From positions 62,001 to 126,000 of the forward strand of contig JAFKFH010000014.1 of the NCBI GenBank assembly GCA_017307375.1: 64,000 bases of DNA, read 5' to 3'. The stretch's first letter is position 1. The number at the start of each line of letters is the position of its first letter. This document shows positions 1 to 64,000 of the stretch, piece by piece. The DNA is from Alphaproteobacteria bacterium. Lineage in GTDB: Bacteria; Pseudomonadota; Alphaproteobacteria; Ferrovibrionales; Ferrovibrionaceae. A program made the position numbers and the translations under genes. The notes under the pieces are model-generated. The model saw only the letters and a program-made list of their open reading frames with translations. It ran no database searches and was not told where the DNA came from.

Positions 1-18
1 GCGGCGAGGCGGGCGGGA

Positions 19-1062
19 TCAATAGGTCCCATTCCGCACCTCGAAATGCGTCGGCTTGTCGAAGCCGGCACGGCCGCGCGCCACCCAGTCGGCGATCCAG
101 TCGACCAGCCGGGCCAGCGGCACTGCCGGATAGCCGAACAGCCCCGCGGCCTGCGCCGTATTGGTCAGCCACGCGGTCGGCGCCTCCTCGCCCACCAGCA
201 GCGGCGCCTTGCCCAGCCGCTCGCCGAAGGCGCGGGCCAGCCAGCGGATGGCGATGGTCTCGGGACCCGAGACGTTGATCGGCGTGGTCGGCATCGTCGC
301 ATGGCGCAGGCAGCGCAGCGCCTGGGCGTTGGCGTCGCCCTGCCAGATCACGTTGACATGACCCATGGTGACGTCGATCTCGACCCCGTCGCGCACCTTG
401 GCGGCGACGTCGTAGAGCACGCCATAGCGCAGGTCGATCGCATAGTTCAGGCGGAACAGACGGCCGGGCGTCCGGTGAAGCCGCGAGAAATGCTCGAAGA
501 TCCGCTCGCGCCCGATGCAGGAAAAGGCGTATTCGCCCGGTGGATTGAGAATCGAATCCTCGGTCGAGCCCTGGCCCGAGGTCGGTACGAACGGATAGAC
601 GCAGCCGGTTGAGAAGGCGACGATGCGCGATGCCTTGAAGGCTTGCGCGACCAGCGCCGGCACGTGGACGTTCATCGCCCAGGTCAGCGGCTGGTTGCCG
701 TCGGCGCCGAACTTGCGGCCGGCCATGAAGACGACGTTGCCGGCCTTCGGCAAGGCCTCGACGGCGGCAGGGTCGAGCAGGTCGCAGGAAATCGTCTCGA
801 CGCCGGCCCGCTCGAGGCTTTCGCGCAGCCCCGGCTCGGAAAACCTGGCGACGCCGAAGACCCGCTTGCCGGGCGCCGCGTTGCGGGCAAGCCGGGCCAG
901 TGTCGGCCCCATCTTGCCGCCGACCCCGAGCACCATGATGTCGCCGTCGATGGCGGCCAGGTCGGCGGCGAGCGCCCGCGTCGGCCTGGTCATGAAGGCA
1001 TCGACCGCCTCGGTATCGTCGAAACGGTCCGGCATGGCGCCGTCGTCGAGCCAGTCGGTCAT
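19..1062 (-). CDS. NAD(P)-binding epimerase/dehydratase-like enzyme (extended SDR fold)
   Basis: A 347-residue protein with a Rossmann nucleotide-binding turn (VLGVGGKMG, about residues 44-52) and the overall pattern of extended short-chain dehydrogenases. The usual YxxxK active-site signature reads YAFSC, so the catalytic lysine position is cysteine. From memory, related proteins share this, so it looks like a family trait rather than damage, but normal epimerase chemistry cannot be assumed. The start codon overlaps the stop of the upstream permease gene as ATGA, so the two are translationally coupled. Its place in a TetR-controlled ABC uptake operon suggests it acts on the imported compound. 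The substrate is not identifiable. Confidence 0.75.
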
Positions 1063-1871
1063 TGCATCCTCGCGTCCTTGGGAACCCAGAAATGCTCGAG
1101 CAGCAGGACGACCAGATAGAGGCCGAGCCCGAGCAAGGTCAGCAGCACCACGGCCATGAACATGGCCGGGGTATCGAGCGAGGCCTGGACCTGGATCATC
1201 AGGTAGCCGAGGCCGCGTTCGGAGGCGATGAATTCGCCGACCACCGCGCCGGCGACGGCGAGGATGGCGGCCACCTTCATGCCCGAGAAGATGTAGGGCA
1301 GCGAGCCCGGCAGCTGGATGTAGCGGAAGGCCTGCCAGCGCGATCCCTTCAGCGAGCGGACCAGGTCGAGCATGTCGGGCTCGACCTCGTTGAGGCCGCG
1401 CGCGGTGGTCAGCAGGATCGGGAAGAAGCAGAGGGTGAAGGTGATCAGGATATTGGTGCCGACGCCGTAGGAGAACCAGACGATCACCAGCGGCCCCAGC
1501 GCCACCTTGGGGATCATGTTCAGCGTGACCAGCAGCGGGAACAGCAGCAGCGTGAACAGCTTCGACCAGGAGAACAGCAGGGCCAGTGCAACGCCGGCGA
1601 GCACCGCCAGCGCATAGCCGCCGAAGATCTCGGCCGCCGTCACCCCCGCGTTCGAGAACCAGTGGTAGCTCGGCTTGGCCAGCGTCGCCAGAATGGCGGC
1701 CGGCGACGGCAGGATGAAGGCCGGGACCGGGAACAGCATCGTCGCGCCCTGCCAGGCGGCCAGCACGGCGAGATGCACCAGCATGATCGCCGCCCAGCGC
1801 CGCCGGGTCGCCGAGGCCCGGGCGGCGGCGGCGATCCTGGCCGCAAGCTCTGCGTCAGCGCCGCTGCTCAT
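1059..1871 (-). CDS. ABC transporter permease, SsuC/TauC/ThiX type
   Basis: Integral membrane subunit of about 270 residues with roughly six hydrophobic segments and the cytoplasmic EAA-loop region ([20 protein letters not shown]) that contacts the ATPase, typical of nitrate/sulfonate/pyrimidine-precursor importers. I chose the ATG at 1871 because AGGAGGGG sits about 8 nt upstream; an in-frame extension to 1898 has no such signal. It precedes the epimerase-like gene with an ATGA overlap. The cognate binding protein is probably the NMT1-type gene at 2750 on the other strand. No ATPase is in view; it may lie beyond the left edge. Confidence 0.85.
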
Positions 1872-1939
1872 CGCCTTGCCCCTCCTGCCTCGTGGCACCC
1901 CTGGTCGAGGTCGACGCTAATCGGCGGCCGCAGATTTGT

Positions 1940-1957
1940 CAACCAACTAGTTGGTTG
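1940..1957. promoter_or_regulatory. perfect 18-bp palindrome, probable TetR operator
   Basis: CAACCAACTAGTTGGTTG is a perfect inverted repeat. It overlaps the last codons and the TAG stop of the tetR gene and ends 69 bp upstream of the permease start. A diverged copy lies in front of tetR itself. Length and symmetry fit a TetR-family dimer site; the link to this particular regulator is inference. Confidence 0.65.
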
Positions 1958-2618
1958 ATTTATCCGGCCGCAATGCGGCCATGGCGAAGTCGATGACATG
2001 CCGGCGGCGCATCGCCACCGCCTTGGCGCTGTCGAGATTGGTGGCGAAGATCGCCGACAGCGTGCGGTTGTTCGAAAAGAAGAAATACGAGAGGCCGGCG
2101 ATCGAGATGTAGAACTGCACCGGATCCATGTCGCCGCGGAAGACGCCGTCGCGCATGCCCCGGTCCAGGGTTGCGGCAACCAGGCTGATCAGCGGCGAAT
2201 GCATCGCCGGCATGTCGGGCGAGGCACCGACATGGGCGGCGCCGTAGCGGTTCTCGTCGTTCAGCAGCGCGATGAATTCGGGATGTTCGGCCAGATAGTC
2301 GAACGAGAACCCGACCAGCCGCTCCATCGCCGCGGCCGGTGGCAGATCGGCCAGGGCCAGCGCCTTCTCGCGCGCGCGAATCTCCGAATAGACCTGCTCC
2401 AGCGCCGCGCGGAACAGATCGTCCTTGTTGCCGAAGTAGTGATAGACGAGCTGCTTGTTCACCCCGGCCCGCCGCGCGATCTCGTCGACCCGGGCCCCGG
2501 CCAGGCCCTTCTCGGCGAACTCGGTCACCGCCGCCCGCAACAGGGCCCGCCGGCTTGCCTCCGGATCCCGCTTGCCCTGCCGTTCGATCAGCGCCGTCCG
2601 GCGCTTTGTCTCGTCCAT
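1947..2618 (-). CDS. TetR/AcrR family transcriptional regulator
   Basis: About 223 residues with an N-terminal TetR helix-turn-helix (ARRAGVNKQLVYHYFGNKDDL) followed by an all-helical ligand-binding and dimerisation domain. The ATG at 2618 is preferred; the longer TTG start at 2642 would lie inside the upstream operator-like repeat and add a non-conserved tail. The gene is divergent from the binding protein gene at 2750 and upstream of the permease operon. Palindromes at both its ends suggest it represses itself, the binding protein and the permease operon, released by the transported compound or a derivative. Confidence 0.85.
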   Translation of the reverse strand: MDETKRRTALIERQGKRDPEASRRALLRAAVTEFAEKGLAGARVDEIARRAGVNKQLVYHYFGNKDDLFRAALEQVYSEIRAREKALALADLPPAAAMERLVGFSFDYLAEHPEFIALLNDENRYGAAHVGASPDMPAMHSPLISLVAATLDRGMRDGVFRGDMDPVQFYISIAGLSYFFFSNNRTLSAIFATNLDSAKAVAMRRRHVIDFAMAALRPDKSTN

Positions 2619-2635
2619 GGGAGTCGCTTGACTTT

Positions 2636-2653
2636 CAACCAACTGTTTGATTG
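2636..2653. promoter_or_regulatory. imperfect copy of the TetR palindrome
   Basis: The left half CAACCAACT matches the perfect palindrome at 1940-1957 exactly; the right half GTTTGATTG departs at three positions. It lies 18 bp upstream of the tetR ATG and about 97 bp upstream of the divergent binding protein start, a position suited to autorepression and repression of the divergent gene. Confidence 0.5.
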
Positions 2654-2749
2654 ATAATTAGCCCGTTCTGGGTGGAATGTTAACCGCTTTCTCGGGCCGC
2701 CGCGACGGCCGCGCGCGGGAAAGCCCACATGAGGGGAGACCGGCATCCA

Positions 2750-3754
2750 ATGAAGCTGTTCGCAACGACGGCAATCGCCCTGTCGCTGAGCCTGCCGCCG
2801 CTGATCCTGCCGCTGGCAGTGCAGGCAAAGGAAAAGGTCAGCATGGTGCTGAACTGGGTGCCGACCGCCGATCACTCGCCCTATTTCTACGCCCGCGAGA
2901 AAGGCTGGTACGACGAGGCCGGCATCGAGCTGACGATCGAGAACGGCATGGGCTCGGGCGCGGCCGCCCAGCGCGTCGGTGCCGGCACCACGCCGATCGG
3001 CATCGCCGATCTGGCGACCTCGCTGCTGGCCCGCGGCAAGGGTGCCAAGCTGACCGCGGTGATGACCGTCTATGCGAATTCGCCGCAAGGATTCTACTGG
3101 CTGAAATCGTCGGGCATCACCGGACCGAAGGATTTCCCGGGCCGCAAGATCGGCAACCCGCCCGGCGATGCCTCGCGGGTGATGTGGCCGGCCTTCGCCA
3201 AGAAGGTCGGCATCGACCCGGCCTCGGTCAACTTCGTCAATGTCAGCCCGCAGGCCAAGATGCCGTCGCTGAAATCGAAGGCGATCGACATCACCTCGGA
3301 TTTCTACAACGAGCACGACCTGAAGGTGCGCGAGTTCGGCGACGACCTGGGCTTTGTCGCCTGGCGCAATATCGGCCTCAATCCCTACGGCAACTCGATC
3401 ATCGTCAACAGCGATTACCTGGAGAAGAACAAGGCGCTGGTCGCCGCCTTCACCAAGGTGTCGCAGCGCGCCTTCGCGGCCTGCGTCGCCGAGATCGACC
3501 CCTGCCTGAACGCGCTGATCGCCAAGGTCTCCGGCCTCGACAAGGCCAACCAGTTGGACCAGTGGAAGCGCATCCTCGAACTGATGCGCGACCCGACGAC
3601 CACGTCGGTGGCACTCGGCGCCTTCAAGCCCGAGCGGGTCGCCGAGGATTACGACCTGGTGCAGACCTATTTCGGCCTGGAGCAGCCGTTCAAGCCCGAG
3701 AGCACCTTCACCAACGAGTTCCTGGATACCGCGATCAAGATGCCGGCCAAGTAA
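2750..3754 (+). CDS. ABC transporter substrate-binding protein, NMT1/THI5-like
   Basis: A 334-residue exported protein. The Sec signal peptide ends near VQA-KE (residue 26). The mature N-terminus (NWVPTADHSPYFYAREKGWY) is the typical opening of NMT1/THI5-type periplasmic binding proteins, which bind thiamine pyrimidine precursors, nitrate, alkanesulfonates or similar small molecules. The ATG at 2750 follows GAGGGGAG about 11 nt upstream. Its partner is most likely the permease at 1059-1871. The ligand cannot be read from sequence. Confidence 0.85.
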   Translation: MKLFATTAIALSLSLPPLILPLAVQAKEKVSMVLNWVPTADHSPYFYAREKGWYDEAGIELTIENGMGSGAAAQRVGAGTTPIGIADLATSLLARGKGAKLTAVMTVYANSPQGFYWLKSSGITGPKDFPGRKIGNPPGDASRVMWPAFAKKVGIDPASVNFVNVSPQAKMPSLKSKAIDITSDFYNEHDLKVREFGDDLGFVAWRNIGLNPYGNSIIVNSDYLEKNKALVAAFTKVSQRAFAACVAEIDPCLNALIAKVSGLDKANQLDQWKRILELMRDPTTTSVALGAFKPERVAEDYDLVQTYFGLEQPFKPESTFTNEFLDTAIKMPAK

Positions 3755-3774
3755 ACCGCAAAAGTTTGAGCTTA

Positions 3775-3827
3775 TCCCCCTCGCGGGCTTAAGCTGCCAG
3801 CTGGGCAGTCCGAGTCCGCGAGGGGGA
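3775..3827 (+). promoter_or_regulatory. 12-bp inverted repeat masking the ribosome binding site
   Basis: TCCCCCTCGCGG (3775-3786) and CCGCGAGGGGGA (3816-3827) are exact reverse complements. The right arm contains the only Shine-Dalgarno sequence (GAGGGGGA) and ends directly before the ATG at 3828. The 29-nt loop contains a smaller CTGCC/GGCAG stem. It could end transcription from the upstream gene, but there is no T-tract, so control of translation is at least as likely. Confidence 0.55.
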
Positions 3828-4742
3828 ATGCACGACGGCGCCGATCGACCACGACGCTCCTTCGCGCGCGCCGCGGCGATGATCGCGCTCCTGCTGGTCG
3901 CAGCCCTGCCGGCCCTCGCCCAGGCCCCCGCCCCGCTTGCCGTCCGCATCAGCGACCGCGGCCCGTTCCGCGACTATGCCCGCGAGGTCCTGAAGCTCGC
4001 CCTCGACCGGTCGGGCCGTCCCCATGCCGTCGAGACGGTGCGGACCGAGGCGACGCTGCCGCGACTGATGCGCCTGCTGGAAAGCGACCCGGATGCCGCG
4101 ATCACCGTCCACTGGGCCGCGACCGAACCCGATTTCGAGGAACGGTTGCTGGCGGTGCGGATCCCGATCGATCGCGGCCTCGTCGGCTATCGCGTGCTGC
4201 TGATCCGCCGCGACGATGCCGGGCGGTTCGCCGATGTGCGCAGCCTCGACGATCTCAAGGCCTTCACGCTGGGCCAGGGTTTCGGCTGGAGCCATGTCGA
4301 CATCCTGCGCGGTGCCGGGTTGCGGGTAGAGGAAATTCCGGATTTCGACGGCCTGTTCCGCATGGTCGCGGCCGGCAATCTCGATGCCGTGCCGCGCGGC
4401 GCCACCGATATCGGCCGTGAGATCGCCGAGCGGGCGGCCAGCGAACCCGGCCTCGCCGTCGAACCGCGGCTGGCGCTGGTCTACGACCACGCCGCGATCT
4501 TCTTTTTCGTCAACCGCCGCAACCTCGCCCTCTACCAGGCGATCAAGGATGGCCTCGACCGAGCCTATGCGGACGGCAGTTTCATGATGCTGTTCGAGAA
4601 CCATCCCGATATCCGCGCCGGCCTCGCCCTCGCCACCCAGGATCGCGTGCTGCTGAAGATTCCCAATCCGGCCCTGACCCCGGCAACCGCCGCGCTCGAT
4701 GCGCGATATTTCGAGGATGTGGTAAACCGGGCGGCCCGATAG
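3828..4742 (+). CDS. solitary periplasmic substrate-binding protein (SBP_bac_3-like)
   Basis: A 304-residue protein with a long positively charged N-region, a hydrophobic signal segment (about residues 14-33, ending in ALAQA) and a two-lobed binding-protein pattern like family 3 solute-binding or TAXI-type proteins (KLALDRSGR..., HWAATEPDFEERLLAVRIPI). No permease or ATPase is adjacent, so it may serve as a sensor domain-like or scavenging protein. The next gene, a hydrolase, starts 17 nt downstream and may be cotranscribed. Translation probably depends on the preceding hairpin. Confidence 0.6.
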   Translation: MHDGADRPRRSFARAAAMIALLLVAALPALAQAPAPLAVRISDRGPFRDYAREVLKLALDRSGRPHAVETVRTEATLPRLMRLLESDPDAAITVHWAATEPDFEERLLAVRIPIDRGLVGYRVLLIRRDDAGRFADVRSLDDLKAFTLGQGFGWSHVDILRGAGLRVEEIPDFDGLFRMVAAGNLDAVPRGATDIGREIAERAASEPGLAVEPRLALVYDHAAIFFFVNRRNLALYQAIKDGLDRAYADGSFMMLFENHPDIRAGLALATQDRVLLKIPNPALTPATAALDARYFEDVVNRAAR

Positions 4743-4758
4743 CCGACCGGACCTCTTC

Positions 4759-5589
4759 ATGACCTCGCCACGCCGAAACCTCATCCGCCTGCCTGGTGAG
4801 CGCGCCTTCGCCTGGACCGAATGGGGCCCGCCGGCCGGCCGGCCGGTCATCTTCTGCACCGGCGCCGGCATGAGCGGCAGCCTTGGCTTCGGCGAAGACC
4901 TGCTCGACGCATTCGGCCTGCGGCTGATCGCGCCGGACCGGCCGGGATTGGGCAGATCCGCCCCTGACGCGACCAGGACGCTGGCAAGCTGGCTCGCCGA
5001 TATCCGCCACCTCGACCTGACCGATCCCGTGGCCGTCGGCTTCTCCCAGGGCGCGCCGTTCGCGCTGGCCTTGAGCCCATTGGTCGCGGCCATCACGATC
5101 GTCTGCGGCCAGGACGATTTCGGCTGGCCCGCCACCGCCAGCCGGTTGCCCGCCGAGGTCGCCGCGATGGTGGCCGAGGCGCGCCGCGATCCCGCGGGAT
5201 TCGAGCGGCAGATCGCCGGGACGGCAACCGCCGGCTGGCTGTGGACCATGATCATGACGATGAGCGCACCGGCCGATCGGGCGGTCTTCGAAGCCCCCGG
5301 ATTCGGCGGCCGCTATCGCGCCTGCCTCGACGAAGGATTTGCCCAGGGCGCGGCGGGCTATGCCCGCGATCTCGTGCTCACCTGGAACGACTGGCCGATG
5401 GCGCCCGAGGTCGTCGCCGCGCCGGTGCAGCTCTGGTACGGGCGCCAGGATACAAGCCCGGTGCATTCGCCCGATTTCGGCGCCACCCTGGCCCGCCGCC
5501 TGCCACGGGCGACGCTGAACGTCGTCGAGGATCAGGGCAGCGCGATCCTGTGGACCCGCGCCCGCGACATCCTGGCAGGCTTGCGCTAG
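4759..5589 (+). CDS. alpha/beta-fold hydrolase lacking the usual catalytic histidine
   Basis: A 276-residue alpha/beta hydrolase with an oxyanion region (CTGAGMSG), the PDRPGLGRS segment and a nucleophile elbow GFSQGAP (serine near residue 96). The acid-bearing strand is present (LWYGRQDTSPVHS). Where related enzymes carry the general-base histidine (GxGH), this one reads EDQGSAILW, so histidine is replaced by serine. It may be non-hydrolytic or use another base. It lies between the binding protein and an AraC regulator that starts 9 nt downstream, which suggests one transcript. Substrate unknown. Confidence 0.75.
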   Translation: MTSPRRNLIRLPGERAFAWTEWGPPAGRPVIFCTGAGMSGSLGFGEDLLDAFGLRLIAPDRPGLGRSAPDATRTLASWLADIRHLDLTDPVAVGFSQGAPFALALSPLVAAITIVCGQDDFGWPATASRLPAEVAAMVAEARRDPAGFERQIAGTATAGWLWTMIMTMSAPADRAVFEAPGFGGRYRACLDEGFAQGAAGYARDLVLTWNDWPMAPEVVAAPVQLWYGRQDTSPVHSPDFGATLARRLPRATLNVVEDQGSAILWTRARDILAGLR

Positions 5590-5598
5590 GCTCGGCCG

Positions 5599-6393
5599 AT
5601 GTCGCGCGGCCAGTTCAGGATGCTCCGCTGCGCCCGGCCGGGCGTCGAGGCGGTCGAGGCGGTCTCGGGCCACCGGTTCGCCCGTCACAGCCATGCCCAG
5701 TTCGGCATCGGCGTCATTCATCGCGGCGCCCAGAAATCGGCAAGCTGTCGCGGCCTGGTCGAGGCCCGGGCCGGCGACGTGCTGATGGTCAATCCCGGCG
5801 AGGTGCATGACGGCGCGCCGATCGGCGACCAGGGCCGGGCCTGGCGCATGCTCTATTTCGATCCCGCCATCGTCGCCGCCGCCACCCGCGACATCACGCA
5901 GGGGCGGACCGGGACGTGCGAACTGGTAGACCCGGTGATGCACGACAGCCGCGTCGCCGCACGGGCCGCCGCCTGCTTTGCCGCGATGACCGGCGACGCG
6001 GACGACGTCAGGCGCGACGAACTGCTGCTCGAGCTGATCGCTTCGGTCAGCCGGCCGCGCGAGGCCGCCGGCATCGCACCCGGCCCGATCCTGCCCGCCC
6101 GGCAACGCATCGACGACGATCCGGCCGCGGCGGTGACGCTGGAAGAACTCGGGCGGCTTTGCCAGCTCAGCCGCTTCCAGTTGATCCGCGCCTTCATGCG
6201 TGCCACCGGGCTGACCCCGCATGCCTACATCATCCAGCGCCGCATCGACCTCGCCCGGCGGCTGATCGGCGGCGGCCTGGCGCTGGCCGAGGCGGCGGCC
6301 GACAGCGGCTTTGCCGACCAGAGCCACATGACCCGCGCCTTCACCGCCCGATACGGCATCTCGCCCGGCGCCTATGCCGCCGCGGTGGCCTGA
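5599..6393 (+). CDS. AraC family regulator with cupin sensor domain
   Basis: About 264 residues. The N-terminal AraC-ligand-binding cupin has the typical histidine-rich opening (RFARHSHAQFGIGVIHRG) and NPGEVHDG. The C-terminal pair of helix-turn-helices (LCQLSRFQLIRAF, DSGFADQSHMTRAFTARYG) is the AraC DNA-binding signature. It is followed 56 nt later by an EamA exporter, a very common pairing of AraC_binding regulators with DMT or LysE efflux proteins, so it probably controls that gene. Confidence 0.85.
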   Translation: MSRGQFRMLRCARPGVEAVEAVSGHRFARHSHAQFGIGVIHRGAQKSASCRGLVEARAGDVLMVNPGEVHDGAPIGDQGRAWRMLYFDPAIVAAATRDITQGRTGTCELVDPVMHDSRVAARAAACFAAMTGDADDVRRDELLLELIASVSRPREAAGIAPGPILPARQRIDDDPAAAVTLEELGRLCQLSRFQLIRAFMRATGLTPHAYIIQRRIDLARRLIGGGLALAEAAADSGFADQSHMTRAFTARYGISPGAYAAAVA

Positions 6394-6449
6394 AGCCATC
6401 TGCAATCCCGTTCAAGACGGCAGGGGCCCGGCCGGCCTATCCCTGCCCC

Positions 6450-7325
6450 ATGACACCGAAGACGCAGGGCTATCTCTATCTCGCGCTAGCCATGGCGCTG
6501 GTCGGGTCGACCGTCGTCGCCAGCAAGGTGATCGCCGCCGGCCTGCCGCCGTTCACCGCGACCGCGCTGCGGCTGGCGCTGGCCCTGCCCTGTTTCGTGC
6601 TGCTGATGCGGCGCGCCGGGGTCAGCCTGCCGCGCCCGGACCGGCGCGACGGCCTGCTGCTGCTCGTGCAGGCGACGGCCGGCAGCGTCGGCTACACCAC
6701 GCTGCTGGTCGCGGGGCTGACCCTGACCTCGGCCGCCGATGGCGGGGTCATCGTCGGCACCCTGCCAGTGGTCTCGGCAGCGGTCGCCATCCTGGTGCTG
6801 GGCGAACGGCCGCGGCCTTCGGTGCTGGCCGCGATCGCGCTGGCGGCCGGCGGCGTGCTGGCCATTACCCTGCAGCCCGGCGGCGATGGCCAGCGCTCGG
6901 CCCTCGGCAACGTGCTGATCGTCGGCGCGGTAATCTGCGAGGGACTGTTCATCCTGCTGAACAAGCGGTTGCGCCGGGAAATCCCGCCCTTGGCCCAGTC
7001 GACCGTCATGACCGGGCTGGGCCTGCTGGTCGCGCTGGTGCCGGCCGTGCTGGAACAACCCTGGACCGCGTCGTTCGACGCGGCGACGGCCTGGGCGATC
7101 GTCTACTACGCCCTGGTCCCGACGGTCGGCGGCTACCTGCTGTGGTATGCCGGCGCCGCCCGGGTCAGCGGGGCCGAGGCCGCCTTGTTCACCGCGGTCG
7201 CGCCGGTAGCCGCCGTGACGCTCGCCTTCTCCGTGCTGGGCGAGCCGATCGGGCTGAACCAGGCGCTCGGCGTCGGGCTGGTGCTGGTGGCGGTATTCAG
7301 CCTGGCGGCGAGGAAAACGGGGTGA
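6450..7325 (+). CDS. EamA/DMT family exporter
   Basis: A 291-residue membrane protein with about ten transmembrane segments forming two EamA repeats. The second repeat contains the conserved run LFTAVAPVAAVTLAFSVLGE. The ATG at 6450 is chosen because the first helix starts immediately after it (YLYLALAMALVGSTVVASK). Members export amino acids, drugs or other small metabolites; the substrate is not determined. It is probably regulated by the AraC protein encoded just upstream. The gene converges with recR. Confidence 0.85.
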   Translation: MTPKTQGYLYLALAMALVGSTVVASKVIAAGLPPFTATALRLALALPCFVLLMRRAGVSLPRPDRRDGLLLLVQATAGSVGYTTLLVAGLTLTSAADGGVIVGTLPVVSAAVAILVLGERPRPSVLAAIALAAGGVLAITLQPGGDGQRSALGNVLIVGAVICEGLFILLNKRLRREIPPLAQSTVMTGLGLLVALVPAVLEQPWTASFDAATAWAIVYYALVPTVGGYLLWYAGAARVSGAEAALFTAVAPVAAVTLAFSVLGEPIGLNQALGVGLVLVAVFSLAARKTG

Positions 7326-7353
7326 AGGACGGCCCCCCGGAACGACAGAACGG

Positions 7354-7947
7354 TCAGAACGGCCGCCGGGCCTTCAGCGCGGCCGACAGCGTACCGTCGT
7401 CGAGATAGTCGAGTTCGCCGCCGACCGGCACGCCGTGGGCGAGGCCGGTGACCTGCACGCCCAGCGGCTGCAGGCGGTCCATCAGGTAATGGGCCGTCGT
7501 CTGCCCCTCGACGGTGGCGTTGGTCGCCAGCACCACTTCGCGCACGGTGCCGGCCGCGACCCGGCCGATCAGCGGCTCGATATTCAGGTCATCGGGGCCG
7601 ATGCCGTCGAGCGCCGAGAGCGTGCCGCCGAGCACATGGTAGCGGCCGCGATGGGCGCCCGCGCGCTCCAGCGCCCAGAGGTCGCCGACCTCCTCGACCA
7701 CCACCACGACCGAGGGATCGCGGGCCGGATCGGCGCAGATCGCGCAGGGGTCGAGCGCATCGAGATTGCCGCAGGTCGAACAGGGGCGCACCGCCGCGGC
7801 CGCAGCGCTCATCGCCTCGGCCAGCGGGCGCATCAGCCCGTCGCGCTTCTTGATCAGCTGCAGCACCGCGCGCCGGGCCGAACGCGGCCCCAGCCCGGGC
7901 AGCTTGGCCATCAGCTGGATCAGCCGTTCGATCTCCTGTCCGGCCAC
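7354..7947 (-). CDS. recR: recombination mediator protein RecR
   Basis: A 197-residue protein of normal RecR length. It has the helix-hairpin-helix region ([17 protein letters not shown]), a C4 zinc finger ([16 protein letters not shown], about residues 57-72), a Toprim domain ([13 protein letters not shown]) and a C-terminal Walker-like end. RecR acts with RecF and RecO to load RecA at gapped DNA. It is the last gene of a dnaX-ybaB-recR operon with gaps of 6-10 nt, the standard bacterial arrangement. Confidence 0.97.
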
Positions 7948-7957
7948 GAAGCGGCGC

Positions 7958-8281
7958 TCAGAACGGCAGCTTGAAACCCGGGGGCAGCGGCAGGCCGCCG
8001 GTCAGCGAGCTCATCTCTTCCTGCATCTGCGCCTCGACCTTGCGCTTGGCATCGGCATGGGCCGCGACGATCAGGTCCTCCAGCACCTCGACCTCGGCCG
8101 GATCCACCGCCGCGCGATCGAGCTTCAGCTTCTTCATCTCGCCCTTGCCGTTCAGCGTCACCCGGACCATGCCGCCGCCGGCGACGCCCTCGATCTCGCG
8201 GGTTTCGAGCTTGGCCTGCATCTCCTGCATGCGGGCCTGCATCTCCTGGGCCTGCTTCATCAGGTTGCCGAGGTTCTTCAT
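7958..8281 (-). CDS. ybaB: YbaB/EbfC family nucleoid-associated protein
   Basis: A 107-residue basic-acidic protein with an N-terminal coiled helix rich in Met and Gln ([19 protein letters not shown]) and the conserved [20 protein letters not shown] strand. Such dimers bind DNA and alter nucleoid structure. It sits between dnaX and recR as in most bacteria, which makes the identification secure despite its small size. Confidence 0.95.
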
Positions 8282-8287
8282 GGGAAA

Positions 8288-10033
8288 TCAATCCTCCAAC
8301 AAGTCGATCTCGTCATCCTCGACCGGCGGGGCCGCGGCCAGCGCATCCTCCACCTCGGCGAGGCTTTCGGGGGTTTCGGGCTTCAACGGTTTCACCGACA
8401 CCATCTCGATGCCGGGGAATGCCGCCAGAACGGCCTGGACCGCCGGGTGGTTCAGCGCCGCCTCGCGCTTGCGCGCGCTTTCGTCGGCCATGACCTCGCC
8501 GAGCGTCGGATTGCCGCGTTCCTCCGACAGCGCCACCACCCAGGTCTGGCCGGTCCAGTCGCGCAGGCGCTGGGCCAGGTCGTTGCCCAACGTGCGGGGG
8601 GCGGCGGCGGTCGGGCGCAGTTCGAGCCGCCCCTGCTCGAAACGCACCAGGTGGACATGGTTGACCAGGGTATTGACCAGCAGCGCGGCATTCTTCTGCC
8701 GCGCCAGCTCGACCAGCGCCGGATAATCCTTCAGCACCATCGTCGGCGCCGCGGCCGGCGCGACGGCCGCGGCAGGCTGTGCCTGCATCCGCGGCACCAC
8801 CGACAGCGCCGCCGACGCCCCGCCGGACGGGCCGCGCGGCGCCGCCGGGCCGGCCCCGGGCGCGGCACCCTGGCCCTGCAGCTGGCGGATCAGGTCGGCC
8901 GGCCCCGGCAGATCGGCGGCATAGGCCAGGCGCACCAGCACCATTTCGGCGGCCGCGATGGCCGAGGGCGCCACCCTTGCCTCGCCCAGGCCCTTCAGCA
9001 GCATCTGCCAGGTCCGCGACAGCACCGGCATCGACAGCGAACGGGCCAGCTCGCGGGCCCGCGCCCGCTCGGTCTCGGCCGCGGTGACATCGTCGACCGC
9101 GTCGGGGGCGACCTTGATGCGGGTCAGCCAATGGGTCAGTTCGAGCAGGTCCTGGATCACCGCCAGCGGATCGGCGCCGCGGTCGTACTGGGTGCGCAGC
9201 GCCGCCAGCGCCTCGGCGATCTGGCCCTTCATCACCAGGTCGAACAGGTCGACGACCTGGCCGCGATCGGCCAGGCCGAGCATGTCGCGGACCTGGTCGG
9301 CCGAAATCGCGCCGGCGCCATGGGCGATCGCCTGGTCGAGTAGCGAGAGGCCGTCGCGCACCGAGCCTTCGGCCGCCCGCGCCAGCAGGGCCAGCGCCTC
9401 GGGCGCGACCTCGGCGTGCTCCTGCCCGGCGACCCAGCCGAGATGCCGGATCATCGTCTCGGCATCGAGCCGGCGCAGGTCGAATCGCTGGCAGCGCGAC
9501 AGCACGGTGATCGGCACCTTGCGGATCTCGGTGGTGCAGAACACGAACTTCACATGCTCGGGCGGTTCCTCCAGCGTCTTCAGCAGCGCGTTGAACGCCG
9601 CCGTCGACAGCATGTGGACCTCGTCGAGGATATAGACCTTGTAACGCGCCTGGACCGGCAGGTAGCGCACCCCGTCGATCAGGTCGCGGATGCCGTCGAC
9701 GCCGGTCCGGCTGGCGGCATCCATCTCGATCACGTCGGGGTGGCGATCCTCGGCGATGCCGATGCAGTTGGCACAGACGCCGCAGGGGCTGGTGGTCGCC
9801 CCGCCCTGCCCGTCCGGACCGATGCAGTTGAGGCCGCGGGCGATGATGCGCGCGGTGGTGGTCTTGCCGATGCCGCGCACGCCGGTCAGCACGAAGGCCT
9901 GGGCGACCCGGCCCGAGGCGATGGCGTTCGTCAGGGTGCGGACCAGCGCTTCCTGCCCCACCAGGGCGGAGAAATCGGCCGGGCGGTATTTCCGCGCCAG
10001 CACGCGATAGGGCATCGTCGTCGCGTCGGTCAT
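8288..10033 (-). CDS. dnaX: DNA polymerase III subunits gamma and tau
   Basis: A 581-residue clamp-loader ATPase. Walker A is GVRGIGKTT (residues 51-59), followed by a four-cysteine zinc site (the C, CGVCANC group near residues 69-90), a DEVHM Walker B and a C-terminal tau-like extension rich in Ala/Pro. It loads the beta clamp and links polymerase and helicase at the replication fork. It is the first gene of the dnaX-ybaB-recR operon and lies 64 nt downstream of the SRP RNA gene. No obvious frameshift heptamer for gamma production was identified by eye. Confidence 0.96.
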   Translation of the reverse strand: MTDATTMPYRVLARKYRPADFSALVGQEALVRTLTNAIASGRVAQAFVLTGVRGIGKTTTARIIARGLNCIGPDGQGGATTSPCGVCANCIGIAEDRHPDVIEMDAASRTGVDGIRDLIDGVRYLPVQARYKVYILDEVHMLSTAAFNALLKTLEEPPEHVKFVFCTTEIRKVPITVLSRCQRFDLRRLDAETMIRHLGWVAGQEHAEVAPEALALLARAAEGSVRDGLSLLDQAIAHGAGAISADQVRDMLGLADRGQVVDLFDLVMKGQIAEALAALRTQYDRGADPLAVIQDLLELTHWLTRIKVAPDAVDDVTAAETERARARELARSLSMPVLSRTWQMLLKGLGEARVAPSAIAAAEMVLVRLAYAADLPGPADLIRQLQGQGAAPGAGPAAPRGPSGGASAALSVVPRMQAQPAAAVAPAAAPTMVLKDYPALVELARQKNAALLVNTLVNHVHLVRFEQGRLELRPTAAAPRTLGNDLAQRLRDWTGQTWVVALSEERGNPTLGEVMADESARKREAALNHPAVQAVLAAFPGIEMVSVKPLKPETPESLAEVEDALAAAPPVEDDEIDLLED

Positions 10034-10097
10034 GCGGCTCGCCGGTCGGTGCTGGACGACAAGATCAGGCGGCTTGCAAGAAGCGCCGATCGAAGGT

Positions 10098-10192
10098 GGG
10101 AGGCTGGCGACGACCCGAACCGAAACTCGTTACGGCTGCTTCCTTCCGGACCTGACCGGGTTGGCGAGGAGCCCGTCCATCACCAACCTCCC
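10098..10192 (-). ncRNA. ffs: small signal recognition particle RNA (4.5S type)
   Basis: The minus strand carries the universal SRP core GGTCAGGTCCGGAAGGAAGC (within 10134-10157), with the asymmetric-loop and GGAA features that bind Ffh. The proposed ends pair well: GGGAGGTTGG at the 5' end (10183-10192) with CCAGCCTCCC at the 3' end (10098-10107), giving a 95-nt hairpin, the normal size. Its position just upstream of dnaX is usual in alphaproteobacteria. Confidence 0.95.
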
Positions 10193-10209
10193 GGCCCCTA
10201 TATCGGGCC

Positions 10210-11466
10210 TCAAGGCCTGGAGTGCAAGTGGAGAATGCGCAAGCCCCAGAGGCCCGCGAGCCCGACCACGGCCGAGGCCATCAGGTACCAGGCCGGGGCG
10301 GCCGCGACGCCCGAGGCCTGCACCGCCCAGGTGGCGACCAGCGGCCCGACCCCGCCGAACAGCGCGAAGGCGAGGTTGTAGGCCAGTGCGATCCCCGAGA
10401 ATCGCAGCGCGGCGGGAAACAGCGCCGTCAGCATCGCCGGAAATGCCCCGAACATCAGGGCCGAGGGGATCGCCGCCAGTAGCAGCGGGACGACAGGATC
10501 GATGCCGGTCGCCAACCATCGGTAGAACGGCCAGCTCAAGACCAGCGTGATGACGGCGGCGAGCGCCAGTTCGGCCGGGCGCAGGCCGCGGTCGCCGATC
10601 CAGCCCGCCAGGCCGATGCCCAGCGCCCAGACCAGCACGCCGAGACTGGTGGCGGCCGTGGCGACCTGCGGGTCGGTGCCGACGATATGGATCAGCCAGG
10701 CCGGCATCTGCAGATAGACGACACCGAGCAGCGCCGCCGGCAGTGCGGTCAGCGCCATGCCGGTCAGCAGGGCCGGGCCATGGCTGCGCACCACCTCGGC
10801 CAGCGGCAGGCGCGCCGCCGTGGCCGCGGCGAAGGCCGGGGTTTCCTCCAGCCGGTGCTGCAGCAGATAGCTGGCAAAGCCGAAGAGCCCGGCGAGTGCA
10901 TAGGCGATCCGCCAGCCCCACGCGGCGACGGCATCGGGCGTCAGGGCGGCGTGCAGGCCGAGGCTGACGGCATTGCCGAGCAGCAGCCCCAGTTCGATCA
11001 GCATGAAGACGAGGCCGCAGGCCAGGCCCCGGCGCAGCGGCAGGAATTCCGAGACGAAGGTGATGGTGCCCGGGATCTGCCCGCCGATCGTCAACCCTTG
11101 CAGGATGCGCAGGGCGATGAAACCGACGGTCGCGGCCGCGCCCAGCTCGGCGTGGCCGGGCAAGGCGGCGATGCCGAAGGCGGCGAAGGCGCCGAGCCAC
11201 AGCGACAGCAGCATCGCCCGCCGCCGGCCGAAACGGTCGCCGAGATGGCCGAAGACGACCCCGCCGATCGGCCGGACCAGATAGCTGACCGCGAACAGCA
11301 GATAGGTCTGCAACAGCGAGGCAAGATCGTCGCCGGCCGGAAAGAACACCGGCCCGATCACGCCCGCGAAGACGGCGAAGATCGCAAAATCGTAGAAGTC
11401 CAGCCCCGAGCCGAGGCTGGAATAGAGGATGATGCGCCAGTCGCCTGGCTGCCGCTGCGCGGTCAT
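10210..11466 (-). CDS. MFS transporter, metabolite:H+ symporter (MHS) type
   Basis: A 418-residue, twelve-helix major facilitator. The loop 2-3 motif (GHLGDRFGRRRAML) and the opening SLGSGLDFYDFAIFAVFAGV resemble the MHS family, which takes up organic acids or osmolytes such as citrate, alpha-ketoglutarate or proline/betaine. The ATG at 11466 is preferred because hydrophobic sequence follows it and it lies 11 nt after the stop of the TetR gene. The two genes form an operon, suggesting the regulator senses the transported compound. Confidence 0.85.
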   Translation of the reverse strand: MTAQRQPGDWRIILYSSLGSGLDFYDFAIFAVFAGVIGPVFFPAGDDLASLLQTYLLFAVSYLVRPIGGVVFGHLGDRFGRRRAMLLSLWLGAFAAFGIAALPGHAELGAAATVGFIALRILQGLTIGGQIPGTITFVSEFLPLRRGLACGLVFMLIELGLLLGNAVSLGLHAALTPDAVAAWGWRIAYALAGLFGFASYLLQHRLEETPAFAAATAARLPLAEVVRSHGPALLTGMALTALPAALLGVVYLQMPAWLIHIVGTDPQVATAATSLGVLVWALGIGLAGWIGDRGLRPAELALAAVITLVLSWPFYRWLATGIDPVVPLLLAAIPSALMFGAFPAMLTALFPAALRFSGIALAYNLAFALFGGVGPLVATWAVQASGVAAAPAWYLMASAVVGLAGLWGLRILHLHSRP

Positions 11467-11477
11467 CGCGGCAGCAC

Positions 11478-12131
11478 TCACCGCGGCAGGACCTGGCGGA
11501 CCAGCATCAGCATCTCGTCGACCGCGCCGGCATCGCCGGAAAGATGCTTGATCAGGCAATGCTGGAACAGGCCGTCGACGGCTGCATACATCACGGGCGG
11601 CGGCAGGGCGACCGGCTTGCCGGCCAGCTCGGCAAAACGGCTGACGATCCGCCAGACCATGCTCTCCAGGCTGCGGTCGATCGCGGCGACGTCGTCGCGA
11701 AAGCACGGCTCGAACAGGGCCTGCGCGCGCAGGTCGTACCAGAGCCGGTGCATCGGCGCCTCGTCGCGCAGCGTCCTTGCGAGACTGTCGAGAAAACCGC
11801 GCTCGAGTTCCTCATAGGTCATGGCGTCGGCGGTGATCTGGTCGTAACGCGTCACGCAGCGGGCCTTGTACTGGCGCACGCAGGCGGTGATCAGGTCGAC
11901 CTTGTCGGTAAAATAGTAGTGCAGGACACCGTGGGAGAAGACCGAGTTCTGCGCGATGTCGCGCAGCGAGGTGCGCGCATAGCCGAGGGTAGACAGCGTC
12001 TGCAGGGCGGCTTCGGCCAGTTCGGCCCGCCGCTCCGCCGCCTTTTCGGCGGCGCCGGCCTTGAGCACACCCCGGGGTGACGAGCCTCGGCGCGAATTCC
12101 TCACCGGTTTACGCGCCGCAGCGATTGTCAC
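11478..12131 (-). CDS. TetR family regulator (BetI-like)
   Basis: About 217 residues with a TetR helix-turn-helix (LRDIAQNSVFSHGVLHYYFTDKVDL) and a TetR_C-type ligand-binding half. A GTG at 12131 with AAGGG about 8 nt upstream is the most plausible start; no ATG lies near the conserved N-terminus, so the exact start is uncertain. The gene is immediately upstream of the MFS transporter and probably represses that operon. Confidence 0.75.
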   Translation of the reverse strand: MTIAAARKPVRNSRRGSSPRGVLKAGAAEKAAERRAELAEAALQTLSTLGYARTSLRDIAQNSVFSHGVLHYYFTDKVDLITACVRQYKARCVTRYDQITADAMTYEELERGFLDSLARTLRDEAPMHRLWYDLRAQALFEPCFRDDVAAIDRSLESMVWRIVSRFAELAGKPVALPPPVMYAAVDGLFQHCLIKHLSGDAGAVDEMLMLVRQVLPR

Positions 12132-12184
12132 CTGATACCCTTTGCCTGCTCGGGTTCCGGGCAATCGAATAGCATGAAATTCGC

Positions 12185-12206
12185 GGGGCCGCCAAGGGGC
12201 GGCCCC
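12185..12206 (-). terminator. hairpin after azoR
   Basis: GGGGCCGCC and GGCGGCCCC form a perfect 9-bp stem around a 4-nt loop, 15 nt beyond the azoR stop codon. There is no T-run behind it, so it may act as an RNA 3'-end stabiliser or an inefficient terminator before the TetR gene. Confidence 0.5.
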
Positions 12207-12220
12207 GGCATAACGCAGCG

Positions 12221-12832
12221 TCAGGCGGCCTTCAGCTCGCCGATGCCGGCGCGGGCCGCGCCGATCGCCTGCTCGCGCTGTTCCGGCCCGTAATTGACGC
12301 CTTCGGCACGGATATAGTCGAGATCGGTGATGCCGAAGAAGCCGAACACGGCCCGCAGATAGGGTTCCTGATGGTCGATGGCCGCGCCGGGGCCGCTGGA
12401 ATAGATGCCGCCGCGCGACGAGGCGATGATCACCTTCTTGCCGCCGGCCAGGCCTTCCGGGCCCTTCTCGGTGTAGTTGAACGTCTTGCCCTTGACCGCG
12501 ACGCGGTCGATCCACGCCTTGAGTTGGCTCGACACCGAGAAATTGTACATCGGCGCGCCGATGACGACGACGTCGGCCGACAGGAACTCGTCCATCAGCG
12601 CGGCGCCGAGATCGAGATCGGCCTGCGCCTCGGCGCTGCGCTGATCGGCAGGCTGCATGCCCGCCGCGAGATAGGCACCCGAGAGATGCGGCACCGGCTC
12701 GGCCGCGAGGTCGCGATAGATCACGCGGGCCGCGGGATTCTCGGCCTTCAGGCGCGCGACGATCTCGGCCGACAGCAGCCGGCTGACCGAACCCTGGCCC
12801 AGGATGCTCGAATCGAGATGGAGGATATTCAT
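12221..12832 (-). CDS. azoR: FMN-dependent NADH:quinone/azo oxidoreductase
   Basis: A 203-residue flavodoxin-fold enzyme matching the AzoR family throughout: MNILHLDSSILGQGSVSRLL (phosphate-binding loop), PMYNFSVSSQLKAWIDRV and the SSRGGIY segment. It reduces quinones and azo compounds by two-electron transfer from NADH via FMN, a cytoplasmic detoxification role. It is divergent from a LysR gene 100 bp away, the usual arrangement for LysR-controlled azoR genes. Confidence 0.93.
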   Translation of the reverse strand: MNILHLDSSILGQGSVSRLLSAEIVARLKAENPAARVIYRDLAAEPVPHLSGAYLAAGMQPADQRSAEAQADLDLGAALMDEFLSADVVVIGAPMYNFSVSSQLKAWIDRVAVKGKTFNYTEKGPEGLAGGKKVIIASSRGGIYSSGPGAAIDHQEPYLRAVFGFFGITDLDYIRAEGVNYGPEQREQAIGAARAGIGELKAA

Positions 12833-12847
12833 CGGATTTGGTCCTTG

Positions 12848-12931
12848 CGTTGACGATCGCGATCAACATAGTTCCGGGACAATCATTCGATTAGATGGCT
12901 CAACTCGAACATATCGTTCCAAAAATGGGAC
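12848..12931. promoter_or_regulatory. operator-like repeats in the azoR-LysR intergenic region
   Basis: Three elements are visible. GTTGA-CGATCGCGA-TCAAC (12849-12867) is symmetrical and encloses the perfect palindrome GATCGCGATC. Two copies of a GTTCC...GGGACAAT element follow at 12871-12882 and 12916-12933, with 0 and 6 nt between the halves. Repeated half sites between divergent azoR and lysR genes fit a LysR-type recognition plus activation site pair. Assignment to this LysR is inference. Confidence 0.4.
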
Positions 12932-12932
12932 A

Positions 12933-13838
12933 ATGATGCGGGACCTGAACGATCTGGCCTATTTCGCCGCCGTCGTGCGCCATCGCGGCTTCGCCGCCGC
13001 CGCCCGGGCCCTGAACGTGCCGAAATCGACCTTGAGCCGGCGGATCAGCCGGCTCGAGGACCAGCTCGGCGTCAGGCTGCTGGAGCGTTCGACCCGGCGT
13101 TTCCGCGTCACCGAGGTCGGCCAGGAGTATCTCCGCCATTGCGAGGCGCTGGTGGCTGAGGCGGAGGCCGCCGACGACGTCGCCGCCCGCGGCCAGTCGG
13201 AGCCGCAGGGCCTGGTCCGCATCGCCAGTCCAATCGGCTTCACCCAGGTGCTGGCGCTGGCCCTGCCCGACTTCCTGCGCCGCCATCCCAAGATGCGGAT
13301 CCAGGTGCTGTCGTCGAACCGCCCGGTCGATCTGATCGGCGAGCGCGTCGATATCGCCATCCGCGTGCGCCGCCGGCTCGACGCCGACCCGACCCTGACG
13401 ATGCGGGTGCTGGGGCATGGCCGCGGCCTGTTGGTCGCAAGCCCCGGCTTCGTCGCCCGCCACGGCATGCCGGAAACGCCGGCCGATCTGGCCGGATTGC
13501 CGACGATCGCCCATCACGAGGAACCCGGGGAAGCCATCTGGCGGCTCTACGCGCCGGACGGATCGGAGCACATGCTGCATCATGTGCCGGTGCTGTCCTC
13601 GGGCGACTTTCCGGTGCTGATGCAGGGGGTGCTGGAAGGCTTCGGCATCGCCGAACTGCCCGAGCAGCTGGTGCGCGAACCGTTGCGCGACGGCCGGCTG
13701 GTCGAACTCTTCCCCGGCTGGCATACCGGCGAGGGGACGCTGCATCTCGTCTTCACCTCGCGCCGCGGCATGCTGCCGGCGGTGCGCGCGACCCTCGACT
13801 TCCTCGCCCCGCTGCTGACGCCCACGGTTGCGGCGTGA
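12933..13838 (+). CDS. LysR family regulator
   Basis: A protein of about 301 residues with a LysR winged helix (NDLAYFAAVVRHRGFAAAAR, then PKSTLSRRISRLEDQLGVRL) and a substrate-binding domain of the AaeR/DsdC-like group. Two adjacent ATG codons (12933, 12936) are possible starts. It is divergent from azoR and probably activates or represses it in response to quinone or electrophile stress, as known for homologous pairs. Confidence 0.85.
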   Translation: MMRDLNDLAYFAAVVRHRGFAAAARALNVPKSTLSRRISRLEDQLGVRLLERSTRRFRVTEVGQEYLRHCEALVAEAEAADDVAARGQSEPQGLVRIASPIGFTQVLALALPDFLRRHPKMRIQVLSSNRPVDLIGERVDIAIRVRRRLDADPTLTMRVLGHGRGLLVASPGFVARHGMPETPADLAGLPTIAHHEEPGEAIWRLYAPDGSEHMLHHVPVLSSGDFPVLMQGVLEGFGIAELPEQLVREPLRDGRLVELFPGWHTGEGTLHLVFTSRRGMLPAVRATLDFLAPLLTPTVAA

Positions 13839-13863
13839 CCTGCAGCCGGGGCAGGATGACGGC

Positions 13864-15387
13864 ATGACCGCCACCGCCCGCCGCCGGTCGCGCCAGCCGC
13901 GCGCCGTGCTGCTCGATCAGATCACGCTCGACCGCCGGTCGAAGACGCCGCTGCAGCGCCAGCTCTACGAAGGCCTGCGCGCCGCCATCCTGGCCGGCTG
14001 GCTGAAACCGGGCGACAAGCTGCCGTCGTCGCGGGCGCTGGCCCTCGAACTCGAACTCGGCCGCAACACCGTCATCGCGGCGCTCGAACATCTGGTGGCC
14101 GAGGGGTATGTCGAAAGCCGCCCGGGTGCCGGCCACGCGGTCGCCCCCGCCCTGCCAGAGGCACCGCCCGAGGGCAGCGCCCCACCGACCGAGGCCCCGG
14201 CCGCCGACCGCCAGCTGTCACGGCGCGGCCGGCGGCTCAGCGCGCTGCAGGCCGGGCCGGACAGTGCCCATCCGGCATTGTTCACCCCGGGCGTGCCGGC
14301 CCTCGACCTGTTTCCGACCGATGCCTGGCGGCGGGCGCTGGCCCGCGCCGCGCGGATCTGGGGGACCCGGCTGCTGACCCCGTCCGATCCGCTGGGCTGG
14401 CCCGAGCTGCGCGCGGCCATCGCTGCCTATCTCGGCCCCGCCCGCGGCCTGTCCTGCACGCCCGAGCAGGTGATGATCCTGGGCAGCGCGCGCCAGGCGG
14501 TGGCGCTGGCCGCGCAATTGCTGGCCGATCCCGGCGAACGCGCCTGGCTCGAGGAACCCGGCTTCATCGGCGCCCGCGCCAGCCTGTCGGGCGCCGGCAT
14601 CGAGATCGTACCGGTGCCGGTCGACCAGGACGGCCTCGACGTCGCGGCCGGGATCGCGCGCGCCCCCGATGCGCGGCTGGCCTATGTCAGCCCGTCGCAT
14701 CAATACCCGCTGGGCACGCGGCTGACGCTCGCCCGGCGCCTCGCCCTGATCGACTGGGCCTCGGCCTCGGGCGCCTGGATCATCGAGGACGACTACGACG
14801 GCGAATTCTCGCTGGCCGGCCGGCCGCTGACGGCGCTGGCCGGTCTCGACCGCGCCCACCGCGTCCTCTACATCGGGACGTTCTCCAAGTCGCTGTTTCC
14901 GGGCCTGCGCCTCGGCTACATGGTGCTGCCGGCCGACCTCGTACCGGCCTTCCGCTCGGTCCGCGTCATGTCCGACGGCCACCCGCCGACGCTGTCGCAG
15001 GCGGCTTTGGCCGATTTCATCGCCTCCGGTGCCTTCACCGCCCATATCCGCCGCATGCGCCGCGCCTATGCCGAGCGCCAGACGGCGATGCTCGTCCATG
15101 CCGCCGCCCATACGGGCGGGCGGCTGACCGTGCGGCCCGCGGCCGCCGGCATGCACCTGACCGGCCTGCTCCCGGCCGGAACCGACGATGTCGGGCTGGT
15201 CCGCCGACTGCGCCTCGTCGGGCTCTACCCCGGCGCACTGTCGCGCTACTACTTCGGGCCGACGACACGCCCCGGCCTCGTGATGGGCTTTGCCGCCAGC
15301 CCGCCGGCGGCGATCGCCGTCGGCATGCAGCGGCTGGGCGACGCGCTGGAGAACTGGACCCCCGAAGTTGTTCCAACCGGCCCTTAA
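13864..15387 (+). CDS. MocR/PdxR-type PLP-dependent regulator
   Basis: A 507-residue fusion of an N-terminal GntR winged helix (QRQLYEGLRAAILAGWLKPG, PSSRALALEL) to a class I aminotransferase-like domain. The PLP lysine lies in GTFSKSLFPGLRLGY and the phosphate-binding segment in EDDYDGEF. MocR proteins use PLP or an aldimine as a transcription signal, often for pyridoxal or amino-acid metabolism. It starts 25 nt after the LysR stop. An FMN-binding PNPOx-like protein two genes downstream is a possible target. Confidence 0.88.
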   Translation: MTATARRRSRQPRAVLLDQITLDRRSKTPLQRQLYEGLRAAILAGWLKPGDKLPSSRALALELELGRNTVIAALEHLVAEGYVESRPGAGHAVAPALPEAPPEGSAPPTEAPAADRQLSRRGRRLSALQAGPDSAHPALFTPGVPALDLFPTDAWRRALARAARIWGTRLLTPSDPLGWPELRAAIAAYLGPARGLSCTPEQVMILGSARQAVALAAQLLADPGERAWLEEPGFIGARASLSGAGIEIVPVPVDQDGLDVAAGIARAPDARLAYVSPSHQYPLGTRLTLARRLALIDWASASGAWIIEDDYDGEFSLAGRPLTALAGLDRAHRVLYIGTFSKSLFPGLRLGYMVLPADLVPAFRSVRVMSDGHPPTLSQAALADFIASGAFTAHIRRMRRAYAERQTAMLVHAAAHTGGRLTVRPAAAGMHLTGLLPAGTDDVGLVRRLRLVGLYPGALSRYYFGPTTRPGLVMGFAASPPAAIAVGMQRLGDALENWTPEVVPTGP

Positions 15388-15420
15388 CAGGGGCCGCCCG
15401 AGCCCTTACACCTGCCGGGC

Positions 15421-15897
15421 ATGAGCAAGCAGCACGGCTATCGGGCCACCATCGTCTGGACCGGCAATCGCGGGGACGGGACGACCAGCTATCGCGGCTA
15501 CGGCCGCGATCACGACATCATCATCGCCGGCAAGCCGACGATCGCCGGCTCGTCCGACCCGGCTTTCCGGGGCGACGCCGCACGCCATAATCCCGAAGAC
15601 CTGCTGGTCGCCTCGTTGTCGACCTGCCACATGCTCTGGTTCCTGCACCTGTGCACGACCCGGGGCATCGTCGCCACCGCCTACGAGGACGAAGCCCGGG
15701 GCACGATGGTCGAGGATGCCGACGGCGGCGGCCGGTTCACCGAGGTCGTGCTGCACCCCCGCGTCACCATCTCGGCCGGCGACCCGACGGTCGCCGCCGC
15801 GCTGCATCACGAGGCGCATGCCAAATGCTTCGTCGCCAATTCGGTCAACTTTCCGGTACGGCTTGAGCCGGTGATCGAACTGGTTCCATCGTCCTGA
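15421..15897 (+). CDS. OsmC family peroxiredoxin-like protein
   Basis: A 158-residue protein with the two OsmC/Ohr cysteines in their usual contexts, LSTCHMLWFLHL (about residue 70) and AKCFVANSVNFPV (about residue 140). The family reduces organic peroxides at the dimer interface, though this subgroup is less well studied than OhrA. It lies 33 nt downstream of the MocR-type gene on the same strand. Confidence 0.88.
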   Translation: MSKQHGYRATIVWTGNRGDGTTSYRGYGRDHDIIIAGKPTIAGSSDPAFRGDAARHNPEDLLVASLSTCHMLWFLHLCTTRGIVATAYEDEARGTMVEDADGGGRFTEVVLHPRVTISAGDPTVAAALHHEAHAKCFVANSVNFPVRLEPVIELVPSS

Positions 15898-15919
15898 GCG
15901 GACCGGTTCTTCGCAGGGG

Positions 15920-15943
15920 TCCGGAGGCGCCCTAGCCTCCGGA
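15920..15943 (+). promoter_or_regulatory. 9-bp hairpin directly before the cupin gene
   Basis: TCCGGAGGC (15920-15928) and GCCTCCGGA (15935-15943) pair perfectly around a 6-nt loop, ending 3 nt before the ATG at 15947. The left arm holds the only GGAGG in the region, paired with CCTCC. It may end osmC transcription or hinder initiation on the cupin message. Confidence 0.45.
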
Positions 15944-15946
15944 TCC

Positions 15947-16288
15947 ATGAGCCAGACACCGAGCCAGATCCGCTTTACCGCCGCCGATGCCGCCAGCCTG
16001 CCGCTGCCGCCGGGCCGCCGGTCGGCCGAAGTGTTCCGCCACGGCACGCTGGAACTGCGCCACTATGCGCCACACGGCCACGACCCGCAGACGCCGCATG
16101 ACCAGGACGAGATCTACATCGTGATCTCGGGAACCGGCCGCTTCCGCTGCGGCAGCGTCGAAGTGCCGTTCGGCCCGCACGACATGCTGTTCGCGCCGGC
16201 CGGAGCCGAGCATCGCTTTCTCGATTTCACCGACGATTTCGCCACCTGGGTCGCCTTCTACGGCCCGCCGGGCGGCGAGCGGCCTTAG
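15947..16288 (+). CDS. single-domain cupin protein
   Basis: A 113-residue protein with one cupin barrel. The metal-binding histidines lie in motif 1 (HGHDPQTPHDQDEIYIVISG) and motif 2 (FAPAGAEHRFLDF). Such small cupins bind metals and act as dioxygenases, isomerases or binding proteins; nothing points to one activity. It is on the same strand as the osmC-like gene and the following FMN-binding gene, 13 nt away. Confidence 0.75.
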   Translation: MSQTPSQIRFTAADAASLPLPPGRRSAEVFRHGTLELRHYAPHGHDPQTPHDQDEIYIVISGTGRFRCGSVEVPFGPHDMLFAPAGAEHRFLDFTDDFATWVAFYGPPGGERP

Positions 16289-16301
16289 AGGAAAAAATTC
16301 C

Positions 16302-16973
16302 ATGACAGAACGGATCAGGCGGGGCCGGCAGGCCCCGAGCGAGCGGACGCGCGTCAAGCGCCTGGGCGACCGCGGCGCCTATGACGCCGAGACCATCAAC
16401 GCGATCCTCGATGCCGGGCTTCTGGCCCATGTCGGCTATGTCATCGACGGCGCGCCCTATGTGACGCCCACGGCGCATTGGCGCGAGGGCGACTACGTCT
16501 ACTGGCACGGCTCGTCGGCCAGCCGGATGCTGCGCAGCCTGGAGGGCGGCGTCGCGGCCTGCATCGCGGTGAGCCATCTGGACGGGCTGGTGCTCGCCCG
16601 CTCGGCCTTTCATCACTCGCTCAACTACCGCTCGGTGATGGCGTTCGGCCTGGCCGAAAAGGTCGAGGATCCGGCACACAAGGAAGCGGCGCTGCGCGCC
16701 TTCACCGATCGCATCGCACCCGGCCGCTGGGACGCGTTGCGGCCGGTGACCGCGCAGGAACTGAAGGCGACCTCGGTGCTGCGGCTGAAACTCGACGAAG
16801 CCTCGGCCAAGGTGCGGACCGGCATGCCCTCCGACGACGAGGCCGATATCGACTGGCCGGTCTGGGCCGGGATCCTGCCGTTGCACGTCGCGTCAGGGCC
16901 GGCCACCGCCGATGCCCATGTGCCCGGCGGCATGGCGGTGCCGGCCAACATCCTCGGGTTCCGGCATGGCTGA
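16302..16973 (+). CDS. pyridoxamine 5'-phosphate oxidase-like FMN-binding protein (NimA/HugZ-like)
   Basis: A 223-residue split-barrel flavoprotein with the family pattern AILDAGLLAHVGYVIDGAPY, then WHGSSASRM and FHHSLNYRSVMAFG. A GAGGAAAA ribosome site precedes the ATG. Members include F420/FMN reductases and nitroimidazole-resistance proteins rather than true PdxH, so a role in vitamin B6 synthesis is not established, but the MocR regulator two genes upstream leaves it open. Clear start, ordinary length. Confidence 0.8.
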   Translation: MTERIRRGRQAPSERTRVKRLGDRGAYDAETINAILDAGLLAHVGYVIDGAPYVTPTAHWREGDYVYWHGSSASRMLRSLEGGVAACIAVSHLDGLVLARSAFHHSLNYRSVMAFGLAEKVEDPAHKEAALRAFTDRIAPGRWDALRPVTAQELKATSVLRLKLDEASAKVRTGMPSDDEADIDWPVWAGILPLHVASGPATADAHVPGGMAVPANILGFRHG

Positions 16974-17022
16974 ACCATTACCTGCGGGATAATTGAGGGA
17001 CGGCGGAAAGGTCGCTGAAATC

Positions 17023-17042
17023 GCTCCATCAGCAGATGGAGC
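17023..17042 (+). promoter_or_regulatory. 8-bp hairpin overlapping the NTF2-like gene start region
   Basis: GCTCCATC and GATGGAGC form a perfect stem with a 4-nt loop. The right arm contains the candidate Shine-Dalgarno GGAG (17038-17041) for the ATG at 17048 and also an upstream in-frame ATG (17036). Pairing would hide the ribosome site. Confidence 0.4.
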
Positions 17043-17047
17043 CTCCG

Positions 17048-17464
17048 ATGAGCGACCACCACCAGCCGACCCATCGATGGAGCGTCGATGCCTTCGCCCG
17101 CTTCTGGGCGCGGCCGACCCGGCCCGAATTGACCGCGGGCGTCCTGCTGCCGGGCGTCGTCGGCCACTGGCCGCGTGCGCTGCGGCCGGTACGCGGCCCC
17201 GCGCAGTATGTCGGCGCCATCCGGGCATTCCTGGCCGCGGTCCCGGAATTTACCGGCGAGGTTGCCGACGCGATGGTTGAGGGCGATCGCGCCTTCGTCC
17301 GCTGGGTCGGGCGCGGCCGGCCGGTGGTCGGCCCCGCGGTGCTGACCGGCGTCGACTGCATCCACCTCAAGGACGGGTTCGTGCACGAGAACTTCATCCA
17401 TTCCGACCACCCGGTCTTCGGCCATCTGGCCGCCGAGGGGGCGCTCGACGGCGCAGCGGAATAG
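17048..17464 (+). CDS. NTF2-like/SnoaL-fold small protein
   Basis: About 138 residues with the one-domain alpha+beta pattern of nuclear transport factor 2-like proteins (VDAFARFWARPTRPEL opening helix; FVHENFIHSDHPVFGHL ending strand). The fold serves as isomerase, hydrolase or ligand-binding protein; no catalytic pair can be named with confidence. I chose ATG 17048 over 17036 because GGAGCC is suitably spaced. It converges with the diguanylate cyclase gene, 10 nt apart. Confidence 0.6.
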   Translation: MSDHHQPTHRWSVDAFARFWARPTRPELTAGVLLPGVVGHWPRALRPVRGPAQYVGAIRAFLAAVPEFTGEVADAMVEGDRAFVRWVGRGRPVVGPAVLTGVDCIHLKDGFVHENFIHSDHPVFGHLAAEGALDGAAE

Positions 17465-17474
17465 AGACGGCGCC

Positions 17475-18992
17475 TCAGGCCTCGGCGAGGTCGGCCAGGA
17501 CCCGGTCGCGGCCGGCATGCTTGGCCCGATAGAGGGCGCGGTCCGCACGGTCGAGTACCTGGCCCGGATTGCGGTCCTCCTCGTTCAGCACGGCGACGCC
17601 GAAGCTTGCCGTCACCATGATCGGGTGGCCGTCGGGGCCGGGAATCTCGAGCCTTGCGATCGCGGCGCGCACACGCTCGGCCAGGCCGCAGGCCGCGTTG
17701 AGCGTGACGCCGGGCAGCAGGATCGCCAGTTCCTCGCCGCCCAGCCGGGCGCAGAGATCGCTGGCGCGCACCTCGCGGCTCAGCGCCGTGGCCACCGCGA
17801 TCAGCACGTCGTCGCCCGCCTTGTGGCCGTACCCGTCGTTGATCGCCTTGAAGTGGTCGAGATCGATCGCGACGATGCCGAATGTCGATTGCAGGCGCCG
17901 CGCCCGTTCGAACGCCTCGGTCATCCGTCGCGAGAAGGTCAGGCGGTTCGGCAGGCCGGTCAGCGGATCGGTTGCCGCCGCATGCACCAGCATGGCCTCG
18001 CGCGTTGCCATCGCGGCGTTCAGCCGGCTTTCGATGCGGAAGGCGACGACGCCGCCGCCCAGCAGCGCCAGCGCGGTCAGCGGCCCGAGGATGCCGATGG
18101 CGGTCCACAATTCGACCACGTGTCGCTGCAGGTCGGTCTCGAACTCGCGCTGCGACAGCAGGGCGACGACGACCAGCGGAAACCCGTCGACCCGGCGAAA
18201 ACCGCCGGTGCGCCGCAGCCCGTCGATCTGGCTGTTCGTGTCGTAGAAACCCGAGACCGGCGCCTCCGGCCCGAGAAACGGGCGGTCGCGAATCGTGAAG
18301 GTCGCCATGTCGACCTGGGAGGGAACATAGGACCCGCGGGCCAGCATGGCGCCATCCTGGCGGAACAGGCTGACCGCGCCTTCGTCGCCGATGTCGAGCT
18401 TGCCGAACAGGCGCACGAAATAGTCCGGCGATACCGACAGCACGATCACGCCGACGAATTCGCCGTGCCGGGTTATCTTCCGGCTGAACTGGATCGAAGC
18501 CTTGCCCGATACGCGGCCGATCACCTGGCGGCTGATGTAGAGGTCGTCGCGCGCGGGATCGAGATGCACCTTGAAATGCTCGCGATCGCGGATCGACACC
18601 CCGCTGGCCGGCCCCTGCGTCGAGTAGATGATCTGGCCGTCGCGATCGGTCAGCGACAGTTGCACCACCAGATCGCGGCCGAGTTCCTTGATGAGGGCCG
18701 TCGCCTCTTCGGCGAAATGCTCCTCGCTCTCGTCATAGTGACGGCTCAGCGAGATCAGCGTGATATCGATGCTCTTGACCAGGCCGCCGACACTCTCGCT
18801 CAGGGCGATGGCGATATTGGCCAGCGTCGTGCGCATCAGCGTATCCGCCGCGTCGCGCCGGAGTTGGGCAATGACGATCGCCGCGCCGATCATGCCGCCG
18901 ACAATGACCAGCGTCAGCGCCGCCGCGGCAACGAGATGGCGATAGCGCCAGAACAGGCCCGGATGCCCGCTGCTTGGTTCACGAAAACGCAT
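17475..18992 (-). CDS. membrane diguanylate cyclase (Cache-GGDEF)
   Basis: About 505 residues. A transmembrane helix (19-42), a periplasmic double-Cache sensor (about 45-290) and a second helix (295-320) precede a GGDEF domain with active site GGEEL (418-422). The inhibitory c-di-GMP site RASD (409-412) is spaced five residues before it, so the enzyme is probably active and product-inhibited. It makes the second messenger c-di-GMP in response to an unknown extracellular ligand. The ATG at 18992 fits the first helix; a GTG at 19049 would add 19 residues. Upstream DNA is markedly AT-rich. Confidence 0.9.
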   Translation of the reverse strand: MRFREPSSGHPGLFWRYRHLVAAAALTLVIVGGMIGAAIVIAQLRRDAADTLMRTTLANIAIALSESVGGLVKSIDITLISLSRHYDESEEHFAEEATALIKELGRDLVVQLSLTDRDGQIIYSTQGPASGVSIRDREHFKVHLDPARDDLYISRQVIGRVSGKASIQFSRKITRHGEFVGVIVLSVSPDYFVRLFGKLDIGDEGAVSLFRQDGAMLARGSYVPSQVDMATFTIRDRPFLGPEAPVSGFYDTNSQIDGLRRTGGFRRVDGFPLVVVALLSQREFETDLQRHVVELWTAIGILGPLTALALLGGGVVAFRIESRLNAAMATREAMLVHAAATDPLTGLPNRLTFSRRMTEAFERARRLQSTFGIVAIDLDHFKAINDGYGHKAGDDVLIAVATALSREVRASDLCARLGGEELAILLPGVTLNAACGLAERVRAAIARLEIPGPDGHPIMVTASFGVAVLNEEDRNPGQVLDRADRALYRAKHAGRDRVLADLAEA

Positions 18993-19099
18993 TGTAAGCC
19001 GCCCGGTCAGCAGAACCGCATCCCCCACCCGACTCTCGCAGCGCAACACGACGCGACGCGAACGGCACCACAGTACCTTGCCGAGAACAATTCTCAGAA

Positions 19100-19244
19100 A
19101 TTGCTCTGTGGAATTGTGAAAGGAAGACTTAAGGCGAGACCCTATTTACCTCAACGTAATATCTGTAAAAATATATAAGCAGATATCGAGTGATATTATA
19201 AAATCGTTTGCTCGGTGATAATCATTCTCCAAGACGACGGTATC
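19100..19244 (-). promoter_or_regulatory. AT-rich upstream region of the diguanylate cyclase gene with Fur-box-like element
   Basis: This stretch is strikingly AT-rich against the surrounding DNA, with TATATAA-like runs around 19170-19205. GATAATCATTCTC (19217-19229) matches the 6-1-6 Fur-box pattern at 12 of 13 positions, but the outer third repeat is absent. It lies between the 3' end of the phyH-like gene and the cyclase gene on the minus strand, so it most likely carries the cyclase promoter. No coding sequence is seen. Confidence 0.4.
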
Positions 19245-20096
19245 TCAATCCTCAAGCAGGCGCTTCGGATGCAAGCCGTCGACGAAGCCCATGAACGGCG
19301 GATGGATCGAATAGCCGAGCAGGCGCCGGACATGTTCGCTGCACAGCTTCACCCGTTCGCGTGACACCGACAGGGCAAAGTTCTCCTGTTGCCGACACCA
19401 GGGCGCGCAATACTGGGCGGTGATGCAGAGCCGCCCTCCTGCCGAGCGGTTCGCCCCGCCGCCATGCCAGAGCGTGCCGACGAAGAAGACGAGCGAGCCA
19501 GCCTTCATCGTTACGGGCCGCGCTTGGTCCGCCGGTCCGGGCGCCCGGTCGTCCCAGCGATGGCTGCCGGGGATCACCAGCGTGGCGCCGTTATCGGCGG
19601 TGAAGTCGTCGATCGCCAGGATCGTCGCCGCGCCGAGCGGGGCGCGCGGCCGCGGCACCGGATAGAAGGCATCGTCGTGATGCAGCGGTTGCGCCGCCTC
19701 GCCCGGCAGGATGTCGATCGCCTGGAGTTGTGACAGCAGATAGTTCGGCTCGAGAATGCGATCGAGCAGCCCGAGGATCAGCGGATGTTCGACGAGGCCG
19801 TTGCAGGCGAACGTCTTCTCCAGTACCGCATAGAGACGCCGGGTACCAAAGCCTTCGAAATTGTTGCGGCCGGTGTGGGGGGTGAAATGCGGCTCGACGG
19901 CTGCGCGGATACCGGCCACCTCGTCGGCCGAAAAAAGATCCTCGATGACCACGAAGCCATCGGCCTCGACCCGGGCCATCAGCGCATCGATGACGCCCGG
20001 ATCGATGGCCTGCTGGCTGCCGGCGGTCGAACGATATTTCCGCGCCAGTTCGGCCCGGAAATAGGTCCGCATGTCCTGGGTCACCAAGCCGGTCAT
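19245..20096 (-). CDS. phytanoyl-CoA dioxygenase (PhyH) family Fe(II)/2-oxoglutarate enzyme
   Basis: A 283-residue non-heme iron oxygenase. The HxD metal motif lies in PLHHDDAFYP and the distal histidine in GTLWHGGGANRS, with the 2-oxoglutarate-binding arginine expected in GRLCITAQY. A GGGAGG ribosome site precedes the ATG. The family hydroxylates lipids, ectoine, antibiotics and many small molecules; the substrate here is unknown. It is divergent from an AraC-type regulator 77 bp away, probably its controller. Confidence 0.85.
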   Translation of the reverse strand: MTGLVTQDMRTYFRAELARKYRSTAGSQQAIDPGVIDALMARVEADGFVVIEDLFSADEVAGIRAAVEPHFTPHTGRNNFEGFGTRRLYAVLEKTFACNGLVEHPLILGLLDRILEPNYLLSQLQAIDILPGEAAQPLHHDDAFYPVPRPRAPLGAATILAIDDFTADNGATLVIPGSHRWDDRAPGPADQARPVTMKAGSLVFFVGTLWHGGGANRSAGGRLCITAQYCAPWCRQQENFALSVSRERVKLCSEHVRRLLGYSIHPPFMGFVDGLHPKRLLED

Positions 20097-20123
20097 CGTT
20101 GCCTCCCGTCAATTGTTGCAGCC

Positions 20124-20153
20124 ATTGTCGGCCCCGGAAGCCAGCCCGACAAT
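20124..20153. promoter_or_regulatory. inverted repeat between phyH-like and araC-like genes
   Basis: ATTGTCGG and CCGACAAT are exact reverse complements separated by 14 nt, centred in the 77-bp divergent promoter region. The spacing places the half sites about two helical turns apart, suitable for a dimeric regulator such as the divergent AraC protein. Confidence 0.45.
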
Positions 20154-20173
20154 GACGGTTTGCCTCACCGGCG

Positions 20174-21181
20174 ATGACCGCGCCGCCACGCTGGGCCACG
20201 GCGGCGACCGTGCCGGTACGCTTCCTGCGCGACATGGTCGACCTGGGGAATCCCGCGCCGGTGCTGGCCCGTGCCGGCCTCACCGCAGATGCGCTCGACG
20301 ATGACGGCTTCCGGGTCAGTCCCGTCATCTTCGCCCGCATGCTGCGCGCAGCGATCCGGGCTGCCGATGACGAAATGCTCGGCCTGACGCGGCGGCCGGT
20401 GCCGCCCGGCAGCTACGTCCGCCTGCTGCATTTCCTGGTTCACTGCCCGGACCTCGCGACGGCGCTGGACGAAGCGGCGGCGTTCTACCGGCTGTTCGAC
20501 GGCGCCCGGCCCTGGAGCGTCGAGACCGCAGGCCCGGTGGCAAGATTGCGGCTGACACCCCGGACGGAGATGCAGGCGCAATCGTTGCTCTATGTCCACA
20601 TGATGCTGCTGACGATCTGGCAGACCGCCGCCTGGCTTGGCCGGACCGAACTGCCGCTGGGCGGCGTGACGCTGCCCCAGGCCTTTGCCGACTACCTTGC
20701 CGAGGCCCGCTTCCTGTTCGGCCGGGCACCGGCGGTCGACGATCATGCCGCCATCGACCTGCCCCGGCGCATGCTGGACCTGCCGGTGACGCGCCTGCGG
20801 GACGATATTCCCCGGTTCTTGCGCCGGGCCCCGGGCAGCATGACCGCGCCGGGCCAGCCCGCGACGATCGAGGCAGAGTTGCGGCTGATGCTGGCTGCCA
20901 GCGATCCCTTTGCCTCGCTGCGGGAGGATCTGGCCGCAGCCCAGCTGGGCCTGTCGCGGCAGACGCTGACCCGGCGGCTGTCCGCGCTTGGGACCAGCTA
21001 TCAGGCGATCCGCGAAACCCTGCGGCGCGATCGGGCCTGCGCCCTGCTGGCGCGCGGCGACCAGTCGATCGGCAGCATCGCCGACAGCCTCGGCTATTCC
21101 GAACCCTCGGCCTTCCAGCGCGCCTTCAAGCTGTGGACCGGCCTGCCGCCGGGCGACTACCGGCGGCGACATCGCCGCTGA
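20174..21181 (+). CDS. AraC family regulator (OruR/ArgR-like N-terminal domain)
   Basis: A 335-residue regulator. The N-terminal two-thirds matches the Arabinose_bd-type sensory domain (VPVRFLRDMVDLGNPAPVLARAG). The C-terminal helix-turn-helix pair is clear (AQLGLSRQTLTRRLSALG, ADSLGYSEPSAFQRAFKLWTG). It is divergent from the PhyH-like dioxygenase and probably activates it when the substrate is present. Its stop codon directly abuts that of the convergent LpxR-like gene. Confidence 0.85.
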   Translation: MTAPPRWATAATVPVRFLRDMVDLGNPAPVLARAGLTADALDDDGFRVSPVIFARMLRAAIRAADDEMLGLTRRPVPPGSYVRLLHFLVHCPDLATALDEAAAFYRLFDGARPWSVETAGPVARLRLTPRTEMQAQSLLYVHMMLLTIWQTAAWLGRTELPLGGVTLPQAFADYLAEARFLFGRAPAVDDHAAIDLPRRMLDLPVTRLRDDIPRFLRRAPGSMTAPGQPATIEAELRLMLAASDPFASLREDLAAAQLGLSRQTLTRRLSALGTSYQAIRETLRRDRACALLARGDQSIGSIADSLGYSEPSAFQRAFKLWTGLPPGDYRRRHRR

Positions 21182-22189
21182 TCAGAATCGCATCGACAGG
21201 CTGATCGCGCCGAACTTGTCGGCGTCGCGCTGGCCGGTGAATTCGCGCGTCCGGAACACTTGCGTGTAGGCGAGCCTGGTCGATTTGCCGATGGTCATGG
21301 CGATGCCGAACTGGAGATCGGCGACCAGCGGCTCCTTCGAGACGCTGCGGCTGTCGGCGAAGGTATTGCCGTCGAGAAAGATGTTGCGCGCGACTGCACG
21401 CCCCTCGACGCCGGCGAACAGGTACCAGCCGAAGTTGGACTGCGATTCGAAGAAGCCCGAGGCCGGCAGGCTCGGCTGCACCCGCGGCGGGCCGTAATCG
21501 TCGGGCAGGTTCCAGCCGAAGCGCAGCGTCGCCCCGGCATTGGCGTAGGTGAAGACGTTGCCGACCGCCGCACCGGCATGCGGCGTCAGGTCGAACTTGA
21601 AGCCGAACGGGCTGGGGCTGGACGACAGCGTCCGCCATGAATGCTGGTAGGTAAGCACCACGCCCGGCTCGTTCTTCAACTGGTAGTCCCAGCCCATCGG
21701 CTCCTGCGAGCCGACGATCTTGTGAACGAATTTCTGCGTCGGCTCGGCCAGCGCGGCGGGGCCGACCATGCCGACCTGCAGCTGCAGCTGATCGAGGTCG
21801 GTTTCACCCTTGGCCACCAGACCGAGAGAGGCATAGAGCCAACCGGCATAGGGCCGGTCGCTCAGCGGCGGGTTGGGCAGCGAAATGTCGGAAGGCGTGT
21901 ACATCGACTGGCCGAAGGCATAGTTCGCCCGCACGACGCCGCCTTTCGGAAACAGCGGCAGCCAGCGGGCTGCCTGCAGCATCCAGCCCGGGGCCTTGTC
22001 CGGCCCCGAGGTCCAGGATGCCTGGAAGCCGTTGGTGTAATGGCGGTCGGCGCCGAGGAACAGGTCGTTCTCCAGCACAAAATTGAAGACGCCGGCCTCG
22101 TTCTCGTCGGCCATGGCCGGCAAGGGTGCCAGAAAAAGGACAGAGAGCATGGCCGCCATCGCCTGGCGGCCGGCAGGATGGCGGAACAC
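21182..22189 (-). CDS. LpxR-like outer-membrane lipid A deacylase family protein (DUF2219)
   Basis: About 335 residues with a signal peptide cleaved near AMA-DE (residue 27), then the LpxR family opening FVLENDLFLGADRHYTNGFQ. This supplies the Asn-Asp pair (41-42) and the following Thr that match the catalytic Asn/Asp/Thr of LpxR; the catalytic histidine is likely in TYQHSW. A terminal phenylalanine after alternating strands fits a beta-barrel. LpxR removes the 3'-acyloxyacyl group of lipid A. GTG at 22189 is chosen because GGGGGAG lies 8 nt upstream. Confidence 0.8.
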   Translation of the reverse strand: MFRHPAGRQAMAAMLSVLFLAPLPAMADENEAGVFNFVLENDLFLGADRHYTNGFQASWTSGPDKAPGWMLQAARWLPLFPKGGVVRANYAFGQSMYTPSDISLPNPPLSDRPYAGWLYASLGLVAKGETDLDQLQLQVGMVGPAALAEPTQKFVHKIVGSQEPMGWDYQLKNEPGVVLTYQHSWRTLSSSPSPFGFKFDLTPHAGAAVGNVFTYANAGATLRFGWNLPDDYGPPRVQPSLPASGFFESQSNFGWYLFAGVEGRAVARNIFLDGNTFADSRSVSKEPLVADLQFGIAMTIGKSTRLAYTQVFRTREFTGQRDADKFGAISLSMRF

Positions 22190-22257
22190 GGGCAATACTC
22201 CCCCTGGATGGCCGGGGAAGAACGCGAGATCGGCGAAAAAGTTCCGGACAAAATAAA

Positions 22258-22278
22258 CCCCCGGGGTTTAGCCGGGGG
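22258..22278 (-). promoter_or_regulatory. terminator-like hairpin in the 5' leader of the LpxR-like gene
   Basis: CCCCCGG and CCGGGGG pair around a 7-nt loop. On the minus strand the stem is followed by TTTATTTT, giving an intrinsic terminator shape about 70 nt before the GTG start. The BI-1 gene upstream already has a strong terminator, so this one may be an attenuator in the lpxR-like leader. Confidence 0.45.
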
Positions 22279-22341
22279 TCGAGGTGAGCCTCTGTCGTCT
22301 AAGCCATTAACCATAAACACTGTGGTCAAACTAAGGCGAAC

Positions 22342-22374
22342 AGAAAAGAAAAAAGGCGCCGGTTGCCCGGCGCC
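22342..22374 (-). terminator. strong intrinsic terminator of the BI-1 family gene
   Basis: GGCGCCGG/CCGGCGCC (22355-22362 with 22367-22374) is a perfect 8-bp GC stem with a 4-nt loop, followed on the minus strand by TTTTTTCTTTTCT. It begins 5 nt after the stop codon. Confidence 0.9.
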
Positions 22375-22379
22375 TTTCT

Positions 22380-23093
22380 TTATTCGCGGTTGCCGAGCAG
22401 GCTCAGCAACAGCTGGAACAGGTTGATGAAGTTCAGGTACAGACTGACCGCGGCCATCACGGCCTGCTTGGACTGGATGTCGGCCGCGTCGCCCTCGTAG
22501 AACTCCGACTTGATGCGCTGGGTGTCATAGGCGGTGAGGCCGACGAACACCAGCACGCCGATGACCGACACGGCGAACTGCAGCGCAGTCGAGCCGATGA
22601 AGATGTTGACGATCGACGCCAGCATGATGCCGATCAGGCCCATCATCAGGAACGAGCCGAACTTCGACAGGTCGCGCTTGGTCGTGTAGCCGTACAGGCT
22701 CATCGCGCCGAACGTGGCGGCGGTGATGAAGAAGACCCGCGCGATCGAGGTCTGCGTATAGACCATGAAGATGGTCGACAGCGACAGCCCCATCGTCGCG
22801 ACGAAGGCCCAGTAGAGGCCGTTGGTCGCCGCCGACGACATGCGGTTGATCCCGAAGCTCATCAGCAACAGGATGCCGATCGGCGCCAGCATCACCACCA
22901 GACCCAGCCCCGAGCCCATGAACGCCGCGGACCAGCCGAGGTTGTAGGCGGCGATCGCGACGATACCGGACAGCGCCAGGCCCGAGCCCATCAGGTTGTA
23001 GACGCGCAGCATGTAGCTGCGCAGCGCGACATCGATCGCGGCGCGATCGATGGTGCGGGTGCTACCCCACTGCGGTTGATACATCGTGCTCAT
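22380..23093 (-). CDS. Bax inhibitor-1 (BI-1/YbhL/YccA) family membrane protein
   Basis: A 237-residue protein with seven transmembrane segments and the BI-1 signature (GFVGLTAYDTQRIK-like FVGLTAYDTQRIKSEFYEG), including the paired acidic residues of the pH-sensitive Ca2+ leak. ATG 23093 has AAGGGATGG upstream. Bacterial members are inner-membrane proteins thought to affect ion leak or membrane-protein quality control through FtsH. A hairpin resembling the alphaproteobacterial ybhL leader precedes the start, and an intrinsic terminator follows, so it is a single-gene transcript. Confidence 0.92.
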   Translation of the reverse strand: MSTMYQPQWGSTRTIDRAAIDVALRSYMLRVYNLMGSGLALSGIVAIAAYNLGWSAAFMGSGLGLVVMLAPIGILLLMSFGINRMSSAATNGLYWAFVATMGLSLSTIFMVYTQTSIARVFFITAATFGAMSLYGYTTKRDLSKFGSFLMMGLIGIMLASIVNIFIGSTALQFAVSVIGVLVFVGLTAYDTQRIKSEFYEGDAADIQSKQAVMAAVSLYLNFINLFQLLLSLLGNRE

Positions 23094-23114
23094 GGTCCAT
23101 CCCTTGCAGAGATT

Positions 23115-23130
23115 GTGTCTCCCGAGACAC
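23115..23130 (-). ncRNA. ybhL-leader-like hairpin in the 5' UTR of the BI-1 gene
   Basis: GTGTCTC and GAGACAC are perfect complements around 2 central bases, 22 nt before the ATG on the minus strand. A conserved hairpin leader upstream of ybhL (BI-1 family) genes is described for alphaproteobacteria; position, strand and gene fit. I am matching from memory; a covariance-model search would settle it. Confidence 0.5.
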
Positions 23131-23371
23131 CAATATGGAGCAATTGTCCGGAAGTTCAAGGGAAAGCACGGCCGAGTACGCGGGCAAGTCCGCCTAATTC
23201 ATTGATTTATTTGGCATCCCTATGACCCGAGGCAAGTGCGGCCGGCAGCGCGACTGCTTCGCCGACGCCTGCGCGACGTCCCTCGGCCTTGTGCTGCTGT
23301 ACGAAGCCCATCACTTTGCCATAGCGACCTGGCCTGAGGCGGGTCGCATGATAGGATGAGCGGCAAACATC

Positions 23372-23444
23372 GGAGACACCGGATGAGTGCCAAGGAAGCA
23401 GACCGCTAAACCGCAGCAACGCCTTCGTTGTTGCGGCCGTCTCC
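23372..23444 (+). promoter_or_regulatory. leader with short ORF and hairpins ahead of the efflux gene
   Basis: GGAG (23372-23375) is ideally spaced, 7 nt, before an 8-codon ORF (23383-23409). A strong hairpin follows directly: CCGCAGCAACG (23411-23421) with CGTTGTTGCGG (23426-23436), one G-T pair. Just beyond, GTCTCC (23439-23444) is complementary to GGAGAC (23372-23377), so the leader's own ribosome site can pair with the far side. This layout resembles ribosome-dependent attenuation of resistance genes. Confidence 0.45.
23383..23409 (+). CDS. putative leader peptide MSAKEADR
   Basis: An 8-codon ORF with a well-placed GGAG site, ending 1 nt before a stable hairpin and 94 nt before the ATG of the MFS efflux gene. 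Its sequence resembles no known arrest peptide I recall. If real, its translation would decide which of the nearby stems forms. Very short ORFs with ribosome sites also occur by chance, hence the modest score. Confidence 0.35.
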   Translation: MSAKEADR

Positions 23445-23503
23445 AGCACCCATCCCGACGCCGGGCGGCCGCCTGAAGCCTTTATTCAAGCGGATCTCTC
23501 ATC

Positions 23504-24661
23504 ATGTCCTGGACCTATCGTCTGCCGGCGGCGCTGATGCTGCTGGCGCCGTTCAACTTGCTCGCCTCTCTCGGGCTCGACATCTACCTGCCGGTCGTAC
23601 CGCTGATGCCCGGCGCGCTGGCCTCCACCCCGGCCACGATCCAACTGACCCTGACGCTCTACATGATCATGCTGGGGCTCGGTCAAATGCTGTTCGGGCC
23701 GGTGTCCGACCGCGTCGGCCGGCGGCCGGTGCTGATCGGTGGCGTCGCCCTGTTCGCCGCCGCGTCCTTCGCCCTGGCTGCGACCTCGTCGGCCCCCTTG
23801 TTCCTCGCCCTGCGCCTCGCCCAGGCGGCCGGTGCCTCGGCCATGCTGGTGGCGCTGTTCGCCACCGTGCGCGACGTCTATGCCGGCCGGCCGGAAAGCA
23901 CCGCGGTCTATGGCCTGCTGAACGCGATGCTGGCCTTCGTGCCGGCGCTGGGCCCGATCGTCGGCGCGCTGGTCGCGCAGGCCTTCGGCTGGCGCGGGGT
24001 CTTCGTCGCCCTCGGCCTGCCGGCCATGGCGATGCTGGCAGTCGCGCTGCCGGCCTGGCATGAGACGCGGATGCCCGGTCCGGCCCGCGCGGCTGTCGGA
24101 CCGATCCTGCGGCACGGCGATTTCTGGCGCTACACGCTCGCCTTCGGCACCGCGATGGGCACGTTCTTCGTGTTCTTCTCGACCGCGCCGCGCGTCCTGA
24201 TCGGCCGCGCCGGTTTGTCCGAGATGGTATTCAGCCTGGCCTTCGCCACCGTCGCGCTGGTGATGATCGCGACCAGCCGGCTCGCCCGACCGCTGATCGC
24301 GCGCGCGGGCATCGCCGGCAGCGTGCGTCGCGGCATGGCGCTGCTGATCCTCGGCGCGGGGCTTCTGTGCCTCGGGCGGCTGTTGCCGGTCCCGTCGGTC
24401 TGGTCATTCGTTCTGCCGATGTGGCCGATGGCTGCCGGCATCGTCATGACGGCGGCGGTGACGGCAAACGGCGCGTTGCGGGCATTCGACGACGGGGCAG
24501 GCACGGCCGTGGCGCTGCATTTCTGCGTCCAGAGCCTGATCACCGGCGTGATCGGCACGACCGCCGTCGTCATGCTGGACGGCGAGACGATCTGGCCGCT
24601 GGCCGCCTACGCCACCGGCATGGCGGCGCTGACGTTGATCGCGTTGCGCCGACGGATATGA
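23504..24661 (+). CDS. MFS multidrug efflux transporter, Bcr/CflA family
   Basis: A 385-residue, twelve-helix transporter. The opening LLAPFNLLASLGLDIYLPVVPLMPG and motif A (GPVSDRVGRRPVLIGGV) fit the Bcr/CflA drug:H+ antiporters, with motif C-like PALGPIVGALV in helix 5. Such pumps export bicyclomycin, chloramphenicol-type drugs or other small molecules. The gene has a long leader with a possible regulatory peptide. It converges with an ABC permease gene across a strong hairpin. Confidence 0.87.
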   Translation: MSWTYRLPAALMLLAPFNLLASLGLDIYLPVVPLMPGALASTPATIQLTLTLYMIMLGLGQMLFGPVSDRVGRRPVLIGGVALFAAASFALAATSSAPLFLALRLAQAAGASAMLVALFATVRDVYAGRPESTAVYGLLNAMLAFVPALGPIVGALVAQAFGWRGVFVALGLPAMAMLAVALPAWHETRMPGPARAAVGPILRHGDFWRYTLAFGTAMGTFFVFFSTAPRVLIGRAGLSEMVFSLAFATVALVMIATSRLARPLIARAGIAGSVRRGMALLILGAGLLCLGRLLPVPSVWSFVLPMWPMAAGIVMTAAVTANGALRAFDDGAGTAVALHFCVQSLITGVIGTTAVVMLDGETIWPLAAYATGMAALTLIALRRRI

Positions 24662-24666
24662 AGGCT

Positions 24667-24693
24667 TTGCCCGGCGGTCGTGCCGCCGGGCAA
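24667..24693. terminator. bidirectional terminator hairpin
   Basis: TTGCCCGGCGG and CCGCCGGGCAA form an 11-bp perfect stem with a 5-nt loop between the convergent efflux and ABC permease genes. T/A flanks are short, so efficiency is uncertain, but placement 5 nt from one stop and 7 nt from the other supports shared termination. Confidence 0.7.
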
Positions 24694-24700
24694 TTCCGTC

Positions 24701-27205
24701 TCAGGCGTGGCGCAGGGCCGGGGCCGGCCGTTCGCTGAGCGCCCGCCAGGTGCCGAGCAGGCCGAGCACCACGGTCAGCGCCGTGCCGCCGACCGCGGTG
24801 CCGATCATCGTCCAGGGCAGGAAGATCCACGGCGCCTTCATGACCTGCGTGACCACGCCCCAGGCGACGGCCCAGCCGATCAGACCGGCCACCACCGCGG
24901 TGACGAGGCCGAGCAGCGCGTATTCCAGCAGATAGGCGCGCGCGATATCGGCCCGCGTCGCCCCCAGCACCTTGAAGATCACCGCTTCGCGCACCCGCCG
25001 GCGATGCCCCGCCGCGATCGCACCGCCGAGCACGAGCAGGCCTGCCACCAGCGTCACCGCCGCGGCGCCGCGCACCGCGGCCCCCACGGCGGCGATCAGG
25101 GTCTGGGCCTGATCGATCGCTTCCTTCAGGCGGATCGCCGAGATGTTGGCGTAGCGGTCGGTCACGGCGCGAAAGATCGCATCCTCCCCCGCCGGGTCGG
25201 CCTTGACCGTGGCGATATGCGTATGTGGCGCCGCCTCCAGCACCCCGGGCGAAAAGATCAGGACGAAGTTCAGCGAGAACGAAGTCCAGTCGAGCTTGCG
25301 CAGCGAGGCGATGGTCGCCTCCATCTCGCGCCCCAGCACGTTGACGGTAATCCGGTCGCCCACCTTCAGGCCCAGCCCCTTGGCGGCCTCGGCCTCCAGC
25401 GAGACCAGCGGCGGCCCCTTGTAATCGGCCGGCCACCAGGCGCCCTCGACGATTTCGTTGTTGTCGGGCAGGGCTGCCGAATAGGTCAGGCCGCGATCGC
25501 CGCGCAGCACCCAGCGCTGTTCGGGCGAGGCCGAGATCTTGTCGGCCGGAACGCCGTTGACCTGCGAGATGCGGCCGCGCAGCGACGCCACCCGCCGGAT
25601 CTCGCCGGCGCCGGGCACGGCCTTGACCGTCTGCTCGAATCCCTCGACCTGGTCGGGCTGGATATCGACGAAGAAGAACGAGGGCGCCTCCTTGGGCAGG
25701 CGTTCGTCGATCTGGCGGGCGAGATTGCCCTGGATGAGCGCGATGCCGACGAGCAGCGTCAGGCCCAGGCCGAGCGACAGCACGACGCTGGCCGTCGCCG
25801 AACCCGGCCGATGCAGGCTGGTGACGGCAAAGCGCAGCGCGGTCGATCGCGGCCGCCCTGCCCGTCGGGCCAGGACCTGGACCAGCGTGGCCGCCAGCCG
25901 CAGCACGACAAAACTGGCGATGGCACCACCGACGAACATCAGGGCGAAGCGCCGCTCGTCGGTCGTCGCCACGGCAACCGTGGCGGCAAGTCCCAGGGCC
26001 GCCAGCATCGCCCCGAGATAGACCGGCCGCGGCCAGCGGCGGGCCGGGGCGACGAGATCGCGGAACAGCCCGGCCGGCGCCACGTCGCGGGCACGCGCCA
26101 GCGGCCACAGCGCAAAGGCCAAGGCGATCAGGAGGCCATAGAGCAGCGCCAGGCCGAGCGCCTGGGGATAGATGCCCAGCTCGACCGGAATCGGCATCAT
26201 GTCGCCGATCAGCCGCACCAGCAGCACCGGCAGCGCCGCGCCGAGGCCCAGCCCGATCATGATGCCGATCAGCGCCAGGATCAGGATCTGCACCAGATAG
26301 ATGCGGAAGATGTCGGCGCCCGAGGCACCGAGGCATTTCAGCGTCGCGATCGTCGCCGTCTTGCCTTCGAGATAGGCCCGCGTGGCATTGCCGACACCGA
26401 CGCCGCCGACCAGCAGCGCGGTCAGGCCGACCAGCACCAGGAACAGCCCGACCCGGTCGAAGAACTGGCGCAGGCCGGGGCTGGCATTGCGCCAGTCGCG
26501 CACCCTCCAGCCGGCATCGGGGAACTTTGTCTTGGCCTCGTTCATCACCGCGGAATCGAGGCGGTCGGGCGGCAGGGCCAGACGGTACTGGTAGTAGATC
26601 AGGCTGCCCGGGGTGATCAGCCCGGTCCGTTCCAGCGCCGCCGTCGCCATCAGCACGCGGGGACCGAGCGTAAGCCCCTCTGTCGCCCGGTCGGCCTCGC
26701 GCACCACGCGGGCCCGGACCGTCAGCGCCTCGTCGCCGACCGTCAGCTTGTCGCCGACCTTGATGCCGAGACGCCCGAGCAGGGTTTCGTCGACCGCGAC
26801 GCCGCCGTCGCGGAAGGCGTCGGCCAGCGGCATCGGCGGGTCGAGCTGGACAGACCCGTAAAGCGGATAGGCCTGGTCGGCGGACTTGATCTCGACCAGC
26901 GTCCGGCGGTCGCCGGCATGGGCCATCGCGCGCATCTGCAGCACGGTGGAGACCTTGCCCTGCGCGTTCAGCCAGGCGAGTTCCTCGTCACTGGCCGAGC
27001 GATGGATCAGGCGGAATTCGACGTCACCGCCCAGCAGGCCGCGGCCATCGCGCGACAGGCTGGTATCGATACCCTGTGACAGCGAGGCGACGCCGGCGAT
27101 GGCGGCCACGCCAAGTGCGAGGCAGGCCAGAAAGACGTAGAAGCCCTTCAGGCCGCCGCGCAGTTCGCGCAGCGCATAGCGGAAGGCGAGGCCGAGCGAA
27201 CCCAT
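24701..27205 (-). CDS. ABC transporter permease, FtsX/YbbP family
   Basis: An 834-residue membrane protein with the duplicated FtsX-domain architecture: one N-terminal helix (about 25-45), a large periplasmic domain, three helices, a four-helix central block, a second periplasmic domain, and three C-terminal helices with the motif REAVIFKVLGATRADIARAYL. This is the YbbP-type mechanotransmission permease, not an importer. Together with the ATPase encoded immediately upstream (TGATG overlap of stop and start) it probably handles lipoprotein or lipid release at the inner membrane; exact cargo is unknown. Confidence 0.9.
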   Translation of the reverse strand: MGSLGLAFRYALRELRGGLKGFYVFLACLALGVAAIAGVASLSQGIDTSLSRDGRGLLGGDVEFRLIHRSASDEELAWLNAQGKVSTVLQMRAMAHAGDRRTLVEIKSADQAYPLYGSVQLDPPMPLADAFRDGGVAVDETLLGRLGIKVGDKLTVGDEALTVRARVVREADRATEGLTLGPRVLMATAALERTGLITPGSLIYYQYRLALPPDRLDSAVMNEAKTKFPDAGWRVRDWRNASPGLRQFFDRVGLFLVLVGLTALLVGGVGVGNATRAYLEGKTATIATLKCLGASGADIFRIYLVQILILALIGIMIGLGLGAALPVLLVRLIGDMMPIPVELGIYPQALGLALLYGLLIALAFALWPLARARDVAPAGLFRDLVAPARRWPRPVYLGAMLAALGLAATVAVATTDERRFALMFVGGAIASFVVLRLAATLVQVLARRAGRPRSTALRFAVTSLHRPGSATASVVLSLGLGLTLLVGIALIQGNLARQIDERLPKEAPSFFFVDIQPDQVEGFEQTVKAVPGAGEIRRVASLRGRISQVNGVPADKISASPEQRWVLRGDRGLTYSAALPDNNEIVEGAWWPADYKGPPLVSLEAEAAKGLGLKVGDRITVNVLGREMEATIASLRKLDWTSFSLNFVLIFSPGVLEAAPHTHIATVKADPAGEDAIFRAVTDRYANISAIRLKEAIDQAQTLIAAVGAAVRGAAAVTLVAGLLVLGGAIAAGHRRRVREAVIFKVLGATRADIARAYLLEYALLGLVTAVVAGLIGWAVAWGVVTQVMKAPWIFLPWTMIGTAVGGTALTVVLGLLGTWRALSERPAPALRHA

Positions 27206-27882
27206 CAGGCCACCACCCGGCCATCCTCGATGCGGACGACCCGGTCGCAGGCAGCGGCAAGGCCCGGATCATGGGTGATCAGGATCATCGTCGATCCCTT
27301 GGCCTGGCGCAGCGAGAACATCAGGTCGACGATGCCCTTGCCGGTATTGCCGTCGAGATTGCCGGTCGGTTCGTCGGCCAGCAACAGCTTGGGCATCGAG
27401 GCGACGGCACGGGCCAGCGCCACGCGCTGCTGTTCGCCGCCCGAAAGCTGGGCCGGGTAATGGTCGTGGCGATGGCCGAGGCCGACGGCGTCGAGCTCGG
27501 CCCGGGCAAGGTCGAGCGCGTCGCGCCGCCCGGCCAGTTCCATCGGCACCGCGACGTTCTCCAGCGCCGTCATCGTCGGGATCAGATGAAAGGATTGAAA
27601 GACGATGCCGAGCGTATCGCGGCGGAAGAGCGCCAACTGGTCTTCGCCCAGCGCCGAGAGATCGCGGCCGGCGACCGACACGCGGCCGGCCGAGGCTTTC
27701 TCGAGGCCGGCCATGATCGCCAGCATCGTCGACTTGCCCGACCCCGACGGGCCGACGATGCCGACGGTCTCGCCCTGGCCGACCTGGAAGGTGACCCCCC
27801 TGAGGATGTTTACCGGTCCGGCGGCGCTGGTGAGGGTGAGATGGACATCGGCCAGGTCGACCATCAACGGCGAGGCGGTCAT
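27205..27882 (-). CDS. ABC transporter ATPase, YbbA/LolD-like
   Basis: A 225-residue nucleotide-binding subunit with Walker A GPSGSGKST, signature LSGGEQQR, Walker B LLLADEPTGNLD and the switch histidine in LITHD. The sequence and the pairing with a long FtsX-type permease match YbbA-YbbP. The two are coupled by a one-base stop/start overlap. In several bacteria this pair is next to tesA-like esterases; here a TesA-like gene lies about 5 kb away at 32.4 kb, not adjacent. Confidence 0.93.
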   Translation of the reverse strand: MTASPLMVDLADVHLTLTSAAGPVNILRGVTFQVGQGETVGIVGPSGSGKSTMLAIMAGLEKASAGRVSVAGRDLSALGEDQLALFRRDTLGIVFQSFHLIPTMTALENVAVPMELAGRRDALDLARAELDAVGLGHRHDHYPAQLSGGEQQRVALARAVASMPKLLLADEPTGNLDGNTGKGIVDLMFSLRQAKGSTMILITHDPGLAAACDRVVRIEDGRVVA

Positions 27883-27980
27883 CGATTTCCTTTCGGGATC
27901 GCAGTCTGCGGCAGGAAAGCATGACTATGGCAGGCATGCATGTCCGTTCAATGCCGCTTCCGGCGCAAATGTGATCGCCG

Positions 27981-28877
27981 TCACGCGATCTGGCGGTGCA
28001 GCCAGTCGCGAAAACGGCGCAGCCGCGGGGTGTCGGCGGCGCCTTGCGCGGCGACCAGCCAGTAGGACGATTCGTCGGGAATCTGCGGCTCGCAGACCGC
28101 GACCAGGCGGCCGTCGGCCAGTTCGGGTCCGATCAGCGCCAGCCGGCCGAGCGCCACGCCCTGGCCGGCCAGGGCGGCCTGGATCACGACATTGTAATCG
28201 CCGAGCTGGCGCTCCTCGCGTCCGCGCGCGCCGCCAATGCCGGCTGCCTCGAGCCAGAAGGCCCAGGAATCGCGGCGGGTGGCGTGCAGCAGCACCCCTC
28301 GGGTCAGGTCGCGCGGTCGCTTCAGCCGGTTCTGGGCGATATAGGCCGGCGTCGCTACCGGCACGATCTGCTCGCCCATCAGCCGTTCGGCCCGGCAATC
28401 GGGCCAGCCGCCGGGACCGTAGCGCAACGCCGCCTCGGCGCGGGGCGACGGAAACTGAATGAGGTCGTGGCTGGGGTCGAGTTCGATCACGAGGCCTTTC
28501 GGCGGGTCCGCGGCAAGGCGCGGCATCAGCCAGCGGGCGGCAAACGATGGCAGCGCGGAAATCACCAGCCGGTCGGGGCGCTGTTCCGACCGGATCGCCG
28601 CCGTGCCGCGGGCGATGACCGCCAATCCGTCCTGCACGGCCGCCAGATAGCGCCGGCCGGCGGGGGTCAGGGCCACGGCGCGGATCCGCCGCTCGAACAG
28701 CCGCGCGCCCAGGACCTGCTCCAGCCCCCGGATGCGGCGGCTGACCGCGCCTTGCGTCACCCCGAGCTCGGCTGCGGCAAGGGTGAACGACAAGTGCCGT
28801 CCCGCCGCCTCGAAGGCGCGCAACGCATCGAGGCTCGGCAGGCGCCAGGCGGCAACGGATGACTGCAGATCATGCAT
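27981..28877 (-). CDS. LysR family regulator, GcvA-like
   Basis: A 298-residue protein. The N-terminal PSLDALRAFEAAGRHLSFTLA and TQGAVSRRIRGLEQVLGARLF are typical of the GcvA-type LysR subgroup, followed by a periplasmic-binding-protein-like effector domain. It is divergent from a class V aminotransferase gene 105 bp away, its probable target. Confidence 0.88.
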   Translation of the reverse strand: MHDLQSSVAAWRLPSLDALRAFEAAGRHLSFTLAAAELGVTQGAVSRRIRGLEQVLGARLFERRIRAVALTPAGRRYLAAVQDGLAVIARGTAAIRSEQRPDRLVISALPSFAARWLMPRLAADPPKGLVIELDPSHDLIQFPSPRAEAALRYGPGGWPDCRAERLMGEQIVPVATPAYIAQNRLKRPRDLTRGVLLHATRRDSWAFWLEAAGIGGARGREERQLGDYNVVIQAALAGQGVALGRLALIGPELADGRLVAVCEPQIPDESSYWLVAAQGAADTPRLRRFRDWLHRQIA

Positions 28878-28982
28878 GACCGCGCGAGGATCGTTTGTGT
28901 TCCCGGTTCGGTCAATTGCACAATCCGCCTTCCTGATCAGGAAATCCCGCTAAGAAGTCGTTGCACTGCCCGAGGTAACCCG

Positions 28983-30152
28983 ATGGACGAACTGATCGCG
29001 CGGCTGCGCCGCCAGACGCCGGGCTGCGCGCGTGTCATCCACCTGAACAACGCAGGGGCGGCCCTGCCCGCCACCCCCGTGCTGGACGCGGTGCACGCCC
29101 ATCTGGCGCTGGAGGCCGAGATCGGCCCGATGGAGGCCGGCGAGCGGATGGCGGACCGCTTCGCGGCATTGCATCCGTTGGCCGCGCAGCTGCTGGGCGC
29201 TGCGCCCGACGAGATCGCGCTGACCGATTCGGTGACCCGCGGCTGGCAGCACGCCTTCGCCAGCCTGCCGCTGAAGCCCGGCGCCCGCCTGCTGACCCAC
29301 CGCAGCGAATGGGCCGGCAACCTGGCGAGCCTCAATCGCCGGGCCGCCGAGATCGGCGGCAGCGTCGAGATCATTCCCTCCGATGCCGACGGCACGGTCT
29401 CGCTCGCGGCGCTGGAGGCGATGATCGACGAACGGGTGGGCCTGATCGCGCTGACCTGGGCGCCGGCCAATGGCGGGCTGCTGAACGATGCCGCCGGCGT
29501 CGGACGGATCGCCCGGTCCGCCGGCATTCCCTATCTGGTCGATGCCGCACAGGTCGTCGGGCAATGGCCGGTCGACGTCGCCGCGCTGCACTGCGACTTC
29601 CTTGCCTGCAACGGCCGCAAGCACCTGCGGGCGCCACGCGGCACCGGGCTGCTCTATGTCGGCCGGGCCATTCGGGCACGGATCGAGCCGCCGCACCTCG
29701 ATGCCTGGTCGGCACCCTGGCCCGACCAGCAGCCCCGTGGCGATGCCCGCGCCTTCGAGGCGACCGAAGCGGCGGCGGCGATGCGTCTGGGCCTCGGTGT
29801 CGCCATCGAGCAGGCGCTCGCCCTCGGCCTCGACTGGATCGCCGCGCGGATCGCGCTGCTGGCCGGGCGGGCGCGCGACGGCCTGGCACGGCTGCCCGGG
29901 GTGACCGTCCGCGACCTCGGCACCGTCCGGACCGGCATCGTATCGTTCACGGTCGACGGCGTCGCGCCGCAGGAGCTGCGCAGACGGCTGGCGGCCGAGG
30001 GCATCAATCTCGGCGCCAACGGCCGGACCTACACCCCGCTGGACCTGATCGCCCGCGATCTCGGCGACCTGATGCGGCTGAGCCCGAGCTACTACAACAC
30101 CGAGGACGAGATCGACCGGGCGATCGAGGCGGTCGGCCGCCTCGGCCGTTGA
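28983..30152 (+). CDS. class V aminotransferase (cysteine desulfurase/kynureninase-like fold)
   Basis: A 389-residue PLP enzyme. HLNNAGAALPATPVLDAV opens the protein as in class V enzymes; the PLP-binding aspartate lies in LVDAAQVVGQWPVDV and the Schiff-base lysine in CNGRKHLRAPRGTG. A desulfurase would need a C-terminal loop cysteine, which is not evident, so a lyase or isopenicillin-epimerase-like role is equally possible. It starts at ATG 28983 after AGGTAACCCG and is divergent from the GcvA-like LysR. Confidence 0.82.
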   Translation: MDELIARLRRQTPGCARVIHLNNAGAALPATPVLDAVHAHLALEAEIGPMEAGERMADRFAALHPLAAQLLGAAPDEIALTDSVTRGWQHAFASLPLKPGARLLTHRSEWAGNLASLNRRAAEIGGSVEIIPSDADGTVSLAALEAMIDERVGLIALTWAPANGGLLNDAAGVGRIARSAGIPYLVDAAQVVGQWPVDVAALHCDFLACNGRKHLRAPRGTGLLYVGRAIRARIEPPHLDAWSAPWPDQQPRGDARAFEATEAAAAMRLGLGVAIEQALALGLDWIAARIALLAGRARDGLARLPGVTVRDLGTVRTGIVSFTVDGVAPQELRRRLAAEGINLGANGRTYTPLDLIARDLGDLMRLSPSYYNTEDEIDRAIEAVGRLGR

Positions 30153-30184
30153 CGCGGAGGGCGGAGCCGGCCGATCCTGCCGGC

Positions 30185-30655
30185 ATGTCCGCCCAGCCGC
30201 CGATACCAGTCCGCCGTACGATCCTGCTGCTCCTGGCGGCAAGCCTTGCCGCCTGCGGCACCCCGGTGCCGATCAAGGAAAAGTTCCCGCCCGCGCCGAT
30301 CGGAACCGGCGCGACCCTGGCCGGCACGGTCAGCTATGGTGAACCGGTCGTGCTGCCCGACGGCGCAGTGGTCGAGGTGCGCCTGCAGGACATGTCGCGG
30401 GCCGACGGCGCGACCTTCCTGCTCGGCCGCGGCCGCAGCCCCGCCGCCGGGCTGCAGGGCAATATTTCCTACAGCCTCAGCTACGATCCCGCCCGCATCC
30501 AGCCCGGCGGCCAATACGGCCTGACCGCGCGGATCGAGGTGGGCAACCAGATCCTGTTCGTCAGTGGCGACCCGGTGCCGGTGCTGACCGGCGACGACCG
30601 CCAGGACCATGCCGGCCGGGCCAACATCCGGGTCAGGCCGGCGGCGAAACGCTGA
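30185..30655 (+). CDS. YbaY-family lipoprotein
   Basis: A 156-residue exported protein with a clear lipobox (LAASLAAC, cysteine near residue 24) and a YbaY-type domain: LAGTVSYGEPVVLPDGAVVEVRLQD, then SYSLSYDPARIQPGGQYGLTARI. Members are cell-envelope lipoproteins of unclear function, sometimes linked to secretion pilotins. A second protein of this type is encoded at 33056. Its 3' end overlaps the convergent sigma factor gene by 23 nt. Confidence 0.82.
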   Translation: MSAQPPIPVRRTILLLLAASLAACGTPVPIKEKFPPAPIGTGATLAGTVSYGEPVVLPDGAVVEVRLQDMSRADGATFLLGRGRSPAAGLQGNISYSLSYDPARIQPGGQYGLTARIEVGNQILFVSGDPVPVLTGDDRQDHAGRANIRVRPAAKR

Positions 30656-31850
30656 TCTGCGCCAGCAGATAGGCCCTGACCGCCGCATCCTCGGTGAGGC
30701 CGGCTGCGGTCGCGAAGGCCTCGGCCGCCTCGGGGTGGCGGCCGAGCAAGGTCAGCGCGCGGGCCCGCGCCGCCCACCAGGGTTGATAGCGGCGGTCGCC
30801 GATCCCGTCGAGCTGAACGATGGCCGCGGCCGGGTCCCCGGCGGCGGCGGTCGCCGCGGCACGGGCGACCAGCACGCCCACCGCGGGCGCGAGTTCGGCA
30901 AGATGATCGTAGAGCGCGACCAGAGCCGGCCAGTTGGTGGCGCCGGTTCGGGCCCGGGCGGCATGCACAGACTGGATCGCCGCCTCGATCTGGAACCGGC
31001 CGGGCCTGCCCATCCGGCCGGCGCTCGCCAGGATCGCCTCGGCCTCGGCGATCATGTCGGCCCGCCACCGGGAAGGATCCTGCCGGTCGAGCGGCACGAA
31101 GCAGCCTTCCCCGTCACGGCGCGCCGGCCGGCGCGCCTCGCAATGGAGCATCAGGGCAAGCAGGCCACGCGCCTCGGCACTCGCCGGCAGCAGGCCGACG
31201 ACGACGCGGGCGAGCCAGAGGGCCTCCTCGGCAAGACCCTTGCCGCGCGGTTCGGCATCATGCACGTCCTCCCATCCCGTGCCGTAGGCGGCATAGATCG
31301 CGGACAGGACGGCGTCGAGGCGGGCCGGCAAGGCATCCCGGTCGGGCACGGCAAAGGCGATCCCGGCATCGCGGATCTTGGCCTTGGCCCGCACCAGCCG
31401 CTGCCCCATCGCCGCCGGCGACGTCAGGAAACAGGCGGCAATGCGCTGGGCGTCGAGGCCGAGCACGGTCTGCAGCATCAGCGGCGCCTGGACCGCCCGG
31501 TCGATCGCCGGATGGGCACAAATAAAGAGCAGCGCCAGCCGCTGGTCCGGAATCTCGACCATCTCGTCGTCATGGGCGAGCATTTCAAGCATCGCCTGGC
31601 CGGCATCGACCACCCTGGCATGGCGGGCGACATGGCCGAGCGACCGGCGCGCCGCGGTGATCAGCCAGGCCTCGGGCCGGTCGGGCACGCCCCGCTCGGG
31701 CCAGGTCTGCAGGGCGCTGCGGAAGGCATCGGCCAGCGCATCCTCGGCCGCGGCGACATCCCGGGTCCGCGCACTCAGGATCGCGACCAGCTTGCCATAG
31801 GATTGGCGCGCCGCCCGTTCGGCCGCGCGGCGCGCCTCGCCTGCCGTCAT
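30633..31850 (-). CDS. ECF sigma factor of the ECF42 group with C-terminal TPR-like extension
   Basis: About 405 residues: region 2 and region 4 in the first 170 residues, then a DUF6596/TPR-like C-terminal domain ([21 protein letters not shown] and Ala-rich helices to the end). This long extension in place of an anti-sigma factor defines ECF42. Such genes are paired with DGPF/YCII proteins, and here the DGPF gene directly precedes with an ATGA overlap, so identification is strong. The target promoter is not visible. The extended C-terminus is known to be needed for activity in related systems. Confidence 0.9.
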   Translation of the reverse strand: MTAGEARRAAERAARQSYGKLVAILSARTRDVAAAEDALADAFRSALQTWPERGVPDRPEAWLITAARRSLGHVARHARVVDAGQAMLEMLAHDDEMVEIPDQRLALLFICAHPAIDRAVQAPLMLQTVLGLDAQRIAACFLTSPAAMGQRLVRAKAKIRDAGIAFAVPDRDALPARLDAVLSAIYAAYGTGWEDVHDAEPRGKGLAEEALWLARVVVGLLPASAEARGLLALMLHCEARRPARRDGEGCFVPLDRQDPSRWRADMIAEAEAILASAGRMGRPGRFQIEAAIQSVHAARARTGATNWPALVALYDHLAELAPAVGVLVARAAATAAAGDPAAAIVQLDGIGDRRYQPWWAARARALTLLGRHPEAAEAFATAAGLTEDAAVRAYLLAQISVSPPA

Positions 31851-32230
31851 CCGTGCCCGAACGGCGGCATCACCGGCCGCACCTCGACCGACCCGTCGAC
31901 CGCGGCCGGGCTGCGCGCCGCCCATTCGAGCGCCTGGTCGAGGTCGGGCACGTCGATGATGAAATAGCCGCCCAGCTGCTCCTTGGTGTCGGCGTAAGGG
32001 CCGTCCTGGACCTCGCGGGCGCCGTCGCGGACGCGTACCACCGTGGCGGTATGCGGCGGCTGCAGGCCGTTGCCCGAGCGCATGACGCCCGAGCCGCGCA
32101 GCGCGCCGATATAGGCCATCCAGGCGTCCCAGCGCGCCGGGTCCCTGTCCCACTCGGCATTCTCCCCGCCGGCATTGCGCCGATTGCCGAAGTTCGACTG
32201 GTCTTCGCGAAAGATGAGCATGTATTCCAT
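31847..32230 (-). CDS. DGPF/YCII-related protein, partner of ECF42 sigma factor
   Basis: A 127-residue protein of the YCII-related family with the DGPF-type motif in variant form (VQDGPYADTKEQLGGYFIIDV) followed by LDQALEWAARSP. ATG 32230 has GAGGAAAG upstream, preferred over a longer start. ECF42 factors commonly control DGPF genes, and here the two are coupled, so the operon may be autoregulated. Biochemical function of the family is unknown. Confidence 0.88.
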   Translation of the reverse strand: MEYMLIFREDQSNFGNRRNAGGENAEWDRDPARWDAWMAYIGALRGSGVMRSGNGLQPPHTATVVRVRDGAREVQDGPYADTKEQLGGYFIIDVPDLDQALEWAARSPAAVDGSVEVRPVMPPFGHG

Positions 32231-32439
32231 CGGCGCTTTCCTCGAGCTGCCTTTCAAGAACACCACGGCATCGTGCCCTGGTCGAGGCGGCCGTCATGGC
32301 CTTCCCTGCCTGCATGAGCCGCCACGGGGTCGCCGTTCGACAGACTGGCCAAAAAAAACTTGCCGCGCCATGCTTCGCCACCATTTCGTCGCGGTCATGT
32401 CCGAGGGTCGGACGTCGTCATCTGGAGGGTATTAACGCC

Positions 32440-33063
32440 ATGATCCGCCTGCTCCGCCCGGTACTCGTCGCGCTGGTCCTGACGGTTGCCGCCCCGTTGC
32501 TGGCCGCGGCGGCCCCCGCCCGTATCCTGATGCTCGGCGATTCGATCACAGCGGGCTATGGCCTCGCGCCCGAAGACGCCCTGCCCCGCCAACTGCAGGA
32601 CCGGCTGCGCAAGGATGGCATCGACGCGACGGTACTGGATGCCGGGGTGTCCGGCGACACCACCGCGGGCGGACGTTCGCGCCTTGCCTGGTCGCTGGCC
32701 GACAAGCCGACCCATGTGATCGTCGCCCTGGGCGGCAACGACCTGTTGCGGGCCATCGATCCGAAGGATATTCGCGCCAATCTCGATGCGATCCTGGCCG
32801 AATTGAAGAGCCGCAACATCCCGACGATGCTGGTGGGGATGATGGCGCCGGCCAATCTCGGCCGCGCCTACGCCGCCGATTTCGACCCGATCTACCCGGA
32901 GCTGGCGAAGAAATACGGCGCCAGGCTCTACCCCTTCCTGCTCGACGGGGTTGCGCTGGATGCGAAACTCAATCAACAAGATGGCATCCACCCCAACGCC
33001 CAGGGAGTCCGGGTGATCGTCGATCGCCTGGCCCCGCAAGTGGAGATGCTGATCCGTGATTGA
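32440..33063 (+). CDS. tesA: secreted arylesterase/thioesterase (TesA-like SGNH hydrolase)
   Basis: A 207-residue enzyme with a signal peptide (to about AAAAPA, residue 25) and the SGNH blocks: MLGDSITAGYG (nucleophile Ser), the Gly in GVSGDTTAGG, the Asn in ALGGNDLLR, and GIHPN with the catalytic Asp-x-His pattern. Length and motifs match periplasmic TesA/ArE esterases that cut acyl-CoA, aryl esters or lysophospholipids. RBS GGAGGG lies 10 nt before the ATG. The next gene overlaps its stop codon. Confidence 0.9.
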   Translation: MIRLLRPVLVALVLTVAAPLLAAAAPARILMLGDSITAGYGLAPEDALPRQLQDRLRKDGIDATVLDAGVSGDTTAGGRSRLAWSLADKPTHVIVALGGNDLLRAIDPKDIRANLDAILAELKSRNIPTMLVGMMAPANLGRAYAADFDPIYPELAKKYGARLYPFLLDGVALDAKLNQQDGIHPNAQGVRVIVDRLAPQVEMLIRD

Positions 33064-33505
33064 CCGCCGTGCCTTGTGCATCGCCGCCTTCGGCCTCGTC
33101 CTGACGCTTGCCGCCTGCGGCGGCGACGATGTCTGCGACGAATGCAAGCCCCGGCTCAGCGGCCCGCTGGAACTGACCGGGACGGTCACCTGGCCGTCGA
33201 CGCCGGAATTGCCGCCCGACGCCGAACTGTCAGTCGAACTGGTCCGGGTCCAGGGCGCCGGCGCGGTCAACAATGTGGTCGTGCGCACCAAGATGGCCGC
33301 CGCCACGGCGCAGCCTGTCCCCTACAAGCTGAGCTACAACGGCGGCTCGATCGAGCCGAACACGCTCTATTACGTCATCGGCCGGATCAAGAAGGGCGAC
33401 AAGCTGCTGATGATCAACGACCGCGGCTACGGCCTGCCCGGCAACGGCACCGGGCCGCTCGACATCGCGCTGGTGCCGGTGCCGACACAGCCCGGCAAGA
33501 ACTGA
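33056..33505 (+). CDS. second YbaY-like lipoprotein
   Basis: A 149-residue lipoprotein starting with GTG at 33056 and overlapping the tesA-like stop by 8 nt. Lipobox TLAAC places the acylated cysteine near residue 21. The domain LTGTVTWPSTPELPPDAELSVELVRVQ followed by YKLSYNGGSIEPNTLYYVIGRI is the same type as the lipoprotein at 30185. The coupling to a periplasmic esterase suggests a shared envelope role. Function unknown. Confidence 0.78.
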   Translation: MIDRRALCIAAFGLVLTLAACGGDDVCDECKPRLSGPLELTGTVTWPSTPELPPDAELSVELVRVQGAGAVNNVVVRTKMAAATAQPVPYKLSYNGGSIEPNTLYYVIGRIKKGDKLLMINDRGYGLPGNGTGPLDIALVPVPTQPGKN

Positions 33506-33535
33506 CAACAACCCGCTGACGAAAACCCGCTGACG

Positions 33536-33565
33536 AAAACGCCCCGGCGGTTGGCCGCCGGGGCG
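33536..33565 (-). terminator. intrinsic terminator of the pha operon
   Basis: CGCCCCGGCGG and CCGCCGGGGCG form a perfect 11-bp stem with a 4-nt loop, followed on the minus strand by TTTTCG. It starts 30 nt past the phaB stop. A twofold tandem copy of CCCGCTGACGAAAA abuts it on the far side. Confidence 0.8.
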
Positions 33566-33594
33566 CGATCGGATGCCGCGATCCCGTGATCGCG

Positions 33595-34317
33595 TCAGTA
33601 CATGTGCTGACCACCGTTGATCGACAGCGTCGAACCGGTGATGAAGCCGGCATCGTCGGCGACCAGGAACAGCACGCCGCGGGCGATTTCGTCGGCCTTG
33701 CCCAGACGGCCGACCGGGATCTTGGCAATGATCTTCTCCAGCACCGGCTTGGGCACCGCCGCGACCATGTCGGTGTCGATATAGCCGGGGGCGATGGCGT
33801 TGCAGGTGACGTTCTTGGCGGCACCTTCCTGGGCCAGCGCCTTGGTGAAGCCGTGAATGCCCGACTTCGCCGCGGCATAGTTGACCTGGCCGTACTGGCC
33901 GGCCTGGCCGTTGATCGAACCGATGTTGACGATGCGGCCGAAATTCCGCTCGCGCATGCCGTCGATGACCACGCGGGCCATGTTGAAGCAGCCGCCGAGG
34001 TTGGTATCCATCACCTCCTGCCACTGCGCCGGCGACATCTTGTGGATCGTCGTGTCGCGGGTGATACCCGCATTGTTGACGACGATGTCGACGGGGCCGA
34101 GGTCCCTGGTCACCTGCTCGACCCCGGCCTTGCAGGCCTCGAAATCGGCAACCGACCATTTGTAGGCGGGGATGCCGGTCTGCTCGGAGAAGGCCTTGGC
34201 CGCCTCGTCGTTGCCGGCATAGTTGGCGGCCACCTTGTAGCCGTGAACCTTGAGCTGGATCGAGATGGCGGCACCGATCCCTCGGGTACCGCCGGTAACG
34301 ATGGCAACGCGGCTCAT
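33595..34317 (-). CDS. phaB: acetoacetyl-CoA reductase
   Basis: A 240-residue NADPH-dependent SDR of standard PhaB length. It has the cofactor motif TGGTRGIG, NNAG, and the active-site Ser-Tyr-Lys set (IGSINGQAGQYGQVNYAAAK). It reduces acetoacetyl-CoA to (R)-3-hydroxybutyryl-CoA, the PHB monomer. It is the last gene of the operon, 56 nt after phaA, with a terminator beyond. Confidence 0.96.
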   Translation of the reverse strand: MSRVAIVTGGTRGIGAAISIQLKVHGYKVAANYAGNDEAAKAFSEQTGIPAYKWSVADFEACKAGVEQVTRDLGPVDIVVNNAGITRDTTIHKMSPAQWQEVMDTNLGGCFNMARVVIDGMRERNFGRIVNIGSINGQAGQYGQVNYAAAKSGIHGFTKALAQEGAAKNVTCNAIAPGYIDTDMVAAVPKPVLEKIIAKIPVGRLGKADEIARGVLFLVADDAGFITGSTLSINGGQHMY

Positions 34318-34373
34318 TCTTGTACTCTCCCTATTTTGTTTAACTTCCCGGACGTGAACTGGGTACTGAAGCT

Positions 34374-35549
34374 TCAGTCGCGGGCGAGCGTCATGGCAAT
34401 GCCCATGCCGCCGCCGATGCAGAGGGTGGCCAGACCCTTCTTGGCGTCGCGCTTCTGCATCTCGAACAGCAGCGTGCAGAGGACGCGGGCCCCCGAGGCG
34501 CCGATCGGATGGCCGATCGCGATCGCCCCGCCGTTGACGTTGACCTTGGCGGTATCCCAGCCGAGGTCCTTGTTCACCGCGCAGGCCTGGGCGGCGAAAG
34601 CCTCGTTGGCCTCTACCAGATCGAGATCGGCGGCCTTCCAGCCGGCGCGCTCGAGCGCCGCGCGGCTGGCCGGGATCGGACCCGAGCCCATGATCGCCGG
34701 ATCGACACCGGCCTGCGCCCAGGAAGCGATGCGGGCGAGCGGCGTGATGCCGCGGCGCTGGGCCTCGGCCGCGGTCATCAGCACGACGGCGGCGGCGCCG
34801 TCGTTGATGCCGGAGGCATTGGCCGCGGTGACCGTGCCGTCCTTCTGGAAGGCCGGGCGCAGCTTCTGCATCGTTTCGAGCGTGGCGTCGTGGCGGATGT
34901 ATTCGTCATCGGCGACGACCACGTCGCCCTTGCGGCCCTTGATGGTGACCGGAACGATCTCGTCCTTGAACTTGCCGGCCTTCTGCGCGGCCGACGCCTT
35001 CTGCTGGCTGGCCAGCGCGAATTCGTCCTGCTGCTCGCGGGTGATCTGCCACTTGGCCGCGACATTCTCGGCGGTATTGCCCATGTGGTAGCCGTTGAAG
35101 GCATCCCACAGGCCGTCCTTGATCATGGTGTCGACCATTTCGGCCGCGCCCATCTTGACCCCGCCACGCAGATACATCGCATGCGGCGCCTGGCTCATGC
35201 TTTCCTGGCCGCCGGCGACGACGATCGTGGAATCGCCGTTCTTGACCGCCTGGTAGCCGAGCGCGACCGCGCGCAGGCCCGAGCCGCACAGCATGTTGAC
35301 GCCCCAGGCCGGGATCTCGACCGGCAGGCCGGCGTTGATCGACGCCTGGCGGGCCGGGTTCTGCCCCTGCGCGGCCTGGAGGATCTGGCCCATGATGACT
35401 TCCGAAACCTCGGCCGGCGCGACGGCGGCGCGGCGCAGCGCCTCGGTGATCGCCACCTGGCCGAGATAGTGGGCCGGGACGCCCCCGAAGGCGCCGTTGA
35501 ACGAACCTACGGGCGTGCGCGCGGCGGCGGCGATGACGATATCGGTCAT
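34374..35549 (-). CDS. phaA: acetyl-CoA C-acetyltransferase
   Basis: A 391-residue thiolase with the nucleophilic cysteine in [11 protein letters not shown] (about residue 88), the [10 protein letters not shown] histidine and the C-terminal cysteine in CIGGGMGIA. It condenses two acetyl-CoA to acetoacetyl-CoA, the first PHB step. Its ATG overlaps the phaC stop as ATGA, so the synthase and thiolase are coupled. Confidence 0.96.
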
Positions 35550-36916
35550 GTGGTGAACTCCTGCTTGGCGGTTCGAGGGGGACGCTTGGGGCGCTTGTTC
35601 TTTGATTGTAATCTCCCGCCGCCACGATAGCGACCGGCCGGGGTCATGGACAAGGGGGGATTTTGCACTGCGGCATGAGGGCGCAGCCAGTCGGCCAGCG
35701 GCTGCCACAGCTGGGCCGCGGCCCGGCTGCCGACCACCATGCCGATATGGCCGAGCGGCGGCGCGATCTCGGTGACTGCGACGCCGCCCGAGGCGGCGCG
35801 TGTGCCGGCCGCCCGGGCCGAGCCCGGCGGCACGATGCGATCGTTGGCCGGTACCGCCAGCAGCAGCGGGCAGGCCAGCCGCGCGGGATCGACCACCTCG
35901 CCGTCGACCTGCCAGCCGAGCCTGGCGGTCGCGTTCTCGCCATACCATCCGATCAGGCAGTCGCGTGCCACGGCCGGCACCAGCGGCACACCGTCGTTGA
36001 GCCAGTCTTCGAGGGCGACGAAATCAGCGGCCCCCTGGCTGGCCTGGTCCATCGCCGCGAAGGCGGCGAACTTCTTGAGCGAAAGGGAAGGGTCGAGGCC
36101 GAGGAAGAAGGCCTGCAACGCGTCGACCGGCATCTCGCCGGCCAGCTTCAGCGAGGCTTCGATGCCGTCGCGGCCGGCCACCAGCAGGCGGCCCCGCCCC
36201 GCCCCGCCCTCGGCATGGAAATCCCAAGGTGTGGCCAGCAGCGCCAGCGCCGAGACCGCGTCGGAGCGGGCAAGCGCGAGGGCCAGGGCGAGATCACCGC
36301 CCATGCAGTAGCCGACGATCGGAACCGCCCCGCCATGCCGGGCCGTCAGATGGTCGAGGGCGGGAACCAGCCGCTGCAGGACATAGCCGCCGAGGTCGAG
36401 CGGGCGTTCGGCCGCCGTCGGGCTGCCCCAGTCGACGAGATAGGGATGGAAACCCTGGGTGCCGAGCCAGCGCAGCAGGCTGCGTTGGGCCGACAGGTCG
36501 AGCACATAGCCGCGGTTGACCAGCGAGGGCACGAACAGCACCGGCGGGCCGTCGCCGCCATAGTCCACCAGCCGGACGCCGCCGGCCGACCAGACCGCCG
36601 GCATGGGTGCGAGATCGCGGACATAGGGATGGTCGCGGTAGAGCCGGATGCCGTCGAGCATCGCCCGGAACCGGTGGCCGACCTCGGCCACCAGGGCGCG
36701 GGCGACTGCGTCGTCAGGGCTTCTTGCGAGCTCGGCTGCGAGGCTTCGGGCCTGGTCCCTCACGCTCGCGCTCCAGGCGATCAAGCCTAGCCTCGAGCTC
36801 GGCAAGGCGGCGAGCGAGCCCTGCAGGATCGTCAGCGCGCTGTTCAGATGCAGACCGAGCGGGCGCGGCCCCGGGCGGGTAGAAGGAGGCGAAGGGGAAG
36901 AGCTGGCCTGGCTCAT
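35546..36916 (-). CDS. phaC: PHB synthase-type alpha/beta hydrolase (PhaC-like)
   Basis: A 456-residue alpha/beta fold protein with the synthase box VGYCMGG (nucleophile Cys204), the acid in VPANDRIVP and the base in PLGHIGMV. It is shorter than class I PhaC (about 590) and longer than class III (about 355). The N-terminal RPLGLHL element seen in related alphaproteobacterial PhaC-like proteins supports the ATG at 36916, which means the first 203 nt overlap the upstream gene in another frame. A conservative alternative is GTG 36691. It polymerises hydroxyacyl-CoA; its neighbours phaA and phaB supply substrate. Confidence 0.88.
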
Positions 36917-37103
36917 GCGTCGTGCCCTGTCCCGGCTGCCCGCCGAAGGCGGCGAGGAAATCGGCCGACATCCGGCGCATGCCTTCCGCGGCCTCGGCCG
37001 CGGCGGCAGTCACCGTCGGGTCGGCGAGCGTCGCCGCCACCTGCTGTTGCCAGAGGTCGAGAAAGCGCCTCGCCAGCTCGGCAGGATCGGAGGTGTCGCT
37101 CAT
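36714..37103 (-). CDS. small PhaE-like or phasin-like partner of the PHB synthase
   Basis: About 129 residues. The N-terminal half (PAELARRFLDLWQQQVAA) resembles the start of PhaE/phasin-like proteins. The C-terminal half contains a leucine-arginine coiled coil ([20 protein letters not shown]) and a basic tail, as in PHA synthase accessory subunits. It precedes the synthase gene and overlaps its 5' end by 203 nt out of frame. A class III-like PhaE role or a phasin role are both possible; sequence is too divergent to decide. Confidence 0.65.
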   Translation of the reverse strand: MSDTSDPAELARRFLDLWQQQVAATLADPTVTAAAAEAAEGMRRMSADFLAAFGGQPGQGTTHEPGQLFPFASFYPPGAAPARSASEQRADDPAGLARRLAELEARLDRLEREREGPGPKPRSRARKKP

Positions 37104-37152
37104 TGCGGGACTATACACCGGGTCGTGGCCCGGCGCCCAGGGCATCGGTGGT

Positions 37153-37485
37153 TCAGCGTTCCGCCCGGCGGGTCGTCATCGGCGAGTTGTCGTTGACCAT
37201 GTAAAGCACGGTTTCGCCGTTCTTCTTGCGGCAGCCGAAATAGACGTCCGGCTGGATCGTGTAGGTGCATTCCATGCCGTTGACGACAAAACGCTGGTTG
37301 GCGAGCTTGGCGTTGTCGTTGGCCGCGGCATCGGGCACGACCAGCTTGGTCACGCCGCGATACTCGATCTCGCGCGTCGTCGGCGACAACGCCGCCCACA
37401 CCCCGCCGGCCACCGTCATGGCGATCATCAGGCTGAGAATACCCAGCCAAATTATCGAAAATGATAGACGATTTGCGCGCCGCAC
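37153..37485 (-). CDS. hypothetical membrane-anchored protein
   Basis: About 110 residues: one transmembrane helix near the N-terminus (SIIWLGILSLMIAMTVAGGVW) followed by an extracytoplasmic domain with two cysteines in TYTIQPDVYFGC and VNGMECT that could form a disulfide. The start is uncertain: GTG 37485 with GGGGGCGG upstream, or TTG codons at 37500/37503. It lies 49 nt upstream of the phaE-like gene on the same strand and may be the first gene of the pha operon. No family recognised. Confidence 0.55.
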   Translation of the reverse strand: MRRANRLSFSIIWLGILSLMIAMTVAGGVWAALSPTTREIEYRGVTKLVVPDAAANDNAKLANQRFVVNGMECTYTIQPDVYFGCRKKNGETVLYMVNDNSPMTTRRAER

Positions 37486-37669
37486 GGCTGCCGCCCCCAA
37501 CAATATTCAGGCGGACACTAGCAAAGATAAATGGGTCGTCAAATGTTTATAAGTCTTGGGAATTCCTCAAATTATTCCTAAATGTCGAATCGATTTTCGA
37601 CGAACACCATCCCTGTCGCGACGGAGGCAGCGTCGGGGGGAATCGAGCGGTTTTGCGCCGCCGAGACGG

Positions 37670-37696
37670 CTGCGCAGCAAGCCCCTTGCGCCGCAA
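37670..37696. promoter_or_regulatory. TGC-rich inverted motifs, candidate PhaR sites
   Basis: CTGCGCAG (37670-37677, perfect palindrome) and TTGC-GCC-GCAA (37686-37696, arms of 4 with 3 between) lie 58-84 nt upstream of the phaR TTG start, between the divergent phaR and the pha operon. Known alphaproteobacterial PhaR sites are TGC/GCA-rich inverted repeats, so autoregulation and control of the operon are plausible. Confidence 0.4.
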
Positions 37697-37753
37697 CAGG
37701 CCGGGGGCGATAGTACCGCCTCAATAAAGTCCTTCAGGGTGGAGGTACGCCCA

Positions 37754-38386
37754 TTGGCTGAACCCAACGAAAAGCCGCGGGAAGCGGCGCCGCAGGCCGA
37801 ACCGATCACGATCAAGAAATACGCGAACCGGCGGCTCTACAATACGGCGACCTCTTCCTACGTCACCTTGGACCATCTGTGCCAGATGGTGAAGGACGGC
37901 AAGGAATTCGTCGTCTACGACGCCAAGACCGGCGACGACATCACCCGCACGGTGCTGACCCAGATCATCTTCGAGGAAGAATCGAAGGGGCAGAACCTGT
38001 TGCCGATCTCGTTCCTGCGCAACCTGATCTCCTTCTACGGCGACAGCCTGCAATCGCTGGTGCCGGGATACCTCGACGTCTCGATGTCGTCGTTTTCCAA
38101 GAACCAGGAGCAGATGCGCAGCTACATGACCGAGGCGCTGAACGGGATGTTCCCCTTCGCCCGCTTCGAGGACATGGGGCGGCACAACATGGCGATGTTC
38201 CAGCGCGCCATGTCGATGTTCAACCCGTTCGCCGCCGCGGGCGGTCAGGGCGCACCGGCTGCCGGCACCAAGCCGGCGGATGCGGCCAAGCCCGCCCAGG
38301 CCGCGGAAACCGAGCTGTCGGAACTGCGCGCCCAGGTCGACCTGATGCGCGAGCAACTCGACAACCTCGCGCGCAAGAAGGACTGA
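37754..38386 (+). CDS. phaR: polyhydroxyalkanoate synthesis repressor PhaR
   Basis: About 210 residues. The PHB/PHA accumulation DNA-binding domain is unmistakable (ITIKKYANRRLYNTATSSYV, then DAKTGDDITRTVLTQIIFEEES), followed by a granule-binding region and an Ala/Pro linker with a C-terminal coiled coil. The TTG at 37754 is chosen since GGAGG lies 8 nt upstream; no ATG fits. PhaR represses phasin and PHA genes and is released by binding nascent PHB. It is divergent from the pha operon. Confidence 0.95.
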   Translation: MAEPNEKPREAAPQAEPITIKKYANRRLYNTATSSYVTLDHLCQMVKDGKEFVVYDAKTGDDITRTVLTQIIFEEESKGQNLLPISFLRNLISFYGDSLQSLVPGYLDVSMSSFSKNQEQMRSYMTEALNGMFPFARFEDMGRHNMAMFQRAMSMFNPFAAAGGQGAPAAGTKPADAAKPAQAAETELSELRAQVDLMREQLDNLARKKD

Positions 38387-38405
38387 GCCACCGCGAGACC
38401 ATGAC

Positions 38406-40235
38406 ATGCCCGGGAAACCGGGCCGTCGCCGGATGCGGCTGCCGACGATCGCGCTCGTCCTCGGGCTCGGTTTCGGCGGCGTCGTGCTGCTGGCGGCGGC
38501 AGCCCTCTATTTCACGCTCTCATCGAGCCTGGATGGCGCGGCCTTGCTGCTGCGCGACCGCAACGAGCGCATCGTTGCCGGGCTGGTCGACCATGTCGAA
38601 TCCTACCTGAAGCCGGTCGAGCGCCAGGCCGCCTTCGTCGCCGCCCAGATCAGCGCTGGCCGTGTCGGCCCGCGCGACTCGTCCCGCCTGATCGAGTTGC
38701 TGACCGGCGCGCTGGCCGCGGCGCCCCAGGTCGATTCGATCTCCTACGTGGCCGAGGACCTGCGCACCTGGCATGTCGACCAGCGCGGCGCCACGACCGG
38801 CGACGTGCAGGTCTACTTCGAGGATCTCGGGCGCTTCACCGTCGCGCGCGACCGCCTGTCGCAGACCATGGCCCGCGGCGAGGCACACTGGGGCGAGATG
38901 ATCTGGCACCCGACGCTGGGCCAGCCGATGGTCAATTACCGCGAAGTGGTCACCCGCCAGGGCCAGCCCTTCGGGGTCGTCACCTCGCTGGTCTCGATCG
39001 GGCGGCTGTCGCGTTTCCTCGCCGCCGCGCCGCGCAGCTTCGTGCTGTATGGCCGCGACCGCGTGCTGGCCCACGCCGACCTGGTCGACGGCCGCTACGC
39101 GGCGACGTCGGACGATCCGCTGCCGCGCCTCGACGCGATCAACGACCCGGTCCTGCGCCATATCTGGGACCCGCCGATGGCCGAACGTTTCCTGGCCCGG
39201 CTGTTCGACCGCGACGGCGGGCATGTCGTCGAGATCGACGGCAAGCCCTGGGTCTTCGTCTATCGCGAGCTCGAGGGCTATGGGGCCGAACCCTGGCTGG
39301 TCGGCTACTATTTCCCGCTGGGCGACCTGCGCGAACTGTTCGGCAACCTGCGCGAAACCAGCATCGTGGCCTTCGGGCTGCTGGCGATTGCGGTGCTGCT
39401 CGGCCTGGTCTTCTCGCGGCTGCTGATCGGGCCGCCGATCCGGACCCTGGCGACCGAGGCCGGCCGCGTCCGCGACCTCGATTTCGAGGGGGAGACCGTC
39501 GCCCGGCCGCGGGTGCGGGAACTGGCCGAAGCCTGGGAAGCCTTCGAGGCGATGCGCCGCGCCCTGCGCCTGTTCGCCGCCTACGTGCCGCGCAACCTGG
39601 TCAAGCGCCTGCTGGCCGAAGGACCGGAGGCGCTGGAAAGCCGCGAGCGCGAGGCGACGATCATGTTCACCGACATCGTCGGCTTCACCTCGCTGGCCGA
39701 GACGATGAAGCCGCCCGAGGTCGCGGCCTTCCTGAACCACCATTTCGCCCTGGTTGCCCAGGCGGTCGAGCCCGAGGGCGGGGTGATCGACAAATACATC
39801 GGCGATTGCGCAATGGTCGGCTGGGGCATCGTGCGCGGGGCCCCGAATCATGCGCTGCGGGCGCTCGGGGCCGGACGCCGGCTGGCCCGCCTGCTCGCCG
39901 CCGACAACGAGGCGCGGCGCGCCCGCGGGCTGGAGCCGATCCGCGTGCGCGTCGGCATCCATTCCGGGCGGGTCATCGCCGGCAATATCGGCGCGCCGGG
40001 CCGGATCAACTACACGGTCGTCGGCGATACCGTGAACATCGCCCAGCGCCTGGAACAGCTCGGCAAGACCCGCACGCCGGAGGATGTCGTCATCCTGGTC
40101 TCCGGCACCACCGCCGAGGCGGCCGGCGAGACCGGCGCCGCCGATCTGGAATCGATCGGGGCGCACCGCCTGCGCGGCCGGAAAGCGCCGCTCGAGCTCT
40201 ATCGGCTGAGGCATTCATTAACCAATAGGCCTTAA
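38406..40235 (+). CDS. membrane adenylate cyclase (class III) with extracytoplasmic sensor
   Basis: A 609-residue protein. Helix 1 (12-37), a periplasmic Cache-like domain (about 45-310), helix 2 (318-340), a HAMP-like linker (340-390) and a class III cyclase (about 415-600). Catalytic residues are all present: metal Asp423 and Asp467, adenine-selecting Lys463 and Thr537, transition-state Asn544 and Arg548. It therefore makes cAMP from ATP in response to an external signal. It begins 19 nt after phaR and is likely cotranscribed, hinting at a cAMP link to PHB control. Confidence 0.93.
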   Translation: MPGKPGRRRMRLPTIALVLGLGFGGVVLLAAAALYFTLSSSLDGAALLLRDRNERIVAGLVDHVESYLKPVERQAAFVAAQISAGRVGPRDSSRLIELLTGALAAAPQVDSISYVAEDLRTWHVDQRGATTGDVQVYFEDLGRFTVARDRLSQTMARGEAHWGEMIWHPTLGQPMVNYREVVTRQGQPFGVVTSLVSIGRLSRFLAAAPRSFVLYGRDRVLAHADLVDGRYAATSDDPLPRLDAINDPVLRHIWDPPMAERFLARLFDRDGGHVVEIDGKPWVFVYRELEGYGAEPWLVGYYFPLGDLRELFGNLRETSIVAFGLLAIAVLLGLVFSRLLIGPPIRTLATEAGRVRDLDFEGETVARPRVRELAEAWEAFEAMRRALRLFAAYVPRNLVKRLLAEGPEALESREREATIMFTDIVGFTSLAETMKPPEVAAFLNHHFALVAQAVEPEGGVIDKYIGDCAMVGWGIVRGAPNHALRALGAGRRLARLLAADNEARRARGLEPIRVRVGIHSGRVIAGNIGAPGRINYTVVGDTVNIAQRLEQLGKTRTPEDVVILVSGTTAEAAGETGAADLESIGAHRLRGRKAPLELYRLRHSLTNRP

Positions 40236-40295
40236 GGTCGCCAACCGGGCCGCCGTCAGAGCGGCCATGAGGATCGACACGAAGAGCCCGGTGTG

Positions 40296-40703
40296 ATGGT
40301 CAGTCTGGACCCGTCACTTTCCATCGGCTCGGCCGCCGCCGAGGCCGAACGGCTGCGCCGCAGCCGCAGCGACGCGCTGGCCCTGGAGGCCGAGCGCCGC
40401 CGGCGCAGCCTTGCCACCGACGGACAGGACGACCAGGAAACCAGCGCGCCGGCAGTCGACCGCCGGGGCCGCGACCGCGGCGGCAACCAGGCCTTCGGCG
40501 TCGCCGCCACCCCGCGCTTCCTGGCCGAGCCGGAGCTGGTCTCGGCCGCCAAGTTCGCCGCCCAGCTCTCGGCCCAGGACGACGAGGTCGCGACCAGTAC
40601 CGACGCCCCCCGCCGCGCCCTGGCCGACGCGGCCTATCGCTCGGCCCAGGGCCGGGGCGTCAGCTTCGTCGCGCAGGGGCCATCGCTCGACCTGACGATC
40701 TAG
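40296..40703 (+). CDS. hypothetical Arg/Ala-rich protein
   Basis: About 135 residues, low complexity, strongly charged (AEAERLRRSRSDALALEAER) with predicted helix in the first half and a conserved-looking end (DAAYRSAQGRGVSFVAQGPS). No signal peptide or membrane segment. Adjacent GTG and ATG codons at 40293/40296 are possible starts. It follows the cyclase on the same strand after 60 nt. I do not recognise the family. Confidence 0.5.
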   Translation: MVSLDPSLSIGSAAAEAERLRRSRSDALALEAERRRRSLATDGQDDQETSAPAVDRRGRDRGGNQAFGVAATPRFLAEPELVSAAKFAAQLSAQDDEVATSTDAPRRALADAAYRSAQGRGVSFVAQGPSLDLTI

Positions 40704-40860
40704 GCTCGGGGCGATCGCCGCCTCACCACGCAACGTTATTACATTACATTTGGTTGTCGATTTTCAATTTCCTGCAACATCGGCGAAGCCCTGCCGTCAT
40801 GCCCGGCCCCTAGCATCACTCGCCGTCGCGCTGTCGCGACGGACAAGGGGGAACCGTATC

Positions 40861-42615
40861 ATGAACTTCCGTCTGCTTTGCGGGGCCGCGGCCCTGGCAC
40901 TCGGGATGGCCGCGGCGCCGGTCGCCGCCCAGACGATCTATCCGATCGACCGCGCGTCGATCCTCGCCGGGTCGAAGTTCGATCTGAAGGTCGAATTCCC
41001 CGCGATGATCATCAATGCCGTGGGAATGCGGGTCACGCTCAACGGCCAGGACATCCTGCAGACCGGCAACGGCAACCCGACCTTCATCCAGGCCGAGGAC
41101 GGCAAGCTGGTCTCGAGCCTGGTCGTGCGCGACATGTCGCTCTCGACCCCCGGCACCTACACCCTGCAGGCCAGCGACGGCACCAACACCAAGTCGGTGA
41201 CCTGGGACGTCTACGCCACCCCGGCCAATCCGGTGGCCAAGAACGTCATCCTGTTCATCGGCGACGGCATGTCGGTCGCGCACGTCACCGCGGCGCGCAT
41301 CCTGTCGCGCCAGGTGGTCGAGGGCAAATACAAGTCCAAGCTGACCATCGACAGCTTCCCGCAGATGGCCACGATCGGCACTTCGGGCGTCGATTCCGTC
41401 ATCACCGATTCGGCCAATTCGGCCCACGCCTACACCACCGGCCACAAGTCGACGACCAATGCGCTGGGCGTCTATGTCAGCCGCGCCGCGGTCAATACCG
41501 CCCATCCGCGGGTCGAGACCCTGGCCGAGATCGTCAAGCGCAAGACGTCGAAGTCGGTCGGCGTGGTGACCAATACCGAGATCGAGGATGCGACCCCGGC
41601 GTCGATGACCTCGCATACCCGCAGCCGCTCGGACTACGACATCATCGTCGAGCAGCAGTACAACGTCCGCCCCGACGTCATCCTCGGCGGCGGCGCGGCG
41701 AACTTCCTGCCGAAGTCCGCGCCCGGCTCGCGCCGCGCCGACGACCAGGACTTCATCGCCAAGTACCGCGCCGCGGGCTATCCGGTTGCGACCACCGTCG
41801 GCGAGATGCAGGCCGCGGCGGCCAACGCCGGCAACACCAAGCTGCTCGGCCTGTTCCACCTGTCGAACATGGACGGCGTGCTGGATCGCAAATTCCTCAA
41901 GGCCAACACCGTCAAGACCTATCCCCAGCAGCCCGACCTGACCGAGCAGGTCAAGGCCGCGATCGACGTGCTGTCGCGCAACCCGAACGGCTTCGTGCTG
42001 ATGGTCGAATCCGGCCTGATCGACAAGTTCTCCCATCCGCTGGACTGGGAACGCGCAGTCTATGACACCATCATGCTCGACAACGCGGTCAAGGTGGCAG
42101 TCGACTATGCCGGCAATCGCAACGATACGCTGATCATGGTGATGCCCGACCACACCCACGGCATCAACATCGTCGGCACCGTCGACGATGCCCGCACCGG
42201 CGAGCAGATGCGCGACAAGATCGGCGTCTACCAGGACGCCGGCTATCCGAACTATCCGGCCCCGAACGCCGAGAACTATCCCGAGAAAGTCGACGTGACC
42301 AAGCGTCTCGCCGTCTTCTTCAACAACTTCCCCGACCACTACGAGACCTTCCGGCCGAAGCTGGATGCCACCTTCAACCCGGCGGTGCAGGATCCGGTCT
42401 CGAAATTCTACGTCGCCAACCAGAAGTACAAGGACGTGCCGGGCGCGATGCTGCGCACCGGCAACCTGCCGCGCGCGACCGGCTCGACCGGCGTGCACAC
42501 CGCCGACGACGGCATCGCCCGCGGCTTCGGTCCGGGTTCCGACCAGCTCAAGGGCTTCGTCGAGAACACCGAGATCTTCCGCATCATGGCAACCGCCCTT
42601 GCGCTCGGCCGTTAA
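40861..42615 (+). CDS. phoA: secreted alkaline phosphatase
   Basis: A 584-residue enzyme with a signal peptide (cleavage after VAA-Q, residue 23) and an N-terminal beta-rich Ig-like domain of about 90 residues not found in E. coli PhoA. The phosphatase core has FIGDGMSVAH, the nucleophile serine in VITDSANSAHAYTTG (about 182), the metal ligands in MVESGLIDKFSH and MPDHTHG, and the late histidine in GSTGVHTADD. It releases phosphate from monoesters in the periplasm. GGGGGA lies 11 nt upstream. No clear Pho box was found in the 157 bp before it. Confidence 0.9.
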   Translation: MNFRLLCGAAALALGMAAAPVAAQTIYPIDRASILAGSKFDLKVEFPAMIINAVGMRVTLNGQDILQTGNGNPTFIQAEDGKLVSSLVVRDMSLSTPGTYTLQASDGTNTKSVTWDVYATPANPVAKNVILFIGDGMSVAHVTAARILSRQVVEGKYKSKLTIDSFPQMATIGTSGVDSVITDSANSAHAYTTGHKSTTNALGVYVSRAAVNTAHPRVETLAEIVKRKTSKSVGVVTNTEIEDATPASMTSHTRSRSDYDIIVEQQYNVRPDVILGGGAANFLPKSAPGSRRADDQDFIAKYRAAGYPVATTVGEMQAAAANAGNTKLLGLFHLSNMDGVLDRKFLKANTVKTYPQQPDLTEQVKAAIDVLSRNPNGFVLMVESGLIDKFSHPLDWERAVYDTIMLDNAVKVAVDYAGNRNDTLIMVMPDHTHGINIVGTVDDARTGEQMRDKIGVYQDAGYPNYPAPNAENYPEKVDVTKRLAVFFNNFPDHYETFRPKLDATFNPAVQDPVSKFYVANQKYKDVPGAMLRTGNLPRATGSTGVHTADDGIARGFGPGSDQLKGFVENTEIFRIMATALALGR

Positions 42616-42619
42616 GCGG

Positions 42620-43054
42620 ATGGGGGCGAGGGTCGCGCAGGTCGCGGCCCTCCTCCTCGCCCTGACCGTGACGGCGCAGGCCTTGCCGGCGCCGCTCGGC
42701 TTCAGCGAACTCTACGTCGTGCAGGGCGTGCTCGACGTCCGCTTCACCGACAAGGTGCGCAAGCTCGACGGCGAGACGGTGCGGGTGAAAGGCTTCATGG
42801 CCCCGCCGCTGAAGGCCGAATCGGATTTCTTCGTCCTGTCGAAGGAACCGATGATGGTCTGCCCGTTCTGCTCGTCGGCGGCGAGTTGGCCGCTCGACAT
42901 CATCGTCGTCCATCTCGATGCCCGCGCCGAACCCGTCGACCCGGCCACGCCGATCATGGTCGAAGGCCGGCTCGAAGTCGGGCATTGGGTCGACCCCAAG
43001 ACCGGCTTCGTCAGCCAGCTGCGGCTGCGCGGCGCCAAGTTCCGCGAACTGTGA
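42620..43054 (+). CDS. exported DUF3299-like protein
   Basis: A 144-residue protein with a signal peptide (ending near ALP) and the layout of DUF3299 proteins: LDGETVRVKGFMAPPLKAES, a FFVLSKEPMMVCPFCSS segment with a CPFC pair, then a beta-rich end. The CxxC-like pair could bind a metal or form a disulfide. It lies 4 nt after the phoA stop, so the two are one transcript. Function unknown; related genes often accompany metal or iron ABC systems, as here. Confidence 0.7.
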   Translation: MGARVAQVAALLLALTVTAQALPAPLGFSELYVVQGVLDVRFTDKVRKLDGETVRVKGFMAPPLKAESDFFVLSKEPMMVCPFCSSAASWPLDIIVVHLDARAEPVDPATPIMVEGRLEVGHWVDPKTGFVSQLRLRGAKFREL

Positions 43055-43067
43055 TCGCCTTAGCAGG

Positions 43068-43105
43068 CTTTAGGCCGTTGCCGCCTCGGCGCCGACGGCC
43101 TAAAG
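43068..43105 (+). promoter_or_regulatory. 11-bp inverted repeat before the iron-type permease
   Basis: CTTTAGGCCGT (43068-43078) and ACGGCCTAAAG (43095-43105) are exact complements around 16 nt, ending 7 nt before the ATG. No Shine-Dalgarno is visible beyond it. It could be an operator, a terminator after the DUF3299-like gene, or a translation-blocking stem. Confidence 0.5.
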
Positions 43106-43112
43106 CTTCGGC

Positions 43113-44801
43113 ATGACGGTCGGGGTCTCTGAACTGGAAAGATGGCGGCTGCCGCGCGTCCGCGCCGGCGTGTGGGGCACGGCGCTGGTCGCCGCCGTCG
43201 TCGCGCTGCCGATCATCGCCGTGCTGGTCGAAAGCCTGCAGCTCGATGCGGCGCTGTGGCGCCATCTGGCCGATACCGTGCTGGCCGACTACGTCGTCAC
43301 CACGGCGGCCCTGCTGGCCGGTGTCGGGCTTGCCGTCGCCTTCGGCGGCGTCGCGACCGCCTGGCTCGTCACCATGCACCGTTTTCCCGGTCGCGACCTG
43401 TTCGAATGGGCGCTGCTGCTGCCGCTGGCGATGCCGGCCTATGTGCTGGCCTATACCTATACCGACCTGCTGCAGTTCGCCGGCCCGGTCCAGACCGCGC
43501 TGCGCCAGGCCTTCGGCTGGGGCCGCGGCGACTACTGGTTTCCGCCGGTCCATTCGGTCGGGGCGGCGATCGTGCTGTTCTCGGCCGTCCTCTACCCTTA
43601 CGTCTACGCGCTGGCCCGCGCCGCGTTCATCGAACAGTCGGTCTGCGTGCTCGAGGTCAGCCGCACGCTGGGCCGCGGGCCCTGGGCCACCTTCTTCCGC
43701 GTCGCCCTGCCGCTGGCCCGGCCCGCCATCGCCGCGGGCGTCGCCTTCGCCCTGATGGAGACGCTGGCCGATTTCGGCGCGGTGCAATATTTCGGGCTGT
43801 CGACCTTCGTCGCCGGCATCTATCGCGCCTGGTACGCGATGTCGAGTCCGCCGGTCGCAGCCCAGCTTGCCTCCGCGCTGCTCGGCTTCGTGCTGGTCGT
43901 CATCCTGCTGGAGCGACTGACCCGCGGCGCCGGCCGCCGGGTCAATGCCAGCAACGTCTATCGCAATCTCGGCGGCCGGCGCCTCGGTCCCGCCGGCAGC
44001 CTCGCCGCGATCGCGGTCTGCGCCGCGCCGATCCTGGTCGGCTTCGTCATTCCGGCGCTGGCGCTGCTGCGCCTGTGCCTCGCCGGCGACCTCGACATCG
44101 ATGCCGGCCGCTTCGGCCGGGTCGTCGCCCAATCGTTCCTGCTCGCCGCCGGGGCGGCCGCGGTCGTGGCGATCGTGGCGGTTGCCGTCGGCTTCTGGGT
44201 CCGCGCCGACCGGGCCGGCATCGCCCGGGGCCTGGCCCGCGTCGCCTCGCTCGGCTATGCCACCCCGGGCGCGGTCATCGCCGTCGGCATCCTGATCGCC
44301 GTCGCCTGGATCGATCGCGGCCTGGGGCGGACGATCGAGGCGCTGACCGGGCAGCCGCCCGGCCTGCTCGTCGGCGGCACCCTGATCGCGCTGCTCTACG
44401 GCTATCTCGCGCGCTTCTTCTCGGTCGCCTATGCGCCGGTCGAAAGCGGGCTGGCGAGGATCCGCCCGTCGCTCGAGGCCGCGGCGCGCACGCTGGGCTG
44501 CCGCCCGGCCGCGGTCCTCTGGCGGGTGCATCTGCCGCTGATGCGGCCGAGCGTGCTGTCGGCGCTGGCGCTGGTCTTCGTCGACGTGATGAAGGAATTG
44601 CCGGCGACAATGATCCTGCGGCCATTCAACCTCGACACGCTGGCGGTCGAGGCCTTCCGGATGGCAACGACCGAGCGGCTGGCCGAAGCCGGGCTGTTCT
44701 CGCTGGTGATCGTGGTGACCGGCCTGGTGCCGGTGATCATCCTGTCGCGGACCATCACCCGGTCGCGGCCGGGCGGACCGCAGGCTGCGGCAGAAGAATA
44801 A
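43113..44801 (+). CDS. iron(III) ABC transporter permease, FbpB/ThiP type
   Basis: A 562-residue fused permease with two binding-protein-dependent transport domains and about twelve helices. Each half has its own EAA loop (EVSRTLGRGPWATFFRVALP and EAAARTLGCRPAAVLWRVHLP). Such double permeases serve Fe3+, thiamine or putrescine-like importers; the FbpB type is closest by memory. No binding protein or ATPase gene is nearby, so the partners must be elsewhere. It ends opposite a convergent small gene across a GC hairpin. Confidence 0.85.
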   Translation: MTVGVSELERWRLPRVRAGVWGTALVAAVVALPIIAVLVESLQLDAALWRHLADTVLADYVVTTAALLAGVGLAVAFGGVATAWLVTMHRFPGRDLFEWALLLPLAMPAYVLAYTYTDLLQFAGPVQTALRQAFGWGRGDYWFPPVHSVGAAIVLFSAVLYPYVYALARAAFIEQSVCVLEVSRTLGRGPWATFFRVALPLARPAIAAGVAFALMETLADFGAVQYFGLSTFVAGIYRAWYAMSSPPVAAQLASALLGFVLVVILLERLTRGAGRRVNASNVYRNLGGRRLGPAGSLAAIAVCAAPILVGFVIPALALLRLCLAGDLDIDAGRFGRVVAQSFLLAAGAAAVVAIVAVAVGFWVRADRAGIARGLARVASLGYATPGAVIAVGILIAVAWIDRGLGRTIEALTGQPPGLLVGGTLIALLYGYLARFFSVAYAPVESGLARIRPSLEAAARTLGCRPAAVLWRVHLPLMRPSVLSALALVFVDVMKELPATMILRPFNLDTLAVEAFRMATTERLAEAGLFSLVIVVTGLVPVIILSRTITRSRPGGPQAAAEE

Positions 44802-44828
44802 GGGGCGGCGAAGCCGGTCCGCCGCCCC
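44802..44828. terminator. convergent terminator hairpin
   Basis: GGGGCGGCG and CGCCGCCCC form a 9-bp perfect stem with a 9-nt loop between the permease stop and the small exported gene's stop. T-runs are weak on both sides. Confidence 0.55.
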
Positions 44829-44845
44829 CGGCGAATCAATTCAGA

Positions 44846-45214
44846 TCAATCGAACGTCGCCGAGGTGGTGTCGGTCGACTTGTTGTACTTGATCGTGATC
44901 TTGGAGACTTCGCAGAGGTCGATGTTCGACCAGACCGCCTTCGAATTGTCGATCTTGTAGACGACCTTCAGGTCCCACTTGCAGGTCTTGGTGCCACGCT
45001 CGAAATGGATCGGCACCGCGACGCCCTCGTCCAGCAGGCCCGAACCGAGGATGTCGTTCTCCCAGTCGTCCGAGCTGCTGGGCGCGACATAGACTTCGCT
45101 GATCACGTAGCCGGTGGCGTTGACCAGGGTGAAATCCTGCTTGCCCTGAGCCTGGGCACCGGCGGCGACGAACAGCGACGCGGCGCAGAACAGCGCTCCA
45201 AACTTACCGATCAT
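44846..45214 (-). CDS. small exported protein of unknown function
   Basis: A 122-residue protein with a signal peptide (GALFCAASLFVAAGAQA-Q) and a mature beta-rich domain: TLVNATGYVISEVYVAPSSS, WENDILG, TCKWDLKVVY and NIDLCEVSKITIKY, with two conserved-looking cysteines. Homologues with this pattern are common in alphaproteobacteria and are sometimes mislabelled argininosuccinate lyase. ATG 45214 follows TTGGGGG. Function unknown; probably periplasmic. Confidence 0.65.
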   Translation of the reverse strand: MIGKFGALFCAASLFVAAGAQAQGKQDFTLVNATGYVISEVYVAPSSSDDWENDILGSGLLDEGVAVPIHFERGTKTCKWDLKVVYKIDNSKAVWSNIDLCEVSKITIKYNKSTDTTSATFD

Positions 45215-45372
45215 GGAAACCCCCAACATGGAACAGATCCGAGGGCGCGGCACCGGGTCAGCCGGCACGCTCGACCGCCTTCAGGATAGGTTCTGTATAC
45301 CAAAGACGGAGAATTTCGGTAGCGATTTTACGTAAATTCGCGCCACTATTTGGCAGCCAATCGGCTACAGGG

Positions 45373-45924
45373 CTACGGTTCGAGCTCGGTGTCCCAATAG
45401 AGATAGTCTCGCCACGAACTATGCAAATAATTGGGCGGGAAAGCCCGCCCATTATGTTGCAGATCGACGACCGTGGGCATCACCGGCTTACTCTTCGGGT
45501 GCATGCGGCATTCATGCGGCAGGCGCCCGCCCTTGGCCAGGTTGCAGGGGGCGCAGGCGGTGACGATGTTCTCCCAGCTGGTCACGCCGCCGCGGCTGCG
45601 CGGAATGATGTGGTCGAACGTCAGTTCGTCGCGGTCGCCGCAATACTGGCAGGTGAAGCGATCGCGCAGGAAGACGTTGAAGCGGGTGAAGGCCGGGCGC
45701 CGGGCCGGGGCGATATACTTCTTCAGCGACACGACGCTGGGCAGCCGCATCTCGAAGCCGGGCGAGCGGACGACCTTGTCGTATTCCGACAGGATGTTGA
45801 CGCGATCGAGAAACACGGCCTTGACCGCTTCCTGCCAGGGCCACAGCGACAGCGGAAAGTAGCTGAGCGGCCGGTAGTCGGCGTTCAGAACCAAAGCCGG
45901 GCAGTTTTCGGGCGACAGACGCAT
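45373..45924 (-). CDS. HNH endonuclease
   Basis: A 183-residue protein with a zinc-ribbon HNH fold: FTCQYCG, the catalytic DHIIPRSRGG and CAPCNLAKGGR. The N-terminal LSPENCPALVLNADYRPLSY is the form seen in chromosomally conserved alphaproteobacterial HNH proteins, not a mobile homing enzyme. Its DNA target and role, perhaps repair, are unknown. ATG 45924 is preferred over a TTG six bases upstream. Confidence 0.88.
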   Translation of the reverse strand: MRLSPENCPALVLNADYRPLSYFPLSLWPWQEAVKAVFLDRVNILSEYDKVVRSPGFEMRLPSVVSLKKYIAPARRPAFTRFNVFLRDRFTCQYCGDRDELTFDHIIPRSRGGVTSWENIVTACAPCNLAKGGRLPHECRMHPKSKPVMPTVVDLQHNGRAFPPNYLHSSWRDYLYWDTELEP

Positions 45925-46049
45925 ACGCAATCCTCACCGAACCTGACTGGAAGACATACTGGCAAGCCCAGCCGGCCTTGACCAGAGATTTTATGCCATC
46001 CTACTACATGCGGTGTGACGCGTTCGTGACACCACAAGCAGCCATCGGG

Positions 46050-47309
46050 TCAGCGCAAGTCGGCCATCGCCGCGACGAGGTCGCGGCGATAGGCGGCGTA
46101 GTCGACGAAGAAGCCGCTTTCACCCCGTTCCGCCGCCCGCGGCCGGCCGCAGGTCTCGGCCACGGCCCGGCGGAAGCGGGCGACGGCGGCCGGCGACGCC
46201 TTCAGATAAGCCGCGATGAGCTCGGCCTGCAGCGCCCGCCCGCCCCAGCCGATGCCGGCGCCCTCGATCAGCCCGGCGACGTAGAGGCCGTTGTCCTCGG
46301 GCGGAAAGATGTTGAGATGCAGATGCGGCACCCCGTCGACCTCGTTCAGCGGGCCGGGCGCGACGAACGGAAAGGTCGCGCGATAGCCGGTGGCGAACAG
46401 GACAAGATCGACCGCGTCGCGCCGGCCGTCGGCGAAGACCACCTCTGCCCCGTCGAATTCGCGGATCGGCACGCGCACCGCGACATCGCCTTGGCCGAGA
46501 TGCTGCAGCACCAGCGAATTGACGATCGGCGTGCGATCGTAGAGGCCGTGGGCCGGCCGCGGCAGGCCGAACTGTTCGGGCCGGCCGACCACGAAGCCCA
46601 GGACCGCCCCGTGGATCCGGCCGCGCCAGCGGCGCGGCAGGCGGCTGGCGAGGCCGCGCCGCCCCCCTTCGTCGGCCGGGCGGCCGGCAAGGAACTTCGG
46701 CACGAAGTGATTGCCGCCGCGCACCGACCAGAGGACCGAACGGGCGTGGTGGACGGCATCGACGACGATGTCGCAGCCGGTATTGCCCATGCCGACGACC
46801 AGAACCCGCTTGCCGGCGAACAGGTCGGGGGTGCGATAGGCCTTGGCGTGCATCACCTGGCCGTCGAACCGCCCGGGTATCGCGGGCATCGCGGGCTCGG
46901 TCAGATGGCCGTTGGCGATGACGACGCCGCGATAGTCGCGCGCCGTGCCGTCGTCGAACTCGGCCCGCCAGCCCGGCGCGGCCCGGGTCATCAGCCGCAC
47001 GCCGAGGCCGCAGCGGATCGCCGGCAGCAGATCGAAATGGGCGGCATAGTCGCGCAGATACTGCAGCGCCTGGGCATGATGCGGATAGGCCGGCCAGGCC
47101 GCCGGCATCGGAAAATCCTCGTAGGCCGTGGGCCCCTTCGACGAGATCAGGTGGGTCGAGGCATAGACCGCGCTGGCCTCGCCGCCATAGAGCCATTGGC
47201 CGCCGATATCGGGCTGGCGGTCGACCGCCTCGACCGGCAGGCCGGACTGGCGGAACGCCTTGACCGCGGCAAGGCCCGACGGGCCGGCACCGATCACCAG
47301 GAAAGTCAT
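46050..47309 (-). CDS. flavin-containing monooxygenase (FMO/Baeyer-Villiger type)
   Basis: A 419-residue flavoprotein. GAGPSGLAAV binds FAD, VVGMGNTG binds NADPH, and FDGQVMHAKAY matches the FMO/BVMO fingerprint FxGxxxHxxxY. It inserts oxygen into a heteroatom or carbonyl compound. It is third in an operon with an NAD-epimerase and a BASS transporter; its ATG overlaps the epimerase stop (ATGA). The transporter family (bile-acid-like) suggests a hydrophobic substrate such as a terpenoid or steroid; unproven. Confidence 0.87.
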   Translation of the reverse strand: MTFLVIGAGPSGLAAVKAFRQSGLPVEAVDRQPDIGGQWLYGGEASAVYASTHLISSKGPTAYEDFPMPAAWPAYPHHAQALQYLRDYAAHFDLLPAIRCGLGVRLMTRAAPGWRAEFDDGTARDYRGVVIANGHLTEPAMPAIPGRFDGQVMHAKAYRTPDLFAGKRVLVVGMGNTGCDIVVDAVHHARSVLWSVRGGNHFVPKFLAGRPADEGGRRGLASRLPRRWRGRIHGAVLGFVVGRPEQFGLPRPAHGLYDRTPIVNSLVLQHLGQGDVAVRVPIREFDGAEVVFADGRRDAVDLVLFATGYRATFPFVAPGPLNEVDGVPHLHLNIFPPEDNGLYVAGLIEGAGIGWGGRALQAELIAAYLKASPAAVARFRRAVAETCGRPRAAERGESGFFVDYAAYRRDLVAAMADLR

Positions 47310-48232
47310 GACCGCCCCCGGGCGTAGAGATCGAAGGCCGCGCGCGAGGAATGGCGCGGCGTATAGCCGAAATCGCGCTTCAGCGCGGCATTGTCGAGCA
47401 CCGGGCGATACTGGATGAAGGCGACCTGGGCCGGCTCCAGCCGGGTCAGGCGCAGCGCCCGCAGAAGGCCGATCGCCCCGCGCATCAGCGGCGGTGGCAG
47501 GGCCAGGAACGGCTTGCCCAGGGCGGCCGCGATCTCGCGCAGCGAAACCGTGCCGTCGCCGGCCAGGTTGTAGACGCCCGGCCGGCCCGGCCCGATCGCC
47601 CGGGCCAGCGCGGCCACGACGTCCTCGTCGGCGATGAAGGAGAACGGCGTGGCATTGCCCGACAGGCCGGTGACCACGGGGCGTTCGAAGATCGCGGTGA
47701 TCTGGTTGCGCACCGCCGGCCCCAGCACGGTGCAGGGCCGGAAGACCACCTGCTCCAGTTCCGGCCGGTCGCGGCGCAGCGCGGCCAGATGCTCCTCGAC
47801 CAGGCGCTTGTGCCGGGCATAGGGGAAATCCTCGTTGCCGCGCAGCATATCGGTCTCGGCCAGCGGCACCGGGTTGTCGGGGTGATAGCCGTAGGCCGCG
47901 CCGCTCGACGTCACCACCAGCCGGCGGGCGCCGCCGGCGAGGCAGGCGGCCGCGACATTGGCGGTACCCTCAACGTCGATGGCGTAGTCGCGCGCCGGAT
48001 CGCCGCCGGCCGCGACGACCGAGGCGAGATGGACCACGACCGTCGGCCGGTACCGGCGGAACAGATCGGTCAGACCGGCATCGCGGATATCCGCCGCCAC
48101 CCAGGTCACGCCGGCCAGGTCCGGACCCGGCCGCAGGTCGAGGGCGATGACCGGCACGCTGCCGGCGAGATGGCGGACCAGCGCCGAGCCGATGAACCCG
48201 GCCGCCCCGGTGATCAGGACCGGGCCGGTCAT
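47306..48232 (-). CDS. NAD-dependent epimerase/dehydratase (extended SDR)
   Basis: A 308-residue SDR with Rossmann motif TGAAGFIG and active site with the serine in VVTSSGAAYG and tyrosine-lysine in FPYARHK. The C-terminal half is of the steroid dehydrogenase/epimerase type. The ATG at 48232 overlaps the BASS stop (ATGA) and its own stop overlaps the FMO start. It may oxidise or epimerise the compound handled by the operon. Confidence 0.85.
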   Translation of the reverse strand: MTGPVLITGAAGFIGSALVRHLAGSVPVIALDLRPGPDLAGVTWVAADIRDAGLTDLFRRYRPTVVVHLASVVAAGGDPARDYAIDVEGTANVAAACLAGGARRLVVTSSGAAYGYHPDNPVPLAETDMLRGNEDFPYARHKRLVEEHLAALRRDRPELEQVVFRPCTVLGPAVRNQITAIFERPVVTGLSGNATPFSFIADEDVVAALARAIGPGRPGVYNLAGDGTVSLREIAAALGKPFLALPPPLMRGAIGLLRALRLTRLEPAQVAFIQYRPVLDNAALKRDFGYTPRHSSRAAFDLYARGRS

Positions 48233-49128
48233 GCGGTTCGGCCCTTGCGCGTCCACCAGGCGGCCAGCGCCCAGCCCGAGACGACATGCCAGATGCCCCA
48301 GCCGGCGGCAATCAGCGCCGCCCCGCCCAGCGCGTCGAAATTGTTGAGGATCAGGGCGAGGCCGAGGCCGGAATTATGCATGCTGACCTCGATCGCCATC
48401 GCCCGGGTGTCGCGCGCATCGAGGCGCCACAGCCGGGCGGCGCCCCAGCCGATCAGGATCGCGATGGCGTTGTGCAGCACCACCAGCGGCAGGATGACCC
48501 AAAGGAAGGACAGGAAATACCGGCTGTTGGCCGCGGTCGCGGCGACGATGAAGCCGATCAGGAACAGGAAGGACAGGATCTGGAACGGCCGGCGCAGCCG
48601 GTCGGCCAGGCCCGGACGGAAACGGACCACCGCCATGCCCGCGATCATCGGCAGCGCCAGCAGCGGGATGGTCTGGCCCAGGAACGACCAGGGTTCGAGC
48701 GAGACCTGGCGCAGCAGGGCCGCCGTCGCCGGGTTCATCGACGCCCAGAACAGGATGTTCAGCGGCGTGGTGAACACCGCCAGCAGGCTGGACACCCCGG
48801 TCATCGAAATCGACAGCGCGGTGTTGCCGCGCGCCAGATGCGTCATCAGGTTCGACAGGTTGCCGCCCGGGCAGGCCGCGACCACGATCATGCCCAGCGC
48901 GATCGACGGCTGGGGCTGGAGGATCATGGTGATCGCCCAGGTCACCGCCGGCAGCACCAGCGTCTGCGCGACCAGCCCGGTGATCGGCGCCAGCGGCCGG
49001 CGGAACACCTCGATGAAATCGGCCGGGCGCAATTCCAGCGCCACGCCGAACAGGATCAGCGCCAGGATCGCGCCCAGCACCAGCTGGCCGCGCGCATCGA
49101 TGTTGATCAGGACCTGATCGACCGGCAT
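48229..49128 (-). CDS. bile acid:sodium symporter (BASS) family protein
   Basis: A 299-residue membrane protein with nine or ten helices and the BASS signature ACPGGNLSNLMTHLARGNTALS (Na+ site) and a later EVSMHNSGLGLAL. Bacterial members import bile acids, pantoate or other organic acids with Na+. RBS GGGGAGGGAA precedes ATG 49128. It leads an overlapping three-gene operon, divergent from an AraC regulator. Confidence 0.87.
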   Translation of the reverse strand: MPVDQVLINIDARGQLVLGAILALILFGVALELRPADFIEVFRRPLAPITGLVAQTLVLPAVTWAITMILQPQPSIALGMIVVAACPGGNLSNLMTHLARGNTALSISMTGVSSLLAVFTTPLNILFWASMNPATAALLRQVSLEPWSFLGQTIPLLALPMIAGMAVVRFRPGLADRLRRPFQILSFLFLIGFIVAATAANSRYFLSFLWVILPLVVLHNAIAILIGWGAARLWRLDARDTRAMAIEVSMHNSGLGLALILNNFDALGGAALIAAGWGIWHVVSGWALAAWWTRKGRTA

Positions 49129-49264
49129 TTCCCTCCCCAGGGACGTTTGCGCCCAGCGTTGCTCCGCCGTGGCGACTGGGGCAGTGTGGCGGACAACGAG
49201 ATCGCAAACCATGTCGGGCGGCGCCAATCTCTTGTCGCTGCCCGCCATCACGCGGGGGGGGAAG

Positions 49265-50278
49265 ATGAGCGCGCCGCGCACCGTCGCCGCCGGCTATGTC
49301 GCGACGCTGGTCGAGGCCGTCACCGCGGCCGGACGGATCTCGGCGGCCGAGCTGCTGGCCGCCGCCGGCCTGCCGCCCGATCCCGGCCAGGGCGGCGACC
49401 GGCGCCTGCCGCATGACGCGGTCTCGCGGCTGTGGCAGGCGGCGCTGGCGGCCTCGGGCGACGGCGATCTCGGCCTGCATGTCGGCGAACGGGTGCGGCC
49501 GGGATCGTTCAGCGCGCTGGGCCATCTGCTGATGAGCTGCGCCAGCCTGCGCGAGGCCGCGGCCGAGACCGAGCGTTTTGCCGGGCTGGTCGGCGGCGGC
49601 GGGCGCTTCGCCTCGCGGGCCGAAGGCGATGGATTATGGCTGATCTACCGGCCGCTCGACCCCGACTGGCCCTGCCGCCGCCACCGGGTCGAGGCGGTGC
49701 TGGCCGCTTCCCTGACCTTCGCCGGCTGGCTGACCGGCCAAACGGTGCGGGCGGCCCGGGTGCATCTGCGCCATCCTGCCCCTTCGGCCACGGGCGAGCA
49801 TCGGCGGGTCTTCGGCTGCGAGCCGGCATTCGAACAGGCCGAGGATGCGCTGTTGCTGCCCGGGGCCGTTCTCGACCTGGGCGTGGCGCAGGCCAGCGCC
49901 GGGCTCAAGGACGTGCTGGCGCGCTATGCCCGCGACACGCTGGCCGATCTCGACCGCGGCGACCTGCGGGCACAGGTGGGGGCGGCGGTGCGCGTAGCCC
50001 TCGATGCCGGGCGATTGCCGGCGGTGACCGAGATCGCCGCCGCGCTGCATCTGTCGCCGCGCACGCTGCAGCGGCGCCTGAAGGACGAAGGTTCAGGCTT
50101 CGCGGCCGAGGTCAACGCGGTGCGCGAGGGCATGGCGCGCGACCTGCTGCGCGACGGTGCCCGCCCGATCGCCGAGATCGCCTATCGCCTGGGCTTTGCC
50201 GACACCGCGAATTTCCACCGCGCCTTCAAGGCCTGGGCCGGCATGACGCCGGCCGCCTGGCGCCGCACCGCGACCTGA
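49265..50278 (+). CDS. AraC family regulator
   Basis: A 337-residue regulator with an Arabinose_bd-type sensory domain (VAAGYVATLVEAVTAAGR start) and a C-terminal helix-turn-helix pair (ALHLSPRTLQRRLKDEG, AYRLGFADTANFHRAFKAWAG). ATG 49265 lies behind a run of G residues acting as ribosome site. It is divergent from the BASS-epimerase-FMO operon, its probable target. It ends 14 nt before the convergent fadD-like gene. Confidence 0.87.
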   Translation: MSAPRTVAAGYVATLVEAVTAAGRISAAELLAAAGLPPDPGQGGDRRLPHDAVSRLWQAALAASGDGDLGLHVGERVRPGSFSALGHLLMSCASLREAAAETERFAGLVGGGGRFASRAEGDGLWLIYRPLDPDWPCRRHRVEAVLAASLTFAGWLTGQTVRAARVHLRHPAPSATGEHRRVFGCEPAFEQAEDALLLPGAVLDLGVAQASAGLKDVLARYARDTLADLDRGDLRAQVGAAVRVALDAGRLPAVTEIAAALHLSPRTLQRRLKDEGSGFAAEVNAVREGMARDLLRDGARPIAEIAYRLGFADTANFHRAFKAWAGMTPAAWRRTAT

Positions 50279-50292
50279 ACGGCGCCGCCGCC

Positions 50293-52053
50293 TCAGCCCG
50301 CCTTGGCGCGGCTGGCCGCGCCCTGCTTGCCCGCCTCGTATTTCTGCATCTCTTCCTCGACCAGTTCCTTCTTCGACAGCTTGCCGACGACGGTCTTGGG
50401 CAAGGCCGGGCGGATCTCCATCGCCGCGGGCATCTCGTGCTTGCCGAGCTTTTCCTTCAGGAAGGCCTTCAGCTCGTCGAAGGTGAACGGGGCGACGCCG
50501 TCCTTCAGCTTGATGAACGCCTTGGCCGACTGGCCGCGGTAATCGTCGGGGATGCCGATCACCGTCACCTCGGCCACCGCCGGATGCTCGTAGATCGCTT
50601 CCTCGATATTGCGCGGATAGACGTTGAAGCCGCCGGACAGGATCATGTCCTTCTTGCGGTCGACGATGTAGATGTAGCCGTCCTCGTCCTGGTAGCCGAC
50701 GTCGCCCGAATGGAAGCGGCCGCCGAGGAAGGCTTCCTCGGTCGCCTCGGGCTTCTTCCAGTAGCCCTTCATCACGTTCGGGCCGCGGATGCAAATCTCG
50801 CCGCGCTCGTTGGGCCCGAGCAGCTTAAGCGGATCGTCGACGTCGACGATCTCGATCTTCAGCCCGGGCAGCGGCAGGCCGCAGGAACCGCGCCGCGGCT
50901 TCATCGCCGGGTCCAGCGGGTTCGACGTACCGGCCGGCGACGTCTCGGTCATGCCCCAGCCTTCGAGCAGCTTGCAGCCGGTCAGGGCCTGGAACCTGTC
51001 CTGCACCTCGACGGGCAGCGGCGCGCCGCCCGAGGCGCAGAACTTCAGGTGGTTCAGCTTGTATTCGGTGATGTTGGGCGCGGCGATGATCGCGGCATAC
51101 ATCGTCGGCACGCCGGGGAACACCGAGACCTCGTACTTGACGAGATCGTCCAGCACCGCCTTCAGCTCGAAGCGCGGATGCAGGATGATGTGCCAGCCGG
51201 CATCGAGGGCGCGCAGGAACGCCGCCGACAGCGCGTAGATATGGAACAGCGGCAGCACCAGCAGCAGCCGCTCCTTGCCCGATTCGAGCTGCGACGACGC
51301 CCCCGACGTCCAGGCCTCGTACATCTGCGCGGTGACGGTGAGGTTGGCATGGGTCAGCATCGCCGCCTTGGGCACGCCGGTGGTGCCGCCGGTGTACTGC
51401 AGCACGGCGACTTCCTCGGACGGGTCGGCGACCTTGTGCACGGTCAGCTGGCCGTCATTGGCCAGCAGGTCCTTGAAGCGGACATGGCGGTCGTCGCGCG
51501 GGACCTTGGCGATCTCCTTGCCCTTGACCAGCGGGAACAGGAAATTCTTCGGGAAGGGCAGCGCATCCTGCAGGTCGGCGACGATGACCTTCTTCAGCCG
51601 GGTCTGGCCGAGCTGCTTGGCGACGTTCGGATAGAGCGCGTTGAGCGAGAGGGTGACGAGATAGTCGGTCTCGCTGTCGCCGATCTTGAGCGTCAGTTCG
51701 CGCGCGGCGTCGAGCGGGCTGTAGTTCACCACCCGCGCCCCGGCCTTGATGATGCCGAAGAAGGCGATCGGATAGAATGGGCAGTTCGGCAGATAGAGGC
51801 CGACCTGGACGCCCGGCCCGACGCCGAGGCCCTTCAGCCCCTTGGCGAAGCGCGTCGACAGCTCGCCGACCTCGCGATAGCTGTAGGTCTTGCCCATGAA
51901 GGTCAGGAACGGCTTGTCGCCGTACTTGGCGACGGCGTCGTCCATCATCTGGATCAGGCTGCGCGGCTTCAGCGGGGCCTGCCAGTCGACCCCGGCGGGG
52001 TAGGACTTCTGCCAGAACGGCGCCGGTTCGTTCAGGATCCCGTTGACGGTCAT
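50293..52053 (-). CDS. fadD: long-chain acyl-CoA synthetase
   Basis: A 586-residue adenylate-forming enzyme. The AMP-binding loop YTGGTTGVPKAA, the FadD-type GWGMTET and the hinge DVGYQDEDGYIYIVDR are intact. It activates fatty or other carboxylic acids to CoA esters for beta-oxidation. The symbol follows the usual naming; chain length preference is not seen in sequence. Downstream of it lie a dehydratase, a MaoC hydratase and a crotonase, consistent with acyl-CoA breakdown. Confidence 0.88.
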   Translation of the reverse strand: MTVNGILNEPAPFWQKSYPAGVDWQAPLKPRSLIQMMDDAVAKYGDKPFLTFMGKTYSYREVGELSTRFAKGLKGLGVGPGVQVGLYLPNCPFYPIAFFGIIKAGARVVNYSPLDAARELTLKIGDSETDYLVTLSLNALYPNVAKQLGQTRLKKVIVADLQDALPFPKNFLFPLVKGKEIAKVPRDDRHVRFKDLLANDGQLTVHKVADPSEEVAVLQYTGGTTGVPKAAMLTHANLTVTAQMYEAWTSGASSQLESGKERLLLVLPLFHIYALSAAFLRALDAGWHIILHPRFELKAVLDDLVKYEVSVFPGVPTMYAAIIAAPNITEYKLNHLKFCASGGAPLPVEVQDRFQALTGCKLLEGWGMTETSPAGTSNPLDPAMKPRRGSCGLPLPGLKIEIVDVDDPLKLLGPNERGEICIRGPNVMKGYWKKPEATEEAFLGGRFHSGDVGYQDEDGYIYIVDRKKDMILSGGFNVYPRNIEEAIYEHPAVAEVTVIGIPDDYRGQSAKAFIKLKDGVAPFTFDELKAFLKEKLGKHEMPAAMEIRPALPKTVVGKLSKKELVEEEMQKYEAGKQGAASRAKAG

Positions 52054-52143
52054 CTCATGCTCTCCCTGAAGGCCGCATCGGTATCGATGCCTTGCGGCCG
52101 TGTTTCCTCCGGTGTCAGCGCAACCTTAGAGCCTCGGCCCGGC

Positions 52144-53085
52144 TTACGCCACGCCTTCCGTCCCCGCGCCGCAGATCACGACGCCGACCCGCGCGCCCGC
52201 GGCCTCCGGCACCAGCCCCTCGGCCAGTGCCGCCAGCCCGGCGGCGGCGGCGATTTCCAGCGCCAGCCCGCATTCGGTCCAGGCCGCCGCGGCGGCCCGT
52301 TCCATCGCCGCATCGTCGACCAGGGCGATACGGGCGACATGGGCGGCGATGATGTCGAGGTTGAACTGTTCCGAGCGCCGCGGCGCCAGGCTGCCCGCCC
52401 GCGTCGCGATGCGGTCGAGGGTGACCAGCGCGCCCTCCCTGACGCTGTCATGCAGCGTCGCCGCCCCGACCGGTTCGACCCCGATCACCGTGATCGCCGG
52501 CTTGATCAGCTTGGCGGCGCGGGCGATGCCCGAAATCAGCCCGCCGCCGCCGATCGCGACCACCAGGACGTCGAGGTCGGGTTCGTCCTCCAGCATCTCC
52601 AGCGCGATCGTGCCCTGCCCGGCCACGACGCGCGGATCGGCGAACGGATGGACATAGGTCAGCCCCTCGCGCGCCGCATGGGCCAGCGCCGCCGCGTTCG
52701 CCTCGTCCCAGACCTCGCCGACGACATTGACCGTCGCGCCCCAGCGGGCGAACTTCTTGACCTTCGCTGCGGGCGTCGAGGTCGGCAGGTAGATGGTGAC
52801 CGGCGCCCCGAAGGCTTGCCCCGCGCAGGCGACGCCGAGGCCGTGATTGCCGCCCGAGGCGGTGACGAGGCCGCGGGCGCGCTCGGCCGCGGTCAGCGAG
52901 GCGACGGTATTGGCCGCGCCCCGCGCCTTGAACGAGCCGGTGACCTGCAGGTTCTCGAGCTTGAGCCGCAGGCTTGCGGCACCGCCCGGTGCCCAGGGCG
53001 CGGCATCCAGCATCGGCGTGCGGCGCACGCGCCCCTGCAGGCGGCCGGCGGCCGCGCGGAAATCATCGAGTGTCAGTTCAGCCAC
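52144..53085 (-). CDS. PLP-dependent serine/threonine dehydratase
   Basis: A 313-residue fold-type II enzyme: PLP lysine in TGSFKARGA, the SGGNHG loop, and the glycine loop GGGGLISG. It lacks the C-terminal regulatory domain of biosynthetic IlvA, like catabolic threonine/serine racemase-dehydratase enzymes. Starts: GTG 53085 overlaps the MaoC stop as GTGGCTGA and fits the family N-terminus; ATG 53103 would add six residues. It is coupled to the MaoC gene. Confidence 0.88.
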   Translation of the reverse strand: MAELTLDDFRAAAGRLQGRVRRTPMLDAAPWAPGGAASLRLKLENLQVTGSFKARGAANTVASLTAAERARGLVTASGGNHGLGVACAGQAFGAPVTIYLPTSTPAAKVKKFARWGATVNVVGEVWDEANAAALAHAAREGLTYVHPFADPRVVAGQGTIALEMLEDEPDLDVLVVAIGGGGLISGIARAAKLIKPAITVIGVEPVGAATLHDSVREGALVTLDRIATRAGSLAPRRSEQFNLDIIAAHVARIALVDDAAMERAAAAAWTECGLALEIAAAAGLAALAEGLVPEAAGARVGVVICGAGTEGVA

Positions 53086-53932
53086 GCAACACGCACTTTC
53101 CATTGTTCAGCACGACGACGTCGCGCTCGACCACCTTCGAGCGGAAGGAGATCACCGCGCCGTCGCGCCACATCTCGGTGGCGATGGTCTCGCCGGGGAA
53201 GACGGGGGCGGAGAAGCGTGCCTCGAAGCTCGCCACCCGCGTCGGATCGAAATCGAGCAGGCCGTTGACCACGGCGGCGCAGGCATGGCCGTAGGTGCAC
53301 AGCCCGTGCAGGATCGGGCGGTCGAAGCCGCCCTTGGCGGCAAAGCCGGGATCGGCATGCAGCGGGTTGCGGTCGCCCGACAGGCGATAGATCAGCGCCT
53401 GGTTCGGCGTGGTCTTGCGGGCGCGGACCAGATCGGGCGCCCGCTCGGGCAGCGGATGCGGGGCCGGGCCGGTGCCCTGCGGCCCGCCGAAGCCGCCGTC
53501 GCCGCGCGCGAACACGGTGGACAAAAGCGTCGCCAGCGTCTCGCCCGACGCCTTGTCGCTCAGCGCGGTCTCGACATAGAGCACGCAGCCCTTGTCGGCC
53601 CCCTTGTCGAACACGTCGGTGATGCGCACCCGCGACACGATCGTGGCGGCCGGCGGCAGCGGCCGGTGCAGGCGGATGCGCTGTTCGCCGTGGACGACCT
53701 TGAACAGGTTCAGGCCCGAACGCTCGGCCCAGTCGTCGTCCCAGGCGATGACGGTGGCAAGCGTCGGCATCACCTTCAGCGCCCCCTCGAACACGAAGGG
53801 CAATTCGTCGCGGTTCAGCGGATCGTCGCCATAGCCGATGCCGAGGGCGTAGAGCATCACCTCGCGGTCGCCATAGACGAAGGTCTTTTCCGGGATGCTC
53901 AGGGCCTTCAGCCCGTCTGCGGTGACCGCCAT
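53078..53932 (-). CDS. MaoC family (R)-specific enoyl-CoA hydratase
   Basis: A protein of about 284 residues with two hot-dog halves. The hydratase 2 motif is complete: YRLSGDRNPLHADPGFA with the Asp and His that activate water. The N-terminal half (VYGDREVMLYALGIGYGDDP) is the degenerate partner, as in peroxisomal-type MFE2 hydratases. It hydrates trans-2-enoyl-CoA to (R)-3-hydroxyacyl-CoA, a possible feed to the PHB operon. The start is uncertain among ATGs at 53932, 53944 and 53950 in a G-rich context. Confidence 0.88.
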   Translation of the reverse strand: MAVTADGLKALSIPEKTFVYGDREVMLYALGIGYGDDPLNRDELPFVFEGALKVMPTLATVIAWDDDWAERSGLNLFKVVHGEQRIRLHRPLPPAATIVSRVRITDVFDKGADKGCVLYVETALSDKASGETLATLLSTVFARGDGGFGGPQGTGPAPHPLPERAPDLVRARKTTPNQALIYRLSGDRNPLHADPGFAAKGGFDRPILHGLCTYGHACAAVVNGLLDFDPTRVASFEARFSAPVFPGETIATEMWRDGAVISFRSKVVERDVVVLNNGKCVLRG

Positions 53933-54025
53933 CTCTCCCCCCATACACATCTTGATCTTTTGCCGCTACGATGCTTGGCAAAGGTTGACGTTTGCGTCAA
54001 CCGCGAAACGGGGAAGGAACGCCGG

Positions 54026-54874
54026 ATGGCCGAGTATACGACCTTCGATTTCACCGTGGCCGGGCATGTGGCCGAGATCCGGTTCAACCGGCCCGACCAG
54101 TACAACACCATGGTGATGGCGTTCTGGCAGGAACTGGTCGACGTCTTCGCCGAGATCGAGGCGCGGCCCGAGGTGCGGGCGGTGGTGATTTCCTCGACCG
54201 GGCGGCATTTCACCGCCGGCCTCGACCTCGCGGCCTTCGCCGGCATCGCCGCCGAACTGACCGGCGGCGACCGCGGGCGGATGGGCGAACAGCTGCGCCG
54301 CACGGTGATCGAGATGCAGGAGAGCTTCGCGGTGATCGACCGGGCGCGGGTGCCGGTGCTGGTGGCGACGCAGGGCGGCTGCATCGGCGGCGGGGTCGAC
54401 CTGATCTCGGCCTGCGACATGCGCTATTGCACCGCCGACGCCTATTTCTGCATCCAGGAAATCAACATCGGCATGACCGCCGATGTCGGCACGCTGCAGC
54501 GCCTGCCCCATCTGATGCCGGCCGGCATGGTGCGCGAACTGGCCTATACCGGCCGCCGCCTGCCCGCCGACGAGGCGCTGCGGCTCGGCCTGGTCAACCG
54601 CGTCTACGACAGCCACGAGCTGATGCTGGCCGACGTGCGTGCCATCGCCGCCGAGATCGCGTCGAAATCGCCGCTGGCGGTGACCGGCACCAAGCGGGTG
54701 CTGGCCTATACCCGCGACCATTCGGTCGAGGATTCGCTCGAATACATGGCAACGTGGCAGGCCGGCATGTTCCTGACCGGCGACCTGATCGAGCAGATGC
54801 TGGCCAACAAGGAAAAGCGGCCGGCGAAGTTCGACAACCTGATGCCGGCGCGGAACCTGGTCAGGCGGCGGTAG
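54026..54874 (+). CDS. crotonase, delta3,5-delta2,4-dienoyl-CoA isomerase-like
   Basis: A 282-residue enoyl-CoA hydratase/isomerase family enzyme. The crotonase oxyanion segments (SSTGRHFTAGLDLAAF and TQGGCIGGGVDLISACDMRY) are normal. Residues matching the three acidic side chains of the dienoyl-CoA isomerase ECH1 are present: Asp in GGGVDLIS, Glu and Asp in QEINIGMTADVGTLQRLP, with the Glu-Asp spacing kept. It would shift double bonds of dienoyl-CoA from odd-position unsaturated fatty acids. RBS GGGAAGGAA. Divergent from the MaoC gene. Confidence 0.83.
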   Translation: MAEYTTFDFTVAGHVAEIRFNRPDQYNTMVMAFWQELVDVFAEIEARPEVRAVVISSTGRHFTAGLDLAAFAGIAAELTGGDRGRMGEQLRRTVIEMQESFAVIDRARVPVLVATQGGCIGGGVDLISACDMRYCTADAYFCIQEINIGMTADVGTLQRLPHLMPAGMVRELAYTGRRLPADEALRLGLVNRVYDSHELMLADVRAIAAEIASKSPLAVTGTKRVLAYTRDHSVEDSLEYMATWQAGMFLTGDLIEQMLANKEKRPAKFDNLMPARNLVRRR

Positions 54875-54933
54875 GATCGCTTGACGGCTGCGCCCCCGGA
54901 GGCGTAGACGAATCAGACTGTCAGCAGAAAAGA

Positions 54934-55079
54934 CATGCCGGTTTTGGTAAGTCCGGCGCCTCGGTGACGAGGTTCTGTTCGGTGCCTCCAGGGCATCAGT
55001 ACCCATGGCGAGACAGGCACGGGATCAGTGTGCCTCGATCGTTGCATGGGTTGTCACCCCCTCGTCGTCTCATGCCGGT
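54934..55079 (+). promoter_or_regulatory. structured 5' leader with alternative hairpins before the VOC gene
   Basis: Successive hairpins are visible: GCCGG/CCGGC (54937-54957), CCTCG-GTGA-CGAGG with a GNRA-type loop (54959-54972), then a choice. AGGCAC (55015-55020) can pair with GTGCCT upstream (54982-54987) or with GTGCCT downstream (55030-55035), but not both. CATGCCGGT occurs at 54934 and again at 55071. Such mutually exclusive stems suggest a switch. No known riboswitch class was recognised. Confidence 0.35.
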
Positions 55080-55114
55080 CCCGTGTTCCTTCAATCGTTT
55101 CGAGGACACGACCC

Positions 55115-55492
55115 ATGCATCTCAATCATCTCGATCTCTGCGTGCCCGACGTGCCGGCGGCCGCGGCGTTCTTCACCCGCCATTTCGGCTTTCGCGAACT
55201 GGCGATGCGCGGCCGGGGGCGGCTGGCCGTGCTGGAGGACGGCGCGGGTTTCGTGCTGGTGCTGAGCAATCTCGAACAGGCCGGCGCCTTTCGCTACCCC
55301 GAGCAGTTCCACGTCGGCTTCGTGCTGGAGGACGAGGCGGCGGTCACGGCCGCCTATGACGACGTCAGGGCCGGCGGCGCAGCCATCGTCCATCCGCTGA
55401 ACCGCAACCGGCGCGGGCTGATGTTCTATTGCGCCTGCCCCGGCGGGATCATGGTCGAGGTGTCGGCGCGGCCGCCGCGCGATCGGGCCTAG
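55115..55492 (+). CDS. VOC family (glyoxalase/bleomycin-resistance-like) protein
   Basis: A 125-residue protein with the two beta-alpha-beta-beta-beta repeats of the vicinal oxygen chelate fold: [39 protein letters not shown] and [17 protein letters not shown], with metal-type positions in the first histidine and last glutamate. The ATG at 55115 has GAGGACAC upstream. Substrate unknown; possibly a small isomerase or resistance protein. Its stop shares the bases CTAG with the stop of the convergent DUF1328 gene. Confidence 0.82.
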
Positions 55493-55650
55493 CGGCTCAT
55501 CAGCCCGCGGATCAGGCTGAGCGCGAACAGCACCACGAAGACGAAGAACAGGATCTGGGCGATCCCGGCGGCGGTCGAGGCGATGCCGCCGAACCCCAGC
55601 ACGCCGGCGGCGATGGCGACGATCAGGAAGGCGATGGTCCAATGCAGCAT
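55489..55650 (-). CDS. DUF1328 (UPF0391/YtjA-like) small membrane protein
   Basis: A 53-residue, two-helix membrane protein ([20 protein letters not shown] opening, then [17 protein letters not shown]) of the UPF0391 family. It is easily missed because it is short. RBS GGAGTATCCCTC precedes ATG 55650. These proteins are stress- or biofilm-associated and of unknown function. Convergent with the VOC gene; the two stop codons interlock at 55489-55492. Confidence 0.9.
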
Positions 55651-55741
55651 GAGGGATACTCCTGTGGCCTGTCCCTCATCGATCTAGCCCGGTTTGCGGC
55701 GGAAATCAGCGCCCGGCCGGTTTTTGTCACCGAGGTCACGA

Positions 55742-56395
55742 TTATGCCGCAAAGCGCGCGGCGAGCGCCTGGCGGAACGCCGCGGGCTGGCCCAGGAAGC
55801 GGCCGTGATCGAGGCCCCGCGGCCCGCCGCCGTCGTCGAGCACCAGCAGCGGCACGCCGTTATGGCCGAGCCGGGCGAGCAGGCCGGCGGCCCGGTCGCG
55901 TTCGGCCGCGGCGGCCGTGGCGGTGGCCGGATCGGCAATCGCCGCGGCCGTCGCGCCGGCATCGAGCCCCATGCCGGCGCCAAGCCCGGCCAGCACCGCC
56001 GGATCGGTCAGGTTGGCCCCGGCGACGAAGCGGGCATGCTGCATCAGCCCGAGGAATTCGGCCGCGCGGCCCGGCGCCAGGCGGTCGACCGCCTGCTTGG
56101 CCAGCGCGGTGTTCCACGAATCGATCGGCTGGTCGGGGTCGCCCAGCACGCCGTCGCGATAGGCGGCCGAAAACGGCTGGCCGGTCAGATGGGCGATGCG
56201 CTGGTCGTTCGACCAGGCATAGCGGGCGAATTCCGGGCTGTGCGGCATCGCCTGCGCGCCGGTGAACAGCGCGCGATGCATCAGCACCAGGTCGAGGCCC
56301 GGCAGCGGATCGCCGGCGATGGCCGCGACCAGCGGCGCGGCGGCATAGCACCAGCCGCACAGCGGATCGTGGATATAGGTCAGGGTCGCGGCCAT
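55742..56395 (-). CDS. DsbA family oxidoreductase (FrnE-like)
   Basis: A 217-residue thioredoxin-fold protein with the redox motif CGWC in DPLCGWCYAAAP near the N-terminus, a helical insert and the cis-Pro in GVPLLVLDDGG. It has no signal peptide, so it is cytoplasmic, as in the FrnE group linked to disulfide isomerase and oxidative stress. It lies 18 nt downstream of the QorB-like gene on the same strand and is likely cotranscribed. Confidence 0.87.
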   Translation of the reverse strand: MAATLTYIHDPLCGWCYAAAPLVAAIAGDPLPGLDLVLMHRALFTGAQAMPHSPEFARYAWSNDQRIAHLTGQPFSAAYRDGVLGDPDQPIDSWNTALAKQAVDRLAPGRAAEFLGLMQHARFVAGANLTDPAVLAGLGAGMGLDAGATAAAIADPATATAAAAERDRAAGLLARLGHNGVPLLVLDDGGGPRGLDHGRFLGQPAAFRQALAARFAA

Positions 56396-56413
56396 CGCCT
56401 TGCTCCTCGCGCG

Positions 56414-57277
56414 TCAGACGGTACGGTCGATCCAGGCGTCGATGCCCTCGATCGGCCGGCCGGCCAGCACCGCCGCATCCTGGCTGACCGGGTTCATCGT
56501 GCCGGCGGCGGCCGCGGCATGGATGCGGATCAGCGCCTCGATCAGGAAGTCCGGCAGGCCGAAGCCGGCCAGCACCTTGCCATAGGCGGCCGGGTCGGCG
56601 TCGACATAAGTGACCGGGCGGCCCAGCCGGGCCGACAGCCGCGCCGCGATCTCGTCATAGGCGAGGCCGAGCGGGCCGGTCAGGTCGTAGGTGCGGCCAG
56701 CATGGCCGCTGCCGGTCAGGGCGCCGGCGGTCGCCGCGGCGATGTCGGCGCGGGTGATGTAGGCGACGCGGGCCGCACCGGCCGGACCGGCGGGCAGCGC
56801 CAGCACGCCCTGCGCCCGCGCCCCGCCGATCGCGCCGGCCAGGTTCTCGGCATACTGGTTGTTGCGCAGGATGGTCCAGTCGAGGCCGCTGGCCTTCAGA
56901 TAGCCCTCGGTGTCGCCGTGGATCGTGGCGAAGTCGAGCGGATCGCTGCCGCCGGCGCCCACGAAGCTCGTATAGACGACGCGGCCGACGCCGGCCGCCC
57001 TGGCCGCGTCGATGGCGGCGCGATGCTGGCGGATGCGGATCTCGACCGGGGCTTCGCCCGAAACCAGCAGCAGCGTCGTCGCGCCGCGGAAGGCGTCGAC
57101 CAGCCCGGCGGGATCGTCGTAGTCGGCCTTCAGCACCTTGACGCCGCGGGCGGCGAGCGCCTCGGCCTTGGCCGGGTCGCGCGCGGTCGCGGCAAAACCC
57201 GCCGGCCCGACGCGGTCGAGCAGTTCGGCGGCGATGAGGCGGCCGAGCTGGCCGTTGGCACCGGTCATGACGATCAT
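56414..57277 (-). CDS. NmrA-type NAD(P)H quinone oxidoreductase (QorB-like)
   Basis: A 287-residue atypical SDR: nucleotide site TGANGQLGRL, the TARDPAKAEALAARGV stretch and the VYTSFVGAGG segment. This pattern matches QorB/YtfG quinone oxidoreductases. It has no canonical SDR active site, as usual for the family. ATG 57277 with GGAG about 9 nt upstream. Divergent from a LysR gene 101 bp away, and probably co-regulated with the DsbA-like gene in redox stress. Confidence 0.87.
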   Translation of the reverse strand: MIVMTGANGQLGRLIAAELLDRVGPAGFAATARDPAKAEALAARGVKVLKADYDDPAGLVDAFRGATTLLLVSGEAPVEIRIRQHRAAIDAARAAGVGRVVYTSFVGAGGSDPLDFATIHGDTEGYLKASGLDWTILRNNQYAENLAGAIGGARAQGVLALPAGPAGAARVAYITRADIAAATAGALTGSGHAGRTYDLTGPLGLAYDEIAARLSARLGRPVTYVDADPAAYGKVLAGFGLPDFLIEALIRIHAAAAAGTMNPVSQDAAVLAGRPIEGIDAWIDRTV

Positions 57278-57351
57278 CTGGATGGCTCCGTTGGCTGGAT
57301 CACGGGCCGACGATGCCGCCGGGGATCGCCCAGGAAAACTGATCAACTTTG

Positions 57352-57373
57352 GGTAATCTCTATCGTATTATCC
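57352..57373. promoter_or_regulatory. imperfect inverted repeat at the QorB-LysR divergent promoter
   Basis: GGTAAT (57352-57357) and ATTATCC (57367-57373) form a near-symmetrical site with T-N11-A character, 5 bp before the LysR ATG. This position fits autorepression and control of qorB-like transcription. Weak because one base disturbs the symmetry. Confidence 0.3.
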
Positions 57374-57378
57374 GATGG

Positions 57379-58314
57379 ATGAATATCGAAGGCCTCTCGC
57401 TCGACCAGTTGCGCGCCGCCGCCGCGGTGATGGCCGAGGGCAGCTTTTCCGGCGCCGCGCGGCGGCTGGGCCGGGCGCAATCGGCGATTTCCTATGCGGT
57501 GGCACAGCTCGAGGGGCAGCTCGGCCTGGCCTTGTTCGACCGCTCGGGCCACAAGCCGCAGCTCACCGCCGAAGGGCGCGCGCTGGCCGGCGAGATCGCC
57601 GCGATCCTGAACCGGGCCGACGGGTTGAAGGCGCGGGCCCGCGGCCTCGTCGCCGGGCTGGAGGCCGAATTGCCGCTGGTCTTCGACAGCGGCTTTCCGA
57701 TGGCCAAGGTGGCGACCGCGCTGGCCGCGCTGAACCTCGCCTTCCCCTCGGTCGCCACGCGACTGCTGGTCGATCACCTCGGGGCCGCGCAGGACCATGT
57801 CCGGGCGGGGCGCGCGATGCTCGCGGTCGCGGTGCCCGTGCCCGCCCTGACCGAGGAATTCCGCGAACGGGCGCTGGCGCCGGTCCGCGCGCTGCCGGTC
57901 GCCGCGTCCGGGCATCCGCTGGCGCGGCATCTGTCGGGCAGCGCGGCCCGGCCGCTGACCCGCAGCGACCTGGCCGATCACGTCCAGCTGGTGCTGGCCG
58001 ATCGCAGCGAGCGCACCCAGGGCCGCGACATGCGGGTCTATTCGGCCAATGCCTGGCGCATCGCCGACCATGGCGCCCGCCTCGCTTTGGTCCGCCAGGG
58101 CGTCGGCTGGTGCAGCATGCCCGAGCACATGGTCGCCGACGATCTCGCCGCCGGCCGCCTCGTCGTCCTCGAGATCGAGGGGCTGGCCCCGGCCGCCTGG
58201 GACCTGCCGATCGCTGCGTTCCACCTGCGCGACGCCGCACTCGGCCCGGCGGCGCGCTGGCTGCTCGACTGGCTGATGGCCGATGCCGCCCAGGCGCTGG
58301 GCCAGCCGGCGTGA
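57379..58314 (+). CDS. LysR family regulator
   Basis: A 311-residue LysR protein. The winged helix (GLSLDQLRAAAAVMAEGSF, AQSAISYAVAQLEGQLGLALF) and effector domain are complete. ATG 57379 is chosen; a TTG further upstream adds ten residues in the operator region. Divergent from the QorB-like quinone reductase, which it likely regulates. Ends 12 nt before the convergent SRPBCC gene. Confidence 0.87.
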   Translation: MNIEGLSLDQLRAAAAVMAEGSFSGAARRLGRAQSAISYAVAQLEGQLGLALFDRSGHKPQLTAEGRALAGEIAAILNRADGLKARARGLVAGLEAELPLVFDSGFPMAKVATALAALNLAFPSVATRLLVDHLGAAQDHVRAGRAMLAVAVPVPALTEEFRERALAPVRALPVAASGHPLARHLSGSAARPLTRSDLADHVQLVLADRSERTQGRDMRVYSANAWRIADHGARLALVRQGVGWCSMPEHMVADDLAAGRLVVLEIEGLAPAAWDLPIAAFHLRDAALGPAARWLLDWLMADAAQALGQPA

Positions 58315-58326
58315 TGCGCCCCGGGG

Positions 58327-59217
58327 TCAGCGGGCGGCGACGAAGCGTTCCAGCTTGCCCAGGGTCTGCTGGCCCAGTTCCACGGCGCCGAAGCCCTTCG
58401 CCGTCCGGAACTCGGCCACCGCGCTGAAGACCATGCCCAGCGTTATCGTCGTGGCCCCGTCCCGCTCCTCGAACGAAACCCAGGCATCGGCATGTTTCGG
58501 CCCGTTCTCGCCCCAATGCAGCGTATAGCCGATCCGCTCCTCGGGTCGGACGTCGTGATAGCGATGGTGATTCGGGAAGACCGTGCCGTCGGGGCCGATC
58601 ATGTCGAAGACCCATTCGCCGCCCTGCCGCAGGTCGATCCGCCGGGTGCGGCAGGAGAAGCCGTCCGGCCCCCACCATGACGGCAGCGTCTCGGCGTTCA
58701 TCCACGCGCCCCACACGACGGCGCGCGGCGCCTTGATCACCCGCTGCAGCACCATGGTCCGCTCGGCCACCTCGGCGAGGTTTTCCAGGCCGGCGCCGAA
58801 GCCTGCGCGATAGCCCGCCGCCATGTCGGCCGCCAGCGCCGACAGCTGGACCGTCACCACCAGCCGGCTGCGTTCGTCCGTGCCCGAGAGATCCGCCGTC
58901 ACCAGCGCGGCCGACTGCGTCGTGCCCGCGGCCGAGATCACCTCGTAGTTCACGCTGCGCCGCGCCGGCTGCAACTCGAGCCAGCCGCACTCGCAGCGGA
59001 TATCGGGCTGGCCCGCGACCCGGCAGAGCGAGACCTCGCGCCCGCCCACCCGGGTGTCGGCCTCCAGGAAGTCGACGGTGACCGCGGGCGATGGCGCGGC
59101 CCAGATCGCGCGGGCGGCCGGGGCCGTCCAGGCCTGCCACAGCACGTCCGGGGGCGCGGCCACCTCCCGCTCGAAGGTGAGCGTCGCGAAGCGGCCCGCG
59201 GCGAGGTTCTGCGTCAT
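58327..59217 (-). CDS. tandem SRPBCC (AHSA1-type) protein
   Basis: A 296-residue protein with two START-like/AHSA1 domains: EREVAAPPDVLWQAWTAPAAR with a later turn, then VLQRVIKAPRAVVWGAWMNA followed by LPSWWGPDGFS. Such domains bind hydrophobic ligands. Its ATG overlaps the ArsR stop as ATGA. ArsR plus AHSA1 is a widely seen pair of unknown substrate, in which the ArsR represses the operon. Confidence 0.87.
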   Translation of the reverse strand: MTQNLAAGRFATLTFEREVAAPPDVLWQAWTAPAARAIWAAPSPAVTVDFLEADTRVGGREVSLCRVAGQPDIRCECGWLELQPARRSVNYEVISAAGTTQSAALVTADLSGTDERSRLVVTVQLSALAADMAAGYRAGFGAGLENLAEVAERTMVLQRVIKAPRAVVWGAWMNAETLPSWWGPDGFSCRTRRIDLRQGGEWVFDMIGPDGTVFPNHHRYHDVRPEERIGYTLHWGENGPKHADAWVSFEERDGATTITLGMVFSAVAEFRTAKGFGAVELGQQTLGKLERFVAAR

Positions 59218-59555
59218 GTTCCGTTTTCCTTCATCACGTTCGTCACAAATGCGTCCAGCCGGTCGAGCCGGGCCTCCCAGATCGCCCGGTGTTCGTCGAG
59301 CCATGTCCGCACCGGGTCCAGCGCCTGGGGCACCACCGCGCAAGTGCGGATGCGCCCGTCCTTGGACGAGGTGATCAACCCCGCCTCCTCCAGTACCGCA
59401 AGATGCCGCATCACCGTCGGCAGCCGCAGTCCGGTGGGGCCGGCCAGATCCGTTACCGCCGCCGGGGTTCCGGCAAGCCGGGTCAGGATCGACCGGCGGG
59501 TCGGATCGGCGAGCGCGTGGAACAGCAGCGAGAGATCGCGATCATGCTTAGCCAT
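59214..59555 (-). CDS. ArsR family transcriptional regulator
   Basis: A 113-residue winged-helix regulator (FHALADPTRRSILTRLAGTP, LPTVMRHLAVLEEAGLI). It lacks the CVC metal-binding pair, so it is not an arsenic sensor; it belongs to the SRPBCC-associated group. Repeats containing CTTAGC surround its start codon and lie upstream, probably its operator. It is coupled to the SRPBCC gene. Confidence 0.9.
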   Translation of the reverse strand: MAKHDRDLSLLFHALADPTRRSILTRLAGTPAAVTDLAGPTGLRLPTVMRHLAVLEEAGLITSSKDGRIRTCAVVPQALDPVRTWLDEHRAIWEARLDRLDAFVTNVMKENGT

Positions 59556-59616
59556 ATCGCTAAGTATCAGCTGATGCGTCGGCGGGGAAGCGAAAACTTC
59601 GTCAACTTGCTAAGTT
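59547..59616. promoter_or_regulatory. ArsR operator-like repeats
   Basis: CTTAGC-CATATC-GCTAAG (59547-59564) is a perfect inverted repeat spanning the ArsR start codon. AACTT-GCT-AAGTT (59604-59616), about 40 bp upstream, shares the ACTTAGC core on the minus strand. Two symmetrical sites with a common core fit autorepression by the ArsR dimer. Confidence 0.5.
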
Positions 59617-59629
59617 TTCCGGGTCGGGG

Positions 59630-60661
59630 TCAGCCGGCGTAATAGAGCTCGGCCATGCCGGCGAGTTCGGCGCAGAGTTCCTGGCGCCACGCCTTCGGCT
59701 CCAGCAGCTCGGCGCCGGGGCCGAGCCAGCGGACCAGTTCGAACACCTTCGCCCGGTCGTTCTCGCCGTAGGTCATCATGACGGTGCCGGGCAGGTCCGG
59801 GCGAAAGGCCGCGTGGCGGAAGTACCAGTCGCCGCGCAGCCGGTCGGCCTGGGCGCTGGTCAGGCGCAGCCGCACCGGGCTCGACCCCGCCCACTGCTCC
59901 ATCGCCTGGGTCAGCCAGCGGCGGCCAAGCCGGGCCCGGACGTCGAATCCCGGCTCGGGCGCGACCGTCGCCATCGACGGTTCGATCGCGGCGACGCGGT
60001 CGGCCCGCCACATCCGTTCCGTGCCCCCGCCGGCGCGGCGGCCCAGCAGGTACCAGCGGTCGCGGTCCCACAGCACACCGAGCGGCGCGGCCTCGATCGT
60101 CTCGGCCGCGCCGTTGTCGCGATAGGGGGTGGCATAGGTCAGGCGGACCAGCGTGCCGTCCAGCACCGCGTCGAGAAAGGTTTCGATCGCCCGCCCCTCG
60201 GCCTGCAGCGCGGCGGCCGGATCGGCGGGGGACGCCGCCGGCAGTTCGGGGTGGAAGGCGTCGGCCGCCGGCGGCTCGATACCGATCACCCGGCCGGTCT
60301 CGGCCAGGATCGGGCGCAGCTTCGCCGGCAGCGCCGCGACCAGCTTGCGCTCGGCCGAATCGAGGGCGACGGCATAAGGGGGCGCGCGCAGCGAGCGGAC
60401 GACGGCCAGGCCCATCAGCGCCGCCACCGCCTCGGCCCGGGTGAAGGCGACCGGCGGCAGGAAATAGCCTTCGAGCAGGCGATAGCCGCCGCGCATGCCC
60501 CGCTCGGCATAGACCGGCACGCCGGTTTCCGACAGCATCTCGACGTCGCGATAGATGGTGCGGATCGATACTTCGAAGCGGGCCGCCAGCTCGGCCGCGG
60601 TGACGACGCGGCGGTCGCTCAGGATCAGCAGAATCGCAAAGGCGCGCTCGGTCCGGGTCAT
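59630..60661 (-). CDS. YafY/DeoR-type regulator with WYL domain
   Basis: A 343-residue regulator: N-terminal HTH_11 (TERAFAILLILSDRRVVTAA, FEVSIRTIYRDVEMLSETGVPV), a middle region, and the WYL domain (GVLWDRDRWYLLGRRAGGG) with a WCX end. WYL domains bind nucleic-acid-like ligands or ssDNA. No divergent target is adjacent. ATG 60661 is preferred because the HTH begins immediately. Confidence 0.88.
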   Translation of the reverse strand: MTRTERAFAILLILSDRRVVTAAELAARFEVSIRTIYRDVEMLSETGVPVYAERGMRGGYRLLEGYFLPPVAFTRAEAVAALMGLAVVRSLRAPPYAVALDSAERKLVAALPAKLRPILAETGRVIGIEPPAADAFHPELPAASPADPAAALQAEGRAIETFLDAVLDGTLVRLTYATPYRDNGAAETIEAAPLGVLWDRDRWYLLGRRAGGGTERMWRADRVAAIEPSMATVAPEPGFDVRARLGRRWLTQAMEQWAGSSPVRLRLTSAQADRLRGDWYFRHAAFRPDLPGTVMMTYGENDRAKVFELVRWLGPGAELLEPKAWRQELCAELAGMAELYYAG

Positions 60662-60730
60662 CGCCCGGCAATCCTGACGCGGGCGCGGAAAAAAAGCCAC
60701 GCCGCAGACTGTAAGCTTGAAGTAATACGA

Positions 60731-60764
60731 CAAATCCCCGAGGATAAAAATCCTCGGGGATTTG
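60731..60764 (-). terminator. 15-bp perfect hairpin terminator after yceI
   Basis: CAAATCCCCGAGGAT (60731-60745) and ATCCTCGGGGATTTG (60750-60764) pair without mismatch around AAAA, 9 nt past the yceI stop. The AU-rich base and the flanking T/A runs make it usable on either strand; the minus-strand gene yceI ends here. Confidence 0.8.
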
Positions 60765-60772
60765 TTTAAAAA

Positions 60773-61351
60773 TCAGGACTTCTGCTTGGCCTCGACTTCG
60801 ATCGCGATGTCGATCTGGTCGCCGATCGCCGGCAGGAAGGTCTTCATGCCGAAATCCGACCGCTTGACCGAGGTCTTGGCCGAGAAACCGACCGAGTTGA
60901 TCTTGTCGAGCGGGTTGACGCCGAGCTTGTTGAAGGTGACGTCGAGGGTGACCGGCTTGGTGACGCCGAGCAGCGTCAGCTCGCCCACGATGGTGCCGGT
61001 CTTGTCATCCTTCTTGGTGAAGGTCTTGCCGACGAACTTCATCTCCGGGAATTCGGTGGCGTTGAACCAGTCGGCGCCGCGCAGATGCTTGTTGCGCTCG
61101 GCCAGCTGGGTCTCGATCGAGGCGGTCTTGATGCTGACGGCCAGCTTGCTGGCGCCGACGTTCTCCTGATCGAACGACAGCGTGCCGCCGAAATCGGTGA
61201 ACTGGCCCATCAGCTTGGCATAGCCGAGATGGTCGACCAGGAACACGACATGCGAGTGGTCCTTGTCGATGGTGAAGTCGGCGGCCTGGGCGGCCAGCGG
61301 GGCAAAGGCGAGGCTGGCGGCAACGGCGGCGGCGGCGAACAGGCGACGCAT
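60773..61351 (-). CDS. yceI: YceI family periplasmic protein
   Basis: A 192-residue exported protein with a signal peptide (ending AAQAA-D) and the YceI lipocalin-like barrel: FTIDKDHSHVVFLVDHLGYA, then FVGKTFTK, GELTLLGVTKPVTLDVTF and the end SDFGMKTFLPAIGDQIDIAI. Members bind isoprenoid quinones or amphiphiles. It follows a membrane protein gene after 14 nt, so both are in one operon. Confidence 0.93.
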   Translation of the reverse strand: MRRLFAAAAVAASLAFAPLAAQAADFTIDKDHSHVVFLVDHLGYAKLMGQFTDFGGTLSFDQENVGASKLAVSIKTASIETQLAERNKHLRGADWFNATEFPEMKFVGKTFTKKDDKTGTIVGELTLLGVTKPVTLDVTFNKLGVNPLDKINSVGFSAKTSVKRSDFGMKTFLPAIGDQIDIAIEVEAKQKS

Positions 61352-61365
61352 GAACGGAATCTCCT

Positions 61366-62223
61366 TCAGAGGGCAAACGAGTCGGGATGGCGGAGGAAAA
61401 GGACGGCGAAGACGAGGATCAGCGGCAGGACGGTCATCACCCCCACCGCGATCGCCCGTCCGCGTCCCGACAGCCGGTCCGGCAGGAACCGGCCGCCGAT
61501 CTGGCCGGCGACCAGCACCGGCAAGAGCAGAAGCAGCGCCAGCGGATCGGCCTGGCGCGAAATCAGGATGACGGTCGCGGCCACCGCGACCAGGCCGCCG
61601 CCCGCGCCGAGGACGCCGGCGGCGCCGAAGCCCGCGCCGGGCACGGCCAACGCCACCAGCCCGACGGCACCGAGGCCGGCGGCCAGGCCGGCGAACAGCA
61701 TCATCGCGCTCGACGAGCCGCCGGCCAGCGCGACCGGCGCCAGGCCGAGCGCCAGGGCGAAGATCATGGCGACCACCGGCACCGCGCCGAGATCGCGCCC
61801 CGCACCGTCGGCGACGGCGGCCAGCCGCCACAGCGCGGCGCCGGCGCCCAGGCACAGCGCGGCCAGGGTCAGATAGAGGGCGGCATCGGGTTCGGCGAAG
61901 CGCGGCACCGCGATCCACAGCACGATGGCGACGACCGCCGCCGGGCCGAGCAGCCGGGCCAGCGGCCGCAGCCGGGGCGCGACGTCGAGGACCAGCCCGA
62001 CGATCGCCGCGGCCAGCGCGGCATAGAACACCTTGTTGGTCGAACCGACGGGCGGAAACGGCGGAATCTTCTGGTAGGTGGCAACGTAGCCGGTGAAGAA
62101 CACCGCGACGGGGGCGAGGCCGGCGGCACGCGCGCCCAGGGCGCGGGTAATGGCGGCGGCGACCAGCCCGGCGCCGAAGCAGAGGGCGACGGTCAGTACG
62201 AACGGGTTGTCGAACAGGTCCAT
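61366..62223 (-). CDS. polytopic membrane protein of unknown function
   Basis: About 285 residues and eight to nine hydrophobic segments; the first loop contains a distinctive KIPPFPPVGSTNKVFYAA. Very Ala/Gly/Leu-rich. No cytochrome b561 histidines are apparent although that would be the expected yceI partner. It starts at ATG 62223 and is directly upstream of yceI. I do not recognise the family; a quinone- or lipid-related role is possible from the yceI link. Confidence 0.65.
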   Translation of the reverse strand: MDLFDNPFVLTVALCFGAGLVAAAITRALGARAAGLAPVAVFFTGYVATYQKIPPFPPVGSTNKVFYAALAAAIVGLVLDVAPRLRPLARLLGPAAVVAIVLWIAVPRFAEPDAALYLTLAALCLGAGAALWRLAAVADGAGRDLGAVPVVAMIFALALGLAPVALAGGSSSAMMLFAGLAAGLGAVGLVALAVPGAGFGAAGVLGAGGGLVAVAATVILISRQADPLALLLLLPVLVAGQIGGRFLPDRLSGRGRAIAVGVMTVLPLILVFAVLFLRHPDSFAL

Positions 62224-62590
62224 GGCGGCCGAATGTTTCTGCGCAAAAGGGGATCCATGGGCGGACCGGATGAACAGTCCGCGCCGGCATTGTTCCTGGT
62301 GCTTCCCGAAGACCGGCTTGGGCGGCGGCGCCGAGTCGGCCGCCTGCCCTGGCTTGGCGGCACGTCTGCCGCGGCGCTACCATGGATCAGCCGGCCAATA
62401 TTTTCAAAATCACGATTATGTATGGTCCGAATCACGGTTGGTGATGAACAAGGCCGACGATTGCGCGATGCCGAGGTCGGGCTGCCGCTGGCGTTCAGCT
62501 ACGGCGCAGGTCCCGCACGAACAATGCCGAAATCAATTTATAGTTGAAATATTGTATGAAAAAACACCCAATATCAGCCGAAAGGCTCGC
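62224..62590. other. intergenic region with remnant of a LysR 5' end
   Basis: This 367-bp gap contains no full gene. From 62385 to about 62490 it matches the promoter and first codons of the LysR gene at 63687 (described as a repeat). The reading frame DAEVGLPLAFSYG resembles the LysR start MGDIDVGLLRVFE, but breaks after about 20 codons. The last 50 bp before 62590 are AT-rich. The first 160 bp probably hold the promoter of the membrane protein-yceI operon. Confidence 0.5.
62385..62490 (+). repeat. diverged direct repeat, left copy
   Basis: It aligns to 63623-63728 with shared blocks CAGCC-GCCAA, ATTTTCA, GAATCACGGT, GGTGATGAA and GTCGGGCTGC in the same order and nearly identical spacing. 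The palindrome ATCACGGTTGGTGAT (62431-62445) is kept. One base of length difference before GTCGGGCTGC shifts the frame relative to the intact LysR. Confidence 0.7.
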
Positions 62591-63346
62591 TTATCTCGGT
62601 ATCAGGACGATATGAAACTCGTTACTGCCATAGGCGGGTGTCGTGTGATGCGCAATATGCACATCGAGATATCCGAGATCGCGCAGTTCGGCGACGATGC
62701 TGAGAAACGCTGGATGTTCGAAGACCCAGCAATGGCAATCCCGGTAGGTTCCGTTCTCGAAGACATCGCGCGCCAGATTCAGCGCGGCATCTTTGGTGAA
62801 CAGAGGATTCATCGGGCGCGGATAGGGCCCGCTTTGCCATAGATCATAGGAATTGACGTCGACGGCTTTGCTGAAGCCGTCGTAAATTTGGGAAGCGCTG
62901 GGGCGCTTTCGCTGCTCCATCATCGCTTCCAACAGCTGTCCCGTGGTGCTGAGCGGACGAAGATAGTCGAAGGTATAGCGGCGGTCAGGGATCGCGAGGA
63001 CGATGCGGCCACCTGGATTGAGCGACGCCAGCAGGACGTTCAGCCAGGTGATCACGTCGGGCACATGCTCGATGACGTGCGACGCGATCACGTAGTCGAA
63101 CTTCATTCCCCCGAAACTGTCGGGGCCTATCGCCCCGACGACAAAATCGATCTCGGGGATGTTCTCGATATCGACGTGGGGATCATCCTTTGAACTCTCT
63201 CGCAGATCCTCCCGCGAGGCATAGTCGCAATAATATATGAATGGCGATTCGCTGCGCGGCACCAAAGGTTTGTCGAGCGGACCCAACTCAAGCCCACGCT
63301 CCGATTGCAGATCTATATGCGAAAGCAACGCTTCTCGTCGGCTCAA
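62591..63346 (-). CDS. class I SAM-dependent methyltransferase
   Basis: A 251-residue methyltransferase (type 11 group): motif I-like LELGPLDKPLV, post-I acidic IYYCDYA, FDYVIASHVIEHVPD and LNPGGRIVLAIPDRRYTFD. This form is common in glycan and O-antigen loci. The TTG at 63346 has a strong GGGGAGG 7 nt upstream. Base composition is visibly lower in GC than its neighbours and codons differ, suggesting transfer. It is flanked by diverged repeats and has no partners. Confidence 0.85.
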   Translation of the reverse strand: MSRREALLSHIDLQSERGLELGPLDKPLVPRSESPFIYYCDYASREDLRESSKDDPHVDIENIPEIDFVVGAIGPDSFGGMKFDYVIASHVIEHVPDVITWLNVLLASLNPGGRIVLAIPDRRYTFDYLRPLSTTGQLLEAMMEQRKRPSASQIYDGFSKAVDVNSYDLWQSGPYPRPMNPLFTKDAALNLARDVFENGTYRDCHCWVFEHPAFLSIVAELRDLGYLDVHIAHHTTPAYGSNEFHIVLIPR

Positions 63347-63686
63347 GTTCTGCCTCCCCTTTTTTATTTTACGCTCAATATTACTACCGAGAAAGATTCA
63401 AAGTCAAAGAGGCCAGAAATACTGTTACAGCATCGGACCAACGACATGACATTCGTCCGATCAACTTCGCCCGGGTGCCGAACTGCTCACCGAAGGTACC
63501 CGCGGCAGAACATTCGTGCCTAGGCATCCTTCGGAACGAACGCCAAAAGTCGGCTGTCATTCGCGCAGCCGGATGACGCTGCCCGAACTGGCCGGCGGCG
63601 CAGGCGCCGCTGGACAACCCCGGACCAGCCCGCCAACATTTTCAGGTATCAATACTTTTCATGGGCTGAATCACGGTCGGTGATGA
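63347..63686. other. AT-richer intergenic region before the right-end LysR gene
   Basis: About 340 bp without a supported gene. The first 80 bp (TTTTTTATTTTACG, AATATTACTACC) are AT-rich and probably hold the methyltransferase promoter. The rest returns to GC-rich, non-coding sequence, then the right repeat copy from 63623 with the LysR promoter. Confidence 0.5.
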
Positions 63687-63728
63687 ATGTCGCGGGCGAT
63701 GGGAGATATCGATGTCGGGCTGCTGCGG
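63623..63728 (+). repeat. diverged direct repeat, right copy (LysR promoter and start)
   Basis: The intact counterpart of 62385-62490, containing the palindrome ATCACGGTCGGTGAT (63670-63684), immediately before the LysR ATG at 63687. The palindrome is a plausible LysR autoregulatory site. Confidence 0.7.
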
Positions 63729-64000
63729 GTGTTCGAGGCGGTGCTGGCCGAACGCCAGATCACCCGGGCGGCGCGCCGGCTGAACATCACCCAGTCGGCG
63801 GTCTCCAACTCGCTGGCCCGGCTGCGCCGGCTGTTCGACGACGAATTGTTTGTGCGCACGCCGGACGGGATGCAGCCGACGGACACGGCGCTGAGCATCG
63901 CCGAACCGGTCGCCGCGGCACTCGACGCCATCCGCAGCGCGCTGGCGGTCAAGCTGCCGTTCGACCCGGCGCGCGACGAGGCGAACTTCACCCTCGGCCT
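63687..64000 (+). CDS. LysR family regulator (5' part, cut by window edge)
   Basis: The first 104 codons: MSRAMGDIDVGLLRVFEAVL, then ITRAARRLNITQSAVSNSLA and RLFDDELFVRTPDGMQPTDTA, a LysR winged helix of the NodD/LeuO-like subgroup. It continues beyond the window. Starts at ATG 63687 or 63699. Its promoter region was apparently duplicated on the far side of the methyltransferase gene. Confidence 0.85.
   Translation, partial: MSRAMGDIDVGLLRVFEAVLAERQITRAARRLNITQSAVSNSLARLRRLFDDELFVRTPDGMQPTDTALSIAEPVAAALDAIRSALAVKLPFDPARDEANFTLG

What the first reader, a model, noticed from the sequence alone, without database searches (positions are those of the whole stretch)
36714..36916. 203-nt out-of-frame overlap between the PhaE-like gene and phaC
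Both frames look genuinely coding. The upstream frame ends in a regular coiled coil with a basic tail; the phaC frame holds the RPLGLHL element seen in related synthases. Codons that are rare elsewhere here (AGG, AGA, CTA) appear in the overlap, as expected under double constraint. An overlap this long is uncommon and would fix the ratio of partner to synthase.
Basis: partly seen in the sequence, partly recalled or inferred. Interest (0 to 1): 0.6.

Follow-up and report, generated by a model that had tools for sequence, protein, structure and literature searches.

The report
Conserved long overlap before PHA-synthase gene
Across most of the Alphaproteobacteria sampled, the start of a bioplastic-making enzyme's gene and the end of a small partner-like gene share about 200 letters of DNA read in two different frames, both kept by selection; in the records checked the small gene is not annotated.

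Summary
The overlap is real. On the minus strand a 129-codon ORF (37103-36714) runs 203 nt into phaC (ATG 36916), out of frame. The arrangement is not private to this genome: of 186 phaC-ortholog loci with a recognisable upstream N-domain, 166 have that ORF in the same frame, running well into phaC, usually 160-290 nt. Both frames are coding. phaC orthologs keep the overlap-encoded GPRPLxLHL. The second frame keeps a coiled coil; its conservation clearly exceeds a synonymous-recoding null only inside the overlap. Synonymous phaC changes that alter the coiled coil are 2.7-fold rarer than elsewhere in phaC. The rare-codon remark is also right. Not supported: that the overlap 'fixes the ratio'. 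The stop lies about 200 nt past the phaC start, too far for termination-reinitiation. The two genes look separately initiated: a -10 box sits a few bases before the small gene's ATG in two thirds of starts (leaderless mRNA), while phaC has its own start and SD-like pairing. The small protein matches no family and fails a sequence test for PhaE; 'mini-PhaE' describes position and layout. It is missing from the gene tables of five Azospirillum plasmids. Partner function is inferred.

The parts
36714..37103 (-). mini-PhaE: 129-aa upstream ORF; N-domain (LARRFLDLWQQQ), linker, coiled coil, basic tail
   Evidence: N-domain found upstream of 186 phaC orthologs; M1, L10, A11, W18 invariant in 46 members; no Pfam or NCBIfam family
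35546..36916 (-). phaC: 456-aa PHA synthase, class III-like core, lipase-type box GYCMGG
   Evidence: TIGR01836 E 7e-42 but below its cut-off; matches solved PhaC catalytic domains; catalytic box invariant
36714..36916 (-). the 203-nt dual-coding overlap
36845..36865 (-). phaC RPLGLHL element (residues 18-24)
   Evidence: R, P, L, H, L invariant in 21 orthologs
36759..36827 (-). mini-PhaE coiled-coil helix (residues 93-115), encoded wholly inside the overlap
   Evidence: AlphaFold helix, pLDDT 80-96 by block; constraint
37023..37085 (-). mini-PhaE N-terminal helix (residues 7-27), outside the overlap
37110..37115 (-). -10-like TATAGT, 6 nt before mini-PhaE ATG (leaderless start)
   Evidence: window sequence; same element in 110 of 162 relatives' starts against 1.9 in shuffles
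37134..37139 (-). position of the -35; TGGGCG here, only 3 of 6 matches (weak)
   Evidence: by eye; relatives show a -35 at 17-18 nt spacing
36925..36933 (-). weak Shine-Dalgarno-like stretch before phaC ATG (GGGACAGGG)
   Evidence: -5.4 kcal/mol here; median -6.3 in relatives against -2.5 at random coding positions
34374..35546 (-). phaA thiolase, joined to phaC by a 1-nt stop/start overlap
37556..38386 (+). ORF holding divergent phaR; the family match begins at residue 86
   Evidence: TIGR01848 153.9 bits, cut-off 109

Best explanation
The 203-nt stretch is a genuine, old dual-coding overlap of two genes of one pha operon (mini-phaE, phaC, phaA). Its upstream reading frame gives the coiled coil and basic tail of a small uncharacterised protein (mini-PhaE); its downstream frame gives the N-terminal arm of PhaC. 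Shown by sequence: both frames are conserved and constrained, and the arrangement is shared across much of the class. Strongly suggested: mini-PhaE is translated from a leaderless mRNA whose promoter lies directly before its ATG, and phaC is initiated separately at an internal start with SD-like pairing. Inferred: mini-PhaE binds PhaC, or the nascent granule, as the short PhaE/PhaR/PhaM-type partners of other synthases do. Ribosomes on mini-phaE must run over the phaC start, so the overlap may couple or interfere with phaC translation, but it cannot set a ratio by termination-reinitiation.
For: Same frame relation in 166 of 186 loci with the N-domain, although linkers between N-domain and phaC vary a lot in length. 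Second-frame conservation over a synonymous-recoding null: +1.32 and +0.76 BLOSUM units per column in codons 1-50 after the RPL anchor, dropping to +0.06 in codons 51-75. Four-fold sites of phaC variable in 45 of 223 inside against 582 of 1466 outside the overlap, p 7e-9, lower in all eight groups. Rate of changes silent in phaC but altering the second frame: 0.053 in the coiled-coil part, 0.142 outside; second-frame dNN/dNS 0.71 (0.42-1.18) against 1.42 (1.23-1.64) in the non-overlapping control. phaC frame under purifying selection inside the overlap, dNN/dSN 0.56 (0.41-0.74). -10 box before mini-PhaE ATG in 110 of 162 starts, 1.9 in shuffles, 1 of 162 at phaC ATGs; a -35 appears at 17-18 nt spacing, 53 of 108 against 10 in shuffles. 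phaC-frame ATG upstream of the anchor in 118 of 148, 17 of 148 in the control frame.
Against: No proteomic or ribosome data were available. Second-frame dNN/dNS over the whole overlap is 0.88 (0.64-1.25), not below 1 by itself; the basic tail shows little constraint. No genome of the window's own genus was held, so selection was measured on relatives. A few lineages have lost the overlap and the coiled coil while keeping both the N-domain and the PhaC arm. The window's own -35 is weak and the promoter scan did not list this site. No direct evidence for binding to PhaC.
Confidence: 0.82

Rival explanations
1. Chance open frame: in GC-rich DNA the second frame through phaC happens to be open, and the upstream gene really ends or matters only before phaC.
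For: High-GC genomes have long spurious ORFs; the recoded null is open in 55% of cases; a few relatives keep only the N-domain.
Against: 99% open; same frame in 166 of 186 loci; conservation excess confined to the overlap; suppressed synonymous change.
Confidence: 0.04
2. phaC really starts downstream (GTG 36691 or later) and only the upstream frame uses the stretch.
For: Long overlaps in annotation are most often mispredicted starts (PMC2478687); the PhaC arm is low-confidence in AlphaFold (residues 1-49).
Against: GPRPLxLHL upstream of 36691 is invariant or nearly so, also in lineages without the overlap; phaC frame dNN/dSN 0.56 inside the overlap; own start codon in 134 of 148.
Confidence: 0.03
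3. One fused protein made by programmed +1 frameshifting from mini-phaE into phaC.
For: The frame relation would allow it.
Against: phaC has its own conserved start codon and SD-like pairing; no shared slippery site was noticed, though none was searched for systematically.
Confidence: 0.03
4. Both genes are real and overlap, but the small protein is not a synthase partner (for example a regulator, or a granule or DNA binder through its basic tail).
For: No family match; no sequence relation to PhaE; the basic tail resembles those of granule/nucleoid-binding PHA proteins in composition only.
Against: Position directly before phaC in nearly all orthologs; synthases of the class III kind usually have an adjacent partner gene, e.g. 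phaE-phaC in Rhizobium.
Confidence: 0.25

Closest known systems
Class III PHA synthase PhaE-PhaC
   Same: Two adjacent genes in the order partner then synthase; PhaC core closest to TIGR01836; partner ends in a coiled coil and basic tail.
   Different: Partner is 90-220 aa, not 350-430 aa; lacks the PF09712 domain; no sequence homology beyond a weak coiled-coil match; about 200-nt overlap; PhaC has an extra N-terminal arm and scores far under the TIGR01836 cut-off.
holD-rimI, the longest co-directional overlap judged real by Palleja et al. 2008 (PMC2478687)
   Same: Same-strand, out-of-frame, conserved in both proteins.
   Different: 32-56 bp within Enterobacteria, against roughly 160-290 nt across much of a class here. 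That 2008 survey rejected all 715 longer co-directional cases it examined; longer overlaps have been reported since (PMC8665328).
ATGA / TGATG translationally coupled gene pairs (PMC10666635)
   Same: Adjacent operon genes, likely partners; the few relatives without the long overlap have this junction.
   Different: Stop and start are about 200 nt apart, so reinitiation cannot be the mechanism.

Membership tests
Genuine same-strand overlapping gene pair | Both reading frames conserved in orthologs | tested here: met
Genuine same-strand overlapping gene pair | Selection on both frames in the shared stretch | tested here: met
   clear for phaC and for the coiled-coil part of the second frame relative to the control, not for the tail
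Genuine same-strand overlapping gene pair | Both products detected | not testable with these tools
   needs proteomics or ribosome profiling
Class III synthase partner PhaE (PF09712 / TIGR01834) | Match to the family model | tested here: not met
   window protein and 45 relatives match neither library; PF09712 rings nowhere in the genome
Class III synthase partner PhaE (PF09712 / TIGR01834) | Profile relation to canonical PhaE proteins | tested here: inconclusive
   hhalign 14% probability over 24 coiled-coil columns; N-domain profile scores PhaE no better than shuffled sequences
Class III synthase partner PhaE (PF09712 / TIGR01834) | Required for PhaC activity | not testable with these tools
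   needs biochemistry
PhaC synthase, class III (TIGR01836) | Score above the curated cut-off | tested here: not met
   143.7 bits against 365.3: related, outside the curated class
PhaC synthase in general | Lipase-type box with catalytic Cys, plus Asp and His | tested here: met
   GYCMGG 202-207, D359 and H390 invariant; matches solved PhaC catalytic domains
Leaderless transcript | -10 element placed so that transcription starts at the ATG | tested here: met
   (sequence only)
Leaderless transcript | Mapped transcription start | not testable with these tools
   needs dRNA-seq

The most novel reading that the evidence does not exclude
A new family of small PHA-synthase partners, missed by annotation, is encoded across the Alphaproteobacteria by a leaderless first gene whose functional coiled coil is overprinted on the synthase's N-terminal arm: one of the longest and most widely conserved same-strand overlaps known in bacteria, with two different modes of translation initiation on one mRNA.
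Probability: 0.5. Interest if true: 0.78.

Novelty: new variant of a known kind. Interest (0 to 1): 0.66.

Why it matters
Long same-strand overlaps in bacteria are widely treated as annotation errors: a manual study rejected every one of 715 co-directional cases over 60 bp (PMC2478687). Here is a roughly 200-nt case kept across much of a bacterial class, with selection measurable in both frames, so the question of how such overlaps arise, persist and are lost can be studied on many independent lineages, including several that lost it. It also adds a candidate partner protein to a group of PHA synthases, some in cultured strains such as Azospirillum brasilense Sp7, that are annotated only as 'alpha/beta fold hydrolase'; expression work on such a synthase alone may have lacked its partner, and cloning phaC from its own start codon truncates the small gene.

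Tried and rejected
Family searches for the small protein in Pfam, NCBIfam and PADLOC: nothing convincing. Sequence search of solved structures with its profile: only generic coiled coils. Profile comparison with canonical PhaE: inconclusive; an apparent N-terminal likeness of PhaE in L211/L212 (DFETLARQYFGAWGDAL) did not beat shuffled sequences. The plain recoding null was first run without a downstream control and also made the +1 frame look raised; downstream windows were then used as control. The idea that PhaC secondarily extended over a pre-existing PhaE (L116, where a coiled-coil gene lies before a short PhaC without overlap) was considered; the quick tree does not place L116 firmly, so polarity at the root is left open. 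The paper search found no report of this overlap, but most subscription papers are not held.

Full report
WHAT IS THERE. On the minus strand an ORF of 129 codons (ATG 37103, alternative ATG 37145) ends at 36714; phaC begins at ATG 36916 and ends at 35546; the shared stretch is 203 nt and out of frame. 203 is 3k+2, 'phase 1' in the usual terms, the commoner phase for long overlaps (PMC2542354). phaC is followed by a thiolase gene (34374-35546) with a 1-nt overlap, and a divergent phaR lies beyond. PhaC has a class III-like core: TIGR01836 is its best NCBIfam match, but far under the cut-off; it matches solved PhaC catalytic domains. The small ORF has no family match.

BREADTH. phaC orthologs were collected from relatives, from GTDB genomes and from a class-wide sample, where 157 of 386 genomes have one at E 1e-40. 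A profile of the small protein's N-domain (consensus DLxxLARRYLDLWQxQxxAxAADPxLAxxM) was searched in 205 loci. It was found upstream of phaC in 186. In 166 of these the ORF is in the same frame as in the window and ends more than 60 nt inside the aligned phaC. Fourteen more keep the frame with a stop nearer the first aligned phaC residue; in about ten of those the alignment merely begins late, and at least three (L150, L162, L193) are truly short. Six rows (four genomes: G044, G058, G112 and Oceanibacterium) have the other frame and stop at the phaC start. Some genomes were fetched twice; after removing near-identical DNA 148 overlap cases remain, with overlap lengths of 159-286 nt between the 5th and 95th percentiles, median 209, taken from the nearest plausible phaC start. 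In a quick phaC tree the overlap is spread over early and late branches and a best-supported group of nine rows has mostly lost it; repeated loss fits better than repeated gain, but the root is not firm.

BOTH FRAMES CODE. (1) Recoding phaC synonymously leaves the second frame open to its stop in 55% of sequences; the real figure is 99%. (2) Second-frame conservation exceeds that null by 1.32 and 0.76 BLOSUM units per column in codons 1-25 and 26-50 after the RPL anchor, by 0.06 in codons 51-75, where the overlap has ended in most, and by 0.08-0.37 further down. (3) In eight groups of close relatives, two of them Ferrovibrio from the window's own family, four-fold degenerate phaC sites vary in 45 of 223 cases inside the overlap and 582 of 1466 outside, p 7e-9; sites within a codon column are not fully independent, so the p value is a guide. 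(4) Changes silent in phaC but altering the second frame run at 0.053 in the part that holds the coiled coil, 0.125 in the tail part and 0.142 outside the overlap; second-frame dNN/dNS is 0.71 (0.42-1.18) in the coiled-coil part against 1.42 (1.23-1.64) outside. Over the whole overlap dNN/dNS is 0.88 (0.64-1.25), so the case for the second frame rests on the comparison with the control and on deep conservation, not on that ratio alone. (5) The phaC frame is under purifying selection inside the overlap, dNN/dSN 0.56 (0.41-0.74), and R18, P19, L20, H23, L24 are invariant in 21 orthologs, so a start at GTG 36691 is excluded as the only start. The motif is also kept in lineages without the overlap, so it is not a by-product of the second frame.

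ANATOMY OF THE SMALL PROTEIN. AlphaFold on 46 sequences gives two N-terminal helices (7-27, 29-52), an unstructured linker and a confident helix 93-115. That last helix and the basic tail are encoded inside the overlap; the N-domain is not. The PhaC residues encoded there have low confidence (1-49) apart from short helices. So the shared DNA codes for simple or flexible parts of both proteins. Lineages that lost the overlap keep the N-domain and lose the coiled coil, so the coiled coil is useful but dispensable.

HOW THE TWO STARTS WORK. Before the small gene's ATG there is no SD pairing above background (median -1.7 kcal/mol, random -2.5), while the chosen phaC starts are better than background (median -6.3; 55% at -6 or below against 12%; the phaC start was chosen partly for its SD, so this comparison is biased upward). 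In 110 of 162 small-gene starts a -10-like hexamer (TATACT, TATAGT, TATAAT) ends a few bases before the ATG, mostly 6-9; shuffles give 1.9, neighbouring windows 1-4, phaC ATGs 1 of 162. Aligning on that hexamer brings out a -35 at 17-18 nt spacing, 53 of 108 with at least four matches against 10 in shuffles. This spacing puts the transcription start at or next to the A of the ATG: a leaderless mRNA. The window has TATAGT 6 nt before ATG 37103 but a weak -35. phaC has an in-frame ATG upstream of the anchor in 118 of 148 loci, against 17 of 148 in the control frame, which argues for its own initiation and against a frameshift fusion. Termination-reinitiation needs stop and start within about 20 nt (PMC10666635); here they are about 200 nt apart.

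KNOWN OR NOT. In five Azospirillum plasmid records, Sp7 among them, the gene table shows phaR, then a gap, then phaC as 'alpha/beta fold hydrolase'; the small ORF (165-180 aa there, overlap 230 nt) is not listed. The PLSDB table is incomplete by its own account, so this is suggestive, not proof, that RefSeq lacks it. The closest functional parallel is PhaE-PhaC of class III synthases, with the same gene order. Membership in the PhaE family was tested and not met: no PF09712 hit in the genome, hhalign 14% over the coiled coil, N-domain profile no better than shuffles. 'Mini-PhaE' is a working label. For long overlaps the benchmark is PMC2478687: all 715 co-directional cases over 60 bp judged misannotation, longest real one 56 bp; later work accepts longer overlaps (PMC8665328). 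No paper found describes this one, within an open-access library. In A. brasilense the phbC gene whose loss abolished granules was on the strand complementary to phaAB (PMC10383645), so it is probably another copy; this phbCAB-type synthase may be accessory there.

CONFIDENCE. That both frames are real and functional: about 0.93. That mini-PhaE starts on a leaderless mRNA in most lineages: about 0.8. That it is a PhaC partner: about 0.6. The combined statement is scored 0.82 with its inferred steps marked.

Noticed in passing
window 37110-37115 (-) and upstream regions of 162 relatives: A -10 element directly before the mini-PhaE ATG in two thirds of starts: a conserved leaderless promoter, which was not part of the finding.
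   Followed up: yes
L234, L235, L237, L238, L239 (Azospirillum plasmids): The small ORF is absent from the gene tables, and phaC is named only 'alpha/beta fold hydrolase'.
   Followed up: partly
L030, L162, L175, L193 (one family), L011, L072, L150, L134: Lineages that lost the long overlap: the small gene keeps its N-domain but loses the coiled coil, or is not detected; in some it ends in a 1-4 nt junction with phaC.
   Followed up: partly
L116 (G036): A coiled-coil small gene lies wholly before a phaC that lacks the N-terminal arm, with no overlap: either a loss or a relic of the state before overprinting.
   Followed up: partly
L228, about 1985-2387 and 2486-3556: In another alphaproteobacterium a separate, non-overlapping small gene before a different phaC does match PF09712 at its C-terminal part, so short PhaE forms exist.
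   Followed up: partly
window 37153-37503 (-): A 116-aa ORF with one likely membrane helix lies between mini-phaE and phaR; not examined.
   Followed up: no
G000:C5:169530-169889 and G000:C38:230949-231293: Two further phaC-like genes elsewhere in the genome, so this synthase is one of three.
   Followed up: no
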